The notes under the pieces: generated by a model | What the model was told of the DNA's origin: nothing | What the model saw: only the letters and a program-made list of their open reading frames with translations | The model's database searches: none | Translations under genes and position numbers: made by a program | Part shown: positions 1 to 64,000 of the stretch, piece after piece | How positions within the stretch are numbered: position 1 is the stretch's first letter | Layout of the letters: every line of letters starts with the position of its first letter | Assembly: GCF_009392895.1 (NCBI RefSeq) | Contig: NZ_CP045488.1 | Span: forward strand, 1,240,001-1,304,000 | DNA length: 64,000 bases | Direction of reading: 5' to 3' | Origin: Natronorubrum aibiense | Lineage (GTDB): Archaea > Halobacteriota > Halobacteria > Halobacteriales > Natrialbaceae

Positions 1-2
1 CC

Positions 3-188
3 GTGCTCGTGTTCGTCCCACAGCCGATCATCAACTACAGCCAGAGACTGGTCTATGCGAACCACGACGAACTGCAGTCGAAATCGTGGGTGAAACCCGC
101 GGCTCGCCTGCTCGGCGTGTTGTACCTGACCGTCGTCACGCTCTCGAAAACTGGACGCGAGACCGACACTGACGACGACGCCACATGA
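3..188 (+). CDS. Small membrane protein, C-terminal part (cut by window start)
   Basis: The reading frame is open from the first bases, so the true start lies outside the window; the GTG at 3 is probably internal. The visible 61 residues hold a motif (KSWVKPAARLLG) followed by a hydrophobic segment and an acidic tail. The same motif is in the next gene (KSWVVPATRLLG), so the two genes are tandem paralogues. Its stop overlaps the start of the next gene (ATGA), which indicates translational coupling. No function can be assigned. Confidence 0.6.
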   Translation: MLVFVPQPIINYSQRLVYANHDELQSKSWVKPAARLLGVLYLTVVTLSKTGRETDTDDDAT

Positions 189-610
189 TACGCACGCTGG
201 CGATCGGCTTCGGCCTGCTCGAGGCCGTCTTTCCGAGACAGCTTATCGACGCCAGCGAACGGCTCGCGTTCGACACCCCCGAGACGGGACGGCTCCAGCC
301 GTGGACCGTTCCGATGGCTCGTCTCGAGGGGCTGTTGTTCGTCTGGCTACTCGTCCGCAAGGGTGGCGGACTCGGGGCGCTTCGAGCACCACTGGGTGTC
401 TTCGGCGTTGCGATGGCACTCATGCCACGCGCAGTCGTCGCGTTCGCACTCGAGATCGCCTACGAGAATCCCGACGACCTCGAGCCCAAATCGTGGGTGG
501 TGCCGGCGACCCGACTCCTCGGCGCGATCTATGTGGCGGCCGGCGTGTTCGCCGGACGTGGGGCGACGCCGGAAGACGAGTCCCGCACAGCACAGCCGCC
601 AGACCAGTAA
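185..610 (+). CDS. Small haloarchaeal membrane protein with internal duplication
   Basis: This is a 141-residue protein of unknown function with three to four hydrophobic segments. Residues about 13-54 and 77-120 look like two copies of one unit: both have a PR dipeptide, LAFD or IAYE, then W-x-VP-x-x-RL-x-G before a hydrophobic stretch. The upstream partial gene carries the same unit, so the family grew by duplication. The start ATG overlaps the stop of the upstream gene. The tail (residues 125-141) is polar and probably cytoplasmic. It ends just before convergent rpiA. I recognise no characterised relative. Confidence 0.7.
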   Translation: MIRTLAIGFGLLEAVFPRQLIDASERLAFDTPETGRLQPWTVPMARLEGLLFVWLLVRKGGGLGALRAPLGVFGVAMALMPRAVVAFALEIAYENPDDLEPKSWVVPATRLLGAIYVAAGVFAGRGATPEDESRTAQPPDQ

Positions 611-617
611 GCAGCGG

Positions 618-1325
618 TCAGTACTCCCGCACGTCGACGCCGTCGGCCGTCCCGACGTAGGTCGCGTCGGCCAGCCCGACGAACAGGCCGTGTTCGACGA
701 CCCCCGGCAGCCTCGAGAGTCGGGTGGCGAGCGTCTCCGGTTCCTCGATCGGGCCGAACGCACAGTCGACGACGAGGTTCCCGTTGTCCGTGACGACCGG
801 CCCATCTTTACGCTCGGCGTCGCGAAGCGTCGGCTCGCCGCCGAGGTCACGGAGTCGTTCCGCGACGACGGTGTGGGCGTCAGGGATGACCTCGACCGGG
901 ATCGCCCGCTCGAGCACCGACTCGAGTTTCGACGGGTCAGCGACGACGACGAACCGGTCGGCCGCCGAATCGACGAGTTTCTCGCGGGTGTGTGCAGCGC
1001 CGCCGCCTTTGATGAGTGCGCCGTAGCCGTTCGAATCCGGGTCGTCGGCGATCTGGTCCGCGCCGTCGATCGCGAGGTCGACGCCGTCGACCGCGTCGAG
1101 CGTCGTCAACGGAATCCCGGCCTCGAGCGCCCGTCGACGGGACTGAAACGAGGTCGGAATCCCCTGCACCTCGAGGCCGTCGTCGATGGCCCGTCCGATC
1201 GCGTCGATCGCGTAGGCGGCCGTCGAGCCGGTTCCGAGACCGACGACGAACCCGTCTTCGACCTCGTGAGCCGCCCGTTTCCCGGCTCGCCGCTTCGCTT
1301 CGGTCGTGCCTCCTGCCGTCTTCAT
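618..1325 (-). CDS. rpiA: Ribose-5-phosphate isomerase A
   Basis: This enzyme interconverts ribose 5-phosphate and ribulose 5-phosphate in the cytoplasm, supplying ribose for nucleotides in archaea without an oxidative pentose phosphate pathway. At 235 residues it matches the RpiA family. Visible family motifs are the phosphate-binding GLGTGSTA at residues 29-36, the DGADQI stretch near residue 85 and IKGGGAAHTREK with its catalytic lysine region. The start is the ATG at 1325 (MKTAGGTTEAKRRAG); longer in-frame starts give an arginine-rich non-family extension. It is convergent with the small membrane gene and divergent from the ABC exporter. Confidence 0.95.
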   Translation of the reverse strand: MKTAGGTTEAKRRAGKRAAHEVEDGFVVGLGTGSTAAYAIDAIGRAIDDGLEVQGIPTSFQSRRRALEAGIPLTTLDAVDGVDLAIDGADQIADDPDSNGYGALIKGGGAAHTREKLVDSAADRFVVVADPSKLESVLERAIPVEVIPDAHTVVAERLRDLGGEPTLRDAERKDGPVVTDNGNLVVDCAFGPIEEPETLATRLSRLPGVVEHGLFVGLADATYVGTADGVDVREY

Positions 1326-1485
1326 GCGTTGTACGGCGCACGGCGACGGGAAAAACGTTGCAATCTCGCGGCCGTTGGCGGGCCAGCACGCGACGGTCTC
1401 GAGCGGGCAATTAGAGAAGACCGTACATCGAACTGACCGTTCGTTTGGCTCGAGGTTTTTTCCCCAGGGCTGTATACGAGTTAGT

Positions 1486-2250
1486 ATGGCAACACCCGCA
1501 TCCGAGGGGGAATCCGGCACCGGCACGGCGGTCGCCCTCGAGAACGTTCGCAAAACCTACCAGCTCGGCGAGCCCGTCCACGCTCTGGATGGCGTCAGCC
1601 TCGAGATCCCACGCGGGTCGTACACGGCGATCATGGGCCCAAGCGGTTCGGGGAAATCGACGTTGATGAACCTCGTGGGCTGTCTCGATACGCCAACCGA
1701 GGGCACCGTCGTCGTCAACGGACAGGACGTGGCCGCCCTCGACAGCCGGGAGCGAACCACGCTTCGGGGGACGACGGTGGGCTTCGTTTTCCAGACGTTT
1801 AACCTCATGCCCAGACTGACCGCCCTCGAGAACGTCGCCCTCCCCCAACTGTTTCAGAACGTCGACCGTGCGAAGCGACAGGATCGGGCCCGAGAGCTAC
1901 TCGAGCGGGTCGGTCTGGCCGATCGAGAAGATCACCTGCCGAACGAACTGTCGGGCGGCCAGCGCCAGCGGGTCGCGCTCGCTCGCGCGCTCGTTAACGA
2001 TCCGGCGATCGTACTCGCGGACGAGCCATCTGGTAACTTGGATACAGAGACCGAAGCCGATATCCTCGACCTGTTCGCGGAGTTTCACGAGGCCGGAACG
2101 ACGATGGTCGTCGTCACCCACGAACGCCACGTCGCCGAACGCGCCGAACGGATCGTCCACCTGCTCGACGGTAAACTCGAGCGGATCGAAACGCTCGACG
2201 ATGCGGGAGACGGCACCCCGAGTCCCGCCGGCAGCGAGGCGAGTTCCTGA
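1486..2250 (+). CDS. ABC transporter ATP-binding protein (MacB/LolD type)
   Basis: This is the 254-residue ATPase subunit of an ABC exporter. Walker A GPSGSGKST is at residues 51-59, the signature LSGGQRQR starts at 155, and Walker B with D179 and E180 lies in LADEPSGNLD, followed by a D-loop and an H-loop histidine in VVTHE. The layout is that of the LolD/MacB/FtsE group, which powers transmembrane mechanochemical work or lipoprotein and peptide export. The start chosen is the ATG at 1486 (MATPASEGESG). Its stop overlaps the permease start by one base (TGATG), so the two subunits are made together. The substrate cannot be read from sequence. Confidence 0.92.
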   Translation: MATPASEGESGTGTAVALENVRKTYQLGEPVHALDGVSLEIPRGSYTAIMGPSGSGKSTLMNLVGCLDTPTEGTVVVNGQDVAALDSRERTTLRGTTVGFVFQTFNLMPRLTALENVALPQLFQNVDRAKRQDRARELLERVGLADREDHLPNELSGGQRQRVALARALVNDPAIVLADEPSGNLDTETEADILDLFAEFHEAGTTMVVVTHERHVAERAERIVHLLDGKLERIETLDDAGDGTPSPAGSEASS

Positions 2251-3575
2251 TGCGGCTCGGAGAGAGCCTGCGCCTCTCGTGGCGGTCGATCCGCGGCCAT
2301 AAACTGCGCTCGTCGCTGACGACGCTGGGAATCATCATCGGTATCGCCGCAGTGATCACGTTCGTCACGCTGGGCGCGAGCCTCCAGGCGGGCGTCATCG
2401 GCGACATCAGCCCCGACGACCAGCGCAACAGCTACGGCTGGGCCGCCGAACCGGGAACCGAGGGTGGCCCGCTTGCCGGGGCCCAACCCGTCTTCAGTCA
2501 GGACGATCTCGATGCGCTGAACGACGACGAGGACATTGAGGCGGCCTACGGATACATGCCGCTATCGACGCAGGCACTCGTCTACGAGGGAGAGATCTCA
2601 CCCCAGAGTGATGCCCTGATCGCGGCCGGGCCCCCCTATATCAGAGAAAACAACCTCGAGGAGGGCCGCCAGTTTGAACAGGGCGAACGCGAGGCTGTCA
2701 TCAACCCGGCCGTCGCGGGACAGTTCGAAGAGAACGTCTCCGTCGGCGACGAGCTCACGATCGCGTTACAGGGCGGCCAGCAGACGACCGTTACCGTGGT
2801 CGGCATCACCGACACGTCAGAAGGGTTTAGTCCGTTCGAAGGGTTCGAGCCCTCGCCGCGCGTCTACGTGCCGACGGACCCGTTCTACACCGAAGACGCT
2901 GCCGGCGCGTTCCCGGGTGCGATCGGCGACGGCGGTCCCGGTGGCGATGGCAGCGGTGACGACACGAACACCACCGACACAGCCGGGATGAGCGACGGCG
3001 CGCTCTTCCTCGCGATCGTGGTCGAAGCCGAGTCGGCCGACGAGGCGGCGGTCGATCGCGCCCAAGAGAGCGCGATCACCTACCTCGAGAGCGACGAGTC
3101 GGACGCGAGTCAACTGCTCGGCGACGACCTCGAGATACGGCTCCAGACGAGCGCGGAACTCCTCCAGCAGTTACAGGACGTCCTCGACTTGCTGCAAAAC
3201 TTCATCGTCGGCATCGCGGCCATCTCACTGGTTGTCGGCTCGATCGGCATCGCGAACATCATGCTCGTCTCCGTGACCGAACGGACCCGCGAAATCGGGA
3301 TCATGAAAGCCATCGGCGCACAGAACCGGGAAATTCTGGGGCTGTTCCTCGCCGAGGCAGTTATTCTCGGCGTGATCGGGGCGATCCTCGGCACGCTGCT
3401 CGGACTGGCAGCGGGCTATCTGGGCGCGTGGTATATCGACCTGCCGCTGGTCTATCCATACGAGTACGTCGCGCTGGCGGTCACCGTCGGTGTTCTCGTC
3501 GGCATCGCTTCCGGGCTGTACCCGGCCTGGAAAGCCGCGCGGACGGACCCGATCGACGCGCTCAGATACGAGTAG
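2250..3575 (+). CDS. ABC transporter permease, MacB/FtsX family
   Basis: This 441-residue membrane subunit pairs with the ATPase immediately upstream. One transmembrane helix lies near residues 25-45, followed by a large extracellular MacB-type domain of about 250 residues with an acidic Gly/Asp/Thr-rich insertion near 225-245. Three transmembrane helices form the C-terminal FtsX domain. The C-terminus LYPAWKAARTDPIDALRYE is the classic end of this family. No MacA-like adaptor or outer channel is adjacent, as expected for a single-membrane archaeon. The cargo is unknown. Confidence 0.9.
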   Translation: MRLGESLRLSWRSIRGHKLRSSLTTLGIIIGIAAVITFVTLGASLQAGVIGDISPDDQRNSYGWAAEPGTEGGPLAGAQPVFSQDDLDALNDDEDIEAAYGYMPLSTQALVYEGEISPQSDALIAAGPPYIRENNLEEGRQFEQGEREAVINPAVAGQFEENVSVGDELTIALQGGQQTTVTVVGITDTSEGFSPFEGFEPSPRVYVPTDPFYTEDAAGAFPGAIGDGGPGGDGSGDDTNTTDTAGMSDGALFLAIVVEAESADEAAVDRAQESAITYLESDESDASQLLGDDLEIRLQTSAELLQQLQDVLDLLQNFIVGIAAISLVVGSIGIANIMLVSVTERTREIGIMKAIGAQNREILGLFLAEAVILGVIGAILGTLLGLAAGYLGAWYIDLPLVYPYEYVALAVTVGVLVGIASGLYPAWKAARTDPIDALRYE

Positions 3576-3630
3576 GACGACTCCCGTCACTGGGTGGCGG
3601 CGCACCCGCACGGCGGGTTACGGTCGAATA

Positions 3631-4245
3631 CTATCGTCGGTCCCGCTCGGTTTCGCGGTCGGATCGACTCGAGTCGTCCGTAAAGGAATCGTCCGTCCCG
3701 AAGGAGTCACCCGTCTCGAGTGAATCCGTTCCGCGGTCGCGATCCGTGTCGGCCGCCCGACGATCGGATCGGCTCGAGCCGTCAGTGGCGGCACTCGGCG
3801 GCCGCGTCGGGTCGATCGAGTCCGACCGTGCCGGCGACGGCGAGCGCCCGATCGTCTCGAGGGTGTCGGCGTGTTGCTCGGGGTACTCCTGAGCGAGATA
3901 TGCACCGAGATAACCGCCGAGTAACGACAGGCCGACGGTGTAGACGAACAGGATCGAGACGAACACGAGGATGGCAAATGCCGCGACGACGAATCCCTCG
4001 ACCGGGGCCGCAGCGACACCCATGCCGAAGCCGAGAATCCCAATTCCGACGAGCGCGAGTCCTGCGAACGGCAAGAACATGATCGCACCCGCGATCGCAC
4101 CGGCAACCGATCCCTCGCGGACGTCCGGCCCCTCGAGGAAGCCGGCGACGACGCCGCCGAGGATGGTCGAGAGTGGGATGAACGAGAGGACGACGCTGAC
4201 GACGGCACCGATGATCGCGTTGACGAGCGTTCTGGCGGTAGGCAT
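3631..4245 (-). CDS. DUF5518-like membrane protein
   Basis: The protein has 204 residues. The N-terminal 125 hold four hydrophobic, glycine- and alanine-rich segments of the type seen in haloarchaeal DUF5518 proteins, including a STILGGVVAGFLEG motif. The last 75 residues are a hydrophilic tail rich in Ser, Asp and Arg with repeated SxxSD patterns, probably disordered and cytoplasmic. I start it at the ATG at 4245 (MPTARTLVNAI), since the longer frame adds only weak residues. It is convergent with the ABC permease. The DUF assignment is from recall of the pattern, and the function is unknown. Confidence 0.65.
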   Translation of the reverse strand: MPTARTLVNAIIGAVVSVVLSFIPLSTILGGVVAGFLEGPDVREGSVAGAIAGAIMFLPFAGLALVGIGILGFGMGVAAAPVEGFVVAAFAILVFVSILFVYTVGLSLLGGYLGAYLAQEYPEQHADTLETIGRSPSPARSDSIDPTRPPSAATDGSSRSDRRAADTDRDRGTDSLETGDSFGTDDSFTDDSSRSDRETERDRR

Positions 4246-4315
4246 ACTCGAATAGACGAGCGCCACGGCGAAAAGCAACGGGGGGAACTCGTCGGCCCAC
4301 GTGATCGACGGTCGG

Positions 4316-5452
4316 TCAGTCGTCAGCCGCGTGCGAGCCCGACTCCTCCGGTGGGAGTTCCTCGGGCGTCGTCATCGTGGTCTCAGTGCCGCGGGAGCCG
4401 GGTGGCTCCTCGAGGTCGGCCTCGACGAGGTCGCTGAACGTAGCGTCGCCGTTGACCTCGTCGGCGAGGATGTCGACGGCCTCGACGAAGACGGCGACGA
4501 TCAACGGCCCGACGACGATGCCGATGGCGCCGAGCGTAAAGAGCCCGCCGGTGAAGCCGACGAAGTAGAGGCTGCCGGGCAGGCCGGCGGAGCGACGGGC
4601 GAGCCGTGGTCGAACGCCGACGTCGGGGAACCAGGCGACGAGTGCGATCCCGAGGACGCCGATGAGGACGGCCGCGACGAGGTCGCCGACAGCGACGTGA
4701 TAGAGCGCAATAGGAGCGATCAACAGGCTGGGGCCGATGATCGGGACGAACTGCAGGATGGCGGCGATGATCGCGAGCGTAAGGGCCGCTTCGTAGCCGA
4801 GCAGCCAAAAGAGCGGATAGCCGATGAGCAACGTTGCAATCGACGTCGCAAGCTGGAGGACGTAGATCGCATACAGCGTCTCGCGGGCCCGCCGGGCGAG
4901 TGCGTAGACGACGTCGCGGTAGGCGTGTGGCACCGGTGCGACCGCGGCCCGGCCGGCGGCATCGCCCTTGAGCAAGAGTGCAAACAGGAGGATGACGAAC
5001 AGTGCGAATTTGATCGCGAGCACCGGCAGCGCCGAGGCAAACGAGACGGCGACGCTGCTGAGCACGTCGAGAGCGAGGGTTTGCATTTCGGCGACGTCGA
5101 TCGTGTAGGTCATCCCGAAGGCCGTCACGGGGATTTGTCGTGGCAAGCCCTCGATCACGGCCATCACCTGATCGATCCGGAAATAGAGCGTCACGAGAAT
5201 CGGCGAAAAGACGGCAACGGCGCTGGCAAAGCCGAGTAGGGTCGCGGCGGCTGCGCCGGTCCACTCTGTGAGGCCGCGTCTGACCAACCATCCCTGAACC
5301 GGCAACAGGACGTACGCGACCGTCAGCGCGAACAGGATCGTGCCGAGCACCTCGAGTAAGATCGCCCCGGTCACGAGTCCGAGTAGCGCGACGATCCCAC
5401 CGAGCACGTATCGGCGCGTCCGATCCGCTGTCGCGTTCGATGTCGCTGTCAC
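4316..5452 (-). CDS. AI-2E family transporter
   Basis: This 378-residue polytopic membrane protein belongs to the PF01594 family of putative effluxers. That family was named for AI-2 export but also includes sodium/proton antiporters and permeases of unknown cargo. About seven hydrophobic segments are visible, with two near the N-terminus, a loop around residues 90-130 and the rest after 140. The segment LQFVPIIGPSLLIAPIAL and a late GAIGIVVGPLIVAV are typical of the family. The C-terminal 50 residues are acidic and polar. It is divergent from the binding-protein gene at 5542 with an 89-bp gap. Cargo is not predictable, and many haloarchaeal members are probably ion transporters. Confidence 0.85.
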   Translation of the reverse strand: MTATSNATADRTRRYVLGGIVALLGLVTGAILLEVLGTILFALTVAYVLLPVQGWLVRRGLTEWTGAAAATLLGFASAVAVFSPILVTLYFRIDQVMAVIEGLPRQIPVTAFGMTYTIDVAEMQTLALDVLSSVAVSFASALPVLAIKFALFVILLFALLLKGDAAGRAAVAPVPHAYRDVVYALARRARETLYAIYVLQLATSIATLLIGYPLFWLLGYEAALTLAIIAAILQFVPIIGPSLLIAPIALYHVAVGDLVAAVLIGVLGIALVAWFPDVGVRPRLARRSAGLPGSLYFVGFTGGLFTLGAIGIVVGPLIVAVFVEAVDILADEVNGDATFSDLVEADLEEPPGSRGTETTMTTPEELPPEESGSHAADD

Positions 5453-5541
5453 ACCCGTGGGTCACACCGCGGTACCAAAACCTTTCTGTCCGGCAGAACG
5501 TTGGGAATTAGCCTTACGTCTCGGCTGCATACAGCCGTTGC

Positions 5542-6681
5542 ATGAACCGCCGGACGGTCGTTCGAACGATCGGGGCCGCGGGCGCGGGCGTCAGCCTCGC
5601 CGGCTGTTTCACTCGAGACGGTGACGAGCCAGTCGACGACTCCGAAATCGACGATCCGCAACCGGACGAACCCGACTACGGTGGGACGCTCCGAGTCGCA
5701 ACCTACCGGTCGATGGTCACGGGTCCGAATCCGGCCGGCCCGTGGCTCGAGGAGACGTTCCTCGAGACCTATCCCGACGCCGACCTCGAGTGGGTCGTCC
5801 CGGACGACGGCGTCGAGCACTACATTCGACGTGGCGAGTACGATACCACGATCGACGTCGACGTCCTGCTCGGGTTCACCGTGGGTGATCTCGCCCGGAT
5901 CGACGAGCGAGTCGGCGACGGTGAACTGTTGCGCGAACTCAATCTCAAGCGGATCGACGGCCACGAGCGCATCCGCGACGAGGTCGCACTGGACGATCCA
6001 CACGGGCGAGCGCTGGCGTACGACGCCGGTTACGTCAGCCTCGTCTACGACGAGACCGTCCTCGAAGCACCCGAGACGTTCGACGACCTGCTCGCGTCCG
6101 CGTACGCGGAGACGATGCTAGCCCAACATCCGAGCCACTCCTTGCCCGGACAGGCGTTTTTCCTGTGGACGATCAAAACGATGGGCGCAGCGGACGCGTT
6201 CACGTACTGGGAGGACCTCGTCGCCAACGGTGTCGAACTCCGCAACACCTGGAGCGGAACCTACTACGACGGGTATCTACACCAGACCCGACCGATGGTC
6301 GTCTCCTACTCGAGTGATCCCGTCTTCGCAGCGAGCGACGGCCGCGACCCCGCCCGCCACCGGGTCGCGTTTCCGAACGACGAAGGGTACATGCTCCCCG
6401 AAGGGATGGGGATTTTCGAGGCGGCGCCGGAGCCCGACCTTGCCTACGCGTTCCTCGAGTTTCTCCTCTCGAGTGAGACACAGCTCGAACTCGCCCGTCG
6501 AAACGTCCAGTTTCCAGCCGTCGGCGACGACTCCATCGGTCCGCGGCCACTGTTCGAAGAGGACGCGCGCCGACCGCCGGACGCGATTGCGACGGGGTAT
6601 ACCGACCTCCAGGGGCAACTCGAGGGATGGCTCACCGAGTGGGACGAGCGCTTCGGATCGGCGGTAGACGATCCACGGTAA
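5542..6681 (+). CDS. Thiamine-type ABC substrate-binding lipoprotein
   Basis: The product is a 379-residue secreted lipoprotein with a twin-arginine-like N-terminus (MNRRTVVRTIG) and a lipobox LAGC at about residues 19-22, then an acidic linker. From residue 45 on (GGTLRVATY) it resembles periplasmic binding proteins of the thiamine (TbpA) group: a YDAGYVSLVYDE hinge region and a late GMGIFEAAPEPDLAY segment are typical. The role would be to capture thiamine, a phosphate ester or a precursor outside the cell. No permease or ATPase gene is adjacent, so it must work with components encoded elsewhere. The ligand is inferred from family resemblance. Confidence 0.8.
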   Translation: MNRRTVVRTIGAAGAGVSLAGCFTRDGDEPVDDSEIDDPQPDEPDYGGTLRVATYRSMVTGPNPAGPWLEETFLETYPDADLEWVVPDDGVEHYIRRGEYDTTIDVDVLLGFTVGDLARIDERVGDGELLRELNLKRIDGHERIRDEVALDDPHGRALAYDAGYVSLVYDETVLEAPETFDDLLASAYAETMLAQHPSHSLPGQAFFLWTIKTMGAADAFTYWEDLVANGVELRNTWSGTYYDGYLHQTRPMVVSYSSDPVFAASDGRDPARHRVAFPNDEGYMLPEGMGIFEAAPEPDLAYAFLEFLLSSETQLELARRNVQFPAVGDDSIGPRPLFEEDARRPPDAIATGYTDLQGQLEGWLTEWDERFGSAVDDPR

Positions 6682-6833
6682 CGTCGATTGCAGCCGCCGG
6701 CGTGCGTTCTCCCGAACTGGGAACCGACGGCGTTACTGAAGTGCGACACCCACGCAGTAGCCGATAGCCAGCCGACGTTCGCTCGAGCGAGCGTCAGTCG
6801 CCGTCCACGCGGGCGGTATCGACTCGACGAAGC

Positions 6834-7148
6834 ATGAACGAATACACGCTCCTCATCGCGGTCGCGAACACCGCAACGCTGCTCACTGGCGGGGCCGTTG
6901 CACTGCTCGCCTACCGGGCCTTCCGGCGAACCGGCTCGGCGGCGCTCCGAGCGGTCGCCGCCGGCTTCGGGTTCATCGTCGTCGGCTCGCTCGGCGGCGC
7001 AGTCGCTCACATCGTCGGCAATAACGTCGCTCTCGGCGTGACGATCCAGAGTGCGTTCACCGCCGGCGGGTTCACAATCTTGCTGTACTCGCTGTACGCC
7101 GAAACGACGGCGACAACGACGACGGTAACGCTGCGCCGATCCGACTGA
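6834..7148 (+). CDS. Small haloarchaeal membrane protein, three transmembrane helices
   Basis: This is a 104-residue protein with hydrophobic segments at about 5-25, 43-65 and 70-90 and a Thr/Arg tail. It resembles the short haloarchaeal membrane proteins often found next to helix-turn-helix regulators (DUF7521-like), with a polar YRAFRRTG loop after helix one. No such regulator is adjacent here. It is convergent with the helicase gene that ends at 7165. Function unknown. Confidence 0.6.
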   Translation: MNEYTLLIAVANTATLLTGGAVALLAYRAFRRTGSAALRAVAAGFGFIVVGSLGGAVAHIVGNNVALGVTIQSAFTAGGFTILLYSLYAETTATTTTVTLRRSD

Positions 7149-7164
7149 ACGGAATCAGCGCCGA

Positions 7165-9561
7165 CTACGGCTCCGCGTCGAGGCGGGAGCGAAACCGCTC
7201 GAGTCCCATCCCGAGCATATCGGGACTGACGGGCTGGAACTCGTCGTCGCCGGGTAGATACGGTCGGACGGAATCCCAGCTTTCGCGAGCGTAGCGTTCG
7301 TCCAACAGAACCCGAACGCCGACGTCGTCGGGCGACCGGATGACGCGACCGATCGCCTGTCGGGCCTTTCGTACGGCGGGGATCGTCAGCGCGTACGTAA
7401 AGCCGTCGCCGAACGCGTCGTCGTAGGCTCGCCGAACCGCCGCAGTCCGCGGGCTCGAGGTGTTGACGATCGGGACGCCACAGACGACGGCCGCCGAGAG
7501 CCGGTCGCCACTGTAGTCGACGCCCTCGGTCAGCGTGCCACGGAGACTCGTAACGAGCACCTTCCCCTCGCCCGCGAAGAACTCGCGTTTGAGTAACTGG
7601 GTCGTCTCGTCGTCGCTCGCAGCGTCGAGCAAAACGGGTTTCTCGAGGCGGTCCTCGAGGCAGCCGGCGATCCACTCGGCTTCGGCGTAACTCGGCATCC
7701 CGACGAGAACGTTCCCCGGAAGCCGGCCGATTTTCGTGATCGCATCCGTGTATATCGTTCTGGTCTGGGTGTCCTCGTCGGGTCGGCCGCGGTTCTCGTA
7801 CGTGAATTTCGGGACCGACACCGCGAAGCTCTCGCGATTTTCTTCGGGAAAGTGCAACCCGTAGCGTCGCTCGACGACGGGTCTGTCTTCTTCGCGTGCG
7901 AGGAACTCGAGACCCGTCACCTCCGTGAACGCGTCCATCGGTTCCAGGGTCGCGCTCATGAGGATCCCGCCGCCAAAGGCCGCGAGCCGATCGCCGATCG
8001 CGTCGCTCGGCACGCAGTTGTGCAAGGCAAGACGGGCGCTATAGGCCCGCCGCCACGAGTCGGCCGGTTCGGTCTCGTCCCAGGTTCGCTCGAGTTCGAT
8101 CTCCCGGAAGTAGTCGGTGTGGTTCTGTCGGTACCACTCGCCGAGGATGCGCCCGACCGCGGGCGCCGCGCGGGTTCGGTCTTCGTCTTCGGCCTCGTTC
8201 AAAATCCGTTCGACGACGGCCCCGACGGACTCGGCGCGGACCCACTCGGCATCGCTGTGGCCCGCCTCGCGCGCCCACGCCGTGAGTTCGTCTTCGGCCG
8301 GTTCGGACGGATCTCGAAGCGGGAGCTCCGCGTCGTCGAGATCGTGGAGATTCGATCGCCACCCCCTGTGGTTCCGGTCGAGATACGCCGTCACCCGACG
8401 ATCGAGTTCCTCCCGGAGATCGCGGATGAACTCGAGGGTGCGATTCAGTTCCTCGAAGGAGACGTCGCTGTCCTCGAGTTCCGCGCGCACGAGGTCGGCG
8501 TCGGCCGTCTTCGAGCCGCCCTCGGCGCGTCGCCCCTCGCGTTCGAATTTGATCGGCTGGATGACCCTCGAGAGTTCGGTTTCGGCGTCGCGAAGCGTCG
8601 TGTCGGCAACGCCGTCACTGACGAGGTCGCGCACGCGTGGCTCTAACATGTGGGCCTCGTCACAGACGACGAACGTCGAGTCATCGAGCAACGCGCCGGT
8701 AAACGAGCCGGTCGTCCGCGGATCGAACGCGTGGTAGTAGTTTCCGAGCACGACCTCGACGTGCCCGAGGACGGCCCCCATGATCGAGTGGGGACAGCTG
8801 CCGTGGGCAACCGAGCGCGCGACGAGATCGTCGGGCGTGATCATCCCGGCTTCGGTGAAATCGTAGGGAACAGCCTCGCTCGCGTCGCCATCGCTACCTT
8901 CCTCGGGGAGGTCCTCAAGGTACTGGGCGTAGAACGGACAGTACTCGGTTTCGGCACCAACGGGGCCGCCGTCAGAGTAGGTCGGCATCTCTGGGGGGTA
9001 GGCAGCTGTCTCGCCGGCGGTCTCGAGAAATCGCCCGATTGAGCCCGAGCGGCCGCTGTCAGCGAGGCCGGTCTGTTGCTGGCGCGCGCTCGCGGCGAGG
9101 CTTGCAGCGGTCGTCTCCCCGCCTTCGCCGGTGAGATCTCGAGTTCGGTCCCGAAGGGTCTCACAGCGGTCGTAGACGTTGCCGTCGTCGATCCCACCCG
9201 CTCCTTCGCGGTTGTACGGACAGACGTCGGCTTTCCCGACGAGCGTGAGTCCCGAAATGGGGTCCCAGTCGTCGGGCAGGTTCTCGTTGATCGTCTTGAG
9301 GTCGGCTTCGAACTGGCGCAGTTGCTGTTTGACGCTCGTGAGCACGAACACGCGCTCGTAGTCGGTGTCCGGATCGCGCACGAGCTCGATGCCCGCTGTG
9401 AGCGCGATCATCGTCTTGCCAGTGCCACAGGCCCCCTCGACGACGGTGTAGCCACCATCTCGAGCAGTGTCGATCGTGGTCTCGATGCCGTCGACCTGCT
9501 CGTCGTAGGGTTCGGCGTGGCCGAAGATCGAACGCCAGTACGTCATGTCTCCCGTACTCAT
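7165..9561 (-). CDS. ATP-dependent DNA helicase, XPD/Rad3/DinG-like, iron-sulfur
   Basis: This 798-residue superfamily 2 helicase probably acts in DNA repair. The Walker A motif is EGACGTGKT near the N-terminus and the DEAH box is VVCDEAHMLEP. Cysteines of a probable 4Fe-4S cluster occur in VCPYN, RCETL, YCPFY and SCPH, all between motifs I and II as in XPD. The C-terminal half has the helicase motif VLVTSLRGTLTEGVDYSGD and motif VI QAIGRVIRSPDDVG. I choose the ATG at 9561 (MSTGDMTYWRS); an alternative is the ATG at 9546. It is divergent from the small gene at 9732. Confidence 0.88.
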   Translation of the reverse strand: MSTGDMTYWRSIFGHAEPYDEQVDGIETTIDTARDGGYTVVEGACGTGKTMIALTAGIELVRDPDTDYERVFVLTSVKQQLRQFEADLKTINENLPDDWDPISGLTLVGKADVCPYNREGAGGIDDGNVYDRCETLRDRTRDLTGEGGETTAASLAASARQQQTGLADSGRSGSIGRFLETAGETAAYPPEMPTYSDGGPVGAETEYCPFYAQYLEDLPEEGSDGDASEAVPYDFTEAGMITPDDLVARSVAHGSCPHSIMGAVLGHVEVVLGNYYHAFDPRTTGSFTGALLDDSTFVVCDEAHMLEPRVRDLVSDGVADTTLRDAETELSRVIQPIKFEREGRRAEGGSKTADADLVRAELEDSDVSFEELNRTLEFIRDLREELDRRVTAYLDRNHRGWRSNLHDLDDAELPLRDPSEPAEDELTAWAREAGHSDAEWVRAESVGAVVERILNEAEDEDRTRAAPAVGRILGEWYRQNHTDYFREIELERTWDETEPADSWRRAYSARLALHNCVPSDAIGDRLAAFGGGILMSATLEPMDAFTEVTGLEFLAREEDRPVVERRYGLHFPEENRESFAVSVPKFTYENRGRPDEDTQTRTIYTDAITKIGRLPGNVLVGMPSYAEAEWIAGCLEDRLEKPVLLDAASDDETTQLLKREFFAGEGKVLVTSLRGTLTEGVDYSGDRLSAAVVCGVPIVNTSSPRTAAVRRAYDDAFGDGFTYALTIPAVRKARQAIGRVIRSPDDVGVRVLLDERYARESWDSVRPYLPGDDEFQPVSPDMLGMGLERFRSRLDAEP

Positions 9562-9703
9562 CGTCGGTCCCGCATAGCGTTGACGGAGTGTGTTGGCCGC
9601 GCCATCAGTTATAAACCTTCGTCGGTGTCGGCTCGCACTCACGGTTGGATCGAATCGGGCAGCCGATCGTCGCTACCGACAGGAGCGTGTGTAGGGGTGT
9701 CAC

Positions 9704-9709
9704 TTTAAT
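9704..9709 (+). promoter_or_regulatory. TATA box of the gene at 9732
   Basis: TTTAAT lies about 27 bp before the ATG at 9732. That is the usual distance between an archaeal TATA box and the transcription start, so the mRNA is probably leaderless. Confidence 0.5.
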
Positions 9710-9731
9710 TCGGTGAGCCCCTAGGAAAGGT

Positions 9732-9971
9732 ATGAAAGTCCCCAAATCCCTCCAGAACGTCGATGATGGCGGTGCGGTCGTCCGAACGCTCGAGTACGAG
9801 GACGGCAGCGTCATCGCGGTCGACTTCGGCACCTCGGCCGCCGACATCGACGTCGACGTCGTCGGTTCGATGGCGATCATCGTTACCGACGACGAGCAGT
9901 TCGAGTTCGAACTGCCGCCGGAAGCCAGCGACGTCTCGGTCCACAACGGCGTGTTGACGATCGAGGAGTGA
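9732..9971 (+). CDS. Small acidic haloarchaeal protein, possibly Hsp20-like fold
   Basis: This is a 79-residue, very acidic protein. Its alternating beta-strand pattern ends in FELPPEASDVSVHNGVLTIEE, which recalls the last strands of alpha-crystallin/Hsp20 domains (LP..V....NGVL.I). It is shorter than a full Hsp20 domain, so chaperone function is only a possibility. It matches a widespread short haloarchaeal family of unknown role. A TATA-like TTTAAT sits about 27 bp upstream, which suggests a leaderless single-gene transcript. Confidence 0.75.
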   Translation: MKVPKSLQNVDDGGAVVRTLEYEDGSVIAVDFGTSAADIDVDVVGSMAIIVTDDEQFEFELPPEASDVSVHNGVLTIEE

Positions 9972-10097
9972 CGCCAGTGTTGCCGTCAATACTGGAGTGA
10001 GACACGCACATCAGCGCTGAGATACGCATACACTCTCGAGTGCGAGCCCCGCTCGACGAAACACAACCCATTCCCCGTTTGCGCTGCTACGACCGGT

Positions 10098-10685
10098 ATG
10101 AGCGATTCCACCGAGGCCGACGTCGACGTCGAGCACTGGCGCGACGAACTAGAGTCGAAACGCGACGAGAAAGACGACTTCTTCGCCGAGCACCCGCAGT
10201 CGCCGATTCCACCCGAAGAACGCGACGAATTCGATGGCCTCGAGTACTTCGCGCCGGACCCAACGTACCGCGTAACCGCGACCGTCGAGGTCCACGACGA
10301 CCCAGAAGTCGTGTTGATGGAGACGACTGCGGGCCGGGAGATGCGCTATCTCCGCGTGGCGACCCTCGAGTTCGATTTAGAGCGCGAAGACGACGCCCTC
10401 GAAGATGGCACCTACGAACTCGCGGCCTACCAGCTCGAGAGTCCGAACGAGGAACCGCTGTTTATTCCGTTCCGCGACAAGACGACCGGCCAGCAGACGT
10501 ATCAGGGCGGTCGCTACATGGAACTCGCGCCGGATCGTGACCTCGCCGACGGCGACGAACTCGTCGTCGATTTCAATCTGGCGTACTCGCCGTTCTGTGC
10601 CTACAGCGAGACGTTCGACTGTCCGCTCCCACCGGAAGAAAACTGGCTCGAGGTGACGATTCCGGCCGGCGAGCGGTTCGAGTAG
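10098..10685 (+). CDS. DUF1684 family protein
   Basis: The 195-residue cytoplasmic protein matches the DUF1684 pattern. It starts with a helix (W-R-x-E-L-x-x-K-R-x-x-K-D-x-F-F) carrying HPQSPIPPEER, then GLEYFAPDPTYRV, followed by beta-rich segments and the family signature region FIPFRDKTTGQQTYQGGRYM, DFNLAYSPFCAYS and CPLPPEENWL. These are the conserved features of the family, which is found in bacteria and haloarchaea and has no established biochemical role. It stands alone, 117 bp after the small gene at 9732. Confidence 0.88.
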   Translation: MSDSTEADVDVEHWRDELESKRDEKDDFFAEHPQSPIPPEERDEFDGLEYFAPDPTYRVTATVEVHDDPEVVLMETTAGREMRYLRVATLEFDLEREDDALEDGTYELAAYQLESPNEEPLFIPFRDKTTGQQTYQGGRYMELAPDRDLADGDELVVDFNLAYSPFCAYSETFDCPLPPEENWLEVTIPAGERFE

Positions 10686-10768
10686 CCGGAACGGAGGAGC
10701 GAATCAACGGTGAGTGGGGGTTGGCTTCCACTCGAGATCTGACCCGAAAACCCGCAGACGGAGTCGTG

Positions 10769-10793
10769 GCTCGAGTCGAAGCGAAGGGGTTGC
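10769..10793 (+). promoter_or_regulatory. Solitary ORB-like element
   Basis: The core GTCGAAGCGAAGGGGT resembles the origin recognition box consensus GTTGAAACGAAGGGGT found at the origin near 16.2 and 16.5 kb. It lies in the intergenic DNA between two convergent genes. Binding by Cdc6/Orc1 is inferred from sequence similarity only. Confidence 0.4.
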
Positions 10794-10817
10794 AAACGGC
10801 GGCGATTCGAGTAGAAA

Positions 10818-11498
10818 TCAGGGGGCGACGCCGACGGTCAGCAGCGTGCCGAACTCGCGGTAGCGCTCGACCATCGCCTCGCGAGAGTCCCAGTCCTCGG
10901 TCGGGAACTCGGCTTCGCTAGGAATGTCGATCTCGCGGTCCGGCACGTGGTCTTGTTCGGCAACGTAGAGGCCGGCGTCGCGGAACGCCTCGCGGTACTG
11001 GGCGCGGTCCCACCGAGTCATCTCGATGGAGATGTTGTCCTGCCACTCGTGGGAGTGGACATTCTCCTCGTAGTAGTTCACGGCGCAGTAGAACGTGCCC
11101 CCGGGACGGAGAATGCGAGCGATCTCCTCGAGCGTGTGGTGTGGATCGGCAGCGTAGTAAAACGCCTCCATCGACCAGACGTGATCGATGGAGTCATCGG
11201 CAAACGGCAGCGCGTCGAAGTCACCGACGAGGTAGCCGACCTGCAAGTCGTCGGTGTAGTCGGCGGCGTTTCTGGCCATCTCCGGCGAGCCGTCGAGGCC
11301 GTAGATTCGACCCGCATCCTTGGTGTCTCGCAGCGCACGACCGGCGTACCCGCTCCCACAGCCCAGATCGAGAACCGTGTCGCCGGCTTCGACCGGCATG
11401 CGCGCGAGTGCGTGTTTGGCGGTGTGCCAGTGACGATCTTCCATTCCCCGATCCCGGCCGCTTGCGGCCCAGTCGTCGAACTCCTCGCGGACGCTCAT
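10818..11498 (-). CDS. Class I SAM-dependent methyltransferase
   Basis: The 226-residue protein has a Rossmann methyltransferase fold. Motif I VLDLGCGSGYAG is near residue 42, the acidic residue ending strand 2 is in IYGLDGSPEM, motif II/III lies in GDFDALPFADDSIDHVWSM, and a post-motif ILRPGGTFYCAVNYYEEN follows. The start chosen is the ATG at 11498 (MSVREEFDDWAASG). The substrate is unknown: sequences of this kind range from small-molecule to quinone or lipid methyltransferases. The upstream region contains three TTAGG-type palindromes; the nearest is centred about 93 bp before the start, so metal-responsive control is possible. Confidence 0.82.
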   Translation of the reverse strand: MSVREEFDDWAASGRDRGMEDRHWHTAKHALARMPVEAGDTVLDLGCGSGYAGRALRDTKDAGRIYGLDGSPEMARNAADYTDDLQVGYLVGDFDALPFADDSIDHVWSMEAFYYAADPHHTLEEIARILRPGGTFYCAVNYYEENVHSHEWQDNISIEMTRWDRAQYREAFRDAGLYVAEQDHVPDREIDIPSEAEFPTEDWDSREAMVERYREFGTLLTVGVAP

Positions 11499-11580
11499 AC
11501 ACGGCCCGTCACTGCCTGCGGCCAAAACCTGTTCGACTCGAGACGAGCCAAACGGCCCGGCGCTCGAGTGATCGACAGAC

Positions 11581-11601
11581 TTTTTAGGACTGCCTAAAAA
11601 A
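11581..11601. promoter_or_regulatory. DtxR-type palindromic operator, box 1
   Basis: TTTTTAGG-ACTG-CCTAAAAAA is a perfect inverted repeat (TTTAGG/CCTAAA half sites, four-base spacer, A/T flanks). This is the half-site and spacing typical of DtxR/MntR/SirR-family metal-dependent repressors. It lies 83 bp before the methyltransferase start. Confidence 0.6.
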
Positions 11602-11616
11602 TACTATTCGGAGAGG

Positions 11617-11632
11617 TTTAGGCTGGCCGAAA
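11617..11632. promoter_or_regulatory. DtxR-type palindromic operator, box 2 (one mismatch)
   Basis: TTTAGG-CTGG-CCGAAA has the same geometry as box 1 with one mismatch in the right half site. Its first base is 36 bp from the first base of box 1. Confidence 0.5.
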
Positions 11633-11722
11633 TCCGTGGGCATCGGACTGCGGCCAAACGAACAGCTCCTGCCATCCCGTTTTTTGATGCTGATAATCGA
11701 GAACAACCGGAAGCTATATTGG

Positions 11723-11738
11723 ATTAGGCCGGCCTAAA
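11723..11738. promoter_or_regulatory. DtxR-type palindromic operator, box 3
   Basis: ATTAGG-CCGG-CCTAAA contains a perfect TTAGGCCGGCCTAA palindrome. It directly follows a TATA-like stretch (GCTATATTGG), so a repressor bound here could block a plus-strand promoter, although the next annotated start is 223 bp away. Confidence 0.6.
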
Positions 11739-11960
11739 ACAGAATGCAGGCCTGAGATCGGCCGCTGGCAACACGCCGATCCCGGTCACCACTGGATCCT
11801 TTACGGCCTCTGAGCCGTCTGTCCCAATCCTCTCTCTTCGCGGCGCTTCGGTTCGGTGTCTGCGTCGGACCCGTTTCCGGTGAGACGATATGCTCTCGCA
11901 TCCGGCAGTCTTCGGGACATCCGCACTATTAAGTCGGTGCCACAAGTTGTTCATGCCAGT

Positions 11961-12539
11961 ATGGAGTACGCGCTCGAAATCGACGGCACACCGGAAACGG
12001 TACCTGGTGGGACAGGCGTGCTGTTGTTGCATCCAAGTACCGGCGAAACCGACCGCATCGACACCGATTTTCTCAAAGCAGACACCGACAAATTCCTCGT
12101 CGTCTCCACGCGAACCACTGCCCGCGAAGTCAGACAGAAACTCGAACACTACGACGTCGACGAGGACTGTGCCGAAATCTTAGACACCCTGAGCATCGAA
12201 CGGGGCTACTCGCGGCGCACGAGTGACACCGTCCACTACGTCGCCGCCCCCGACGACGTCGACGGCATCGTCGAACACATCGACGGCTTCCTCGAGGCCC
12301 ACGACGGGAAACTTCGACTCAGCTTCGACTCCGTCACCGAACTCGCCTACTACGCCGGCGACGACCAAGCTCTCGAAGCCGTCGAACGCATCCTCAACCT
12401 CCTCGAGAAACACGACGCAGTCGGCCTGTTCCACGTCTCCGAAGAGCCCCACGACGAAGCGCTCGTCGACGAGTTCCGCTCGCTGTTCGACGGGATCATC
12501 GACCTGGACGCAGACGGCAGCATCGACGCCGAGTTCTGA
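11961..12539 (+). CDS. HTR-like protein (haloarchaeal, RecA/KaiC-like fold suspected)
   Basis: The protein has 192 residues and begins MEYALEIDGTPETVPGGTGV. It matches the pattern I recall for haloarchaeal proteins called HTR-like: a LLLHPSTGETDRIDTDFL opening, a central ILDTLSIERGYSRR segment, FDSVTELAYYA and LLEKHDAVGLFHVS. The strand-helix alternation resembles KaiC/RecA-type domains, but no intact Walker A is present, so ATP binding is doubtful. The start is the ATG at 11961, supported by a TATA-like CTATTAAG about 30 bp upstream. Signalling or gene regulation is often assumed for the family but not shown. Confidence 0.72.
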   Translation: MEYALEIDGTPETVPGGTGVLLLHPSTGETDRIDTDFLKADTDKFLVVSTRTTAREVRQKLEHYDVDEDCAEILDTLSIERGYSRRTSDTVHYVAAPDDVDGIVEHIDGFLEAHDGKLRLSFDSVTELAYYAGDDQALEAVERILNLLEKHDAVGLFHVSEEPHDEALVDEFRSLFDGIIDLDADGSIDAEF

Positions 12540-12768
12540 CTGGTATCGCAGCACGCGATCCCGTCGAACGTGATTTTTTGGGTGAAAGCAGCTCGAGCTC
12601 CCGCAGCGGCGAGGATCGGCGTACGGACTCGAGCCAGTCGCTGCGTCACTCTCGGACGGAACCAGTATCAGCAATCGGGCAGCTGTCGATTCATCGCTGA
12701 TCGATCGATCGAAACGACAGGACTCGTGATGTCGGTCGAGGCGCTTCAAACAGCCGGGTTCGCGAGTG

Positions 12769-13551
12769 TCACTCGGCGAGCGACTCGAACGTCTTCTCAG
12801 CCCATTTGACCGCGTACTCGGGGCCGTGATCCCGGTAGGCGTCGGTGTCGAGTGCCGCAAACGGCGCCGGCAACTCGATCGCGTGTTTGATCGCCGCACA
12901 AGCGAGTTCCGTCGCATCTGCAAACTCCGTCTCGCCGCGGGCAACCGCCCGCGGCAGTCCCGAAACGCGATCCTCGAGTCTATCACCAGCGTCCTGCCAT
13001 GCGGCGGCGAGTTCGGGGTGATCGGCGTGCCAGCTCGCGAAGACGTCCCGCGTCTGCAGGCCAACCCAGCCGTCGTACAGCGCCGCCGCGACCTGATACG
13101 TGCTGTTCGGGCCGAGATCGACCGCGCGGTCGAGCGCGCGATACTCGTCTTCGAAGAAGCCGATGAACTGTTCGGGGATTTCGAGATCGAGTTGGACGAA
13201 CGCTTCGGCAAGCAAGAAGTCGATAAAGGCCTCTGGCGAGCCCTCGACGCGTGGTTTCACGAGGACGAGCGGTGGCTCAGTCTGGCGCGTCCAGACGACG
13301 CTGCCGTCGCCCGGCATCCCGATCGTCAGATCTGAACTCGCATAGCGGGCGAGCAGCGTCGGTGCGTCGTCGGGCAGCCACGCTGACGGATAGCTCGCGG
13401 GCTCGAGCGAGTCGACCAGCAAGCCGAGATCCTCCGCGAGTGCCGGGGGGAGCGTCTCGAAATCGCGCTCACAGTCGAGAACCTGCACGTCGGGTGCGTA
13501 GATGTCCCGGACCGTCTCGACCGGGATCGAGAGCTCTCGGCCCTCGAACAT
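12769..13551 (-). CDS. Conserved haloarchaeal protein of unknown function
   Basis: This is a 260-residue acidic cytoplasmic protein without signal peptide or membrane segments. It opens with a beta-rich part (residues 1-100, ending TEPPLVLVKPRVEGSP) and continues with an all-helical part from about 105 to 260. I recognise it only as a type of protein widespread in haloarchaea. Its ATG overlaps the stop of a 29-codon gene upstream (TGATG), so the two are translationally coupled and share the promoter at 13664-13669. It converges with the HTR-like gene. Confidence 0.7.
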   Translation of the reverse strand: MFEGRELSIPVETVRDIYAPDVQVLDCERDFETLPPALAEDLGLLVDSLEPASYPSAWLPDDAPTLLARYASSDLTIGMPGDGSVVWTRQTEPPLVLVKPRVEGSPEAFIDFLLAEAFVQLDLEIPEQFIGFFEDEYRALDRAVDLGPNSTYQVAAALYDGWVGLQTRDVFASWHADHPELAAAWQDAGDRLEDRVSGLPRAVARGETEFADATELACAAIKHAIELPAPFAALDTDAYRDHGPEYAVKWAEKTFESLAE

Positions 13552-13640
13552 CAGACGAGGACCATCTGGGAGATGACCAGCAGCGACAGCAGTGCCGATG
13601 CAGCGATCGTCGTCAGGACGATCTTGGTTGGTTTGCTCAT
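13551..13640 (-). CDS. 29-residue single-helix membrane microprotein
   Basis: The reading frame encodes MSKPTKIVLTTIAASALLSL followed by nine more residues (LVISQMVLV): a short basic N-terminus and one hydrophobic helix. Three facts support it as a gene: a TATA-like TTTAAG lies 24-29 bp upstream of the ATG (leaderless arrangement), the stop overlaps the next ATG as TGATG, and the frame uses typical codons. It would lead a two-gene operon with the 260-residue protein. Function unknown; it may anchor or regulate the downstream product. Confidence 0.6.
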   Translation of the reverse strand: MSKPTKIVLTTIAASALLSLLVISQMVLV

Positions 13641-13957
13641 ACGTGGGTTCACTCAGTCATGTCGCTTAAATCCATCTTTCTCGACCGACTATGGCTCGAG
13701 AAACCGCCGGCCGTGAGGCAGTTCTGTCGTCACCGAAACTCAACAACTACTGCATTGCACGGTGGCTGTGCGATGTCAAGCGTCGACCGTCCGTCATTCC
13801 GATCTGCTTTGCGTATCGCCGCTGGGAACGGCGAACTCGGTACCTACCCAGTTTTCGCTTGGAACCAAACCTTGCCACTGTTTTGCACGACGTGCAATAG
13901 AACACGACTGTTGCAGTCGAAACAGAGGGGTATCGATGGCGTTCGCGGCAGCGGCCG
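13641..13957. other. 317-bp intergenic region
   Basis: The left end carries the promoter of the 29-residue gene (TATA-like TTTAAG at 13664-13669, minus strand). The right end holds an ORB-like element at 13911-13933. Short open frames on both strands show no coding character and none is accepted as a gene. Confidence 0.5.
13911..13933 (+). promoter_or_regulatory. Solitary ORB-like element after oapC
   Basis: The core CAGTCGAAACAGAGGGGTAT matches the origin ORB core CAGTTGAAACGAAGGGGTGG at most positions. It sits just beyond the oapC stop, about 2.3 kb from the origin core. Orc1 binding is an inference from similarity. Confidence 0.5.
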
Positions 13958-14983
13958 TTATACGTCGTCTTCGTCTGCATGCCAGGACTCCGGAACGTCG
14001 ATGACGTAGCGACCGTCCTCTTGCAGCGAGATAATGTACTCCTCGCGGTTGTACAGCTCCATTAAATTGAGTTCGTACTGACCGGGGCTGACGATTTTGA
14101 TGCTTTCGAACTGTTCGTTGAGCTCCGCACGAAGCTCTTCGATCGACGGCTGCTCGCCCGACGGTTCGCTGACGACCCGGCCGTGTTCCGGCGGCTGTGT
14201 GTCCATATCGTCAACGTGCTCAGCCGCTTGCGTCGGCTCTGCGGCTGCCGTCTCCGGCGCTCGAGTCGAATCCGATGGCAGATCGGCTGTCGAAACGACC
14301 TCACTCCGAGCGTTGGCCTGGGCCGTGTCCTCGGTGTCTTCGAGCGTCGAGCGATCGGTAGGAGCCGCCGATGGCTCGGTCGGTGACGCAGTCGATGGCG
14401 TAGCGTCGGAGGACGGCTCGACGGACGACGCAGCGGTCTCAGAGTGGGTGGCCGTGTGGTCGGTGTCGCTCGAAACGTCACTCGAAGCCGTCGACCGGTC
14501 TTCGGGCCGACGGGCTGTCTCTGGCCATTCGTTGAACGTCTCCGTCTCCCGGTCGGGTTCGGACGGCGTGTCGCGTTCGGGCCACGAATTGTCGGACTGG
14601 TCGTGACTCGTGTCAGCGGAAGAGGGATCGTTCTCGAGTTCGTTTCCAGCCGATTGTGGCGATTCGGTTGGCTGCGTTTCCGCTGCGTCTGTTTCGGTCG
14701 ACGGCATCGAATCGGTCGACTGCGTCGACTCCGAGGAGACCCAGCCACGAACAGTCTCTGCGGCACGTTTGACGGTTCCCGATGAGGGAGCGCTCGAGGC
14801 GGAACCGGCGGCATCAGCATCCGTTTCAGCGGCTGTCGTTGGCGCGTCCGACCCGCGTGCGTTGGTCGCCTGTCCGCCAGGAGCGAACTGGAACTTGTTC
14901 CCGCCACAGTTCGGACAGCCCGAAAGCATCTCTTTGGAGCCGTCGGGGAACGTTCGGCCGCAGTTCGTACATTCGTGTGGCAT
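13958..14983 (-). CDS. oapC: Origin-associated zinc-ribbon protein OapC
   Basis: This 341-residue protein is the third gene of the oapABC cluster known beside haloarchaeal oriC1. The N-terminal zinc ribbon has C5-x2-C8 and C23-x2-C26 (MPHECTNCG, GCPNCGG). Residues 35-270 are a Ser/Thr/Asp/Glu-rich, probably disordered linker. A C-terminal domain from about 270 (IEELRAELNEQFESIKIV, then EEYIISLQEDGRYVIDVP) is the conserved part of the family. Its ATG overlaps the oapB stop by one base. The role at the origin is known from genetics of the locus but not mechanistically; zinc binding is inferred from the cysteines. Confidence 0.85.
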   Translation of the reverse strand: MPHECTNCGRTFPDGSKEMLSGCPNCGGNKFQFAPGGQATNARGSDAPTTAAETDADAAGSASSAPSSGTVKRAAETVRGWVSSESTQSTDSMPSTETDAAETQPTESPQSAGNELENDPSSADTSHDQSDNSWPERDTPSEPDRETETFNEWPETARRPEDRSTASSDVSSDTDHTATHSETAASSVEPSSDATPSTASPTEPSAAPTDRSTLEDTEDTAQANARSEVVSTADLPSDSTRAPETAAAEPTQAAEHVDDMDTQPPEHGRVVSEPSGEQPSIEELRAELNEQFESIKIVSPGQYELNLMELYNREEYIISLQEDGRYVIDVPESWHADEDDV

Positions 14984-15384
14984 TAGTCTCGAGACACGAG
15001 CGCGCTGATCAGCGTTTCGTCCTTGTGGAGCGTTTTGATCTGGTTCGCTGGACCGATAACCGTCAGTTTCGTCGTCGGTTCATCACCGCCCATGATGCGG
15101 CCGAGCAGCGAGGACTTACGGGTGTCCGACTTCGGATAGGTCTCGATTTCGATCCCGTTGAACTCGTCGGGGCTGATCTCAGCCATGGTTACTTCGATCA
15201 GTCGACTCTCTTCGTCGGGTGTCAGCCCCTCCTCTAAGATGACGATATTCCCGTCGTGGACGCCGTCGAGAATCATCCGGATCTTCTCCATGGTCGCCAT
15301 CCCGTCCATACGTTCGCCGCTGATCAGGTCGATCTGGACGCCATCAGGCGCATCCGGCTCGTCCGTGTTAGTTGTTGTTGGCAT
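14983..15384 (-). CDS. oapB: Origin-associated protein OapB (DUF2073)
   Basis: This 133-residue protein has the DUF2073 pattern: GVQIDLISGERM near residue 15, then MEKIRMILDGVHDGNIVILEEG-type residues, a GIEIETYP strand and a C-terminal KLTVIGPANQIKTLHKDETLISALV segment. The family is archaeal and almost always linked to an Era-like GTPase gene, here six bases upstream. It lies between oapA and oapC, overlapping the latter, so all three are one transcription unit reading away from the origin. OapB-type proteins are linked to origin function and RNase P-associated RNA binding in some archaea; which applies here is open. Confidence 0.88.
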   Translation of the reverse strand: MPTTTNTDEPDAPDGVQIDLISGERMDGMATMEKIRMILDGVHDGNIVILEEGLTPDEESRLIEVTMAEISPDEFNGIEIETYPKSDTRKSSLLGRIMGGDEPTTKLTVIGPANQIKTLHKDETLISALVSRD

Positions 15385-15390
15385 TGATTC

Positions 15391-16029
15391 TCACCCGAAG
15401 TACTCCGCGATATTCTCGTAGACTTCGTCCATGTTCTCGCCTTCTTTGGCCGACAGCGGAACCGTCTTGTGCTGTGGGAAGGCGTCCTCGATCCGTTTGA
15501 CACTCGACTCATCGAGGTCGATTTTGTTCGCGAAGATGAGTACCGGCAGATCTCGAGATTCGATAATACCGATCAACATCGTGTTGACCTGCGTGATCGG
15601 GTCCTCTGCACTGTCGAGGACGTAGATGACGCCGTCGACGTCCTCACGAAGCCAGTGCATTGCTTCCGCGACGCCTTCGGTTGCCTCGCGAGAGCGACGA
15701 ATTGCGTCGTCTTCTTCCATCTCATCGGTGAACTCCTCGTAGTCGACTTTCGTCGTCACGCCAGGCGTGTCGACGATGTCGATCGTCACCGACTTGCCGT
15801 CGCGTTCGATCTCGACGTTTTCTTTCCTGCGCGCACGGCGTGTTTCGTGTGGAATGTGACTCTCTGCGCCAATCGCGTCACCAGTCCAGTCTCGAGCGAT
15901 TCGATTCGCAAGCGTCGTTTTTCCGGCGTTTGGTGGACCGTAGATTCCGATTCGTTTGGGTTCGTCGTCCGTAAACAGGCGGTCCATAACCCGAGAGATA
16001 CTATCTTTAAGTTCTGTGAACAGTCCCAT
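15391..16029 (-). CDS. oapA: Era-like GTPase OapA
   Basis: This 212-residue GTPase sits directly beside the origin. Visible G motifs are G1 GPPNAGKTTLAN near residue 32, G3 DTPGV, G4 ANKIDLDE and a G5-like PLSAKEGEN. The N-terminal MGLFTELKDSISRVMDRLF helix is characteristic of the archaeal oapA group. The start is the ATG at 16029, since the longer frame gives a Cys/Arg-rich non-family leader. It is the first gene of oapABC, transcribed away from the origin, and its upstream DNA merges into the AT-rich origin. How GTP hydrolysis relates to replication is not known. Confidence 0.9.
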   Translation of the reverse strand: MGLFTELKDSISRVMDRLFTDDEPKRIGIYGPPNAGKTTLANRIARDWTGDAIGAESHIPHETRRARRKENVEIERDGKSVTIDIVDTPGVTTKVDYEEFTDEMEEDDAIRRSREATEGVAEAMHWLREDVDGVIYVLDSAEDPITQVNTMLIGIIESRDLPVLIFANKIDLDESSVKRIEDAFPQHKTVPLSAKEGENMDEVYENIAEYFG

Positions 16030-16220
16030 CTGTGGGGCCCTCCAGCACCGCGGGGTGCATCTGCGCGTACTACAAACTGAACTCACTTAAGCCTACGTCA
16101 GACGTGTAGACAGTCAAATAATTATGAGTTGTCAAGGACGGGTATACTAGTGATATTAAGAGTCATGGAAGGAGTTACCAGCTATCGTGTGAAGTGGTAT
16201 CAAATGAGTGTTTACTCGAG

Positions 16221-16251
16221 ACACCCCCACCCCTTCGTTTCAACTGGAGAT
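16221..16251 (-). promoter_or_regulatory. Origin recognition box ORB1
   Basis: On the minus strand the element reads TCCAGTTGAAACGAAGGGG followed by a TGGGGGTGT tract. This is close to the archaeal ORB consensus, with the dyad half, the GAAACGAAGGGG core and the G-string element. It bounds the left side of the AT-rich core and should bind the adjacent Cdc6/Orc1. Confidence 0.88.
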
Positions 16252-16374
16252 TGCGAAATACGGGTGGGGTGAATGACGGAAGCTCGCCGGTCAGTTTCGG
16301 ATGAAGCCGTCCGGAAAGATAGATTTCGTGGTTAAGAAGGGTGTTAGACGCCCGAATCCGAATACCAGATGGCT

Positions 16375-16510
16375 CTAGTAACTCGAGTCGCTGGAGAGTC
16401 CTATTCTAGTTCTCTCTAGTAATTATAAACAACTGATCTAGTAAAGATCGCGTTTTGCTAGTGCTACGGACCATGTTTTTCACCTACTATCATAAAACCT
16501 CCCGTTCTAG
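16375..16510. repeat. CTAG cluster in the AT-rich origin core
   Basis: Six CTAG tetramers start at 16375, 16406, 16416, 16438, 16458 and 16507, and a seventh lies at 16147. CTAG is rare in haloarchaeal DNA: I count roughly sixteen in the remaining 63 kb. The cluster coincides with the probable DNA-unwinding element. Confidence 0.7.
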
Positions 16511-16512
16511 AA

Positions 16513-16542
16513 ACACCCCCTCCCCCACCCCTTCTCTTGGAG
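16513..16542 (-). promoter_or_regulatory. Degenerate ORB
   Basis: On the minus strand it reads CTCCAAGAGAAGGGGTGGGG plus a further G-rich tail. It keeps the left end and the G-string of an ORB but lacks part of the GAAACGAA core. It is back to back with ORB2, two bases apart. Confidence 0.5.
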
Positions 16543-16543
16543 C

Positions 16544-16572
16544 GTTCCACCTGAAACGAAGGGGTGGGGGGT
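16544..16572 (+). promoter_or_regulatory. Origin recognition box ORB2
   Basis: TTCCACCTGAAACGAAGGGG followed by TGGGGGGTT is a strong ORB on the plus strand, inverted relative to ORB1 across the AT-rich core. Confidence 0.88.
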
Positions 16573-17005
16573 TAGACTCTTCTCACTAAAATCATGTTGC
16601 TTGATACCATTCCACGTATTACCATCCTTAAATAGAACCGATCTACAGTCCGTCCACCCGGCCCGTCCACTCGAATCGAGCATGTTCGTCCCGACCTGGG
16701 CAATCCTCGCTGGACGATCGGACTCGAGCGGTCCGGTCTCGAGTGTCGATTAATGGACTCGAAACGGTCGTGATTCGGTCGAAACGCCGCCAATAGTCGT
16801 TCGTCAGTCCCTCAGTTGGCCTGTTGCGGCCAATTGCCGGCCGATGGGTTTCATTCCGCCGGTAGTTATCGGGTGAAGGGAAGAATTTAATATCGTGCTT
16901 TTCCTCTGTTTCGTTTGCATCAACTGGACTCGAGCACGGAACACGATAGGGTAGGTTGCCCACGCTGGGCTACCGTTTCCCCACTATTCCTGGCTCCGAG
17001 TTCGT

Positions 17006-17033
17006 GATTCCACTCGAAACGAGGGGGTATGTG
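17006..17033 (+). promoter_or_regulatory. Origin recognition box ORB3 at the cdc6 start
   Basis: TTCCACTCGAAACGAGGGGG matches the ORB pattern. It ends 8 bp before the cdc6 ATG, so binding by Cdc6/Orc1 would cover the start region and could autoregulate the gene. Confidence 0.75.
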
Positions 17034-17041
17034 TACGACGG

Positions 17042-18676
17042 ATGTCAGACGAGGATACAGAACCGACGGGGTCAAAACAGGCCGATATCGACGAGACACG
17101 TGGGTTTTCGAACGTCGAGGGAACCGACCTCGGCGACGAGAACTCGAGTCAGGGGCTGTTCGACGACCTGCTCAGTGGTGAACCGATTTTCGAGAACAAG
17201 GAAGTCCTTCGACCGTCCTATACGCCACACGAACTCCCCCATCGAAGTGACCAGATCAACAAGATGGCGACAATTCTCGTCGCCGCGCTCCGTGGTGAGA
17301 CCCCGTCGAACATCCTCATCTACGGCAAAACGGGGACGGGAAAGACGGCGAGCGCGAAGTTCGTCAGCAAGGAACTCGAGAGCACCTCCCAGAAGTACAG
17401 CGTCCCGTGTGATGTCGAGTACATCAACTGCGAGGTAACCGACACGCAGTATCGCGTGCTCGCACAGCTCGCAAACAAGTTCATCGAGAAGAACAAAGCC
17501 CGGATCGACGACCGAATCGCCGACCTCGAGCGACTGCTCGAGTCCGTCGACGAGCACGAGTCACCCACCGCGTCCGACTCGCGTTCCGGCTCGACTCGAA
17601 ACGGTCCCGGTGAACCCGCCGAATCCGGAACCGACGCCGCTGACGACCCCACGGCTGACATCGCTGACAGTTCCTCGGCCGACAACACGGACGAGTCCAC
17701 ATCGATACATCCACTCGAGTCGACATCGTTCTCCGCCCGCAGCGAGGTCATGGCTCGCATCCAGCGCCTCGAAGAGGATAAAGACGATTTCGAGGAAGTC
17801 CCGATGACCGGGTGGCCGACGGATCGGGTCTACAGCGTCTTCTTCGACGCCGTCGATTACGACGAACGCGTCGTCGTCATCATGTTAGACGAGATCGACA
17901 AACTCGTCGAGAAAAGCGGCGACGACACGCTCTACAACCTTTCGCGGATGAACTCCGAACTCGAGAACTCGCGCGTGTCGATCATCGGAATCTCGAACGA
18001 CCTGAAGTTCACCGATTTTCTCGATCCGCGCGTCAAGTCGAGTCTCGGCGAGGAGGAGATCGTCTTCCCGCCGTACGACGCCAATCAGTTGCGAGATATC
18101 CTCGAGCACCGCTCGGAGGTCGCGTTCAAAGACGGGGCGCTGTCGGACGACGTGATCCCGTTGTGTGCGGCCTTCGCGGCACAAGAACACGGGGATGCGC
18201 GTCGGGCGCTCGATCTCCTTCGAACGGCTGGGGAACTGGCCGAACGCTCCCAGACGGAGACGATCGTCGAAGAACACGTCCGGCAGGCTCAGGACAAGAT
18301 CGAACTCGATCGTGTCGTCGAGGTCGTTCGCACGCTGCCGACCCAGAGCAAGCTCGTCCTGTTTGCGATCATCTTACTGGAGAAAAACGGCGTTCACAGC
18401 ATCAACACAGGCGAGGTGTTCAACATCTACAAACGCCTCTGTGAGGAGATCGACGCCGACGTCCTCACGCAGCGGCGGGTCACGGATCTCATCAGCGAAC
18501 TCGACATGCTCGGTATCGTCAACGCCGTCGTCGTCTCGAAGGGGCGCTACGGCCGAACCAAAGAGATCAGCCTCTCGGTACCGCTCGAGGAGACGGAGGC
18601 CGTGTTGCTTTCGGATTCCCGGCTGAGCAGTATCGACGACGTCCAGCCGTTCGTTCAGGCTCGGTTCGAAAATTAA
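17042..18676 (+). CDS. cdc6: Orc1/Cdc6 replication initiator
   Basis: This 544-residue initiator binds ORB elements and loads the MCM helicase. Walker A GKTGTGKT is at residues 95-102 and Walker B IMLDEID has D283 and E284. Sensor 1 is in IIGISNDL and sensor 2 is near HGDARRALDLL. The C-terminal winged helix includes GEVFNIYKRL and a RRVTDLISELDMLGIV helix. Residues about 166-229 are an acidic Ser/Asp/Thr insertion inside the AAA+ domain, which explains a length above the usual 400. It adjoins the origin and oapABC, the hallmark of the oriC1-linked Orc1. ORB3 directly before the ATG suggests autoregulation. Confidence 0.95.
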   Translation: MSDEDTEPTGSKQADIDETRGFSNVEGTDLGDENSSQGLFDDLLSGEPIFENKEVLRPSYTPHELPHRSDQINKMATILVAALRGETPSNILIYGKTGTGKTASAKFVSKELESTSQKYSVPCDVEYINCEVTDTQYRVLAQLANKFIEKNKARIDDRIADLERLLESVDEHESPTASDSRSGSTRNGPGEPAESGTDAADDPTADIADSSSADNTDESTSIHPLESTSFSARSEVMARIQRLEEDKDDFEEVPMTGWPTDRVYSVFFDAVDYDERVVVIMLDEIDKLVEKSGDDTLYNLSRMNSELENSRVSIIGISNDLKFTDFLDPRVKSSLGEEEIVFPPYDANQLRDILEHRSEVAFKDGALSDDVIPLCAAFAAQEHGDARRALDLLRTAGELAERSQTETIVEEHVRQAQDKIELDRVVEVVRTLPTQSKLVLFAIILLEKNGVHSINTGEVFNIYKRLCEEIDADVLTQRRVTDLISELDMLGIVNAVVVSKGRYGRTKEISLSVPLEETEAVLLSDSRLSSIDDVQPFVQARFEN

Positions 18677-18747
18677 GACCCTCACTTCGATCCCGAGTCA
18701 GTGGGAATCGACAAGGCAGTAATATCACGCAGCGACTTCGTTCGTAT

Positions 18748-19191
18748 ATGAACCGGCGCAGTGCAATCGTTGCGACGGCGAGTCTCGTCTCACTTGCCGG
18801 CTGTATCTTTACCGACGGCGAGGTCGAGTACGAGCGCGGGGAGATCGACGTCGTCGTCGATGACACCCCCGTCGACCTCGCTGCGGATCGCTTCCAGTCC
18901 GAGAACGACGACGACGACTCGCTCTCGTTTCATCTTCACGAGCAGGACGACTACTGGTATATGGAAGGTCCCGAACCGGTGACGTTCGCCGAAGGGCTCG
19001 ACCTGCTCCCCAACTTCGCGTACGAACGGCGTGATGATCACCACGTCGTCAGTATCGACGACACCACCTACGACGGCAGCGATTCGGGGACGGAGCTGAC
19101 GTTTCTCGTCGACGACGAGTCGGTCGACCCGACCGAGTACGTCGTCCAGAACGGCGACCACCTTCGCCTCGAGATTACGACCGGCGAGTAG
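18748..19191 (+). CDS. Haloarchaeal lipoprotein of unknown function
   Basis: This 147-residue protein has a lipoprotein signal: MNRRSAIVATASLVSLAGC, with the lipobox LAGC ending at C19. The mature part is acidic and beta-rich, with an aromatic DDYWYMEGPEPVTFAEGLDLL stretch resembling a WxxEGPxPVTxAE pattern, and ends with a hydrophobic LRLEITTGE. It should be anchored outside the cell. It follows cdc6 by 71 bp in the same direction but has its own likely promoter (GTAATATCAC about 30 bp upstream). No function is recognised. Confidence 0.72.
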   Translation: MNRRSAIVATASLVSLAGCIFTDGEVEYERGEIDVVVDDTPVDLAADRFQSENDDDDSLSFHLHEQDDYWYMEGPEPVTFAEGLDLLPNFAYERRDDHHVVSIDDTTYDGSDSGTELTFLVDDESVDPTEYVVQNGDHLRLEITTGE

Positions 19192-19202
19192 CGTCTGTCG
19201 GC

Positions 19203-19230
19203 TCTCGAGTCGAACCGAAGGGGTGAACAG
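19203..19230 (+). promoter_or_regulatory. Solitary ORB-like element
   Basis: GAGTCGAACCGAAGGGGTGA resembles the ORB core with three or four mismatches. It lies between the lipoprotein stop and the end of the convergent signal peptidase gene. Confidence 0.45.
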
Positions 19231-19260
19231 TCGAATCAGTGATATGTAGCAGACGAAAAT

Positions 19261-20238
19261 TCAGTTTCGATAGCGACCGATAGCGACCGCGACGCCTGCG
19301 CTACTGGCAGCGAGCCCGGTCGACCCGGCCATCCCAGCCTGCATAGCGGTATCGGGGCTGACAGCGCCGTTTGGAACGCCCTCGAGCGTCGGCGACGGAA
19401 CAACCATCCCGCCGAACAGTTCGTCGAATGTCAGTCGCACGTGGCCGAGCCACGGGACGCGGATCATCGCCTTCCCGGTGACCCACTCGGTTTTGACGAC
19501 GTCCGTCCGGGCACCACCCCGGTACTGATCGTAGCCGCTGTTTGCATCGCCTTTCGTGATGAAGCCGTCGTGATTCGCGGGACAGTTCCGGACGTCGGCA
19601 CAGGTCGCGTCACCAATGATATCCTCGTCGGCTTTGGTATCGACCCAGTTTTCGTCCTCTTCGACCCAGAAGTGGGCGCGGTGAATCACCGGTGTCTGGC
19701 GCGCGTCGCCGTTCGGCTGGAAGACGATGACGTCGCCGGCCTTCCCGAACTTCTCGTGGCCACTCGATTGGCCCGCCTCGAGTGTGACGACACCGGTGCC
19801 GTCGACGGGGTCGTCGCCGGCGAATCGGTCGTCATCGACGACGAAAATGAGATCGCCTCGTTGCATGTTCGGCTCCATACTTCCGCTCTCGACGGCGACC
19901 AACGGCGGCCAGATGCCGCTGACGCCGAACAGCAGCAGGCCGATGACGGCGACGATGGCGACGCTACTCGCGATGTCTCGAGCTAAAACGACAGTCTCAT
20001 CGTCGGATTTCAGCAACCAGCGGACGAGGCCATCGTCGTCGATCGTGACCCGGTCGTCGTCGGGCCTTGGTCGGTCGCTGTGTGTCGGTTCTTCGCTCGT
20101 TTCTGGGCCGTTTCCCGGCGTGTGCCAGTCGTCTGCGGCTCGGTCCTGTCGATCACGGTCGTGGTTTGGCCGGGCACCACGATCTGCTCCGGAATCGTCG
20201 GAATCGTCGGACGGGCCACCGCGGCTAGGACCGCTCAT
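19261..20238 (-). CDS. S26 family signal peptidase (type I)
   Basis: This 325-residue membrane protease removes signal peptides from secreted proteins. A hydrophilic cytoplasmic N-terminus of about 85 residues (Asp/Arg/Pro rich) precedes a transmembrane helix (IASSVAIVAVIGLLLFGVSG). The catalytic serine lies in VESGSMEPNMQRGD, the second catalytic residue is the histidine in TPVIHRAHF (archaeal/ER-type Ser-His enzymes), and the Asp box is ITKGDANSGYDQ. A second hydrophobic stretch ends the protein. I choose the ATG at 20238 (MSGPSRGG); an upstream ATG at 20265 is possible. It is divergent from the DP1 gene with a 114-bp gap. Confidence 0.9.
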   Translation of the reverse strand: MSGPSRGGPSDDSDDSGADRGARPNHDRDRQDRAADDWHTPGNGPETSEEPTHSDRPRPDDDRVTIDDDGLVRWLLKSDDETVVLARDIASSVAIVAVIGLLLFGVSGIWPPLVAVESGSMEPNMQRGDLIFVVDDDRFAGDDPVDGTGVVTLEAGQSSGHEKFGKAGDVIVFQPNGDARQTPVIHRAHFWVEEDENWVDTKADEDIIGDATCADVRNCPANHDGFITKGDANSGYDQYRGGARTDVVKTEWVTGKAMIRVPWLGHVRLTFDELFGGMVVPSPTLEGVPNGAVSPDTAMQAGMAGSTGLAASSAGVAVAIGRYRN

Positions 20239-20352
20239 CGTCACCCGTTTTGCTGGGGCCGGCAATCAACTTTCTGCTCGACCCACGTCCACCGAGACAA
20301 CAGCCCATCGCGTTACGGTATCCTTTTCTCTCCGCTCACGAATGCGAGACGT

Positions 20353-21915
20353 GTGCCACTCGAGGCTCCCGCCCGGATCGTCAGCGAGCTCACCAGTCGT
20401 GGGTACAACGCCGAACGCGAGGCTGTGACACGTCTTGCGTCCGCGGACGATCCGAAGGCGGCCCTCGAATCCGTTATCGAAACCTTGCCGGAGGACGCGC
20501 TGGTCGTCCGAACGGACCACGTCCAATCGGCGCTTGCAGCGACCGACCCAGCACAGACCCCGTCGGAACAGGACCATGCGTCCGGTTTCGACACCACAGA
20601 CCCCTCTGTTTCAACTGGAGACCACTCACCCGATTCGACAGCCACGGACGCGGCTGCTCCAGTCGAAACTAAGGGGTCGACGAGTGCCCAGCGATCGGTC
20701 GACCCCGAACTGCGATCGCTCGAGATCACCGGCGATATGACTGGCGAGAGTACCGGGACCGGCGAGTACAGCGACTTCGTCTCCGTGTTCCGCGATCGCC
20801 TCGAGCGACTCGGCTCGAAGCTGCGCGGTCGGGTCAATCATCGACCGGCGACGGCGATCCAGAACATGCCCGGCGGCAGCGAGGCCGGGATGGTCGGACT
20901 GGTCAACGACATCCGGTCGACCGCGAGCGGCCACTGGCTGGTCGAACTCGAGGACGCGACGGGAACGTTCCCGTGGTTGGTGATGAAAGACCGGGAGTAC
21001 GCCGATCTGGTCGGCGAGTTGCTCTGTGACGAGGTGTTGGCGATGGAAGGGACCCTCGCGGACGACTCGGGGATCGCCTTCGTCGACTCGATGTATTTCC
21101 CGGACATTCCGCGGACGCACGATCCGTCGACGGCGGATCGCCACGTTCAGGCAGCGCTGATCAGCGACGTCCACGTCGGCAGCCAGGAGTTCATGCACGA
21201 CGCCTGGAACCGCTTTACCGACTGGCTGCACACGAAACAGGCCCAGCACGTCGAGTATCTGCTGATCGCGGGAGACATGGTCGAGGGCGTCGGGATCTAC
21301 CCTGATCAGGACGAGGAACTCGACATCGTCGACATCTACGAGCAGTACGAGGTGTTCAACGAGTACCTCAAGCAGGTCCCCGGCGACATCGAGATCGTCA
21401 TGATCCCGGGCAACCACGACGCCGTGCGCCTCGCAGAGCCCCAACCCGGCTTCGACGAGGACCTTCGAGAGATCATGTCGGCTCACGACCCGCAGATCGT
21501 GAGCAATCCCTCGACGGTGACGCTCGAGGGCGTTTCCGTCCTGATGTACCACGGCGTCAGTCTGGATGAAGTGATCGCCGAACTCCCCGAGGAGAAAGCG
21601 AGCTACGAGGAGCCACACAAGGCGATGTACCACCTCCTGAAAAAGCGTCACGTCGCTCCCCAGTTCGGGGGCCACACCAGACTGGCCCCGGAAGAAAAAG
21701 ACCATCTCATCATGGAAGACGTCCCCGATATCTTCCACACCGGCCACGTCCACAAACTCGGTTTCGGCAAGTACCACAACGTGCTCGCGATCAACTCCGG
21801 GTGTTGGCAGTCTCAGACCGACTTCCAAAAGAGCGTCAACATCGACCCCGACGCCGGCTATGCGCCGATCGTCGACCTCGACACTCTCGATGTGACCGTC
21901 CAGAAGTTCAGCTGA
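20353..21915 (+). CDS. polD1: DNA polymerase D small subunit DP1 (3'-5' exonuclease)
   Basis: This 520-residue subunit carries the proofreading nuclease of archaeal PolD. The N-terminal region (residues 1-70) is the conserved DP1 head; residues about 70-130 are a Ser/Thr/Asp-rich linker. An OB-fold follows, then a calcineurin-like phosphoesterase domain with motifs SDVHVGS, AGDMVEG, PGNHDAV, a YHG motif and HTGHVHKLG. The start is GTG at 20353 (VPLEAPARIVSELTSRGYNAE), where the family N-terminus begins; upstream in-frame codons lie in the signal peptidase gene. The linker codons coincide with two inverted ORB-like sequences (residues 83-90 and 102-110), which is unusual. Confidence 0.93.
   Translation: MPLEAPARIVSELTSRGYNAEREAVTRLASADDPKAALESVIETLPEDALVVRTDHVQSALAATDPAQTPSEQDHASGFDTTDPSVSTGDHSPDSTATDAAAPVETKGSTSAQRSVDPELRSLEITGDMTGESTGTGEYSDFVSVFRDRLERLGSKLRGRVNHRPATAIQNMPGGSEAGMVGLVNDIRSTASGHWLVELEDATGTFPWLVMKDREYADLVGELLCDEVLAMEGTLADDSGIAFVDSMYFPDIPRTHDPSTADRHVQAALISDVHVGSQEFMHDAWNRFTDWLHTKQAQHVEYLLIAGDMVEGVGIYPDQDEELDIVDIYEQYEVFNEYLKQVPGDIEIVMIPGNHDAVRLAEPQPGFDEDLREIMSAHDPQIVSNPSTVTLEGVSVLMYHGVSLDEVIAELPEEKASYEEPHKAMYHLLKKRHVAPQFGGHTRLAPEEKDHLIMEDVPDIFHTGHVHKLGFGKYHNVLAINSGCWQSQTDFQKSVNIDPDAGYAPIVDLDTLDVTVQKFS
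20599..20622 (-). promoter_or_regulatory. ORB-like element inside polD1 (left)
   Basis: On the minus strand CTCCAGTTGAAACAGAGGGG matches the ORB1 core at almost every position. It lies within codons 83-90 of the DP1 gene, in its variable linker. Confidence 0.6.
20656..20680 (+). promoter_or_regulatory. ORB-like element inside polD1 (right)
   Basis: CTCCAGTCGAAACTAAGGGG is a close ORB match on the plus strand, 33 bp from the left element, in the outward-facing orientation seen for ORB1 and ORB2 at the origin. Confidence 0.6.
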
Positions 21916-22035
21916 TTCTCTGTGCCGCGCTCGGACTCGAGCGTGTCTTGCCCACCTGTCGCCGCTTGCAGTACACCTATCCGGCAGTATCTCGTCCGTG
22001 CTAACACGTCCCGAATCGTTACCTTATTGATTCCT

Positions 22036-22947
22036 ATGTCACCTGCCGAGCCACAGACACCGTTCGAGGAACCATCCACCGCGTTCGCCCCCGCGATCGA
22101 TGCTCACACGCATCTGTTTCCAGAACGCCTCACCGCCGCGATCCGTCGCTCGCTCAGCGCCGAGACCGACTGGGAGTTCTCGAGTCCGACCACGCGCTCG
22201 GAAATCGAAGCCGTCCTCCGTGCGGCGGGCGTCGAGGCCTACGTCGCCCTCCCGTACGCGCACAAGGCGGGGATCGCACGCGAACTGAACGACTGGCTGC
22301 TCGCACGCGCCGCCGACTCCGAGCTGCTGGTTCCGTTCGCGACGGTCCACCCCGACGACGAAGACGTCGCGGCCCTCGCTCGAGACGCATTCGAGAGGGG
22401 CGCTCGCGGACTCAAGATCCACTGCCCGGTCCAGGAGTGTCGTCCTGCGGACCCACGTCTCGAGCCGGCCCTCGAGGTCGCGGCGGAGTACGACCGGCCG
22501 ATCACCTATCACGGCGGGACGGCACCAATGTTCGAGGACGCCGAGTACGTTGGTGCCGAGGCGTTCGCCGAGTTACTCGACTCCTATCCGGACGTTCGGG
22601 TCTGCTGTGCGCACATGGGGGCGTACGAAGTCGACCGGTTCCTCGAGTTCGCCCGCGAGTACGAGACCGTCTACCTCGACACGACGTTCGCGATGTCGAC
22701 GTCGGCCGAGGAGACGATGGGGTTCGATCCGTCGACGATCACGGACGAGACGTTGGTCGAGCTTTCGGAATCGATCATGTACGGCTCTGACTTTCCGAAC
22801 ATTCCGTACCCGTACCGCAACGAACGGGCTGGGCTGTTGGCTCGAGAGCTGCCGCGGGAGACGATGCGAGACCTCTTCTATCGAACGGCGACCGACTACC
22901 TCGGCGTCGATCCCGTCGATTCCGAACTCGAATTCGAGACGGCGTAG
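22036..22947 (+). CDS. Amidohydrolase 2 family metal-dependent hydrolase
   Basis: This 303-residue TIM-barrel enzyme of the amidohydrolase superfamily (PF04909 type) has the strand-1 metal motif DAHTHLFP near residue 24, a lysine region RGLKIHCP, a histidine in ITYHGGT, a second in VCCAHMGAYE and the aspartate in YGSDFPNIPYPY. Enzymes of this group hydrolyse or decarboxylate aromatic and other carboxylated compounds. The start is the ATG at 22036 (MSPAEPQTPF), preceded by an AT-rich TTACCTTATTG. It converges with the acyl-CoA operon. The substrate cannot be predicted; decarboxylase activity is as likely as hydrolysis. Confidence 0.82.
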   Translation: MSPAEPQTPFEEPSTAFAPAIDAHTHLFPERLTAAIRRSLSAETDWEFSSPTTRSEIEAVLRAAGVEAYVALPYAHKAGIARELNDWLLARAADSELLVPFATVHPDDEDVAALARDAFERGARGLKIHCPVQECRPADPRLEPALEVAAEYDRPITYHGGTAPMFEDAEYVGAEAFAELLDSYPDVRVCCAHMGAYEVDRFLEFAREYETVYLDTTFAMSTSAEETMGFDPSTITDETLVELSESIMYGSDFPNIPYPYRNERAGLLARELPRETMRDLFYRTATDYLGVDPVDSELEFETA

Positions 22948-22979
22948 CACGAAGTCGGCGCTCTTGACACCGTCACAAG

Positions 22980-23396
22980 TCAGGTGTCTTTCCAGATGAG
23001 GCCCTCGATACTACCGGTCAGCACAGCCTCGTTCTCGCCGTTTTTACAGTTCACGTCGACGGTGATGGCGTAGCGGTCGTCGCGTTCCTCGACGCTATCG
23101 AACGTCCACGTGCAGGCGATCGGCTGGCCGGTGTAGACTGGACGGCAAAATTGGAAGGTCATCTCCGTTGCCAGTACCTCGAGGTCGCCGCCGACCTTCG
23201 TCGGCAGGGTCGCGGTCAGCAGGCCGTGGACCATCAATCGTCCCTCATCGTCGGGTTCGGTATGCTGTGGCTGTCTGTCACCCGAGAGGTCGGCGAACCG
23301 TTCGACCTCGCCAGTCGTGAACGTTCGTTCGAACGTGTGCGTCTCGCCCTCGACTGGGTGGCTCATTCGGGACTGTTCGCTGTGTTTCTCATCCAT
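22980..23396 (-). CDS. MaoC-like (R)-specific enoyl-CoA hydratase
   Basis: This 138-residue hot-dog fold protein is the last gene of the acyl-CoA operon. The hydratase-2 motif is recognisable as FADLSGDRQPQH followed by RLMVHGLLTATLPTKVGG, with the Asp-x5-His pair (D39 and H45) that defines the catalytic dyad. Its length fits single-domain MaoC proteins. It begins three bases after the stop of another MaoC gene; two different hydratases in tandem suggest either a heterodimer or two hydration steps. The exact substrate is unknown. Confidence 0.85.
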   Translation of the reverse strand: MDEKHSEQSRMSHPVEGETHTFERTFTTGEVERFADLSGDRQPQHTEPDDEGRLMVHGLLTATLPTKVGGDLEVLATEMTFQFCRPVYTGQPIACTWTFDSVEERDDRYAITVDVNCKNGENEAVLTGSIEGLIWKDT

Positions 23397-23399
23397 CGG

Positions 23400-23867
23400 T
23401 CATTCGTCAGTGTACTCACGTTTCAGCGAGAGGACGGTCCGATCGAACTCACAGACGAGTGGTTCGTCCGGGTCGTTGACTTTGAACGCCTCGACGTGCA
23501 TGGTGACGATCCCCCGTTCGCCGTCGCTGGTCTCTCGCTTGTCCGTCACGGTCGACTGGACGCGGATCGTGTCGCCGTGAAAGACCGGTTCCGGGTGCTC
23601 GACGTTGTCGTAGGAGAGGTTGGCGACGATGGTTCCGTCGGTCGTCTCGGGAATCGTGATGCCGACCGCGAGCGACATCGTGTAGAGGCCGTTGACCAGC
23701 CGCTCGCCGAACGCCGTCTCGGACGCAAAGGCTGCGTCGAGATGCAATGGCTGCTGGTTCATCGTCATGTCACAGAACCGTTGATTGTCGCTCTCACTGA
23801 TCGTCCGTCGCTTCTCGTGGTTGATCGTCTCGCCGACTTCGAACTCCTCGTAGTACAGTCCGGTCAT
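23400..23867 (-). CDS. MaoC-like dehydratase (beta-methylmalyl-CoA dehydratase type)
   Basis: This 155-residue hot-dog hydratase begins MTGLYYEEFEVGETINHEKRR, typical of the mesaconyl/beta-methylmalyl-CoA dehydratase-like MaoC group. The region FCDMTMNQQPLHLDAAFA holds the catalytic Asp-x5-His-like pattern, followed by FGERLVNGLYTMSLAVGI. The product of this family hydrates a short or methyl-branched enoyl-CoA. In this operon it follows a biotin-dependent carboxylase, so hydration of a carboxylated enoyl-CoA such as 3-methylglutaconyl-CoA is a reasonable inference. It lies 38 bp after the carboxyltransferase gene. Confidence 0.87.
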   Translation of the reverse strand: MTGLYYEEFEVGETINHEKRRTISESDNQRFCDMTMNQQPLHLDAAFASETAFGERLVNGLYTMSLAVGITIPETTDGTIVANLSYDNVEHPEPVFHGDTIRVQSTVTDKRETSDGERGIVTMHVEAFKVNDPDEPLVCEFDRTVLSLKREYTDE

Positions 23868-23905
23868 AAATATGGTTGCTATTTGATTGTTCTCGCGGTT
23901 CGGTC

Positions 23906-25684
23906 TCAGAGGATCGTCCCGTGTTTCTTGTCCGGCAGGTCCTTCTCGACGGTCTCGTAGAACGCAAAGCGGGCCTCGAGTTCCTCTCGAAGCGAACTCG
24001 GCGGGACGATCTCGTCGATGACGACCTCGCTGGCCATCCGGTGGACGTTGATATCCTCGCGGTACTCCTCGCGCAGTTGCTGTTCTTTTTCGGCGCGTTC
24101 GTCCGGGTCGTCGATCGCCGCCAGCTTGTTCGCGTAGACGGCGTTGATCGCCGCTTCGGGCCCCATAATGGCGATCTCGCCGCTCGGCAGGCCGATAACA
24201 CTCTCCGGATCGTAAGCCGGCCCCGACATGGCGTAGATCCCTGCGCCGTAGGCCTTCCGGACGACGACGGACTGTTTGGGAACCGTCGCCGAGGACGTCG
24301 CGTAGATCATCTTCTTGCCCTGCTCTAAGATGCCGTCTTTCTCGACCTGTGAGCCGGCCATGAAGCCGGGGGTGTCACACAGATAGAGCAGTGGGATGTC
24401 GTAGGCATCGCAGGTCCAGATGAACTCCGCGGCCTTCTCGGCGGCGTCGGGGAAGATCGCACCGGCCCGCTGGGCGGGCTGGTTGGCGACGATCCCGATC
24501 GGGCGGCCGTCGATCCGGGCGAAGGCCGTGATGATCTCCGGGCCGTACTCCGGGCGGAGCTCGAGGACGGAGCCAGCGTCGACGACGCGCTCGATGACGT
24601 CGTTCATGTCGTAGCCACGGTTCGGTTCCTGTGGGACGACGGAATCGATCCCCTCAGGTGGCCGTGCGGGAGCCGTCCCCTCCGTCTGCGGTGGCTCCTC
24701 GTCTGCGTTGTCCGGCAGGTAGCCGATAAGTTTCGCGACGAGTTCGCGGGCGTGTTCTTCGTCCTCGGCGATCAGGTCCGCGCTGCCGGAGTGGCGGGCG
24801 TGGATGTCCGGACCACCGAGATCCTGCAGGTCGATTTCCTCGCCGGTGACCATCTCGACCATCCGCGGGGAGGCGATCGCCATCGCCGAGACGTCCCGGA
24901 CCATGATCGTGAAGTCGGCGAACACCGGTGTGTAGGCGGCCCCGGCGATACAGGGGCCGTAGAGCACGCAGATCTGTGGCACGCGGCCCGACAGCATCGA
25001 GTGGTTGTAGTAGTACTTCCCGATACCCTCGCGGTTCGCGAAAAAGCCCGACTGCTGGTCGATCCGGCCGCCCGAGGAGTCCATCAGGTACAGCACCGGG
25101 CGCCCAGTCTTCAGCGCGCGCTGTTGCATCCGGAGGAACTTCTCGACACCTTTCTCGGCCATCGACCCCGCCTTGACGGTGAAGTCGTTGGCCATGAAAT
25201 GTAGGTCCCGGCCCTCGAACTCGGCCGCGCCGGTGATGAGTCCGTCCGCGGGCAGTCGATCGTCCGAATCCGGATCGCTGTTCTGGCCGCTCGGATGCCA
25301 CGCGTCGAAGTTGGCAAACTTGCCGTCTTCGAACGAGAGGCCGTCCTCGCCGAACCAGAGCTCGAGCCGATCGCGGACGAACAGCTTCCCCTGATCGGAG
25401 AGGCGCTCGCGGTACTTCTCGGGGCCGCCCTCGAGGATGTCGTCAATCTCGGCTTGCAGCGTCTCCTCTCGAGCGGTCGGCTCGAGTGGCTCTGCGTTGC
25501 CGCCGTCGCCGGCAGCCGCGTCGGGTGTCGTCGCGTCAGCGCTCACCTCAGGCGAGGCACTCGCGAGGAGGTCCTCGCCCCGTTCGGCGTACAGCTCGAC
25601 GTCCTCGCCGAAGTGGGAGGCGAGTGCCTTCGCGATCGCCTGTGCTTCCTGCTCGGTTGCCGTCGTGTTGATTCTCAGTTCCAT
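23906..25684 (-). CDS. Acyl-CoA carboxylase, carboxyltransferase subunit with N-terminal extra domain
   Basis: This 592-residue biotin-dependent carboxyltransferase moves carboxyl from carboxybiotin to an acyl-CoA. The two crotonase-like halves are visible: YLMDSSGGRIDQQ and GPCIAGAAYTPVFADF in the first, LCDTPGFMAGSQVEKDG and SGPAYDPESVIGLPSGEIA in the second. Residues 1-40 (MELRINTTATEQEAQAIAKA...) resemble the small epsilon-like subunit seen as a separate protein in some haloarchaeal and actinobacterial carboxylases, joined by an Ala/Asp-rich linker (45-80). It starts two bases after the biotin carboxylase stop. The substrate (propionyl-CoA, methylcrotonyl-CoA or other) is not settled by sequence. 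Confidence 0.88.
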   Translation of the reverse strand: MELRINTTATEQEAQAIAKALASHFGEDVELYAERGEDLLASASPEVSADATTPDAAAGDGGNAEPLEPTAREETLQAEIDDILEGGPEKYRERLSDQGKLFVRDRLELWFGEDGLSFEDGKFANFDAWHPSGQNSDPDSDDRLPADGLITGAAEFEGRDLHFMANDFTVKAGSMAEKGVEKFLRMQQRALKTGRPVLYLMDSSGGRIDQQSGFFANREGIGKYYYNHSMLSGRVPQICVLYGPCIAGAAYTPVFADFTIMVRDVSAMAIASPRMVEMVTGEEIDLQDLGGPDIHARHSGSADLIAEDEEHARELVAKLIGYLPDNADEEPPQTEGTAPARPPEGIDSVVPQEPNRGYDMNDVIERVVDAGSVLELRPEYGPEIITAFARIDGRPIGIVANQPAQRAGAIFPDAAEKAAEFIWTCDAYDIPLLYLCDTPGFMAGSQVEKDGILEQGKKMIYATSSATVPKQSVVVRKAYGAGIYAMSGPAYDPESVIGLPSGEIAIMGPEAAINAVYANKLAAIDDPDERAEKEQQLREEYREDINVHRMASEVVIDEIVPPSSLREELEARFAFYETVEKDLPDKKHGTIL

Positions 25685-25686
25685 CG

Positions 25687-27474
25687 TTACTCTAAGACGA
25701 CCAGTGGGTCGCCCATATCAACTGTGTCACCGTCCGTCACGGGAACGTCCGCGACGGTGCCGGCGGCCGGTGCCACCACGTCGTTTTCCATCTTCATCGC
25801 CTCGAGGACGCAGACCACCTCGCCTTGCGCGATCTGGTCGCCCGGACTGACGCTCACGGAGAGCACGGTGCCCTGCATCTCAGCCGTGATCGCGTCGCTT
25901 GCAGTGACTTGCCCGGCACCAGCGCTGCCGGCGCTCGAGGCCGTCGACCCCGTCGCGGAGCCGCTCGTGTCGGCCCCGTTGTTGCTGCTGACTGCGCGTG
26001 GCATCTCTCCGGTGACGGCGACGTCGAAGCGCCGACCATCGACCTCGACGACGAGGTCGTCCGTTGCAGCGCTGCCGGTCGCACTGTCGTCGTCGACGGC
26101 TGTACTCCAGCGTTCGACGGCGGCCGCGAGGTCGTCGTCGCTGACCGTCTCGTCGAGGTAGTTCGTCGTGTGTGCGCCCGTGCGGAACGTCTCGTCGTCG
26201 AGCATCAGTCGGTGGAACGGAATCGTCGTCTCGACGCCGACGTCGAAGTGGGACAGTGCTCGTCGGGAGCGCTCGAGACAGCGTGCTCGCGTCGGCGCGC
26301 GGACGATCAGCTTCGCGATCATCGAGTCGTAGTCGCCGGCGATCACGTCGCCTTTCTCGATGGCGTCGTCGATCCGGACGCCGAGGCCGCCCGGCGGGTC
26401 GTAGGTCGAAAGCGTCCCCGGCGTCGGCGCGAACCCGTTTGCGGGGTTCTCGGCGTTGATTCGGAACTCCATCGCGTGGCCGTCGATCTCGATGTCGTCT
26501 TGCGTGTACGGGAGTTCTTTGCCGGCCGCGATGCGGAGCTGTTCGCGGACGATGTCGATGCCCGTTACCTCTTCGCTGACGGTGTGTTCGACCTGAATCC
26601 GGGTGTTGACCTCCATGAAGTAGAACTCCCCATCTTCGACGAGGAACTCGACGGTGCCCGCGTTCGTATAGTCGGCTTCGCGGACGCCCCGACGGGCGGC
26701 GTTGCCGATCGCCTCACGAAGCCCCGAGTCGAGCGCCGTGCTCGGCGCTTCTTCGATGACCTTCTGGTGGCGACGCTGGAGCGAACAGTCCCGCTCGCCC
26801 AGATGCAGTGCCGTCCCGTGGTGGTCGGCGAGGATCTGGACCTCGACGTGTTTGGGATCCTCGAGGTACTTCTCCACATACACCGAGTCGTTGTCGAAGT
26901 AGGCCTCGCCTTCGCGTTTGGCGCTCTCGAAGGCGTCGTCGGCTTCGTCTTCGCTGCGGACGATCTTCATGCCGCGGCCGCCACCGCCGCCTTCGGCTTT
27001 GATGGCGATCGGGTAGCCGAACTCCGCGCCTAGCTCGCGCACCTCGGCGGCCGACTCGACCGGTTCGGTCGTCCCTGGCACGACCGGGACGTCGGCGGCT
27101 TGCATGATCCGGCGAGCGTTCGTCTTCTCGCCTAAGGCCGTCATGGCGTCGCTCGAGGGGCCGACCCAGGTGATCCCCTCTGCAGATTCGACCTGGCTGG
27201 CGAACTCGGCGTTTTCCGCGAGGAAGCCGTAGCCGGGATGGATCGCGTCGGCACCGGCACGGTTGGCGACCTCGATGATCGTCTCGCCGTCGAGATAGGA
27301 CTTGCTCGCCGGCGCGGGGCCGATGTTGTACGCTTCGTCGGCGTAGTCGACGTGGCCGGCGTCTCGGTCGGCGTCGCTGTAGACGGCGACCGTCTCGATG
27401 CCGAGTTCCTCGCAGGCGCTCATGACGCGGACGGCGATTTCGCCGCGGTTGGCGACCAGTAATTTCTCGAACAT
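25687..27474 (-). CDS. Biotin carboxylase fused to biotin carboxyl carrier domain
   Basis: This 595-residue alpha subunit uses ATP and bicarbonate to carboxylate biotin. The N-terminus [17 protein letters not shown] is the standard opening; the ATP-grasp region has [25 protein letters not shown] and [12 protein letters not shown]. The biotin carboxylase C-terminal domain runs to about 450. A Ser/Gly/Ala linker leads to the carrier domain, which ends with [17 protein letters not shown]; the lysine between the two methionines is the biotinylation site. The ATG at 27474 fits the family start. It is co-directional with the dehydrogenase and carboxyltransferase, each two bases away. Confidence 0.93.
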
Positions 27475-27476
27475 GA

Positions 27477-28643
27477 TCAGTAGGACTTGGGGAAGCCGAG
27501 CTGTTGGCCGATGTGGTTGTACGCCATCTGCTGGGAGACGGGCGCGAGTCGGGTGAGGTTGATCTCGCGCCACCAGCGTTCGACGTCGTACTCCGTAGCG
27601 TACCCCCAGCCGCCGAAGGCCTGCATCGAGTGTTTGACCGCCTCAATGCCGGCGTCGACGGCCGTCGCCTTCGCGACGTTGGTCTCGTAGCCACAGTCTT
27701 CGCCCTGATCGTAGAGCCAGGCGGCCTTCTCGCGCATGAGCGCGGCTGTCTCCATCTTCGCGTATGCTTCCGTGATCGGGAACGAGACGGCCTGGTGGGT
27801 GCCGATCGGTGCGCCGAAGATCTCGCGGTCGTTCGCGTACTCGATGGCTGCGTGCGAGGCGAGCTTGCCGATCCCGGTGCCGGCGGCCGCGAAGCCGATT
27901 CGCTCGGGATTGAGCATATCGACCAGTACCCACCAGCCGTCGCCTTCCTCTCCCAGCAAGTTCTCCTCGGGCACGCGGATGTTCTCGAAGAAGACCTCAC
28001 ACGACTTCGAGTAGTTCATCGCGTGTTTCGAGATCGGCGAGACGTCGATGTTCGGATCGTCCATGTCGACGACGAACAGGCTGATCCCGTCGGTGCCACG
28101 GTCGACGTCCTCGCGGGATGTCGTCCGCGTGACGAGGACCATGTTGTCGGCCCGATCCGCGAACGTGATCCACGCCTTCTTGCCGTTGAGGACGTACTCA
28201 TCACCGTCCTTTTCGGCTCGAGTGGCGACGTTGAGCGTGTTCGTCCCCGCCTCGGGTTCGGTGATCCCGATCGAGAAGTTGCGCGCGCCGGTCGCGATGT
28301 CAGGCAGGTAGCGTTCTTTCTGTTCTTCGGTGCCGTGCTCGCGGATGCCGACGGCGGCCATCCCGGCGGTCAACACCAGATACCACGTGCCGGCCATGCC
28401 ACAGCCCTCGGCACAGAGGGTTTCCATGGCTAGCCCCATCTCCTGCATTCCCATGCCGGCCCCGTCGTACTCCTCGGGAACGAGGAGGCCGTGGAAGCCA
28501 GCGTCGCCGAGTTCGTTCCAGAATTCCGTGGAGAACTCGCCGTTTTCTTCCTTCTCGCGCCAGTGTTCCGGTCCGTACTGCTCGGCAATCTCCGCCGCTG
28601 TCTGGCGGATCATCGACCGTTCGTGTGTGTCTTCGAAGTTCAT
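27477..28643 (-). CDS. Acyl-CoA dehydrogenase
   Basis: This FAD enzyme of 388 residues oxidises an acyl-CoA to the 2-enoyl-CoA. Family motifs are [14 protein letters not shown]-like ([13 protein letters not shown]), a [14 protein letters not shown] segment, [26 protein letters not shown], and the C-terminal [20 protein letters not shown], which is the ACAD signature 2. I start it at 28643 ([21 protein letters not shown]); upstream in-frame ATGs at 28676 and 28696 are less typical. It is followed two bases later by the biotin carboxylase gene, an order like that of leucine/isovalerate (liu) operons. Substrate chain length is inferred only from context. Confidence 0.9.
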
Positions 28644-28732
28644 CGGTGGATTCGTATCGTCTCGCGTCCGGGACATCCCGGATTGCTGCTGTCGCATTGT
28701 TCGATCGCTGTACTCGAGGTGTTCGGACCTGA

Positions 28733-30415
28733 TCAGGCCGCCTCGGCTTCCTCTTCGACCTCGTCTTGGAGTTCCGTCCGGCGGATCTTCCCGGTGACCG
28801 TCTTCGGCAGTTCCTCGCGGAACTCGATCTCGCGGGGGTACTCGTGGGCTGAGAGTTCGTCTCGGACGTGGGCTTTGATCTCCTCTTTGAGGCCCTCGGA
28901 GGTCGCCGTCCCCTCGCTCGGCACGATGTAGGCTTTTACGATGTTGCCCCGTTCGCGGTGGGGTTTCGGGACGACGGCGGCCTCGGCGACGGCCTCGTGC
29001 TCGCCCAGCGAGCTTTCGACCTCGAAGGGGCCGATCCGGTAGCCCGACGAGAGGATGACGTCGTCGGCCCGCCCTTCGAACCAGAAGTACCCGTCCTCGT
29101 CCTTGTGTGCGAGGTCGCCGGAGAGATACCACTCACCAGCAGGACCGTCGACGAAGCACTCGGCGGTCTTTTCGGGTTTCTGCCAGTACTCCGCGAAGAA
29201 GCAGGGGTAGTCCCCGCGCTGGGCGATTTCGCCCGTCTGACCAGGCTCGAGCACTTCGCCCGTCTCCGGGTCGACGATGTCGGCCTCGATGCCGGGCAGC
29301 GGCTTGCCCATCGAGCCCGGACGCACATCCATCGTCGGGTAGTTGTTGATGATCATGTTACCCGTCTCGGTCTGGCCGTAGGTGTCGTGGATCGTCACGC
29401 CGAGGGTCTCCTCGCCCCACTCGACGACGCCCGCCGAGAGCGGTTCGCCGATCGATAAGGCGTGACGCAGGTCGAGCGAGACGTCCTCGAGGACCTCCTC
29501 GTGTTCACGCAGCATCCGGTAGGCCGTCGGGACCGAGAACAGGACCGTGATGGGGAACTCATCGAGCAGGTCGGCCCACGTTTCGGGATCGAACTCGCCT
29601 TCGTAGGTAAACAACGCGGTGCCCCAGAACCAGGCCCCGAGCGTGTTGATCGGGCCGGTCAGCCAGCCCAGGTCGCCGGTCGACCAGTAGCAGTCGCCCT
29701 CCTGCAGGTCGACAGCGTACTTCTGGGTGGCGGCGACGCCGGTGACCCACCGGTGTTTGTGGCGAACGCCTTTCGCCAGCCCGGTCGTCCCGCTGGTGTA
29801 GTAGAGTAAGGCGTCGTCCTCGCCGCCCGTCGCTGCCGGCTCGTACTCCCGGCTCGCATCTTCCATCTCGCTGTGGTAGCTTGCGTCGCCGCGACGGAGT
29901 CCCGTCCCGTCGTCGCTGACGACGATGACGTGTTCGACCGAAGGGGCGTCCTCGAGGGCTTCTTCGACGGTGTCGCGGTTGTCGGCGGTAGTGACGATCG
30001 CTTTCGCATCGCAGTCGGCGAGACGATAGGAGATGCCGTCGGGGCCGAAGCGCTCGTTGATGCCGCCGAAGACGGCCCCGCGTTTGAGCGTCCCAACCAG
30101 CGCGACGTAGTGTTCGGGGATCCGCGGCATGTACGAGAAGACTCGGTCCCCTTGCTCGATGCCAAGGTCCTCGAGGACGTTCGCGAACTGGCTCGTCTGG
30201 TTGGCCAGTTCCCAGAACGTCAGCGTCGTCAACTCGCCGTCCTCGCTCACCTGATAGAGGGCGACTTTCTCCTTGTTCTCGGCGTGGCGATCACAGACCT
30301 CGTGGGCGATATTCAGCTCGTTCGGTGCGTCCCAGTCGGCTGCATCGTAGAGGTCGTCCCAGCTAAACTCCTCGCGAACCTGCTCGTACTCCGGAAGATT
30401 GTGGCTCGATGGCAT
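28733..30415 (-). CDS. AMP-forming acyl-CoA synthetase
   Basis: This 560-residue ANL-superfamily ligase activates a carboxylic acid to its CoA thioester with ATP. The P-loop is LLYYTSGTTGLAKGVRHKH; A5 is DTYGQTETGN; A7 is WYLSGDLAHKDEDGYFWFEGRADD; A8 is GYRIGPFEVES; the late catalytic lysine lies in PKTVTGKIRRTEL. The pattern is that of medium-chain or acetyl-type synthetases in haloarchaea. It is the promoter-proximal gene of the operon, followed by a dehydrogenase, carboxylase and hydratases, so it supplies the acyl-CoA substrate. The exact acid is unknown; isovalerate or another branched short acid would fit. Confidence 0.92.
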   Translation of the reverse strand: MPSSHNLPEYEQVREEFSWDDLYDAADWDAPNELNIAHEVCDRHAENKEKVALYQVSEDGELTTLTFWELANQTSQFANVLEDLGIEQGDRVFSYMPRIPEHYVALVGTLKRGAVFGGINERFGPDGISYRLADCDAKAIVTTADNRDTVEEALEDAPSVEHVIVVSDDGTGLRRGDASYHSEMEDASREYEPAATGGEDDALLYYTSGTTGLAKGVRHKHRWVTGVAATQKYAVDLQEGDCYWSTGDLGWLTGPINTLGAWFWGTALFTYEGEFDPETWADLLDEFPITVLFSVPTAYRMLREHEEVLEDVSLDLRHALSIGEPLSAGVVEWGEETLGVTIHDTYGQTETGNMIINNYPTMDVRPGSMGKPLPGIEADIVDPETGEVLEPGQTGEIAQRGDYPCFFAEYWQKPEKTAECFVDGPAGEWYLSGDLAHKDEDGYFWFEGRADDVILSSGYRIGPFEVESSLGEHEAVAEAAVVPKPHRERGNIVKAYIVPSEGTATSEGLKEEIKAHVRDELSAHEYPREIEFREELPKTVTGKIRRTELQDEVEEEAEAA

Positions 30416-30810
30416 ACACCACTGCTGGCCCCACTCTCAGTAATAACTGCATCGGATATTTCCGGACTTCATGAGTGAAATAGAAACGAACGAATCCGTC
30501 CGTCGCGGCTTTCACCCCGACGCAGTCTTGCGTAAACAGTTCTGTAAACACGACTCGGATCGATTTGACGCGTCGAACGCGAATGCACGACTCGAATCTC
30601 GCGGACGTGGCAGTTGGTGAAATCGACCGAGCGACGTCCGTATCGTCGGAAACGGCGGGCAAACAGTCCGCCTCGATTCCGGTCTCGGTCGACCCAGTGG
30701 TCGTCGCCATCGTCGTCACGTGCCTCGAGCGTTAGGGGCTGTGCGCCCATTCCGAGCGTCGCGCTGGCGTTGGGATCGTTCGGACTCGAGACTGGAACGC
30801 GATCAACTCG
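30416..30810. other. 395-bp intergenic region
   Basis: This region separates the acyl-CoA synthetase (minus, start 30415) from the 3' end of the UbiD-like partner gene (minus, stop at 30811). It should contain the operon promoter and the end of the UbiD transcript. A short direct repeat GTAAACAGTTCTGTAAACA lies near 30531. Open frames on both strands lack coding signs and are not accepted as genes. Confidence 0.5.
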
Positions 30811-32202
30811 CTACAGCACGTCGTCCGGGTCGGCGTCGAATCCGAAGTCGGCCCACGACCCGCGGATGGCTGCTCGAAGCGTCGGCGGGTACGACTCGGC
30901 GAGCGAGACCCGTGGCGCGATGTACTCTTCGTCCCAGCGCGGGTCCCACGTCGCGTCGACGTAGAGGCGGGCCCCGGTGCCATCCCGGCTGTACGTCGGC
31001 AGGCGGGCGACTGGCGCGTCCGACCCGCTGAACAGCCAGTCTCGAGCGGGGTGGGCTTTGACCCAGATATCGCCGAGGACCTGCCCGAGGTCGCGCGGGC
31101 TGGCGTGTTCGTCGACGAGCACGACCGTATCGAAACAGTCGGCGAGGGAAAACAGGAAGTTCGACAGTTGCCACTCGAAGCCGGCATACAGGACCTCCGT
31201 CGAGACGATACAGATCCCGAGTCGGCCCGCTGCCGGCAACAGGAGCCACTCGACGGGCGAGACGCCCCAGTAGCTGTTGACCCGGTCGTAGAGCCGCGCC
31301 GCGAGCGTGAGTGCGGCAAGTTGTAAGTCATCGGCCAGCGGCACGCCCAGCGGCGTAAACGGAACGACGGCGTCGTCGCGAGCGAACACGCTCGAGACCT
31401 CGAGCGTCAGCGTCGTCGCGTCGACGAGGCGCTCCCAGAACGCCCGTTTCTCCGATCGGGTATCGGGCTGTGTGGCTGCCACGGTGGCCTCGAGGACGAC
31501 CTCGGAGGAACTCGGGACGACCCCGCCAGCGGTGGGGATCACCGGCACCGTCGAGCCGACGCCCCGGTCTTCGATCGGCGTCGACAGCCGGTCGGTGTTC
31601 GTCAGCAGGTGCGTCGCCGCGAGCGCTTCGGAGGGGACGCCGAGTGCGACGGTGACCGCATCGTCGTGGGTAAAGCGGTCCGTGATCGCTTCGGGAACGC
31701 GAGCGCGGATCGTATTTTGGTCGATAACCGTCCCGTGGATCGGCGTCCAGTACGTGCCGTCGTCGGTGCCCACCGAGAGCAGTCCGAGCGTCAGGTGAGG
31801 CCAGGTCTCGCCCGGCGGCGTCGGAAAGCCGAGGGCTCGGACGGTCCGATCGGTGGCCGTCGCCGCGCGTTCGACGTAGGTGACGTCGCGTTCGTCGACC
31901 CGGTCGCCGAGGTCGGTGATCGTCTCGAGGACGTCGACGTACGCGGCGTCGCGGTCGACACCGAGGCCGATGCCGAGCCGTGTCCAGGGGTATTGCACCT
32001 GACGGCGCAGTTGGTCGACACCGCCGTAGACGCCGCTGACGAGGTCGACGCGGTCGTCAGCCGTCCCCAATCGCACTGTGGGGCCGTCGGCCCGAAGCGC
32101 CTCGCTGGCGATGACCTGGAGCGACGGCGAGTCGGGTCGCTCGAGCGAACAGCAGTCGTCGGTCTTCCGCAAGAACTCGAGGTGGGTTCGAAACGCCGTC
32201 AT
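30811..32202 (-). CDS. UbiD-like protein lacking the catalytic loop (partner of catalytic UbiD)
   Basis: This 463-residue protein lines up in broad outline with the UbiD decarboxylase encoded just upstream, although identity is low. The segment SSSEVVLEATVAA (231-243) corresponds to the UbiD strand ASAEIVIEGHVLP, and FLFSLADCFDTVVLVDEHASP to the FIFTTWGMLHIDFFVFVDSD region. The UbiD catalytic stretch E-G-P-F-G-x-Y is absent: the chain goes directly into a helical KRAFWERLVDA. It therefore looks like a non-catalytic subunit. The ATG at 32202 overlaps the stop of the UbiD gene (ATGA), so it is translated together with it. The shorter start is chosen because the longer frame gives an arginine-rich shadow. 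Confidence 0.72.
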   Translation of the reverse strand: MTAFRTHLEFLRKTDDCCSLERPDSPSLQVIASEALRADGPTVRLGTADDRVDLVSGVYGGVDQLRRQVQYPWTRLGIGLGVDRDAAYVDVLETITDLGDRVDERDVTYVERAATATDRTVRALGFPTPPGETWPHLTLGLLSVGTDDGTYWTPIHGTVIDQNTIRARVPEAITDRFTHDDAVTVALGVPSEALAATHLLTNTDRLSTPIEDRGVGSTVPVIPTAGGVVPSSSEVVLEATVAATQPDTRSEKRAFWERLVDATTLTLEVSSVFARDDAVVPFTPLGVPLADDLQLAALTLAARLYDRVNSYWGVSPVEWLLLPAAGRLGICIVSTEVLYAGFEWQLSNFLFSLADCFDTVVLVDEHASPRDLGQVLGDIWVKAHPARDWLFSGSDAPVARLPTYSRDGTGARLYVDATWDPRWDEEYIAPRVSLAESYPPTLRAAIRGSWADFGFDADPDDVL

Positions 32203-33707
32203 TGGTTCGACCCGATCGTGTGTGATGGTTCGAACGCCGATTCGGGAATCCCGGCTTGGCTGAGCAGGTCCCGGGCCTGCTCGCGGGCGTCCCGGTCGCC
32301 GATCGATTGGGCCGGCCGTGTGCCGTCGGCACAGGCGTCGATGTACGCTTTTGCCGTCTTCGTCTTCGAGGTACCGACGGCTGCACTGCCCTTCTCGTCG
32401 GGCGTCTGGTAGATGTTCAGTGGCACCTTCGGCATGCGCTCGACGCCGAACTGGTGGAAGTCCGTGTCGGGATCGGCGTGGAGAGCGATCGCTTCGACGA
32501 CCGCACGGGGGTTCAGCGGGTTGACGTCGCTGTCGACGAAGACGAAAAAGTCGATGTGGAGCATCCCCCATGTCGTGAAGATGAAGTTGGCGAGTTCGTG
32601 CAGCGAGCCGGGGTACGGCCGGTCGGTCGCGATCACCCAGACCGTCCGAGAGCTAAACGGCCACGGGACGGCCAGCTCGACGTCGAAGCCGGCCGCTCGC
32701 AATCCGAGCGTCGCGTCCGGTCCGCCGGCCGCGACCGCGAACGTGCTCGTGGAGTTTTCCCCGTAGCCGACGCCGCTGCCTTCGACGCAGAAGGGAACGT
32801 AGGGCCGCTCACGGTGAGTGATTGCGTCGACCTCGAGTACCGGCATCGAGCGCCGGGGACCGTTCATGTAACCGAAATAGTCGCCGAACGGGCCCTCGTC
32901 CAGACGCTCGCCCGGCAAGACGTGCCCCTCAATGACGATCTCGGCCGACGCGGGGACGCGAAGCTCGTTCGTCTCGCAGTCGACGAGGTCGACGGGCGAC
33001 TCGCGGAGGCCGCCCGCGAAGGAGACCTCGCTTTTGCCGACGGGGATCCACACCTCAGCAGTGGATTCGATTGCCGGCCCGGCACCGAGCGTCAGGGCAA
33101 CGGGCATCGGCTCGTCGTCGCGTTCGTACTCGAAGTAGTAGCGGTTGGGGACCTGCTCGCCAGCCAGAAAGAGCAGGCTCGCCTGTGAGTCGTCGTGAAT
33201 CATCGCTCGATGGCGCGACCAACTCCCCCACTCGCTGTCGGAGTCGGGGGCGACGAGCGTCGCGAGCGTCGCGTATCGGCCGCCGTCGCCCTGATGAATG
33301 TACGGCCAGGGGAACTCGAGCAAACTCGCCTCCGAACCCGTCCGGACGACCTCCTTGCAGGGGGCCTCGCCGTCGGAGACGACCCGCGGCTCGATCGGTT
33401 CAGACAGCCGGTCGATCACGCCCTCGTAGTAGGCCGGACCGGAGTCGGTCGGCAGGTCGAACGCGCGGGCGAACCGCTGCCAGGGTCGGCGCTGGGGTCC
33501 GCGGTAGGGGTCGCCGACGAGCCGGGCGGCCGTCTCGAGGGACTGCGATTGGACCGTCTCGAAGATCGGAATCCGGTCGTCGGTCTCGTTTGCGAGCATC
33601 GTGATCGCGCTCGCCTCGAGATCCCACGAGACCTCGTCGGTGATTCGCGCGAGCGCGTCTTCGTCCGCGAGCGTGCCCAGAAACTCCCGAAATGATCCCA
33701 CAGCCAT
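32199..33707 (-). CDS. UbiD family (prFMN-dependent) decarboxylase
   Basis: This 502-residue enzyme belongs to the UbiD family, which uses prenylated FMN to decarboxylate or carboxylate unsaturated and aromatic acids. Residues 162-172 (SWSRHRAMIHD) match the prFMN-binding arginine region; E260 and E271 sit in the EIVIEGHVLPGERLDEGPFGDY stretch, corresponding to the catalytic Glu-Arg-Glu network and the conserved PFGxxxGY loop. The C-terminal third (TKTAKAYIDACADGTRPA) is the dimerisation region. The substrate is unknown. No prenyltransferase (UbiX) gene is present in the window, so prFMN must come from elsewhere. It is the middle gene of a three-gene operon. Confidence 0.9.
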   Translation of the reverse strand: MAVGSFREFLGTLADEDALARITDEVSWDLEASAITMLANETDDRIPIFETVQSQSLETAARLVGDPYRGPQRRPWQRFARAFDLPTDSGPAYYEGVIDRLSEPIEPRVVSDGEAPCKEVVRTGSEASLLEFPWPYIHQGDGGRYATLATLVAPDSDSEWGSWSRHRAMIHDDSQASLLFLAGEQVPNRYYFEYERDDEPMPVALTLGAGPAIESTAEVWIPVGKSEVSFAGGLRESPVDLVDCETNELRVPASAEIVIEGHVLPGERLDEGPFGDYFGYMNGPRRSMPVLEVDAITHRERPYVPFCVEGSGVGYGENSTSTFAVAAGGPDATLGLRAAGFDVELAVPWPFSSRTVWVIATDRPYPGSLHELANFIFTTWGMLHIDFFVFVDSDVNPLNPRAVVEAIALHADPDTDFHQFGVERMPKVPLNIYQTPDEKGSAAVGTSKTKTAKAYIDACADGTRPAQSIGDRDAREQARDLLSQAGIPESAFEPSHTIGSNQ

Positions 33708-33710
33708 CCG

Positions 33711-34193
33711 TTACTCGGTTTCGAGCGCCTCGCGCAGTGGATCGGATTCGTACGCGGCTTTACAGTCGGCGTAGGTCTCGAGCACGGACGGATGCTCGTC
33801 GGCGAGTCCGGCAAACAGCAGCGATCGGGCCGCCGCTGCCGTCGAGTCGTACCGGCCATCGTCGACGAGATACCGGAGCAACACGCACAGGTCGCTCGAG
33901 CGCGTGTTGACGACGTTCGAACGTTCCTGTTGGTCCTCGAGCAGCGTTTCGAGGCGCGTCTCGATGTCGTCGGTTTCGTCGACGAACTCGATGTACCACT
34001 GTTCTCTCGTCGTTTCGTGAGGGCCTTTGACGACCGACAGCGGTTCCGGCTGTTCGAGTTCCGTCGGATCTTTCGCGACTCGCGCACGCGGATGAAATAT
34101 CTGCTTCGTCTCGGCGTCGCGCACCTGTAGCACCGTTTCCGTGCCCTCGGCGTCAGGAAGGTGTTTTTCGGCGGTAATATACGTATTTGACAT
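33711..34193 (-). CDS. Small protein leading the UbiD operon, unknown function
   Basis: The 160-residue protein starts MSNTYITAEKHLPDAEGTE at 34193 and ends three bases before the UbiD start. The first half is beta-rich and polar (TVLQVRDAETKQIFHPRAR) with a HETTREQWYIEFVDETDDIE strand-helix. The second half is helical (SSDLCVLLRYLVDDGRYDSTAAAARSLLFAGLADEHPSVLETY) and looks loosely like a ribbon-helix-helix or small helical bundle. I recognise no family. Its tight coupling with the two UbiD-type proteins suggests a third subunit or a dedicated regulator. Confidence 0.65.
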   Translation of the reverse strand: MSNTYITAEKHLPDAEGTETVLQVRDAETKQIFHPRARVAKDPTELEQPEPLSVVKGPHETTREQWYIEFVDETDDIETRLETLLEDQQERSNVVNTRSSDLCVLLRYLVDDGRYDSTAAAARSLLFAGLADEHPSVLETYADCKAAYESDPLREALETE

Positions 34194-34367
34194 AGCCTCG
34201 AGTGCAGAGATCGTTCGCAGGTGTCTTTGTGTCTCCACGACGTGCTAGTGTCTCACCACTCGATGCGCGAACTATAATGTTTTTGCACGTCCGGGGCGCT
34301 CATCATGGGACGGCACTGCGCTGTGCCGTCTCTGTGGGCGTGTCTACATGATCAGAAACGGCAACTG

Positions 34368-34805
34368 TCAGGGCTCGAGTCGGAATCGGGTTGTCGGCGC
34401 ACCATCGAACTGCGGACCCCGACCTCGTCGCTCGAATCCGAGCGCTTCGGCGGCGTCCTCGACCGCGTCCGTCTCCGGCGAAATCAAGACTTCGACGGCC
34501 ATCGACTCCTGTTCGGCGAATCGGACCGGTTCGGCGAGCAGTCGCTCACACGCCTTGTCGGTCCCGCCGAGCTGGGTCACGTGTACGGTATCGGCTCTCG
34601 CATCGAAGCTGATGAACCCGAGAATATCCTCGGGACTGGAGCCGTTGTACTGCGAGCTAGAGACATCCGCGTTCGGATCGTGTGTGCCGTCCTCGGCGAT
34701 TCGTACCGTCCGGTCGTGGACCAGATTTCGCATCACGTCGGTCGGCGAGTCGGCGATCGACGCGAGCGCGTCTGCATCCGCCTCGAGAGCGTCCCGTACG
34801 TTCAT
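34368..34805 (-). CDS. GNAT family N-acetyltransferase
   Basis: The 145-residue protein has a GNAT-like layout. It opens MNVRDALEADADALASIAD, the usual first strand and helix of the fold, continues with a strand FISFDARADTVHVTQLGG and ends with the ALGFERRGR segment that closes many acetyltransferases. The acetyl-CoA loop (R/Q-x-x-G-x-G/A) is not clear, so it is a divergent member and activity is uncertain. Substrate unknown. It is divergent from aspartate kinase. Confidence 0.65.
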   Translation of the reverse strand: MNVRDALEADADALASIADSPTDVMRNLVHDRTVRIAEDGTHDPNADVSSSQYNGSSPEDILGFISFDARADTVHVTQLGGTDKACERLLAEPVRFAEQESMAVEVLISPETDAVEDAAEALGFERRGRGPQFDGAPTTRFRLEP

Positions 34806-34998
34806 TGGCGTGTGGTAATGCTATGCACAAACATAAATCCCGCCTGTGGGACCACCGTCTGCGATTCGGGGTCGCCTCGATACCTGCGTCGCGTTCGATC
34901 GTGCCCCAAATGGGTGACCGCTGGCCGGTCGCTCGAGACGGATAAAAGCGACCGCGATGGGACACAGTTATCTGCTCGCTCTGGTAACGGTGTGGCAT

Positions 34999-35055
34999 AT
35001 GAGCGAAGTTATCGTCATGCGAGCGGTCGACGAGGTGTCAGTATGCGCGTTGTAG
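34999..35055 (+). other. Possible 18-codon upstream reading frame overlapping lysC start
   Basis: ATG at 34999 opens an 18-codon frame (MSEVIVMRAVDEVSVCAL) that ends with TAG at 35055, thirteen bases into lysC in another frame. A TATA-like GATAAAAG lies about 60 bp upstream of it. It could couple or tune translation of aspartate kinase. It has no run of threonine, lysine or methionine codons, so classical attenuation is not indicated. Support is weak. Confidence 0.25.
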
Positions 35056-36221
35056 CCAAGTTCGGCGGCACGAGTCTCGGAAGCGGTGACCGAATCAATC
35101 GGGCTGCGGATTCGATCGCTGCCGCCGTCGAGGACGGCCACGAAATCGCCGTCGTCGCCAGCGCGATGGGATCGACGACGGACGATCTCTTAGACGAGAT
35201 CACCTTCGAGACCGGCGACGAAGACCGCGCACAGATCGTCAGTATGGGCGAGCGAACGTCCGTCCGAATGCTCAAAGCGGCCCTGTCAGCTCGCGGCATC
35301 AACGCGACCTTCCTCGAGCCCGGCAAAGACGGCTGGCCCGTCATCACCGACGAGTTCGGCGAGGTCGACGTCGAAGAGACCCAGCGACGCGCCCTCGAGG
35401 TCGCCGACGACTTAGAGAACACGGTGCCGGTTCTCACCGGCTTCCTCGCGGAAGGAACGGATGGCTCGATCACGACGCTGGGCCGCGGTGGCTCCGACAC
35501 CACGGCGGTCATGATGGGCAAGTACATGGACGCCGACGAAGTCGTCATCGTCACCGACGTCGAAGGCGTCATGACCGGCGACCCGAACGTCGTCGAAGGC
35601 GCGCGTAACGTCGGCGAGATCTCCGTCGACGAGCTGCGGAACCTCTCGTTCCGCGGGGCCGAAGTCGTCGCCCCCTCCGCGCTGTCGTACAAACACGGCG
35701 GCCTCGACGTCCGTGTCGTCCACTATCAGCACGGCGACCTGCTGTCGGGCGGCACCAGCATCGAAGGCGAGTTCAAAAACCTCGTCGACCTGCGCGAGCG
35801 CCCGCTCGCTTGCCTGACCGTCGCCGGCCGCGCGATCCGCAACCAGCCCGGCATCTTCCATCACCTCTCGGAGTCGCTTTCGGAGAGCGACATCAACATC
35901 GACGCCGTCGCTAGCGGGATGGACACCGTCACGTTCTACATTGACGAGGACGAGGCCGAACGCGCCGAGAACATCCTCCACCGCGAGGTTATCGCCCGCG
36001 ACGAACTCTCGAGCGTCACTGTCGACTCGCCGGTCGCCGTCATCCGCGTCACCGGCGGCGAACTCCCCAACCAGCCGGGGATCATCAGTGAGATCGTCAA
36101 CCCACTCGCCGAGGCCCGCATCCAGCTCAACGACATCATCACGAGCGCGACCAGCGTCGCGCTGTTCGTCGACTGGGACGACCGTGAAAAGACCCTCGAG
36201 CTGACCCAGGACCTCTTCTAA
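35043..36221 (+). CDS. lysC: Aspartate kinase
   Basis: This 392-residue enzyme catalyses the first step of the aspartate family pathway (lysine, threonine, methionine). The kinase opening MRVVAKFGGTSLGSGDRI is diagnostic; GRGGSDTTAVMMGKYMDADEV and IVTDVEGVMTGDP are the ATP- and aspartate-binding motifs. Two ACT domains follow: LTVAGRAIRNQPGIFHHLSE and VIRVTGGELPNQPGIISEIV, which are the sites of feedback control by lysine or threonine. The start at 35043 gives the exact family N-terminus. No homoserine dehydrogenase gene is adjacent. It is divergent from a GNAT gene. Confidence 0.95.
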   Translation: MRVVAKFGGTSLGSGDRINRAADSIAAAVEDGHEIAVVASAMGSTTDDLLDEITFETGDEDRAQIVSMGERTSVRMLKAALSARGINATFLEPGKDGWPVITDEFGEVDVEETQRRALEVADDLENTVPVLTGFLAEGTDGSITTLGRGGSDTTAVMMGKYMDADEVVIVTDVEGVMTGDPNVVEGARNVGEISVDELRNLSFRGAEVVAPSALSYKHGGLDVRVVHYQHGDLLSGGTSIEGEFKNLVDLRERPLACLTVAGRAIRNQPGIFHHLSESLSESDINIDAVASGMDTVTFYIDEDEAERAENILHREVIARDELSSVTVDSPVAVIRVTGGELPNQPGIISEIVNPLAEARIQLNDIITSATSVALFVDWDDREKTLELTQDLF

Positions 36222-36385
36222 CAACCGATCGTCGGTGGTCCCGATGGTCGAACCTTTCGAGTGGTGCCGCCCCGTCCGGCAGCGCGCCGTCTGCTGATCG
36301 AACGTCGCGCATAGCAACTGGTATCCGTTCGTGAACGTTCGGTAGCGAGGTCGTAACGAAGGGCGGGTGCAATGCACTCGAGGCC

Positions 36386-36934
36386 ATGAGCACGGAGCCC
36401 ACGGAACCCTTCCCGGAGATCGACCCCGATCCTGAGGCGGTTCTAGCCGCGTTCGGCATCGATTCACCCCACGAACTCGCCGCAGCCGACGGTATCCACG
36501 AGCCGACCCGCGACGACCGCATCGATGCCGACGACACGACGGCGGCGTACCTATTTGATAACTTACAGGAACTCGAGTCGGAGTCACAGCCAGTCGCGGC
36601 CGACGGCGGCGGCCCGAGTCCGAGCGATGACACCGATGCGAACTCGAGCGACACCGGCGAACCGACCGCGCAGGCCGCCGCGGACCTCGAGTTCGAGTTC
36701 GTCGGCGATGCAGCGGTGACGGTTCGGGACGACGGCGCTGTGATCGACGAGACGGCGGCCGACCTCCGGGCGCTTACGGATACAGCCACGGCTACCGACG
36801 CCGAAACGGAACGGTCGGCGCACACGGGTCCCGATCCCGACGCCACCGCCGACCTGAAACTCGTCGGACCCGAGCCGACGCCGACGCGGGTCGCCAACGA
36901 GCGATTCAACAGCGCCGACGTCGACGGCCGGTAG
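36386..36934 (+). CDS. Acidic haloarchaeal protein of unknown function
   Basis: This 182-residue, highly acidic, largely low-complexity protein begins MSTEPTEPFPEIDPDPEAVL and contains one short conserved-looking N-terminal part (AVLAAFGIDSPHELAAADGIHEPTRDDRIDADDTTAAYLFDNL). The rest is rich in Asp, Ala and Thr, with DLEFEFVGDAAVTVRDDGAVID as the only beta-like stretch. It has no signal peptide or membrane helix. It lies between lysC and tnaA in the same direction. Function unknown. Confidence 0.6.
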   Translation: MSTEPTEPFPEIDPDPEAVLAAFGIDSPHELAAADGIHEPTRDDRIDADDTTAAYLFDNLQELESESQPVAADGGGPSPSDDTDANSSDTGEPTAQAAADLEFEFVGDAAVTVRDDGAVIDETAADLRALTDTATATDAETERSAHTGPDPDATADLKLVGPEPTPTRVANERFNSADVDGR

Positions 36935-37061
36935 CCCTGCCGGCGACCCGCTCCCGCTTTCGCCCATCGATGCGCCGATCCGTCCGGGAGCGGACGCCTC
37001 GAGACACCAGCGCACACGACCTTCCAGCTAGACTGAACACGCTCGACAACCTCGAGCGCGT

Positions 37062-38408
37062 ATGGTCGCCTACAAGTCCAAACTGGTCGAACGGATCCAC
37101 CTGCCCTCGAGGGAACGACGCGAGCAGGCGCTCGAGGACGCCGGCTACAACGTCTTCAATCTCGCTGCCGAGGAGGTCTTCATCGATCTGCTAACCGACA
37201 GCGGCACGGGTGCGATGAGCGACGTGCAGTGGGCAGCGCTCGTCCGCGGCGACGAATCCTACGCCGGCTCGCGAAGCTTCGACGAACTCGAGTCGGCCGT
37301 CGAGGCGGTAATGGGAGTTTCAAACGTCGTGCCGACCCATCAGGGTCGTGGGGCCGAGAACGTCCTCTACGGCAGCCTGCTGTCGGACGGCGACGTCGTG
37401 CTCAACAACACCCACTTCGATACGACCCGCGCCCACGTCGCGAATCAGGGTGCCGAGCCGGTCGACTGCCCGGTCGAGTCGGCACACGACCCGACGGCGG
37501 ACGAGCCGTTCAAAGGGAACTTCTCGCTCGAGGCTGCCCGGGCGGTCGTCGACGAGGTAGGAGCGGAACACGTCCCGCTAGTGATTCAGACGATTACGAA
37601 CAACTCCGCGGCGGGCCAGCCGGTCAGCGTCGAGAACACACGCGACGTCGCAGCGTTTGCCGACGAGATCGACGCAACGTTCGTCATCGACGCCTGTCGG
37701 TTCGCCGAAAACGCCGCCTTCGTCGCTCGTCGCGAGGCCGAGTTCGCCGACGCCGAAATCGCTGCGATCGCCCGCGAGCAACTCGGCTACGCCGATGCGC
37801 TCGTAATGAGCGGCAAAAAGGACGGGCTGGTCAACGCCGGCGGCTTCGTCGCGACCGACGACAACGCGCTCTTCGAGCGCTGCAAGCAGCGAGCCATTCT
37901 CTACGAGGGGTTCCCCACCTACGGCGGGATGGCCGGCCGCGACGTCGCCGCGATGGCCGTCGGCCTCAGAGAAGCCGTCGAGGAGGCCTACGTCACGGAT
38001 CGCATCGAGCAGGTCCGTCGCCTCGCGACGATGCTCGAGGACGCCGGTGTGCCGATCTACACCCCGGCCGGCGGCCACGCGGTCTATCTCGACGCGGGAA
38101 CTGCCCTCTCCCATCTCCCACGCGAGCAGTTCCCGGGGCAGGCGCTGGTCTGTGCACTCTATCGGGAGGGTGGTGTCCGTGGCGTCGAACTCGGGAGCTT
38201 CGCGTTCCCCGATACCGATCGCCCGGAACTGGTTCGGCTCGCGATTCCGCGCCGGACCTACCACACCGAACACTTAGAGCACGTCGTCGAAACCGCTGCG
38301 GCCGTCCTCGAGGAGCCTGAGTCGATCCCCGGCCTCGAGCTCGTCTCCGAGCCCGAGATGCCCGAAATTCGGCACTTCACGGCCGAACTCGAGCCGATAT
38401 CGTCCTGA
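37062..38408 (+). CDS. tnaA: Tryptophanase / beta-eliminating lyase
   Basis: This 448-residue PLP enzyme cleaves tryptophan to indole, pyruvate and ammonia, or tyrosine to phenol. The N-terminal MVAYKSKLVERIHLPSRERREQAL and YNVFNLAAEEVFIDLLTDSGTGAMSD are typical of tryptophanase/tyrosine phenol-lyase; THQGRGAENVLY is the phosphate-binding area and the PLP lysine is in MSGKKDGLVNAGGF. The C-terminal RLAIPRRTYHTEHLEHV is also family-typical. Tryptophan specificity is inferred from overall resemblance; tyrosine phenol-lyase cannot be fully excluded. No permease is adjacent. Confidence 0.9.
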   Translation: MVAYKSKLVERIHLPSRERREQALEDAGYNVFNLAAEEVFIDLLTDSGTGAMSDVQWAALVRGDESYAGSRSFDELESAVEAVMGVSNVVPTHQGRGAENVLYGSLLSDGDVVLNNTHFDTTRAHVANQGAEPVDCPVESAHDPTADEPFKGNFSLEAARAVVDEVGAEHVPLVIQTITNNSAAGQPVSVENTRDVAAFADEIDATFVIDACRFAENAAFVARREAEFADAEIAAIAREQLGYADALVMSGKKDGLVNAGGFVATDDNALFERCKQRAILYEGFPTYGGMAGRDVAAMAVGLREAVEEAYVTDRIEQVRRLATMLEDAGVPIYTPAGGHAVYLDAGTALSHLPREQFPGQALVCALYREGGVRGVELGSFAFPDTDRPELVRLAIPRRTYHTEHLEHVVETAAAVLEEPESIPGLELVSEPEMPEIRHFTAELEPISS

Positions 38409-38438
38409 TCGGCGTTCGACGAGCGATCGCCGGACCGG

Positions 38439-38798
38439 CTACATCGAGAGCATCGCTCGAGCGCGCTCTCGAAGCGTCGGCTCCGGTTCGGGCTGGCTGC
38501 CCAGTCGCTGCTTGGCAACGGACCGCACCCGCTGTTTCGCCGGTTCGGAGGTGGCGATGTTGACCGCCCAGTCGGGCACCTGGCCCTCGAGTTCGTCGCG
38601 TTTTTCTGCTTTGAGCTGGCTGTACCGTCGCAATGCGAGTCCGACGCCGATGAACATCCCGGCGTCGAGCAGTTCGCGACGGAACCGCTCTCTGTCTTTT
38701 CGGATCGCGATCGCCTTGACGAGCGAGAGACCGCCGATCGCGAGGTAGAGTTTCGAGTTCTTCGATGGGTCACCGCTGAGTAGCTGTCCGAGGGGCAT
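38439..38798 (-). CDS. Small haloarchaeal protein, membrane-associated, unknown
   Basis: The 119-residue protein starts at 38798 (MPLGQLLSGDPSKNSKLYLAIGG). It has a hydrophobic stretch at about 17-30 and another near 48-58 (GMFIGVGLALRRYS), separated by a basic loop, then a basic/polar C-terminal region (EPAKQRVRSVAKQRLG). The pattern suggests a small membrane-bound protein, known only from haloarchaea as far as I can tell. It converges with tnaA. Confidence 0.6.
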   Translation of the reverse strand: MPLGQLLSGDPSKNSKLYLAIGGLSLVKAIAIRKDRERFRRELLDAGMFIGVGLALRRYSQLKAEKRDELEGQVPDWAVNIATSEPAKQRVRSVAKQRLGSQPEPEPTLRERARAMLSM

Positions 38799-38859
38799 GC
38801 GACGCGACGTACCACGTTCTCCAGTATAAAGTTCCGCCGGAACACGCCTGCATGGCCCA

Positions 38860-39273
38860 TCAGGGTCGCTCGAGCGCGGAGACGACACCCCGATATCGGC
38901 GGTCGTCGATCGGCTCGATCGAGAACCCGAGCGCGTCGTAGAACGGGCGAACGCCCGTGTCGAAGTGCGCTGTGAGTCGTCCCCGTCGCTCGAGTGCATG
39001 ATCGATTAGCGTACGGCCGATCCCGCGACCGCGGTGGCGACGGCGAACGCCGATAGCCGCGATGTGGGCGCCGGGATCGTCCGCGAGGGGCTCGAGGACG
39101 ACCGTTCCGAGGACCCGCTCGCGATCGCTGCTGCTCCCGCCTCGCTGGTCGCCCGCGACGAAGACGTCGCCGGCGTCGATCCGGGCCTCGACGTCACCGG
39201 GTTCAAGCATCGCGGCGTCGAGGATGCGCCGAACCTCGAGTGCGTCGTCGGCGCTGGCGGTCCGGACGAACAT
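38860..39273 (-). CDS. GNAT family N-acetyltransferase
   Basis: The 137-residue acetyltransferase shows the full GNAT pattern. It opens MFVRTASADDALEVRRILDA, has a strand VLGTVVLEPLADDPGAHIAAIGV, the acetyl-CoA-binding loop RRRHRGRGIGRTLIDHAL (Q/R-x-x-G-x-G/A) and ends with FYDALGFSIE. It is a single-domain enzyme of unknown acceptor (small molecule or protein amine). It is co-directional with the small gene at 38439, 61 bp away, and divergent from the HTH-10 regulator. Confidence 0.88.
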   Translation of the reverse strand: MFVRTASADDALEVRRILDAAMLEPGDVEARIDAGDVFVAGDQRGGSSSDRERVLGTVVLEPLADDPGAHIAAIGVRRRHRGRGIGRTLIDHALERRGRLTAHFDTGVRPFYDALGFSIEPIDDRRYRGVVSALERP

Positions 39274-39560
39274 CTATCAGGGACGTTAGTCGGCGTGGAC
39301 CAACAACGCGTCGATCGTGACTCCCTCGAGAGCGGCCGGCCTCGACTGAGGTAGCCGGTATGTTCACGAACCCGGCGATGAACCGCTATCAGTTTCGGTT
39401 GTCGTTCCACGTGCGAGGTAATGATTAAGTAGATGTGTATGGTAATGTCTGCCAAAATGGTGCAGAACTATGGCGTTCCCGCAGACATTCGTTCGAAACG
39501 TAATCGGTCACGGTACGAACTCGTAACTGCACGGCGGCCACCCAGACGATGTGAACTTCC

Positions 39561-40205
39561 ATGAGCCTGATCGCGATACTCGACGTCGCACATCCGGATC
39601 TTGCGTTGACGCCCACGATTCGTGCATGCCCAGAGACGTCCATCGAGGTCGTCCCTCACTCCACGACTGATCCGGACACCGGACTGTTCTTCTACCTCGT
39701 CGAAGGGGCGGACGACACGTTCGAGGACGCCCTCGAGCGCGATCACACGGTCTCCGACTGGATGCTCGTCGACGATCGCGACTCGACGTGCATCTATCGG
39801 CTCCAGCACACCGAAGAGACCGCGCTCATCTCGCCACTCACGACCGAACTCGGCGGGCTGTTGTTGAAAGCCCAGAGCAACGACCGGGGCTGGACCAATC
39901 GCCTCCACCTCCCGGATCGCGAAGCGCTCGCCGAACTCTGGGAGTGCTGTGAGGACCACGACATCTCGTTCGAACTCCATCGGATGTTCCGGCAGGACGA
40001 GTGGACCACCGAGACCGTTCCGGAGCTCACCGACGAGCAACGCATTGCGTTGATCCGCGCCCACGAACACGGCTACTTCGAAGAGCCCCGCGAAACCTCA
40101 CTCGAGGAACTCGCCGACCACCTCGGTATCTCGCCGACGGCCGTCGGCGGGCGCATCCGTCGCGGAACCGGCCAACTCGTTGAGACGACGCTCATAGACG
40201 AGTGA
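39561..40205 (+). CDS. HTH-10 (bacterio-opsin activator type) transcription regulator
   Basis: This 214-residue regulator has an N-terminal ligand-sensing part (residues 1-150, MSLIAILDVAHPDLALTPTI...) like the Bat-linked BAT domain and a C-terminal HTH-10 domain: LTDEQRIALIRAHEHGYFEEPRETSLEELADHLGISPTAVGGRIRRGTGQLVE. This layout is one of the commonest in haloarchaea, where such proteins regulate nearby metabolic genes. It lies directly next to the Rieske monooxygenase and sarcosine oxidase genes, which are candidate targets. The effector is unknown. Confidence 0.88.
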   Translation: MSLIAILDVAHPDLALTPTIRACPETSIEVVPHSTTDPDTGLFFYLVEGADDTFEDALERDHTVSDWMLVDDRDSTCIYRLQHTEETALISPLTTELGGLLLKAQSNDRGWTNRLHLPDREALAELWECCEDHDISFELHRMFRQDEWTTETVPELTDEQRIALIRAHEHGYFEEPRETSLEELADHLGISPTAVGGRIRRGTGQLVETTLIDE

Positions 40206-40245
40206 ACTGGGCGGCCGGGAGAACGAGAACACCGGTTGGATCCGC

Positions 40246-40605
40246 TCAGACGGCGGCGAGGTGATCGTCGCGGGGTTCGTACAGCGCCCCGGTCATCCGC
40301 ACGTCGTCGATCTCCTCGAGCGTTTCACCGACGGCGTAGCCCCGCTCGCTCATCACCGCGGCGACGACGCCGATCGGAACGCCGTCGTCGTAGTGGGCTT
40401 CCAACTCGGCGACGACGCTCTCGAGGTCATCGTCGGCCACCGGGAGGTCGAACTCGAGGTCGGCACGCGTGAGAACCACGTCGTGGCCCGTCTGGCGATG
40501 GTGACGGCGGTAGAAGGCGACGATTTCGTTCGCCGAATCGGTGTCCGTGTCGACGCCGCACGCTTCGCACGCGATCGTGAACGCGGGCTGGTGGTGTTGG
40601 CTCAT
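40246..40605 (-). CDS. Small protein with putative C2H2 zinc site, downstream of the Rieske gene
   Basis: This 119-residue protein starts MSQHHQPAFTIACEACGVDTD. It has C-x2-C (CEAC) followed about 20 residues later by HHRQTGH, so a C2H2-like zinc site is plausible. The C-terminal half (DDLESVVAELEAHYDDGVPIGVVAAVMSERGYAVGETLEEID) is helical and resembles a winged-helix domain. It is encoded 21 bp behind the Rieske oxygenase gene in the same direction, so it is probably co-transcribed. It is too small to be the missing reductase and is more likely a regulator or accessory protein. Confidence 0.65.
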   Translation of the reverse strand: MSQHHQPAFTIACEACGVDTDTDSANEIVAFYRRHHRQTGHDVVLTRADLEFDLPVADDDLESVVAELEAHYDDGVPIGVVAAVMSERGYAVGETLEEIDDVRMTGALYEPRDDHLAAV

Positions 40606-40626
40606 AGCGAACTCGTGGCGGCGCGG

Positions 40627-41766
40627 TTACGCCTCGTAGGCCTCCTGTGCGAGGCGGTGCAGTTTGTGGACGGTGTGTTCGTTCGGGCCGAGCTGGGCCT
40701 GTGCGATCGCGCCGGAGTCGAGACCGCGTTGCTGGCGCTCGACGAGTTCGAAGTCCTCTTCCTGAAGCTGACGGCTCGTCCGAACGAACTCCGCTTCTTC
40801 CTCGCTGAGGTCGGGGTCCTCGAAGTAGTAGTCCGCGACGAGCTGGAAGCGCCCCTCGTCGATGGGATCAATGATGTAGGTGCCGTAGCCGTCGGCGGTC
40901 CCGTACATGTTGACTGTAAAGTTCGGCCAGAAGTAGTAGAACTTCGCCTCGTGCTCCTCGTGAATGCGCATCTCGTCGTCGACGTCTTCCTTGTGCTGAT
41001 AGTGCAGCACCCAGTGGTAGTCGTTGACCTCGAGTTCGGACTCGAGCAGTTCGAGATCCCTGACCCAGTCCTGGTGGTTGGCCTGACAGTGGTCGCACTC
41101 GGAGTAGTTGCCGCCGAAGACCTTCCAGTTGCACTCGACCTCCGAGACGATGCGCCGGGCGAGCTGGTACTCCTCGAGCGGGAGCGCCTCGAGTTCGGAT
41201 TTCATTTTCCCGGCCTGTTCGTCGAGTGACATCGGCTCCTCGTCGAAATTGACGAAAACGAACGGGCCGATGCGGTCGCTGTGGACCTCCATGAGAGCGT
41301 TCTCCTCGGCGTCGAGTTCGGGGACGTCTTCGTCCTCGAGGTCGGGGTTCAGTCGTGCCTCCTCGAAACTCCGCGGCGTACTCGCGAGATCGCCGTCGAG
41401 GTCGTACGTCCAGAGGTGGTACGGACACTGGATCCGGCTCGCGCTGCCCGGATCGGTCATCGGCGTCTCCTCGACCATCGCCGACCCGCGGTGGGCACAG
41501 ACGTTGTAAAACGCCTGTACGTCGCCCTCGTGGTTTCGAACCACGATGATCTCTCGGTCGCCGATCGTCCGGGTGAAGTAGTCTCCCGGCTCCGGAATGC
41601 AGTTTACGTGTCCCGCGTACACCCAGTACTGACCGAACACCGCCTCCTTTTCCATTTCGTGGACGTCCGGGTCCGTGAAGTACTGCGCCGGCAAGGCGTT
41701 CGTCTCGTCCGTGATATCGGGACTGACCGCTTCGACCTCGTCGAGACCGTTGTTCCACCGTGTCAT
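40627..41766 (-). CDS. Rieske non-heme iron oxygenase, probable glycine betaine monooxygenase
   Basis: This 379-residue oxygenase alpha subunit has a 2Fe-2S Rieske site C90-x-H92 (CAHRG) and C114-x2-H117 (CPYHLW). Mononuclear iron ligands are likely within NYSECDHCQANH (N220, E223, H226, H231). The C-terminal ERQQRGLDSG recalls choline, carnitine and betaine monooxygenases such as GbcA, which remove one methyl from glycine betaine to give dimethylglycine and formaldehyde. Context supports this: sarcosine oxidase, dimethylglycine dehydrogenase and a BCCT transporter follow. No reductase (GbcB-like) gene is visible nearby. Substrate assignment is inference from family and neighbours. Confidence 0.82.
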   Translation of the reverse strand: MTRWNNGLDEVEAVSPDITDETNALPAQYFTDPDVHEMEKEAVFGQYWVYAGHVNCIPEPGDYFTRTIGDREIIVVRNHEGDVQAFYNVCAHRGSAMVEETPMTDPGSASRIQCPYHLWTYDLDGDLASTPRSFEEARLNPDLEDEDVPELDAEENALMEVHSDRIGPFVFVNFDEEPMSLDEQAGKMKSELEALPLEEYQLARRIVSEVECNWKVFGGNYSECDHCQANHQDWVRDLELLESELEVNDYHWVLHYQHKEDVDDEMRIHEEHEAKFYYFWPNFTVNMYGTADGYGTYIIDPIDEGRFQLVADYYFEDPDLSEEEAEFVRTSRQLQEEDFELVERQQRGLDSGAIAQAQLGPNEHTVHKLHRLAQEAYEA

Positions 41767-41990
41767 ACTGTATGGTATGGCATGGCGTATCGGTCAATAA
41801 GGGTTGATCGCAGGTAGTTCGTATCTATAAGTGATGCCGGCCGTACAGTTCGCCGTTGACACCTCGAGCGACGATTCTCGAGTCGATGCCGACTGCGGGT
41901 TTCGAACCCGATCGTTCGCCGACGATTCAAAAAGGTACGATATAAGACGGAGTAACAATCAAGGGGCGCGTCGCCGAATCGGCCGGCAGT

Positions 41991-43136
41991 ATGCCTTCGA
42001 CTGGAGATCGGTACGACGTCATCGTGATCGGCGTCGGCGGGATGGGCAGCGCGACGACGTACCACCTCGCCGACCGCGGACTCGACGTGTTAGGACTCGA
42101 GCGCTACGACATCCCTCACACGATGGGCTCGTCACACGGCATCACGCGCATCATTCGCCGCGCCTACTACGAACACCCTTCGTATATTCCGCTCATCGAG
42201 CGCGCGTACGACCTCTGGGACGACCTTGCAGCGGACACTGGTCGCGACGTGATTCACCGGACGGGATCGATCGACGCCGGCCCCGAGGGCAACGTCGTCT
42301 TCGAGGGCTCGCTGCGCTCGTGTGAGGAACACAACATTCCCCACGAGGTGCTCACGAGCGCGGAGGTCGCCGAGCGCTTCCCGGGCTACGACCTCCCGGA
42401 CGGCCACCGGGCGCTGTACCAGCCCGACGGCGGCTTCGTCGTCCCCGAACAGGCTATCGTCGGCCACGTCGAAGCGGCCCAGGCGGTGGGTGCCGACGTC
42501 CGCGCCCGCGAGCAGGTTCTCGAGTGGGAGCCGACGCCCGACGGCGGCGTCCGCGTTGAGACCGACCGGGGCACCTACGACGCCGAAAAGATGGTGCTCG
42601 CCGCCGGGGCCTGGAACGACAAGTTCACCGACGCGCTCTCCGGACTCGCGGTTCCCGAACGACAGGTGTTGGGCTGGTTCCAGCCCAAGCGCCCGTCGAC
42701 GTTCGAACCCGCAAATTTCCCCGTCTGGAACCTGAAAGTACCCGAAGGCCGGTTCTACGGCCTGCCGATCTACGACGTCCCGGGGTTCAAGATCGGTAAG
42801 TACCACCACCGCGACGAGCAGGTCGATCCGGACGACTACGACACCGAACCGAACCGCGAGGACGAGCACCTGCTCCGGGAGGTCACGGCGAACTACTTCC
42901 CCGAGGCCGCCGGGCCCACGATGCGACTCGCGACCTGCATGTTCACGAACTCCCCCGACGAGCACTTCATCCTCGATACGCTCCCCGACCACCCGCAGGT
43001 GGCCGTCGGCGCGGGCTTTTCCGGCCACGGCTTCAAGTTCGCCAGCGTTATCGGTGAGATCCTCGCCGATCTCGCGGCCGACGGCGATACCGACCACCCG
43101 ATCGAGATGTTTCGACTGGATCGGTTCGACGACTGA
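41991..43136 (+). CDS. Monomeric sarcosine oxidase / N-methyl amino acid oxidase
   Basis: This 381-residue flavoprotein oxidatively demethylates sarcosine to glycine. The dinucleotide fold is VIVIGVGGMGSATTYHLA (residues 10-27), followed by MGSSHGITRIIRRAYYEHP, in which the SSHG-x-TR stretch is typical of MSOX and SolA. The cysteine for covalent FAD attachment is C316 in ATCMFTNSPDEHFILD, in the same position as C315 of bacterial MSOX. The C-terminal GAGFSGHGFKFASVIG is also typical. It is divergent from the Rieske gene. N-methyltryptophan oxidase cannot be excluded, but context favours sarcosine. Confidence 0.87.
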   Translation: MPSTGDRYDVIVIGVGGMGSATTYHLADRGLDVLGLERYDIPHTMGSSHGITRIIRRAYYEHPSYIPLIERAYDLWDDLAADTGRDVIHRTGSIDAGPEGNVVFEGSLRSCEEHNIPHEVLTSAEVAERFPGYDLPDGHRALYQPDGGFVVPEQAIVGHVEAAQAVGADVRAREQVLEWEPTPDGGVRVETDRGTYDAEKMVLAAGAWNDKFTDALSGLAVPERQVLGWFQPKRPSTFEPANFPVWNLKVPEGRFYGLPIYDVPGFKIGKYHHRDEQVDPDDYDTEPNREDEHLLREVTANYFPEAAGPTMRLATCMFTNSPDEHFILDTLPDHPQVAVGAGFSGHGFKFASVIGEILADLAADGDTDHPIEMFRLDRFDD

Positions 43137-43258
43137 CTCGGTCGACAGTTCGTCTCCGTACCGACCTTCGATGGATCGTGAACAGCAGTCCATTCGACTC
43201 GAGCGACGCATCGGTGCGTCGGGCGCGTCGGGTAAATCGGATGCGTCGATTTCCGTCA

Positions 43259-43639
43259 CTAACTGGATGGGTCGACAGCGTCGGACGATGTGACGAGCAT
43301 CGGAAGGAAGCGTCGGAGGATCAGCACGAAGACGACGACGAGGACCGCGATCCCAAGCGCGAGCGGGAGCGGATTGTCGTCGACCAACCAGTAGCCAAAC
43401 GGCGTTCCGATCAGGACCGACGGCGGTGCCATCCCGCCGAGGAGAACCGCCAGCAGGCCGAGGAGGCCTTGCAGAACGTGCTCATCTTCGGGAACATAGC
43501 GGTACAATCCAAGGGCGACCGTAAGACAGCCGAGTCCGAACGCGAGTAGCCCGCCGAGGGCGACGTACGCTGCCAACGCGAGCCCCGTGCCGGCGGTTAT
43601 CGTCAGGTCGTACTCCTGTGTCCGACGAGAGGGCGTCAT
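43259..43639 (-). CDS. Small haloarchaeal membrane protein
   Basis: The 126-residue protein has four hydrophobic segments: TAGTGLALAAYVALGGLLAF, LTVALGLYRYV, LLGLLAVLLGGMAPPSVLIG and LPLALGIAVLVVVFVLIL. It starts at 43639 (MTPSRRTQEYD); a GTG two codons upstream is also possible. No family recognised. It lies between two FAD enzyme genes of the betaine region in the opposite direction. Confidence 0.6.
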   Translation of the reverse strand: MTPSRRTQEYDLTITAGTGLALAAYVALGGLLAFGLGCLTVALGLYRYVPEDEHVLQGLLGLLAVLLGGMAPPSVLIGTPFGYWLVDDNPLPLALGIAVLVVVFVLILRRFLPMLVTSSDAVDPSS

Positions 43640-43901
43640 ACCCACTATTTTCTCTCAGAAACAAATCAATTCACTGGTATCTCTGTGACCTGTGTATCGA
43701 ACTATTTCGCCGTGACTGGGCGTCGCCGATCCGAGCACGTGATGTATTCGATCCACCGCTCCTGGCCGCGTTTTGGTCGATCAATTCATCGAGCCGGTCT
43801 CACTGATAGCTAGCACCCGGTATCGGTTCTCCCGACTGTTATACGGCACAGATTATACACCCGGATAGCTATGCGCGAACGAGTGGCAGTATCCGTGTCA
43901 C

Positions 43902-46418
43902 ATGAGTACAGGGAACACGATTCCAGACCGTGCAGGAACCGTTATCGTCGGTGCTGGCTGTGTCGGCTGTAGCGCCGCCTATCACCTGACCCAACTCGGC
44001 CGTGAGGACATCGTGGTCGTCGATCAGGGACCGCTGTTCGAAACCGGTGGCTCCACCTCTCACGCCCCTGGGCTGGTGTTCCAGACGGGGGGCAACAAGC
44101 TGATGACGCGGATGGCATCGTACACGCGCGAGTTGTACGAAGAACTCGAGAGCTTTCGGACATGCGGTGGCATCGAGGTAGCCTACACCGAGGATCGCTG
44201 GGAGTACCTGAAACGAAAGCTCGAGCGCGGTCAGGCCTACGGTATCGAGGACGGGGAACTCCTCTCGCCCGACGCGGTCGCCGACCGCGTTCCCCAACTC
44301 GACTCCGACACCATCCACGGCGGCTACTACGTCCCGACGGACGGGAAGGCCCACGCCGTCGACGCTTCGGCCACGATGGCCGAGCGCGCTCGAGCCGCCG
44401 GCGCCGAGTTCTACGGCGAGACGACGGTAACGGACCTCGAGGTCGAGGGCGGCGAGATTCAGGCGGTCGTCACCGACCGCGGGCGCATCGCGGCCGACGA
44501 GGTGCTGCTGGCGACGAACATCTGGGGCCCGCTGTTCGGCGACATGGTCGACGTCGACATTCCGCTCGTGCCCTGTGCCCACCAGTATCTCGTCTCGGAT
44601 GAGCTCCCCGAACTCGCCGGCGCGAGCCGCGAGATCGAACAGCCGCTGTTGCGCCATCAGGATCGATCGCTGTACTTCCGCCAGCACGGCGAGTCCTACG
44701 GCATCGGCTCGTACAACCACGAACCGTTGCTGGTCGACCCCGAGGACATCTACGGGCCCGACCAACTCGAGGATCTGGGCCTCGAGTACCCCTCGCTGCG
44801 GGAGTTCACCGAGGAGCACTTCTACGAAAACACCCACCCCGATCACGACCAGACGGCCTACGACGCGGCCTGTGAACTCGTTCCGTCGCTGCGAGACGCC
44901 GAGTTCGAGTCGGCGATCAACGGCATGTTCTGTTTCACCCCTGACGGGATGCCGATCCTCGGTCCGACGGAGGAGATCGACGGCCTCTGGTGGGCGCTCG
45001 CGATTTGGGTCACCCAGTCGGGCGGCGCGGGGAGCGTCGTCGCCCACTGGATGGAAGACGGCATCCCCCGCCTCGACGGCGAGCGCGTCGACGCCACGGG
45101 GGCACACCTCTCGCGGTTCCAGCCCCATACAGGCTCGCGGGAGTACACGCGGGGTCGGGGCGCACAGCAGTACCAGGAGGTCTACCAGCTGATCCATCCG
45201 CGAGAGCAACCCCAAGGACAGCGCGGGCTCCGCCGAAGCCCGTTCTACGGACGCCAGCAGGAACTCGGCGCGGAGTTCTACGACTCGGGTGGCTGGGAGA
45301 TGCCGCAGTGGTACGAGACGAACGAATCCTTACTCGAGGAGTACGACGTGCCCGACCGGCCGGACTGGCTCGATCGAAACTGGTCGAAAGCTCAAGGCGT
45401 CGAACATCAGGCCGTCCGCGACCGCGTCGCGATGGTCGACATGACCACCTACACCGGAATCGAGGTGACCGGCGACGGCGCGACCGACCTCCTCCAAGGG
45501 CTGCTGACGAACGATATCGACGTCTCGCCGGGCCGGATCCGCTACGCGGCGATGTGCAACGCAGACGGTGGCGTTCTCGCCGACGTAACGGTCGCACGGC
45601 TTGCGGACGACCGATACATGGTGTTTACCGGCGGGGGCAACTCCGCGACGCTGCACTCGCGGTGGATCCGCGAGCACGCGCCCGACGACGGCTCCGTCGC
45701 GGTGACGACCCACGACTCGAGCATGTGCGGAATCGGCGTTTTCGGCCCCGACGCACGCTCCGTCCTGTCGTCGCTCGTCGAGACGGACCTCTCGAACGAC
45801 GCCTTTCCCTTCTACACCGCCCAGGAAACCTACCTCGAGAGCATCCCCGTGACGATGCTTCGGCTCTCCTACGCTGGGGAACTGGGCTGGGAGCTGTACG
45901 CGCCGATGGAGTACGGCGCGCAACTGTGGCAGACGATCGAGGACGCCGGCGAGGCCTACGGCATCGTTCCGATGGGCTGGGAAGCGCTCGATTCGACGAG
46001 TATGGAGAAAGGGTTCCGGCTGTGGGGCACCGACATTACCCCCGAGTACAACCCCTACGAGGCCGGGATCGGCTTCGCGGTCGACCTCGAGACCGACTTT
46101 GTTGGAAAGGACGCGCTGCTCGAGGCCAAAGACGCGGGCATCGACCGCAAGATCGCCCCGATCACGCTCGACGAGCCCGGCGCCGTCGTTGACGCGGGTC
46201 ATCCGGTACTCGATCCCGACAGCGGTGACGTCCTCGGCGATGTCGTTCGCGCTGACTACGGCTACACGATCGACGCCGGGATCGCGTACGCCTATCTGCC
46301 GGTCGAGTACGCTGAGGCGGGATGTGATGTCGAGATCAGCTACGAGAACGAGCGCCACGCCGCGACGGTCCGGGACGAGCCGCTGTTCGATCCCGACCGC
46401 GAGAAAATGATCTGTTGA
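43902..46418 (+). CDS. Dimethylglycine/sarcosine dehydrogenase (FAD domain plus GcvT domain)
   Basis: This 838-residue enzyme has an N-terminal FAD oxidoreductase domain (VIVGAGCVGCSAAYHLT, then GGSTSHAPGLVFQTGG, where H54 is at the position used for covalent FAD in dimethylglycine dehydrogenase). An FAO middle part follows, with PILGPTEEIDGLWWALAIWVTQSGG. The C-terminal GcvT-like, tetrahydrofolate-binding part includes RVAMVDMTTYTGIEV, GELGWELYAP and PYEAGIGFAVDLE. It oxidatively demethylates dimethylglycine to sarcosine (or sarcosine to glycine), passing the one-carbon unit to folate. It lies five bases before the ammonia-lyase gene. Substrate is inferred. Confidence 0.87.
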   Translation: MSTGNTIPDRAGTVIVGAGCVGCSAAYHLTQLGREDIVVVDQGPLFETGGSTSHAPGLVFQTGGNKLMTRMASYTRELYEELESFRTCGGIEVAYTEDRWEYLKRKLERGQAYGIEDGELLSPDAVADRVPQLDSDTIHGGYYVPTDGKAHAVDASATMAERARAAGAEFYGETTVTDLEVEGGEIQAVVTDRGRIAADEVLLATNIWGPLFGDMVDVDIPLVPCAHQYLVSDELPELAGASREIEQPLLRHQDRSLYFRQHGESYGIGSYNHEPLLVDPEDIYGPDQLEDLGLEYPSLREFTEEHFYENTHPDHDQTAYDAACELVPSLRDAEFESAINGMFCFTPDGMPILGPTEEIDGLWWALAIWVTQSGGAGSVVAHWMEDGIPRLDGERVDATGAHLSRFQPHTGSREYTRGRGAQQYQEVYQLIHPREQPQGQRGLRRSPFYGRQQELGAEFYDSGGWEMPQWYETNESLLEEYDVPDRPDWLDRNWSKAQGVEHQAVRDRVAMVDMTTYTGIEVTGDGATDLLQGLLTNDIDVSPGRIRYAAMCNADGGVLADVTVARLADDRYMVFTGGGNSATLHSRWIREHAPDDGSVAVTTHDSSMCGIGVFGPDARSVLSSLVETDLSNDAFPFYTAQETYLESIPVTMLRLSYAGELGWELYAPMEYGAQLWQTIEDAGEAYGIVPMGWEALDSTSMEKGFRLWGTDITPEYNPYEAGIGFAVDLETDFVGKDALLEAKDAGIDRKIAPITLDEPGAVVDAGHPVLDPDSGDVLGDVVRADYGYTIDAGIAYAYLPVEYAEAGCDVEISYENERHAATVRDEPLFDPDREKMIC

Positions 46419-46423
46419 CAACC

Positions 46424-47659
46424 ATGAGCCAGGAGTACAGCAGTGTCGACATCGCCGACATCGAAGCGGCCCGCGATCGGATCGACGACGAGTCGGTCGT
46501 CAAGCGCACGCCGATCGAGCGGAGCACCTCGCTCGACGAACTGACCGGCGGCGAGGTCCACCTCAAGATGGAGCACCTCCAGTGGACGGGCTCGTTCAAA
46601 ACCCGCGGCGCGTACAACAAGATCGCCCAGTGCGTCGCCGAGGGCGACACGGAACGAGTCGTCGCGGCCAGCGCCGGCAATCACGCACAGGGCGTCGCGC
46701 TCGCGGCGACGGAACTCGGTGTCGACGCCACGATCGTCATGCCGAAAGGCGCACCGCAGGCGAAGGTCGACGCCACTCGGAGTTACGGTGCCGACGTCGA
46801 ACTCGTCGGCAGCGACTTCCGGGAAGCGATGGCCCACGCTCAGGGGCTCGTCGGCGACGAGCGGACGACGTTCGTCCACGCCTACGATGATCCCGCGATC
46901 GTCGCCGGACAGGGGACGCTCGGCCTCGAGATGTACGACGACCTTCCGTCGGTCGACACCGTGGTCGTCCCGATCGGCGGCGGGGGGCTCATCTCGGGGA
47001 TCGCGACGGCCTTCGCCGATCGCTCGCCTGGGACCCGAATCGTCGGCGTGCAAGCCAGCGGCGCGGCGACCGTCGCAGAGAGCCTTCGGAAAGGAACACC
47101 CGTCGCCCTCGATTCGGTCGATACGATCGCGGACGGCATCGCGACCGGTGGCATCTCGGAGCTGACGCTCTCGCTGATTGACGAGCACGTCGACGAGGTC
47201 GTCACCGTTACCGACGGCGAAATCGCTCGGGCAGTGTTGCTCTTGCTCGAGCGCGCCAAACAGGTCGTCGAGGGGGCTGGCGCGGCGTCGGTCGCTGCGA
47301 TCATCAGCGACGAACTCGACGTCGCGGGCGAGACGGTGATGCCGCTTCTGTGTGGCGGAAACCTCGATATGACGATGTTACAGACGGTGCTCGTCCACGC
47401 GCTGACCGACCGCGAACAACTGCTACGACTGCGCGTGCGAATCGACGACCGGCCGGGCAAGATGGAGGACGTCTCGGGCCTCATCGCCGAACACGGTGCG
47501 AACATCCAGACCGTCCGCCACGACCGCTCGGCGCCCGAATTAGACGTCGGCGAGGCGCACCTCGTCTTCCAGATCGAGACGAGCGGCTCGAGCCAGTCGC
47601 GGGCGATCGTTCGGTCGATTCGCGATCACGGCTACGAGGTTCGACATGTCAACGCCTGA
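46424..47659 (+). CDS. ilvA: Threonine/serine ammonia-lyase (PLP, with ACT domain)
   Basis: This 411-residue PLP enzyme removes ammonia from threonine (to 2-oxobutyrate) or serine (to pyruvate). The PLP lysine is K59 in GSFKTRGAYNK, the cofactor glycine loop is IGGGGLISGIA, and an ASAGNHAQGVALA segment binds the substrate carboxylate. The last 80 residues form an ACT domain (LLRLRVRIDDRPGKMEDVSGLIAEHG). It begins five bases after the dimethylglycine dehydrogenase stop, so it is in the same transcript. In that setting serine made from glycine by GlyA is a likely substrate, although threonine activity for isoleucine synthesis is equally compatible with the family. Confidence 0.9.
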   Translation: MSQEYSSVDIADIEAARDRIDDESVVKRTPIERSTSLDELTGGEVHLKMEHLQWTGSFKTRGAYNKIAQCVAEGDTERVVAASAGNHAQGVALAATELGVDATIVMPKGAPQAKVDATRSYGADVELVGSDFREAMAHAQGLVGDERTTFVHAYDDPAIVAGQGTLGLEMYDDLPSVDTVVVPIGGGGLISGIATAFADRSPGTRIVGVQASGAATVAESLRKGTPVALDSVDTIADGIATGGISELTLSLIDEHVDEVVTVTDGEIARAVLLLLERAKQVVEGAGAASVAAIISDELDVAGETVMPLLCGGNLDMTMLQTVLVHALTDREQLLRLRVRIDDRPGKMEDVSGLIAEHGANIQTVRHDRSAPELDVGEAHLVFQIETSGSSQSRAIVRSIRDHGYEVRHVNA

Positions 47660-47774
47660 CACAGATAGGTGACCGTATGACACTCCCCGCCTCGCTGGCG
47701 AACCAATTTGGCCGGCGGTATAAAAGTGACGCTGGCTATTAAGATAAATCTTGATTGCGGTTGTTGTTATCTTC

Positions 47775-47799
47775 TACCATGGTGTATGAGATCATGGTA
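47775..47799. promoter_or_regulatory. Inverted repeat overlapping a TATA box before the BCCT gene
   Basis: TACCATG and CATGGTA form an inverted repeat with an 11-bp spacer. The right arm runs into GGTATATAG, a good TATA box at about 47797-47803. A repressor or activator site at this promoter is plausible. The gene start is 120 bp downstream, so a leader of that length or a second promoter is implied. Confidence 0.4.
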
Positions 47800-47923
47800 T
47801 ATAGTGGCACAGGAGTTGTGCCGGTGCAAAACGACGGCAGATCCGTCGGTTTAACCGTGAGCGAACTCGAACTGAACCGGTCGACCGAACGAGGGAGGAC
47901 GCGCCCGTGGCGCGTGATCGGCT

Positions 47924-49543
47924 ATGACTGAGCGCGATTCGGACGGAGCGGTCCGAACCTTCCTCGATGAGCTCGATCCCACCGTGTTCGGGTTTGGGGT
48001 CGTCGTCGCCGTGCTAATCGTCGTGGCCTTTTTGTTCCGGGAGAATCGCACGCTCGAGCTCATGGAAGGGATCAACGAGTTCCTGTGGACGAGTTTCGGT
48101 TGGGCGTACCTCGTCTCGATGTTCGCGCTCGTTGGGTTCGTGCTGTATCTCATCTTTGGCCCGTGGGGCAACATCAAGCTGGGCAAGGAGGACGAAGACC
48201 CCGAGTTCAGCTTCCTCGCGTATTTCGCGATGTTGTACTCCGCGGGGATCGCTGCCGGCATCGTCTTTTGGGGCCCGGCGGAGGCGATCTTCCACTACTC
48301 GACGCCCTCGCCGTTTTCGGGAGTCGAAGCCGAATCGACAGCCGCCGCCATTAGCGCACTCCAGTACACCTTTTTCCACTGGGGAGTCTCGGCGTGGGCG
48401 GCGTACGTGGTCGTGGCGATTCCGATCGCCTACTTCGCCTACCGCCGCGACGCGCCGATGCGAATCTCGACGATTATTGGACCGATCGTCGGCTTCGACA
48501 ACCTCGACAGTCCCTGGGCGAAACTCGTGGACATCCTCGCCGTCTTCGCGACGATCGGCGGCATCGCGACAACGCTCGGCCTGGTCGGAAATCAGTTTCT
48601 CGTCGGCCTCGAGTACGCCGGCGGCATCTCCTTTGGTGATGCCGGAACCGTCCTCGTGATCACGGGGTTGACCGTGGCCTTTACCGTCTCGGTCGCACTC
48701 GGCGTCGAGCGCGGAATCCGCCGCATTTCGTACTTCAACATGGGACTGTTCGCCGTCCTGACGGGCGCAGCGTTCATCCTCGGACCGACGGTGTACATCA
48801 TGACTGTCGGCACCCAGGCGCTGGGGGCGTACGTCAACGAGTTCATCTCGATGAGTCTCTACATGGGTGCGGGCGAAACCGGCGGTCAGGGAGCCGACGC
48901 TGGCTTCGTCGGTGCCTGGACCGTCTTCTACTGGGCCTGGTGGTTCTCCTGGGCGCCGTTCGTCGGCCTCTTTATCGCCCGGATCTCTCGCGGGCGGACC
49001 GTCCGACAGGTCGCCGCCACCGGCGTCGTCGCGTCCACGGCCATCACGATCCCCTGGTTCGCGACGATGGGCGCCACCTCGATTTTCATGCAGTCGAGCG
49101 GTCAGGCCGATATCCTCGGCACGCTCGAGGCCTGGGGCTTCGAGGAGGCCGTCGCCGGCTACCCGATGTTCGAGGCGCTGCCGGCCGGCGAACTTCTCAC
49201 CGTCCTCTTTCTGGTGCTGGTGACGACCTTCTTCGTGACGTCGGCGGACTCCTCGACGCTCGCGCTGGGGATGCTCACCACCGGCGGCAAACGGAAGCCC
49301 TCGACGATCAACCGCGTTATCTGGGGCGGGCTCATGGGTGCACTGGCCTCGCTGCTGATGGTCGCTGGCGGTACGTCGGCGCTTCAGCAGGCGGCGATCA
49401 TCGCTGGCGGCCCCTTCGCGATTATCACGTTGCTCGCTGTCGGCGTCATGATCTGGATCTTTGGCAGCCGTCGGGCCGTCTTCCTCCGCGAGGAAGACCG
49501 CTCGACGACCACGACCGGGCCGGCCGCCTCCGACGACGACTGA
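47924..49543 (+). CDS. BCCT family transporter (glycine betaine/choline/carnitine)
   Basis: This 539-residue secondary transporter has about twelve hydrophobic segments. The BCCT tryptophan box is visible as FYWAWWFSWAPFVGLFIARISRGRT, and the substrate-site helix as YSAGIAAGIVFWGPAEAIFHY. DSSTLALGMLTTGG near residue 445 is also family-typical. It probably imports glycine betaine or a related trimethylamine using sodium or proton motive force; it may serve both osmoprotection and supply of the betaine catabolic enzymes encoded around it. The N-terminal 17 residues are acidic. Confidence 0.92.
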   Translation: MTERDSDGAVRTFLDELDPTVFGFGVVVAVLIVVAFLFRENRTLELMEGINEFLWTSFGWAYLVSMFALVGFVLYLIFGPWGNIKLGKEDEDPEFSFLAYFAMLYSAGIAAGIVFWGPAEAIFHYSTPSPFSGVEAESTAAAISALQYTFFHWGVSAWAAYVVVAIPIAYFAYRRDAPMRISTIIGPIVGFDNLDSPWAKLVDILAVFATIGGIATTLGLVGNQFLVGLEYAGGISFGDAGTVLVITGLTVAFTVSVALGVERGIRRISYFNMGLFAVLTGAAFILGPTVYIMTVGTQALGAYVNEFISMSLYMGAGETGGQGADAGFVGAWTVFYWAWWFSWAPFVGLFIARISRGRTVRQVAATGVVASTAITIPWFATMGATSIFMQSSGQADILGTLEAWGFEEAVAGYPMFEALPAGELLTVLFLVLVTTFFVTSADSSTLALGMLTTGGKRKPSTINRVIWGGLMGALASLLMVAGGTSALQQAAIIAGGPFAIITLLAVGVMIWIFGSRRAVFLREEDRSTTTTGPAASDDD

Positions 49544-49688
49544 GGTGGTCACGGACGGCTCGAATCGACGACTGTCGATCTCTCACCTCACCGTTTGTTT
49601 TGGTTCACGTCCGCACGCTACGCAATGGCAGGGCGTCCGGGCTCGAGCGCATCGTGAGTCGACCCAGCCCATCCGAGGACAGCAACGG

Positions 49689-52496
49689 CTATTCGACGAT
49701 TGTACGGTTGTCGCTGCCGAACAACTGTCCGAGGAGTCGTTGCTGCCCGAATCGGAGGTGGCGGTTGACTGTCGGTTGGGAAACACCGAGTAGTTCGGCG
49801 ATATCCTCACCCGTACTCTCACGTGGCCACTCGAAGAAGCCAGCGTAATAGGCGGTCTTCATCACCTCGAGCTGTCTCGGTGTCAGCTCGGCCACCAATG
49901 ACGTGACCAGCTCTTCTCGGGTGTGCATCGTCCGCTTGACGTCGCGTCTGGCGACGAGCTCGACGCTCGGATACTGTTCGGAGAGCATCCCGACGAACTC
50001 CCGGACGTTACTTGTCGGCGGTACGTCGACGACGGCCTCGAGTCCTGTCTCGGTGGCCCGGATCGACCGCGGGCGCGCACCGTGCCGGACGAGTTTCGAG
50101 GCGATGACGCGACCGGTAATCGCCGCCTCGAAGAGACATCGGTCGCCCGATTCATTGACGAGGGCGTGGCTTCTGACGGAGACGCTGCCTGCGAGATAGT
50201 CGCTGATCTCGTCAGGATCGCCACCGATCGTCGAAAAGAACAGCCGTGTTTCATCGACCGAATAAGCCGTGACCCCTTCGTACTCGACTTGACAGCTGGC
50301 GTTCCGTGCGACCCGTGCGAGGAACGTCTCTGCCCCGTCGAACCGAAGCGTCAGCTCGAGGAGCGTATCGGCCTGGAGCGCCTGTCGTGTCTTCACGGCG
50401 GTGATCGAGTTTGCGATACTCTCTCCTAATTCTTCGAACACCGTTCGCTCGAGGTCGTCGAAGACGCCCGGTTCGGTGGCGTAGACAGAGAGGACGCCGT
50501 ACGAGTACTTGTCGACCCTGATGGGGACAGCCAGACAGGACGAGAAGCCGGCGGCGAGGGCGTGCTTTCGCCAGGCGTCGGTTTTCAAATCTTCAAGGAC
50601 GTTCGTGACGACCGTCGCCCGCTCGGTTCGTGCCGTGCGGACGGACGGCTCTCGAGGCGTCTCGGTCGTCTCGAGGGAGACGGCGTTCAGATAGTCCTGA
50701 TTGGTACCGGCCCAGCTGTGTGGCTGGAGCGTGGTCTCGCTGGCGTCGAGGCTCCCGATCCAGGCGAACGCGATATCGTCGTTCGCCACCAGTCGTTCAC
50801 AGACGGTCCGCTCGATCTCCTCGCGAGTGGTGGCGCTGACGAGCGACTGATTGACCGTCCGAATGATCTCGGTGATCTGTATCTGTCGTTCGAGACGGTC
50901 GTTTCGCTCCTCGAGCTCGGCGTCTTGCTCCCGGAGGCTTGCTTCACTCTCGAGTCGGTCAAACGTGGCTTCGGTCGTCGCCGCAAGCGTCTCGACCAGC
51001 TTCCGGGTCTCGTCGTCGATCGTCGATGGGGGTGCGAGGACGACGAAGACGCCGGACTCGCTGATCGGAACGAAAAACCCACCGTCGACGGGCTCGTCGA
51101 ACAGTTGTGGGTGTTCGTTCGGTTCGGTGTCGTCAAATACCGTCTGTGTTCCTCCGACGAACGTATTCCAGACGATGGAGTCACTGTCGCCGATGGGGAC
51201 GGACGGAGGATCACCGTCGCGGTCGCCGAATCCAGCGGTAGACGCGATGGGTTCGAGTCGGCTCACGTCGTTGCTGAGACGATAGATGCCGACACCGGTG
51301 ACATCGAGGATGTCCTCGGTCGTCTCGACGATCAGTTCAGCGACGTCGGATGCTGTCGCCGTGTGGAGTAGCTCGTGGCTGGCCTCGTGAATCGAGGACA
51401 GTGCCCGCTCGTATTCTTTTCGGTCGGTAATATCCAGCGAGGAGCAGCTCAAACCGACGATCTCTCCGGAATCATCGCGCAGTGGCTCGACCGTCAGGTC
51501 GTAGGTGACGACGCTGCCGGATAGCTCGTATGTCACCTCCTCGCGAACGCCCTCACCGGTTGCTAACACCGTACGCTTCGGCGCCATAAGCGTCTCCGCT
51601 GCCGCCGGTGGTAACAACTCGTCGTCACGTTTACCGAGCACGTCGTCGCGTCGGAACTTTGGATGTGGATTTCCGATCCAGGTGTAGCGGAGGTCGGTGT
51701 CCATCCTGAACGCGACCATGGGTGAGTTCTCCAGTGCCACGCGGAAGTGCTCCTTCTCGGTTTGCAGTTCCCGCTCGAGGTGCTTGCGCTCGCGTACGTC
51801 CCGACCGATTCCTGCCAGTACCGGGTTCCCATCGGGATCTTCGAGATCGACTGCGGTAAACTCGTGGGGAACGAAGTCACCGTCGGCAGTTTGGACATCG
51901 GCTTCGACTCGAGCGCTCCCCGTCTCTTGGGCCCGCTCCATTGCCGCCTGGATCAGTTCCTCGTCGTCTCCCTCATAGAACTCGAGGACGTGCATCGACT
52001 CGATTTCGTCGTTCGAATAGCCCGTCATCGCGGGCAGTCGCTCGTTCCAGCGCTGGACGTTTCCGTCCCCGTCGAGGACGTAGAACACGTCGTCGATGGC
52101 ATCGAGCACGTCGTTGGTATGTCCGAGCTGGCGCTCGAGCCGCCGTTCGCTCTCCCGGACGGTCTCGACCATGCTGTCGATGGCGTTTGCCAGGTCTCCG
52201 AGTTCGTCATCGCGGTCACTTGAGAAATCAACGTCGTCCCCGCCGGCGTCGAACCGCTCTATTTTCTCCGTTAACCGCGCGATCGCGTTCCCCGTGTCGC
52301 TGGGGACGACGAGACCGAAGAGCCCGACCGTCGACAGCACCGCCAGCGATGACTGGTCCACGACGGACCGAATCGGCACCGTGGTTCCGTCCCAGATGAT
52401 AGCAAGGGCGACGAGCGTCAGTGCGAAGGCCACCGTCCCCGTCCGACTGGTGGGGAATCTAGTGGCCAACACTCGTCGGCGCGTAGCGTCTCTCAT
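49689..52496 (-). CDS. Membrane-anchored PAS/GAF sensor regulator with Bat and HTH-10 domains
   Basis: This 935-residue one-component sensor starts with two transmembrane helices (residues 20-36 and 50-65), then a HAMP-like segment (IARLTEKIERFDAGGDDVDF) and a coiled coil. Two PAS domains follow (residues about 125-235, VFYVLDGDGNVQRWN, and 245-360), then two GAF domains (370-500; 545-690). Next is a Bat-type domain (690-850) and a C-terminal HTH-10 (LTPRQLEVMKTAYYAGFFEWPRESTGEDIAELLGVSQPTVNRHLR). Proteins of this kind sense redox, light or oxygen and activate neighbouring genes. It converges with the BCCT gene, so control of betaine use is possible but unproven. Confidence 0.85.
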   Translation of the reverse strand: MRDATRRRVLATRFPTSRTGTVAFALTLVALAIIWDGTTVPIRSVVDQSSLAVLSTVGLFGLVVPSDTGNAIARLTEKIERFDAGGDDVDFSSDRDDELGDLANAIDSMVETVRESERRLERQLGHTNDVLDAIDDVFYVLDGDGNVQRWNERLPAMTGYSNDEIESMHVLEFYEGDDEELIQAAMERAQETGSARVEADVQTADGDFVPHEFTAVDLEDPDGNPVLAGIGRDVRERKHLERELQTEKEHFRVALENSPMVAFRMDTDLRYTWIGNPHPKFRRDDVLGKRDDELLPPAAAETLMAPKRTVLATGEGVREEVTYELSGSVVTYDLTVEPLRDDSGEIVGLSCSSLDITDRKEYERALSSIHEASHELLHTATASDVAELIVETTEDILDVTGVGIYRLSNDVSRLEPIASTAGFGDRDGDPPSVPIGDSDSIVWNTFVGGTQTVFDDTEPNEHPQLFDEPVDGGFFVPISESGVFVVLAPPSTIDDETRKLVETLAATTEATFDRLESEASLREQDAELEERNDRLERQIQITEIIRTVNQSLVSATTREEIERTVCERLVANDDIAFAWIGSLDASETTLQPHSWAGTNQDYLNAVSLETTETPREPSVRTARTERATVVTNVLEDLKTDAWRKHALAAGFSSCLAVPIRVDKYSYGVLSVYATEPGVFDDLERTVFEELGESIANSITAVKTRQALQADTLLELTLRFDGAETFLARVARNASCQVEYEGVTAYSVDETRLFFSTIGGDPDEISDYLAGSVSVRSHALVNESGDRCLFEAAITGRVIASKLVRHGARPRSIRATETGLEAVVDVPPTSNVREFVGMLSEQYPSVELVARRDVKRTMHTREELVTSLVAELTPRQLEVMKTAYYAGFFEWPRESTGEDIAELLGVSQPTVNRHLRFGQQRLLGQLFGSDNRTIVE

Positions 52497-52588
52497 GTGG
52501 ATCTATTAGCCGCGAGCAGCTATTACTGAGAGGGTAACCCGTACTGCCATCGACCGATCGCGCTCGTCGATCAGACTGCAGCGAGCAG

Positions 52589-53227
52589 TTGGTTCGGACC
52601 GAGACGACTCGAGATGACTCGGCGGGTGACGGCGTTGCAGGCATCGACCTCGGCATTACGAATATCGCTACGGTCGCGTTTCCCGACGAGTATGTCCTCT
52701 ACCCGGGTAACTCGCTCAAACAGGACAAGCACTACTTCACTCGAACCGAGTACGACACCGAGGGAGAGAATGGGCCGTCAGAGATGTCGGTGTGGGCACG
52801 TCGGAAACTCGCTGATCGTGAGACACACTTCTTCCACGTCCTCACGGACGCCATCATCACCGAATGTGTCGAGCGCGGTGTTGGAATGCTCGCGGTGAGC
52901 TGGCCTGAAAACGTGCGAGAGTCCGACTGGGGCAAGACAGGAAACAAGAAGTTACACTCGTGGGCGTTTGACCGCATCTACCAGTACCTCGAATATAAAG
53001 GCGAGATACGTGGTGTCGAGGTACTGAAGGAGAACGAGTGGGACACCTCGAAGACGTGTTCGGCATGTGGCGACGACACGAAACCGAATCGTGTTGAACG
53101 TGGCCTGTACGTCTGCTCGTCGTGTGAACTGGTGGCCAACGCCGATTGCAACGGGGCGGAGAACATGCAGCAAAAGTTGACATCCTCCTGCGCCTGTTCC
53201 GCATATAACTCCGAGTCCTCACGGTGA
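52589..53227 (+). pseudogene. tnpB: tnpB transposon nuclease gene, 5'-truncated
   Basis: This frame encodes about 212 residues, the C-terminal half of a TnpB protein of about 410. It has the first RuvC motif GIDLGITNIATVAF, the zinc ribbon CSACG...CSSCE and the last RuvC motif NADCNGAENM. The middle motif, usually V-V-x-E/D-L, reads LAVSWPENV, so the central acidic residue may be lost. There is no ATG at a sensible place (the first start is TTG), and the N-terminal DNA-binding half is absent. It is therefore a relic and unlikely to cut DNA. Confidence 0.8.
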
Positions 53228-53229
53228 GG

Positions 53230-53380
53230 ATAGGAGTAACGGCTGTGTGGCACAGCCCTCGGTATACCTGTTCGACCGCGAGAGCGGGATGTTCACCACG
53301 AGAGAACAGGTTATATCGTAGACCGGCAAATATCCCAACCTATGGTACGGGAAGCTCCGGCGTTCACGCCGGAGAGGATG
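53230..53380 (+). ncRNA. Omega-RNA-like right end of the IS remnant
   Basis: Downstream of the tnpB relic, two hairpins are preserved: GGCTGTG-TGG-CACAGCC at 53241-53257 and CTCCGGCG-TTCA-CGCCGGAG at 53355-53374. The sequence around the second hairpin (GGGAAGCTCC...GGAGAGGATGTCAC) is the usual right end of haloarchaeal IS1341 elements, where omega-RNA scaffolds end. A guide encoded beyond it would be the first bases of the adjacent glyA 3' end, in antisense orientation. Transcription is not shown. Confidence 0.5.
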
Positions 53381-54625
53381 TCACTCGTACACCGGGAACA
53401 AGTCACAGAGGTCGTCGACCGACTCGGAGACGCGCTCGAACGTCGCGTCGTCGTCGGGCGCGTCGAGCACGTCGACGATGTGGTGGGCGACCGTCTCGAT
53501 CTCCGCGGGGCCGAACCCGCGGGTCGTCAGCGCGGGCGTGCCGATCCGGACGCCGCTGGTGACGAACGGCGACCGGGTTTCGCCCGGAACGGTGTTTTTG
53601 TTGACGACGATGCCGACGTCCGAGAGCGCGGCTTCGGCGTCGTCGCCGGTGAGTTCCGGATGCGACTCTCGGAGATCGACGAGGACGAGATGTTTGTCGG
53701 TACCGTCGGAGACCAGCGACAGCCCGCGGTCGCGGAACACGTCCGCGAGGGTGGCCGCGTTTTCGACGGTTCGATCGGCGTACGCCTCGAATTCGGGTTC
53801 TAAGGCCTCCCCGAAGCCGACGGCCTTGCCGGCGATATTGTGCATGAGCGGGCCGCCTTGACTGCCGGGGAAAACCGCGCTGTCGACGTCGTCGGCGTAC
53901 GCCTCGTCGCACATGATGATCCCGCCCCGACCGGCCCGGACGGTCTTGTGCGTGCTCCCGGTGACGAAGTCGGCGTGCTCGACCGGACTCGAGTGGACGC
54001 CCGCCGCGACGAGGCCGGTGATGTGGGCGATATCGGCGAGATGGTAGGCGTCGACCGTATCTGCAATCTCGCCGACACGCTTCCAGTCGAACTCGCGGGG
54101 GTACGCCGAGGAGCCGCTGACGATCATCGCCGGGTCGACCGCACGGGCCTGTTCGGCGAGGGCGTCGTAGTCGATGTACCCCGTTTCCGGATCGACCTCG
54201 TACTGTTCGACCTCGTAGAGCTGACCGGAGAAGTTGACGTGATGGCCGTGACTGAGGTGGCCGCCATGGGTCAGATCCAGCGAAAGGATCGTCTCACCCG
54301 GCTCTAAGGCGGCGAAGTAGACGCCCATGTTCGCCTGCGTGCCCGAGTGTGGCTGGACGTTGACGTGGTCGGCTCCCCACAGCGATTTCGCCCGTTCGAT
54401 CGCCCGTCGCTCGACCTCGTCGACGTGTTCGCAGCCGCCGTAGTAGCGCGCGCCGGGGTAGCCTTCGGCGTACTTGTTCGTCAGCGCTGTTCCCTGGGCG
54501 GCCAGTACGGCTTCGGACACGTGATTCTCCGAGGCAATCATTCCCAGCGTCGACTCCTGACGCTCGCGTTCGCGTTCGACGGCGTCGGCGACCGCCGGAT
54601 CGACCTCTGTGAGTGGGTCTGACAT
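53381..54625 (-). CDS. glyA: Serine hydroxymethyltransferase
   Basis: This 414-residue PLP enzyme interconverts glycine and serine with a folate or methanopterin-type one-carbon carrier. The N-terminus MSDPLTEVDPAVADAVERERER and LGMIASENHVSEAVLAAQGTALTNKYAEGYPGARYYGG are diagnostic; THGGHLSHGHHVNFSGQLY surrounds the cofactor pocket and the PLP lysine is K227 in TGSTHKTVRAGRGG. The C-terminus DLCDLFPVYE is intact, so the adjacent IS insertion did not damage the gene. The start at 54625 fits the family. In this locus it would turn glycine from sarcosine into serine. Confidence 0.95.
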   Translation of the reverse strand: MSDPLTEVDPAVADAVERERERQESTLGMIASENHVSEAVLAAQGTALTNKYAEGYPGARYYGGCEHVDEVERRAIERAKSLWGADHVNVQPHSGTQANMGVYFAALEPGETILSLDLTHGGHLSHGHHVNFSGQLYEVEQYEVDPETGYIDYDALAEQARAVDPAMIVSGSSAYPREFDWKRVGEIADTVDAYHLADIAHITGLVAAGVHSSPVEHADFVTGSTHKTVRAGRGGIIMCDEAYADDVDSAVFPGSQGGPLMHNIAGKAVGFGEALEPEFEAYADRTVENAATLADVFRDRGLSLVSDGTDKHLVLVDLRESHPELTGDDAEAALSDVGIVVNKNTVPGETRSPFVTSGVRIGTPALTTRGFGPAEIETVAHHIVDVLDAPDDDATFERVSESVDDLCDLFPVYE

Positions 54626-54712
54626 ACCAAAGGCATGGACGAATCCACGCAAGTATCTTGATCGCAGGTAATCGACCCGTTGAAAAGCGACTGGGATCGC
54701 TCGCCATCCCTC

Positions 54713-54776
54713 GAGAGCCGCGCCGTCCCTCGAGTTCGAGAGCCGCGCCGTCCCTCGAGTTCGAGAGCCGCGCCGC
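54713..54776. repeat. 25-bp tandem repeat, about 2.6 copies
   Basis: The unit GAGAGCCGCGCCGTCCCTCG plus AGTTC starts at 54713 and 54738, with a partial third copy from 54763. It lies in the 218-bp spacer between glyA and ridA, which are divergent. Each unit contains CTCGAG. Confidence 0.85.
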
Positions 54777-54843
54777 CGCCAACTTAAGCGTCCGTACTGT
54801 CTCAGATCGTGTTTTACGGTCGTTCGTCGTGACTGTCTCTCTC

Positions 54844-55224
54844 ATGAAACGTGTTATCAACACAGACGAAGCGCCCGCGGCGGTCGGCGCATACAGTCAG
54901 GCGACTGCCACTGGCGACCTCCTGTTCACCGCCGGACAGCTCCCGTTCACTCCCGACGGCGACCTGCTCGAGGACGTGCCGGTCGCCGACCAGACCCGCC
55001 AGTGTCTCGAGAACGTCGCAGCGATCCTCGAGTCGGAAGGTGCAGACCTTGAGGACGTGCTCAAAGTCACGGTCTTTCTCGACGATATCGACGACTTCGA
55101 GGCGATGAACGAGGCCTACGCCGAGTTTTTCGAGGACTCGCCGCCGGCGAGAAGCGCCGTCGAGGTCGGTCGCGTTCCGAAAGGTGCTGCCCTCGAGATC
55201 GAGGCCGTGGCGGTACTCGAGTAG
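54844..55224 (+). CDS. ridA: RidA family 2-iminobutanoate/2-iminopropanoate deaminase
   Basis: This 126-residue protein of the YjgF/YER057c/UK114 family hydrolyses the reactive enamine/imine intermediates released by PLP enzymes such as threonine or serine ammonia-lyase. The start MKRVINTDEAPAAVGAYSQA, the AGQLPFTPDGDL loop, the QTRQCLENVAAILE helix and the C-terminal ARSAVEVGRVPKGAALEIEAVAVL (with the catalytic arginine) are all standard. Its presence near ilvA and glyA fits protection from 2-aminoacrylate. It is divergent from glyA across a tandem-repeat spacer. Confidence 0.95.
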   Translation: MKRVINTDEAPAAVGAYSQATATGDLLFTAGQLPFTPDGDLLEDVPVADQTRQCLENVAAILESEGADLEDVLKVTVFLDDIDDFEAMNEAYAEFFEDSPPARSAVEVGRVPKGAALEIEAVAVLE

Positions 55225-55255
55225 CGGCCGCGAGTCGGAGACGGGACGTCGTTTC

Positions 55256-55489
55256 CTACGGCGAGCCGCCCTTGATCAGTCGCAACACCGTCACGTGGTC
55301 GCTCTCGACCGGTTGGTCCTCGGGCACCGGCCGCCCATCGACGAGGACGCTCACCTCGTGTGGACTCAACTCGACCTCGCGAAGCAGATCCGCGTAGGTC
55401 GGCGTCTCGGTGCCGCCCTCGGCGTTCGATGCGGCCTCGAGTTCGAGTTCGTAGGTGGCCTCACCCTTGACGTCGACGGTGACGTGCAT
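55256..55489 (-). CDS. samp2: Ubiquitin-like small archaeal modifier protein SAMP2
   Basis: This is a 77-residue beta-grasp protein. MHVTVDVKGE, then YADLLREVELSPHEVSVLVDGRPVPEDQPVESDHVTVLRLIKGG matches haloarchaeal SAMP2, which modifies proteins through isopeptide bonds and supplies sulfur for tRNA thiolation via the E1-like UbaA. The diglycine (residues 74-75) is not the C-terminus: two residues, SP, follow before the TAG stop, so a processing step would be needed to expose GG. It also has an acidic insertion (EAASNAEGGTETP) compared with the common form. It converges with ridA. Confidence 0.88.
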   Translation of the reverse strand: MHVTVDVKGEATYELELEAASNAEGGTETPTYADLLREVELSPHEVSVLVDGRPVPEDQPVESDHVTVLRLIKGGSP

Positions 55490-55532
55490 ACGCGCAGTTG
55501 CGAGGCGACGGTCTTGAGCACGTCGCTCGCGA

Positions 55533-56621
55533 TCAGTCCGTGGTTGGCCCGTCGGACCCGGCCCCGACTCGACGGTCGCGCTCGCGGACGCTCCGCCGGT
55601 GGCCGTACAGCGCGCGAGCGATCGCGCCCAGTCCCAACAGCAGGACGATCAGGGTGATCAGCCCGCCGACGAACGGGGCTCGAGAGAGAGCGGTTCCGAC
55701 GGCCAATCCGACCACGAGCGCGAGCCATCGGTTTCCGATCCCGACCGCCGAGAGCAGTGCCGCGGCGACGGCGAACCACCCGTAGACGGCGCCGATCCAC
55801 AGCAGTAAGGCGAACACGAACGCGCCGATCACCGACAGCGGAATGCCGATGACCGTGATCAAGAGGGCGATCAGAAGAATCGGAACGCCCACGAAGACGC
55901 CCAGCCCGACCAATCCGGTACGGAGCGGGCCCGTCGAGACGCGGGCCGCAACGTTGCCGGAAAACCGCGGGAACAGCGCGAGCAACACAGCACCAAGCAG
56001 CAGGTTCACCGCGAAGGCGTAGGCGGCAAACACCCACGGTGCGAACGTCGGGATCGTCGGTGTGGTGCTGATCCCGAGCGAGGAATCCTGCTCGATCGTG
56101 CCTGCGACCGCGTCGGTGTTGCCCTCCAGATTGCCGTCGTATCGCAGGTCACCCGCGATCGACGCGCCCTCGCCCAGCCGGATCGTCTCGGCACCGATTT
56201 CGGCATCGCCCTCGATCGTGCCGTCGATGGTTGCGCTCCCCACGCCGGCCCTGAGATCCCCGCCAATGGTCCCGCTCTCGGCGACCGTGAGGCTTCCCGC
56301 ACCGACGTCGACGTCGCCGTCGACGACCCCGGCGATGGTCACGCTCCCACTCGCAACCTCGAGGGTGCCGCCGACCTCGCCGCCGTCTTCGATCACTACG
56401 TCACCCCCGGCGGCGCTGACGTCACCGGTGACGGTCCCGCGAACGACGATGCTTCCGCCGAACGCCTCGAGTTCGTCGACGGTCTCGCCCTCGTCGACGA
56501 CGATCGTCCCGCCCGTTCGCGCGTCCGACTGGGCCGCGACCGTGGCCGGGACCGTCCCGGCGAGGACGAGCGCGATCACGGCAATGACGACGACGGTTCG
56601 CAGACGCTGATTCCTGTCCAT
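55533..56621 (-). CDS. Secreted bactofilin-like polymer-forming domain plus membrane helices
   Basis: This 362-residue protein has a signal peptide (MDRNQRLRTVVVIAVIALVLAGTVPATVAAQ). A bactofilin-like beta-helix at about 37-170 shows many GTVTGDV, GGTLEV, GDVDVG and GTIEGDAEIG repeats. Five or so transmembrane segments lie from about 195 to 340, and the cytoplasmic tail is basic. The repeat domain should lie outside the cell and could polymerise or bind the S-layer. It is divergent from rfcS. Function unknown; a role in cell envelope organisation is an inference. Confidence 0.82.
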   Translation of the reverse strand: MDRNQRLRTVVVIAVIALVLAGTVPATVAAQSDARTGGTIVVDEGETVDELEAFGGSIVVRGTVTGDVSAAGGDVVIEDGGEVGGTLEVASGSVTIAGVVDGDVDVGAGSLTVAESGTIGGDLRAGVGSATIDGTIEGDAEIGAETIRLGEGASIAGDLRYDGNLEGNTDAVAGTIEQDSSLGISTTPTIPTFAPWVFAAYAFAVNLLLGAVLLALFPRFSGNVAARVSTGPLRTGLVGLGVFVGVPILLIALLITVIGIPLSVIGAFVFALLLWIGAVYGWFAVAAALLSAVGIGNRWLALVVGLAVGTALSRAPFVGGLITLIVLLLGLGAIARALYGHRRSVRERDRRVGAGSDGPTTD

Positions 56622-56776
56622 ACACTCACATTGGCTGGCTGACGATAAAAACGTACGACAGTGGTTTCGGCGATACTGACGGTCTCACTCCCGTGATCGT
56701 CATGGTCTCGCTGTGCCCGCTCGCTTCGACGGTGGGTTCGGAGGACTGTCTTGAGGCCGACGGCGGTGTTCGGTCG

Positions 56777-56785
56777 TTTTATCTT
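56777..56785 (+). promoter_or_regulatory. TATA box of rfcS
   Basis: TTTTATCTT is centred about 27 bp before the rfcS ATG at 56808, consistent with a leaderless transcript. Confidence 0.55.
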
Positions 56786-56807
56786 GCGGCCACCCCTTTC
56801 GAGCGGT

Positions 56808-57797
56808 ATGAGCGAGGCCGACGCCGAGGCGGCGGAGCCAACACCCGGCAAGACCGAGGTCTGGATCGAGAAGTATCGGCCGAAACGGCTCGACGAGATC
56901 AAGGGCCACGAGAACATCGTCCCGCGACTGCAACGCTACATCGAGCAGGACGACCTGCCGCACCTCATGTTTGCAGGACCGGCGGGTGTCGGGAAAACTG
57001 CCAGTTCACAGGCTATAGCCCGCGAAATATACGGCGACGACTGGCGCGAGAACTTCCTCGAACTCAACGCATCGGACCAGCGGGGGATCGATGTCGTCCG
57101 CGACCGGATCAAGGACTTCGCACGCACCTCGTTTGGCGGCTACGACCACCGCATCATCTTTCTCGACGAGGCCGACGCGCTGACCAGCGACGCCCAGTCG
57201 GCGCTGCGCCGGACGATGGAGCAGTTCTCGAACAACACGCGCTTTATCCTCTCGTGTAACTACTCGAGCCAGATCATCGACCCGATCCAGTCGCGCTGTG
57301 CCGTCTTCCGGTTTACCGAACTCTCCGAGGACGCAATCGAGGCCCAGATCCGCGAAATCGCTGAGATCGAAGGGATCACGGTGACAGACGACGGGATCGA
57401 CGCGCTGGTGTATGCGGCCGACGGCGACATGCGGAAGGCGATCAACGCCCTGCAGGCCGCCGCCGTCATGGGCGAGACCGTCGACGAGGAGACCGTCTTC
57501 GCGATCACCTCGACGGCCCGTCCCGAGGAGGTCGAGGCGATGGTCGATCACGCTATCGACGGCGACTTCACCGCTGCCCGCGCCGCCCTAGAGGACCTCC
57601 TGATGGAACGCGGCCTCGCCGGTGGTGACGTCATCGACCAACTCCATCGCTCGGCTTGGGAGTTCGACATTCCTGAACAGGCGACGGTTCGCCTGCTCGA
57701 GCGCCTCGGCGAGGTCGACTATCGGATCACCGAAGGCGCAAACGAGCGCCTGCAACTCGAGGCGATGCTGGCGTCGCTGGCACTCGAAAACGAGTAG
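56808..57797 (+). CDS. rfcS: Replication factor C small subunit
   Basis: This 329-residue AAA+ clamp loader ATPase loads PCNA on primed [22 protein letters not shown] is the typical start; Walker A is [12 protein letters not shown], Walker [11 protein letters not shown], sensor 1 [11 protein letters not shown] and the arginine finger lies in QSRCAVFRF. The C-terminal collar ([23 protein letters not shown]) is intact. The length and the absence of an intein show an ordinary haloarchaeal RfcS. The start at 56808 fits the TATA box 27 bp upstream. It converges with the kinase-like gene. Confidence 0.96.
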
Positions 57798-57804
57798 GCT
57801 CGAG

Positions 57805-59241
57805 TTACGAGCCGATTTCGGCGCCCTCGACGCCGGAGACCACGACTGTCGTCTGCGTTTCGTCGTTGGTTGTGCTGACCGTCCAGCCATGCGCATCAAC
57901 GATGCGTGCGACCGGCTCGATGTCGGTCCCGGTGCCGTCGGTCGCGAGTCGGGGAGCACTGGTGGGTGCGCTCTCGAGTGCTACACTGTCTGCGTCACAG
58001 CCACCCACGGCGAACCCGTCGTCGGTTCCGCGGACGACGACAGCGGCGTCACCGGCTCGCTCGTCGTCGGCTTGGTCGCACTCGAGGATCACCCGAAAAA
58101 GGTGTTCGAACAGCGCTTGCAACTGTCGTTTATCGGCCTCGAGGAGTCGATCGGTGTCCTCGGGGGCGACGAGTTCGGCGTCGTCGGCTGCGACAGTGGC
58201 CCACGCCTGCCGGGCGACGTCGTGTATGGCGACGGGCTCGAGTTCGCCGACGCATTCGTCTCGACGGGCGATCGCGGCCAAGTCGTCGACGTGCGCTCGC
58301 AGTCGCGTCTGTGCCTCCTTGACCGCCGCGAACTGCTCCCGGGTTCCAGTCCGTTCGGCAGCCGCGAGATAGCTGTCGGCGACGGTCAGCGACGTCCGGA
58401 TATCGTCCTCGAGGACGTCGGCGACCCGCTCGAGTCGCGACTGGGTGGCAGCCAGTGTCTGTGCCTGCTGTGTGTTTTCGGTGACGTCGCGGTAGATGAC
58501 AAGCCCCTGTAGTGGCTGGCCAGTCGCCTCGGGTGCACAGGGGACGATGGTCAGTTGGAACGTCCGGACGCCAATTGCGGTGTCGTGGCGACTGTCGAAC
58601 TGTCGGCTTTTGGCTGACTGGATCACGTCGGACAGGACGGCCGTTCGTCCCTCGAGTCCGGGTGGGGCGACTCCCTCGTCGCCGTTGATGGGGCAGTCGA
58701 CGACCGCCGCGCGGTCGATCTCGAAGATGTCGACGAAGCGGTCGGAGACTGCACGCACGAGCAAGCGGCCATCGGTGCGTTCGTATCGCAGCGCCGGCTC
58801 GGGAAGGGCGTCGAAGGCGGCCCGGAACGCATCGCTGGGTTCCGAATCGGCAGCATCCCGACAGACCCACTCGATCTCGTCTGCGAGATGCGAGACGGCG
58901 TCGTCGGTCCCCTTTCGTACGTAGCCGTCGACCCCGTCAGTGGCGTGTGCTGCCCTCGGCGCGTACGAGGCGTCGGTAAAGAGCACCAGTGGTGTCTCTC
59001 CGCACGCCTCGCTCACCTCGAGCAGGCTGGCCCCCGAGACGGTCGTCGGCGTCTCGGCGAAGACGACGCAGTCGACGTCGACCACCCACGTACTCGGTGC
59101 CCCGGCCGACGCCGTCGACAGCGGATAGACCGTTCGTTCCCGGCCCGACGGGACGGCCTCGAGGGCCGCGGCTCCCTCGCGAGCCGCCGCCTCGCTCCCG
59201 GCGAGGTAGAGCACCGTCTGTAGCCGCGAGGTGTTGGTCAT
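57805..59241 (-). CDS. Degenerate histidine-kinase-like PAS protein
   Basis: This 478-residue protein resembles haloarchaeal sensor kinases in layout: a receiver-like N-terminal domain (about 1-125, ending VDGYVRKGTDD), a PAS domain (about 138-255), a dimerisation helix from 262 and an ATPase-like domain at the end. The phosphoacceptor site is altered: where kinases have VVSHDLRNPL, it has VLEDDIRTSL, with D279 in place of His. The N-box reads EHLFRVILE and the G-box GTGTDIEPVARIVDAHGW, both degenerate. It is probably a non-phosphorylating signalling protein. The start chosen is the ATG at 59241. It is divergent from alaS. Confidence 0.78.
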   Translation of the reverse strand: MTNTSRLQTVLYLAGSEAAAREGAAALEAVPSGRERTVYPLSTASAGAPSTWVVDVDCVVFAETPTTVSGASLLEVSEACGETPLVLFTDASYAPRAAHATDGVDGYVRKGTDDAVSHLADEIEWVCRDAADSEPSDAFRAAFDALPEPALRYERTDGRLLVRAVSDRFVDIFEIDRAAVVDCPINGDEGVAPPGLEGRTAVLSDVIQSAKSRQFDSRHDTAIGVRTFQLTIVPCAPEATGQPLQGLVIYRDVTENTQQAQTLAATQSRLERVADVLEDDIRTSLTVADSYLAAAERTGTREQFAAVKEAQTRLRAHVDDLAAIARRDECVGELEPVAIHDVARQAWATVAADDAELVAPEDTDRLLEADKRQLQALFEHLFRVILECDQADDERAGDAAVVVRGTDDGFAVGGCDADSVALESAPTSAPRLATDGTGTDIEPVARIVDAHGWTVSTTNDETQTTVVVSGVEGAEIGS

Positions 59242-59461
59242 GGCGGTGATCAGTGTTCGTTTCCGAACGAACACTCTACCTTAATAAAGATACGCTGCAC
59301 AGCTGTACTATAGTATCAAGTACTGTTATCTGTCAGCTCGACGTGGTCCGGCTTGGTTCGCGTCTCGAGTCGCCGGCCGTCGTTGCGTCCTCGAGGCCCT
59401 TATCGTTTCGAAATAAACGTTGCGGAACTGTTTTAGGCGCTGGCTCGCGAACACACCTGTA

Positions 59462-62239
59462 ATGAGCGAACTGGCGGACGAATACCGCCTCGAGTACTTC
59501 GAGGAGGAAGGATTCGAGCGAAAGGAGTGTCCGAGTTGTGGCGCTCACTTCTGGACCCGAGATCACGACCGGGAAACCTGTGGTGAGCCGCCGTGTGAGG
59601 AGTACGGCTTCATCGACAACGCCGGCTTCGACGACGAGTACAGCCTCGAGGAGATGCGCGAGGCGTTTCTCTCGTACTTCGAGGACCACGACCACGAGCG
59701 GATCGACCCGTACCCGGTCGCGGCGAACCGCTGGCGTGACGACGTCCTGCTGACGCAGGCGTCGATTTACGACTTCCAGCCGCTGGTGACCAGCGGGGAG
59801 ACGCCGCCCCCGGCGAACCCGCTGACGATCAGCCAGCCCTGCATTCGGATGCAGGACATCGACAACGTCGGCAAGACGGGCCGCCACACGATGGCCTTCG
59901 AGATGATGGCCCACCACGCGTTCAACACGCGCGAGGACGTCGACGAAGACGAGTACGCCTACTACGGCGAAGTCTACTGGAAGGACAAGACCGTCGAACT
60001 CTGTGACGGCTTCTTCGAGTCGCTGGGCGTCGATCTCGACGAGATTATCTACATCGAAGATCCGTGGGTCGGCGGCGGCAACGCCGGCCCTGCGATGGAG
60101 GTCATCTTCCGCGGCGTCGAACTCGCCACGCTCGTCTTCATGTCGATGGAACAAGACCCCGACGGCGAGTACGAGATGAAAGACGGGAACCGCTACAGCC
60201 CGATGGACACCTACATCGTCGACACGGGCTACGGCCTCGAGCGCTGGACCTGGGTCTCCCAGGGCACGCCGACGGTCTACGAGGCGGTCTACCCCGACAT
60301 GATCGAGTTCCTCAAAGACAACGCGGGACTCGAGCACACCGACGAGGAAGAACAGCTGGTCCACCGCGCCGCCAAGCTGGCGGGCCACATGGACATCGAC
60401 GAGGCCGAGGACATGGAGACCGCCCGCGGCGAGATTGCCGCCGAACTCGACGTCGACGCCGCCGAACTCGAGGCACTCATGGAGCCCCTCGAGGACATCT
60501 ACGCGATCGCGGACCACTGTCGGACCCTCGCGTACATGCTCGGCGACGGCATCGTCCCCTCGAACGTCGGCACGGGCTATCTTACCCGGATGGTGCTTCG
60601 CCGAACCAAGCGCCTCTGTGACACCGTCGGCGTCGACGCGCCGCTTGACGAACTCGTCGACATGCAGGCCGAGCGCCTCGAGTACGAGAACCGCGACACG
60701 ATCCGCGACATCGTCCGCACCGAAGTCGAGAAGTATCGCGAGACGCTCGAACGCGGCGGTCGCCGGGTCGAGACGATGGCCGAGGAGTACGCCGAGAAGG
60801 GTGAGCCGATCCCGGTCGAGGAACTGATCGAACTCTACGACTCCCATGGCCTCCAGCCGGATATGGTCGAGGAGATCGCCGCGGAAGCGGGTGCCGAGGT
60901 CGACGTCCCCGACGACTTCTACAGTCTCGTCGCCAAGCGCCACGACACCCCCGAGGCCGCCAAGGCGGCTGACAAGAGCGAAGACGCCCGCTTCGTGGAT
61001 CTTCCGGAAACGGAGAAGCTGTACTACGACGACCAACAGCGCACCCAGTTCGAAGCCGTCGTCCTCGACGTCTTCGAGCGTGAGGAGGGATACGACGTCG
61101 TCCTCGACCAGACGATGTTCTACCCCGAAGGCGGTGGCCAGCCCGCGGACCGAGGGACACTCTCGACGGACGATACGACCGTCGAGGTCACAGACGTTCA
61201 GATCGAAGACGGCGTCATCCTCCACCGAACCGACGAGAGCCCTGGCAAAGGTGAGTTCGTCAACGGGCAGGTCGACGGCACCCGCCGGCGACAACTCATG
61301 CGCCACCATACAGCGACGCACATCGTCATCCACGCGGCCCGACAGGTGCTCGGCGAGCATATCCGACAGGCTGGTGCCCAGAAAGGCGTCGACGCCTCCC
61401 GGATTGACATGCGCCACTACGCCCGCATCAGCCGCGAAGACGTCAAACAGATCGAGTCGCTCGCCAACAACATCGTGATGGACAACACGGCTGTCACCCA
61501 GGAGTGGCCCGACCGCCACGACGCCGAGGCCGAACACGGCTTCGACCTCTATCAGGGCGGGATCCCGCCGGGCGAACAGATCCGGCTGATCCACGTCGAC
61601 GAGGACGTCCAGGCCTGCGGTGGGACCCACGTCGCCCGCACCGGCGATATCGGCGCGATCAAAGTGCTGAACACCGAACGCGTCCAGGACGGCGTCGAGC
61701 GAATCACTTTCGCCGCCGGCGACGCCGCGATCGAGTCCACCCAGCGCACCGAAGATGCCCTCTACGGCGCTGCGGACGTCCTCGACGTCGCCCCCGAGGA
61801 CGTGCCGGACACGGCGGAACGCTTCTTCGAGGAGTGGAAGGCTCGAGGCAAGGAGATCGAGGACTTGAAAGAACAGCTCGCCGCGGCCCGCGCCGGCGGC
61901 GGTGGCGGCGGCGAGGAAGTCGACGTCGGCGAGACGACGGCCGTTATCGACCGGATCGACGCCGACATGGGTGAGCTGCGCGCGACCGCGAACGCGCTCG
62001 TCGAGGAGGGCAAGATCGCCGTCCTCGGCAGCGGCGAGAGCGGTGCCCAGTTCGTCGTCGCCGTGCCGGACGATTCAGGCGTCAACGCCGGTGAGGTCGT
62101 CGGCGAACTCGCCGGCCGCGTCGGCGGCGGCGGCGGCGGCCCACCAGACTTCGCTCAGGGTGGCGGCCCGAACGTCGACGACCTCGACGATGCGCTCGAG
62201 GACGCACCCGACGTGTTGCGGCAGGTTCAGGACGCCTGA
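59462..62239 (+). CDS. alaS: Alanyl-tRNA synthetase
   Basis: This 925-residue synthetase charges tRNA-Ala and edits misacylated Ser or Gly. The archaeal form opens with [31 protein letters not shown], a zinc-like CPSC region. The class II core includes [27 protein letters not shown] and [21 protein letters not shown]. The editing domain has [24 protein letters not shown], and [13 protein letters not shown] supplies the zinc ligands. The C-Ala domain ends with a glycine-rich [16 protein letters not shown]. All expected domains are intact and the length is normal. The ATG at 59462 fits the family start. Confidence 0.97.
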
Positions 62240-62305
62240 TCGACCTCGAGTCGCTGTCTTTCGAGAACCGAAACCACCGTTTTTCTCCGGACCGTCGTCG
62301 GAGCT

Positions 62306-63079
62306 ATGCCCACCGCTACCAACGGCTCCGTCTCGTTGTACTACGATCGTGAGGGCGACGGCGACCCCGTCGTCTTTGTCTCCGATGCCGGCCTCGGCGG
62401 CTGGTCGTGGGGCTGGCAACACGCGGCCCTCGCCGGCCCCGCCGAGGTCGTCGTCTGGGATCTGCGCGGCACGGGCCGCTCCGACGCCCCGCCCGGGCCC
62501 TACACTCTCGAGACGCTCGTCGCCGACCTCGAGGCGGTCCTCGCCGACTGCAATATTCGAAAGGCGCACCTCGTCGGCTGTGGCCTCGGCGGGGCGATCG
62601 CGCTCCGTGCCGCTCGAGACTCGAGTCGCGTCGAGACGCTGACGCTCTTTGGCACCGCCGCAAGCGGCGACGCCTACGCCCTCGAGCCACTGTTTGCACC
62701 GCTGGACGACCGTGAGGCGCTTCGAGAGTCGCTTGCGGCCGGGTTCTCTGACGACTTCGTCGCGAGCCAGCCCGACGTGCTCGACGGCATTGTCGACTGG
62801 CGTATCGATGGCGACGCAGAGCGAGCGGGCTGGGAGGCACAGGCCGCCGCGCTGGAGGACTTTGACGCCAGAGACTGGCTGGTCGAGGTAACCCAGCCGA
62901 CGCGGGTGATTCACGGCAGCGAGGACGAACTGGTCGCCCCTTCGGCTGGGCAGGCGCTCGCGCGTGGCTTGCCCCGCGGGGAGTACACCGAACTCGAGGG
63001 CGCGGGCCATCTCTGCTTTATCGAGCGCTCGCGGACAGTCAACGACCGACTCGTCGGCTGGCTCGCGGACAACGAGTAG
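62306..63079 (+). CDS. Alpha/beta fold hydrolase
   Basis: This 257-residue hydrolase has the standard fold. The oxyanion segment is VVFVSDAGLGGWSWGWQ, a LRGTGRSDAP strand follows, and the nucleophile elbow is unusual: HLVGCGLGGAIAL places Cys where Ser usually is (G-x-S-x-G). The acid and base are likely in HGSEDELVAPSAGQ and GAGHLCFIE. Enzymes with Cys at this point include dienelactone hydrolase-like members, so a thiol nucleophile is possible, but other roles remain open. It follows alaS by 66 bp in the same direction. Substrate unknown. Confidence 0.83.
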   Translation: MPTATNGSVSLYYDREGDGDPVVFVSDAGLGGWSWGWQHAALAGPAEVVVWDLRGTGRSDAPPGPYTLETLVADLEAVLADCNIRKAHLVGCGLGGAIALRAARDSSRVETLTLFGTAASGDAYALEPLFAPLDDREALRESLAAGFSDDFVASQPDVLDGIVDWRIDGDAERAGWEAQAAALEDFDARDWLVEVTQPTRVIHGSEDELVAPSAGQALARGLPRGEYTELEGAGHLCFIERSRTVNDRLVGWLADNE

Positions 63080-63092
63080 TCGCTCGACTGGG

Positions 63093-64000
63093 TCAACTCG
63101 GGAGCCGGTTCGTTCGCTCGAGGACGACGAGGACGACGACCGACGCGCCAAGGAGGGCAGCAGCGCCGCCGAACACTGCATCGTACGTCAGTCCGGACTC
63201 GATGAGGAGTCCGACGACCCACGAGCCGAGTGCCTGCATGAGCATCCAACTCGAGCTAAAGACGGCGTAGGCGCTGCCTCGTGTCGAGTCCGGGAGCGTG
63301 TCGAGCAGATACGTATCCGTCGCGGGAAACAGGGTGTGGATGACGAATCCGATGACGCTGGTAAGGACGAGTAACGGAAGCAGCCCGTCGACCATCGTCA
63401 ACGCGAACATGCTCGCGGAGAACGTCCCGACGATACCGAGCAAGTACGGGACGTGTGGGAGCCGATCTGCCAGGTCGCCGCCGAAGTAGAACGCGGGGAC
63501 GCCGGCGGCGAACACGATCGTGAGCATCGTTCCCGCGGCCCGATCCGAGAGCCCTTTCGTCTGCATGTAGATTTCGTAGAAATTGAACAGCCCCTGCCAG
63601 ACGAACGACGCCGCGCCGACGAGTGCCAGTGCGGTTACGATGAGCCGCCACTCCGACAGCGCGCCGGCGACGAAGTCACGGTCGTCCGCCCCCGCTGCCG
63701 GCATTTCGGTTCCCCGCGCGGCGAGCCACGTGTAGGCCGTCACCACCGCCGCACCGGCGGCGATCGCCCACAGCGAGAGCCGCCAGTCGACGAGCAGCGT
63801 GAGCACGACGAACGGGGCGGCGATCACTGCGGCGATCTGGTTGGCTGCCCCGTGGATTCCCATGACGCGCCCGACGCGGGAGGGGTACAGTTCGCTCAGC
63901 AGCGGGTTCGCCGAGACGAAGTAGACCCCAGAAGCGATTCCCATAAGAAAGGCTCCCGCCATGAGGTGTGGGACGGTTGCCGCGGTCGCGGCGAACGCGG
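63093..64000 (-). CDS. MFS transporter (N-terminal part beyond the window)
   Basis: The reading frame continues through the right end of the window, so only the C-terminal 300 or so residues are seen. They contain about nine hydrophobic segments and the MFS loop pattern NPLLSELYPSRVGRVMGIHG after helix 4, with a later GGDLADRLPHVPYLLGIVG matching the repeat of the MFS signature (G-x-L-x-D-R). The likely role is drug or small-solute export or uptake. It converges with the hydrolase gene. Cargo not predictable. Confidence 0.8.
   Translation of the reverse strand, partial: AFAATAATVPHLMAGAFLMGIASGVYFVSANPLLSELYPSRVGRVMGIHGAANQIAAVIAAPFVVLTLLVDWRLSLWAIAAGAAVVTAYTWLAARGTEMPAAGADDRDFVAGALSEWRLIVTALALVGAASFVWQGLFNFYEIYMQTKGLSDRAAGTMLTIVFAAGVPAFYFGGDLADRLPHVPYLLGIVGTFSASMFALTMVDGLLPLLVLTSVIGFVIHTLFPATDTYLLDTLPDSTRGSAYAVFSSSWMLMQALGSWVVGLLIESGLTYDAVFGGAAALLGASVVVLVVLERTNRLPS

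Follow-up and report, generated by a model that had tools for sequence, protein, structure and literature searches.

A conserved three-gene UbiD locus in haloarchaeal genomes that lack UbiX

Introduction

The UbiD enzymes studied so far need prFMN, a flavin cofactor which is made by the enzyme UbiX and whose phosphate is held by the Mn2+/K+ site of the UbiD protein. HudA/PA0254 and the fungal Fdc1 have been studied as single UbiD proteins which obtain prFMN from UbiX and have no loop-less partner. The phthaloyl-CoA decarboxylase, a member of the UbiD family with an aromatic acyl-CoA as its substrate, has a UbiX-like protein as its partner. Other described systems comprise several components: the phenylphosphate carboxylase (PpcABCD) contains two UbiD-type subunits plus small proteins, whereas the vanillate decarboxylase VdcCD has one UbiD subunit, which depends on a small protein reported to activate it allosterically (PMC8379154). 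The small protein LpdD, also encoded with a UbiD, is a prFMNH2-binding chaperone acting on cofactor loading (PMC10865409).

The locus described here lies in a 64,000-nucleotide stretch of Natronorubrum aibiense (contig NZ_CP045488.1, positions 1,240,001 to 1,304,000), referred to as the window. It consists of three genes, called the trio, which encode a UbiD, a second UbiD-type protein of 463 residues (c463) and a small protein of 160 residues (s160). Among solved structures, HudA/PA0254 and Fdc1 come closest to UbiD as well as to c463, and they are like the trio UbiD in fold and catalytic triad. The two UbiD-type proteins and the small protein recall the phenylphosphate carboxylase; c463 weakly matches its alpha model (4.8e-7) and also matches the Azoarcus ppcA. 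Nevertheless, the scores for alpha and beta (c463, 28.8 and 20.3 bits; UbiD, 141.5 and 88.1 bits) fall far short of the PpcABCD equivalog cut-offs of 564.6 and 468.95 bits. The presence of a small partner recalls VdcCD, but the trio UbiD stays far under the VdcC cut-off (159.8 versus 650 bits), a counterpart of the UbiX-type VdcB is absent, and s160 has no match to VdcD, a zinc-ribbon protein. No similarity was found between s160 and LpdD, which moreover acts on UbiX-made prFMNH2, a compound that the trio genomes should lack. The phthaloyl-CoA decarboxylase gives a weak profile match to the trio UbiD (5e-13) and is distant from it in sequence. Judging from its conserved triad, the trio should function as UbiD enzymes do, yet without the usual UbiX partner. 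A search of the open-access literature (subscription papers and preprints were outside its scope) returned nothing on haloarchaeal UbiD, UbiX-independent UbiD or the trio.

The trio as a conserved unit

The three genes are arranged on the minus strand of the window as a translationally coupled set, as the initial annotation had placed them, the UbiD stop codon overlapping the c463 start by 4 nt (ATGA) and s160 being separated from UbiD by a gap of 3 nt (Table 1). The closest named relatives, as judged by c463, include Natronorubrum species with 81-88% identity.

Table 1. Coordinates of the trio and of its downstream neighbours in the window
Feature	Position	Strand	Evidence and remarks
s160	33711-34193	minus	160 aa; no Pfam or NCBIfam match
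UbiD catalytic subunit (predicted)	32199-33707	minus	502 aa; Pfam UbiD 1.7e-61
c463	30811-32202	minus	463 aa; UbiD paralogue lacking the catalytic loop; putative partner subunit
AMP-forming acyl-CoA ligase	28733-30415	minus	560 aa; NCBIfam acetate/acyl-CoA ligase, best 8e-179, below curated cut-off
Acyl-CoA dehydrogenase	27477-28682	minus	NCBIfam acyl-CoA dehydrogenase families, best 1.4e-71; position conserved
Biotin carboxylase with biotin carrier domain	25687-27474	minus	NCBIfam best 8e-193; PRK08591 over cut-off
Acyl-CoA carboxyltransferase	23906-25684	minus	592 aa; mmdA/carboxyltransferase 2.4e-126, below cut-off; position conserved

This arrangement is not due to chance, since it recurs across 25 haloarchaeal genera. 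All three genes occur together in 85 of 392 haloarchaeal genomes, so that the trio, whose conservation elsewhere had been left as a point to check, is indeed kept as a unit. s160 was found in those 85 genomes, each time with UbiD and c463, and c463 in 86, one of them with a weak fragment. Among 64 extracted loci, 62 have the three genes together in the same order, and both exceptions belong to a single genome (G213), in which one UbiD–c463 pair is preceded by a weak, degenerate s160-like frame, the other pair by none, and a free s160 lies about 0.7-0.9 Mb away from the pairs. An overlap of exactly 4 nt is found at 37 of 43 UbiD–c463 junctions and at 23 of 43 s160–UbiD junctions. The pairwise distance matrices of the three proteins are correlated as well (r 0.89-0.92; none of 2000 permutations as high), a correlation that still contains the shared species history. 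Gene order, coupling, co-occurrence and distance correlation point the same way, to the trio as a unit.

Absence of UbiX from the trio genomes

UbiX was scored by TIGR00421 over its cut-off and UbiD by PF01977 in the 392 haloarchaeal genomes; 117 of them contain UbiD and 32 contain UbiX. None of the 85 trio genomes has UbiX, against 32 of the 32 other UbiD genomes (Fisher 2e-29, uncorrected for phylogeny). In a sample of Halobacteriota, UbiD is present in 78 of 90 genomes, three of which are trio genomes, all without UbiX; the remaining 75 all have UbiX, one of them (G433) as adjacent fragments below the cut-off. Likewise, the nine genomes with UbiD among 14 named controls also have UbiX. In the laboratory strain Haloferax volcanii, neither of the two models gave a match. 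Therefore, on the haloarchaeal counts and the phylum sample, the trio represents a UbiD lineage that would function independently of UbiX, a new finding which is larger than the original observation on the window. The strictness of this absence is the most unusual feature of the trio and was not foreseen in the initial annotation.

A hidden UbiX in the trio genomes is ruled out by the TIGR00421 search over the 392 genomes together with a search for the Flavoprotein family (PF02441) in 81 of the trio genomes, the home genome included. The latter gave one significant match in each genome, always in a frame of 383-960 aa, which is what CoaBC would give. Incomplete assemblies are ruled out as the cause, the trio genomes being 94-100% complete and 28 of the 85 being assembled in seven contigs or fewer. 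A pure lineage effect is weakened, not excluded outright, because three genera (g2, g30 and g43) each contain both trio genomes and UbiX genomes.

Active site and cofactor of the trio UbiD

That the central gene encodes a canonical UbiD with E271 in the motif EGPFGDY, as originally proposed, is borne out by the presence of all three UbiD Pfam domains (the Rift domain, PF01977, being the one scored in Table 1) and of the motif itself. The protein matches 40 UbiD sequences of the PDB, HudA/PA0254 being the closest solved structure. R167, E271, D276 and E227 are invariant in the alignment of all 55 distinct trio UbiDs, and the Glu-Arg-Glu/Asp network is therefore present. The first three correspond to R173, E277 and E282 of Fdc1, and E227 to E233. 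Substitutions at the three triad positions of Fdc1 have been reported to leave the enzyme inactive or nearly so (PMC5818171), so that the trio UbiD keeps the residues which catalysis requires.

At the Mn2+/K+ site, E227 is kept, the position of Fdc1 N168 is variable (D in 34, S in 10, R in 7, H in 2 and N in 1 of the 55 trio UbiDs, versus N in 15 of 16 UbiDs of UbiX genomes), and the position of Fdc1 H191 is most likely taken by the invariant Q185, in a stretch that aligns ambiguously. This drift was not accepted as proof of prFMN loss and proves little, because HudA, which in the alignment has Ser at the N168 position, still binds prFMN via Mn2+ and K+ (PMC7976604). The trio UbiDs also share two conserved, lineage-specific elements, a GYxENS insert and a C-terminal QFGVExMPKVPLNIYQTP...GTSK segment, which are unlike the UbiDs of UbiX genomes. 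On these sequences, an altered cofactor, or none, appears slightly favoured over prFMN of another origin, because drift has affected the N168 position and spared the catalytic triad; the intact triad is, however, a requirement of prFMN chemistry and therefore speaks against a cofactor change.

c463, a UbiD paralogue without the catalytic loop

The initial annotation had described the 463-residue protein as following the UbiD outline without its catalytic loop, and profile comparison, fold prediction and alignment agree with this. In the window, c463 gives a Pfam match to UbiD_C (2.7e-11) and none to the Rift domain; of 43 relatives, all 43 match UbiD_C, whereas UbiD_N was matched by 30 and the Rift domain by 20. 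In a profile-profile comparison with hhalign, c463 and the trio UbiD can be aligned over 444 columns (E 1.3e-22), and the c463 profile also aligns with the UbiDs of the PDB (E 3e-22). Structure prediction, to which the presence of a UbiD fold had been left, returns that fold: the AlphaFold model, poor at residues 377-433, matches HudA with a Foldseek E of 4e-23. The profile alignment, the Pfam matches over the relatives and the Foldseek match rule out that c463 is an unrelated protein. The EGPFG[D/E] loop, which carries E277 and E282 in Fdc1 numbering, is missing from the c463 alignment, and with it the complete Glu-Arg-Glu/Asp network, the Arg position being partly kept as R or H. By alignment and predicted fold, c463 represents a UbiD paralogue of full length in which the network is lost and the C-terminal domain is kept.

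It also has invariant residues of its own (W256, E257, W312, K382 and W419) and is the faster-evolving of the two proteins, with a mean column identity of 47% versus 61% for UbiD. In a tree made by a quick method, all 43 c463 proteins and all 43 trio UbiDs lie each behind their own fully supported branch; with 2.07 changes per column, the branch of c463 is a long one, which leaves its branching point imprecise.

The small protein s160

The 160-residue protein had been described as unknown, and neither Pfam nor NCBIfam gives a match to it (Table 1). In its AlphaFold model (mean pLDDT 84.5, pTM 0.51), an N-terminal beta domain is accompanied by a linker helix and by further helices at 100-111, 118-133 and 135-149. 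A C-terminal stretch of 71 columns resembles SegB (prob 0.97 but E 0.34; TM 0.65 on target), the archaeal SegB being a DNA-binding protein, probably of the ribbon-helix-helix type. Against PDB profiles the sole matches were ParD antitoxins (E 0.7, weak), and 59-aa frames of methanogens match the same C-terminal region (E 4e-4). On these comparisons, a ribbon-helix-helix domain in the C-terminal half is probable. For the N-terminal part, which contains an invariant GPHE motif, no match was found. A UbiX-like nature of s160 is not supported, the fold search having given no full-length match. Upstream of s160, TATA-like boxes are present and no shared operator palindrome was seen by eye.

Genomic neighbourhood

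Two kinds of neighbourhood were distinguished. In clade A, to which the window belongs, the trio is followed by genes for an acyl-CoA ligase, an acyl-CoA dehydrogenase, a biotin carboxylase and a carboxyltransferase. The ligase lies 395 nt downstream of c463 in the window and occupies the same place in the clade A loci and in two named plasmids, which add a MaoC hydratase to this order. In clade B, an MBL-fold hydrolase comes after the trio, and PaaA/PaaC/PaaD-type epoxidase subunits and a 2Fe-2S ferredoxin are encoded close by, as are a protein of the benzoate-CoA ligase family (384.9 bits, over cut-off), enoyl-CoA hydratases, MaoC, a thiolase and an aldehyde dehydrogenase; some loci also have formate dehydrogenase, CoA-transferases and an ABC importer nearby. 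In Haloarcula sinaiiensis, a clade A operon lies about 5 kb or less from a paa cluster. From these acid-CoA neighbour genes, it follows that the trio would belong to the catabolism of acids via CoA thioesters, and the acids are probably aromatic or unsaturated.

A candidate heteromeric (de)carboxylase and its alternatives

The explanation that we consider the best one, and hold to be rather probable, is that the product of the trio is a heteromeric (de)carboxylase of the UbiD type working without UbiX, because c463 is a loop-less UbiD fold co-inherited with a canonical UbiD; a heteromeric enzyme had also been suggested in the initial annotation. UbiD and c463 would form a hetero-oligomer in which the UbiD subunit does the chemistry, and c463 may occupy the place that a second UbiD chain has in the usual dimer, where it would complete or gate the active site. 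Within acid-CoA catabolism, the enzyme would act on an acid that is unsaturated or aromatic, either free or as the CoA thioester, and its cofactor would be something other than UbiX-made prFMN. An alternative is that UbiD and c463 are separate enzymes, or homodimers, in a common operon, c463 having a different function. The invariant set of c463 and its faster evolution are in keeping with this, but the constant pairing, the overlapping genes, the correlated divergence and the missing catalytic loop make it improbable. That decarboxylation has been lost from the trio, its UbiD scaffold now serving a new reaction or a regulatory role, is very unlikely: the triad is kept in 55 of 55 trio UbiDs over a wide divergence and genes of acid-CoA catabolism adjoin the trio, even if the absence of UbiX and the lineage-specific insert and C-terminal segment could be read in its favour. 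As to s160, it may be an accessory subunit of the heteromeric enzyme or, about equally likely, stand outside it and regulate transcription of the operon as a ribbon-helix-helix protein whose N-terminal domain senses a ligand. The latter role is suggested by the resemblance of its C-terminal half to such a domain in the SegB, ParD and methanogen comparisons, and fits the free s160 found away from UbiD in one genome. No single one of these matches is significant alone, however, an operator palindrome was not seen, and the retention of s160 in 85 of 85 genomes, coupled to UbiD, is more usual for subunits.

With regard to the cofactor, the trio could encode an ordinary prFMN-dependent UbiD with an unusual partner and unchanged chemistry, its prFMN coming from a non-homologous flavin prenyltransferase, encoded elsewhere or in the trio, or from uptake. 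The four invariant residues (R167, E271, D276 and E227) and the inactivity, or near inactivity, of the Fdc1 triad variants (PMC5818171) argue for it; nevertheless, the neighbourhoods of the two clades have no conserved candidate for such a prenyltransferase in common and all other UbiD genomes tested use UbiX, so we judge it rather unlikely. For the candidate heteromeric (de)carboxylase, we tentatively entertain, at somewhat below an even chance, that this UbiD branch dropped UbiX-made prFMN and that c463, alone or together with s160, provides or takes over the cofactor function, which would mean a different cofactor, none, or prFMN from a second, unrelated prenyltransferase. The pairing of UbiD with UbiX is broken in every one of the 85 trio genomes and kept in all other UbiD genomes tested. 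The trio thereby poses a testable question in haloarchaea, namely UbiD chemistry without prFMN or a second route to prFMN, and either answer would alter the understanding of UbiD (de)carboxylases in work on biocatalysis and CO2 fixation.

The oddity of the trio is hidden in current annotation, because RefSeq gives UbiD and c463 the same label, 'UbiD family decarboxylase'; in one RefSeq record, s160 is named 'ubiD operon protein'.

Separation of the trio from UbiX

In those genomes of a 392-member haloarchaeal sample that were compared, UbiX, the maker of the prFMN cofactor of studied UbiD enzymes, lies within a few kilobases of canonical UbiD. Across the sample, no genome carries the trio (the 160-residue protein s160, UbiD and its loop-less paralogue c463) together with canonical UbiD and UbiX, against about 7 expected by chance. 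In the alignment, the window UbiD differs from the UbiDs of UbiX genomes in a lineage-specific insert, GYxENS (residues 314-319), and in a nearly invariant C-terminal segment, QFGVExMPKVPLNIYQTPxEKG...GTSK (residues 419-458). The two may line a new pocket or make up the contact surface with c463.

Variant arrangements and neighbouring genes

One genome, G213 (loci L123, L124 and L175), contains two UbiD-c463 pairs, one preceded only by a degenerate s160-like frame and the other without any s160 upstream, while an intact s160 occupies a separate chromosomal site. This arrangement amounts to a natural experiment on whether s160 can work in trans.

In clade B, the trio clade near PaaA/PaaC/PaaD-type genes, several genomes encode the alpha subunit of a formate dehydrogenase beside the trio, together with a NuoF-like protein (L182 on pHTUR01, L045, L121 and L126). 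A benzoate-type pathway would fit the formate dehydrogenase, since ring cleavage of benzoyl-CoA epoxide yields formate.

The interrupted c463 relatives are possibly pseudogenes or sequencing errors. An aspartate-kinase-like gene is found near the 448-residue frame of the window.

Interrupted c463 relatives and a further frame of the window
Feature	Location	Strand	Remark
c463 relative	G185:C10:306482-307843		single in-frame TGA
c463 relative	G337:C3:165075-166454		single in-frame TGA
448-aa frame	window 37062-38408	+	putative tryptophanase/tyrosine phenol-lyase type, by eye
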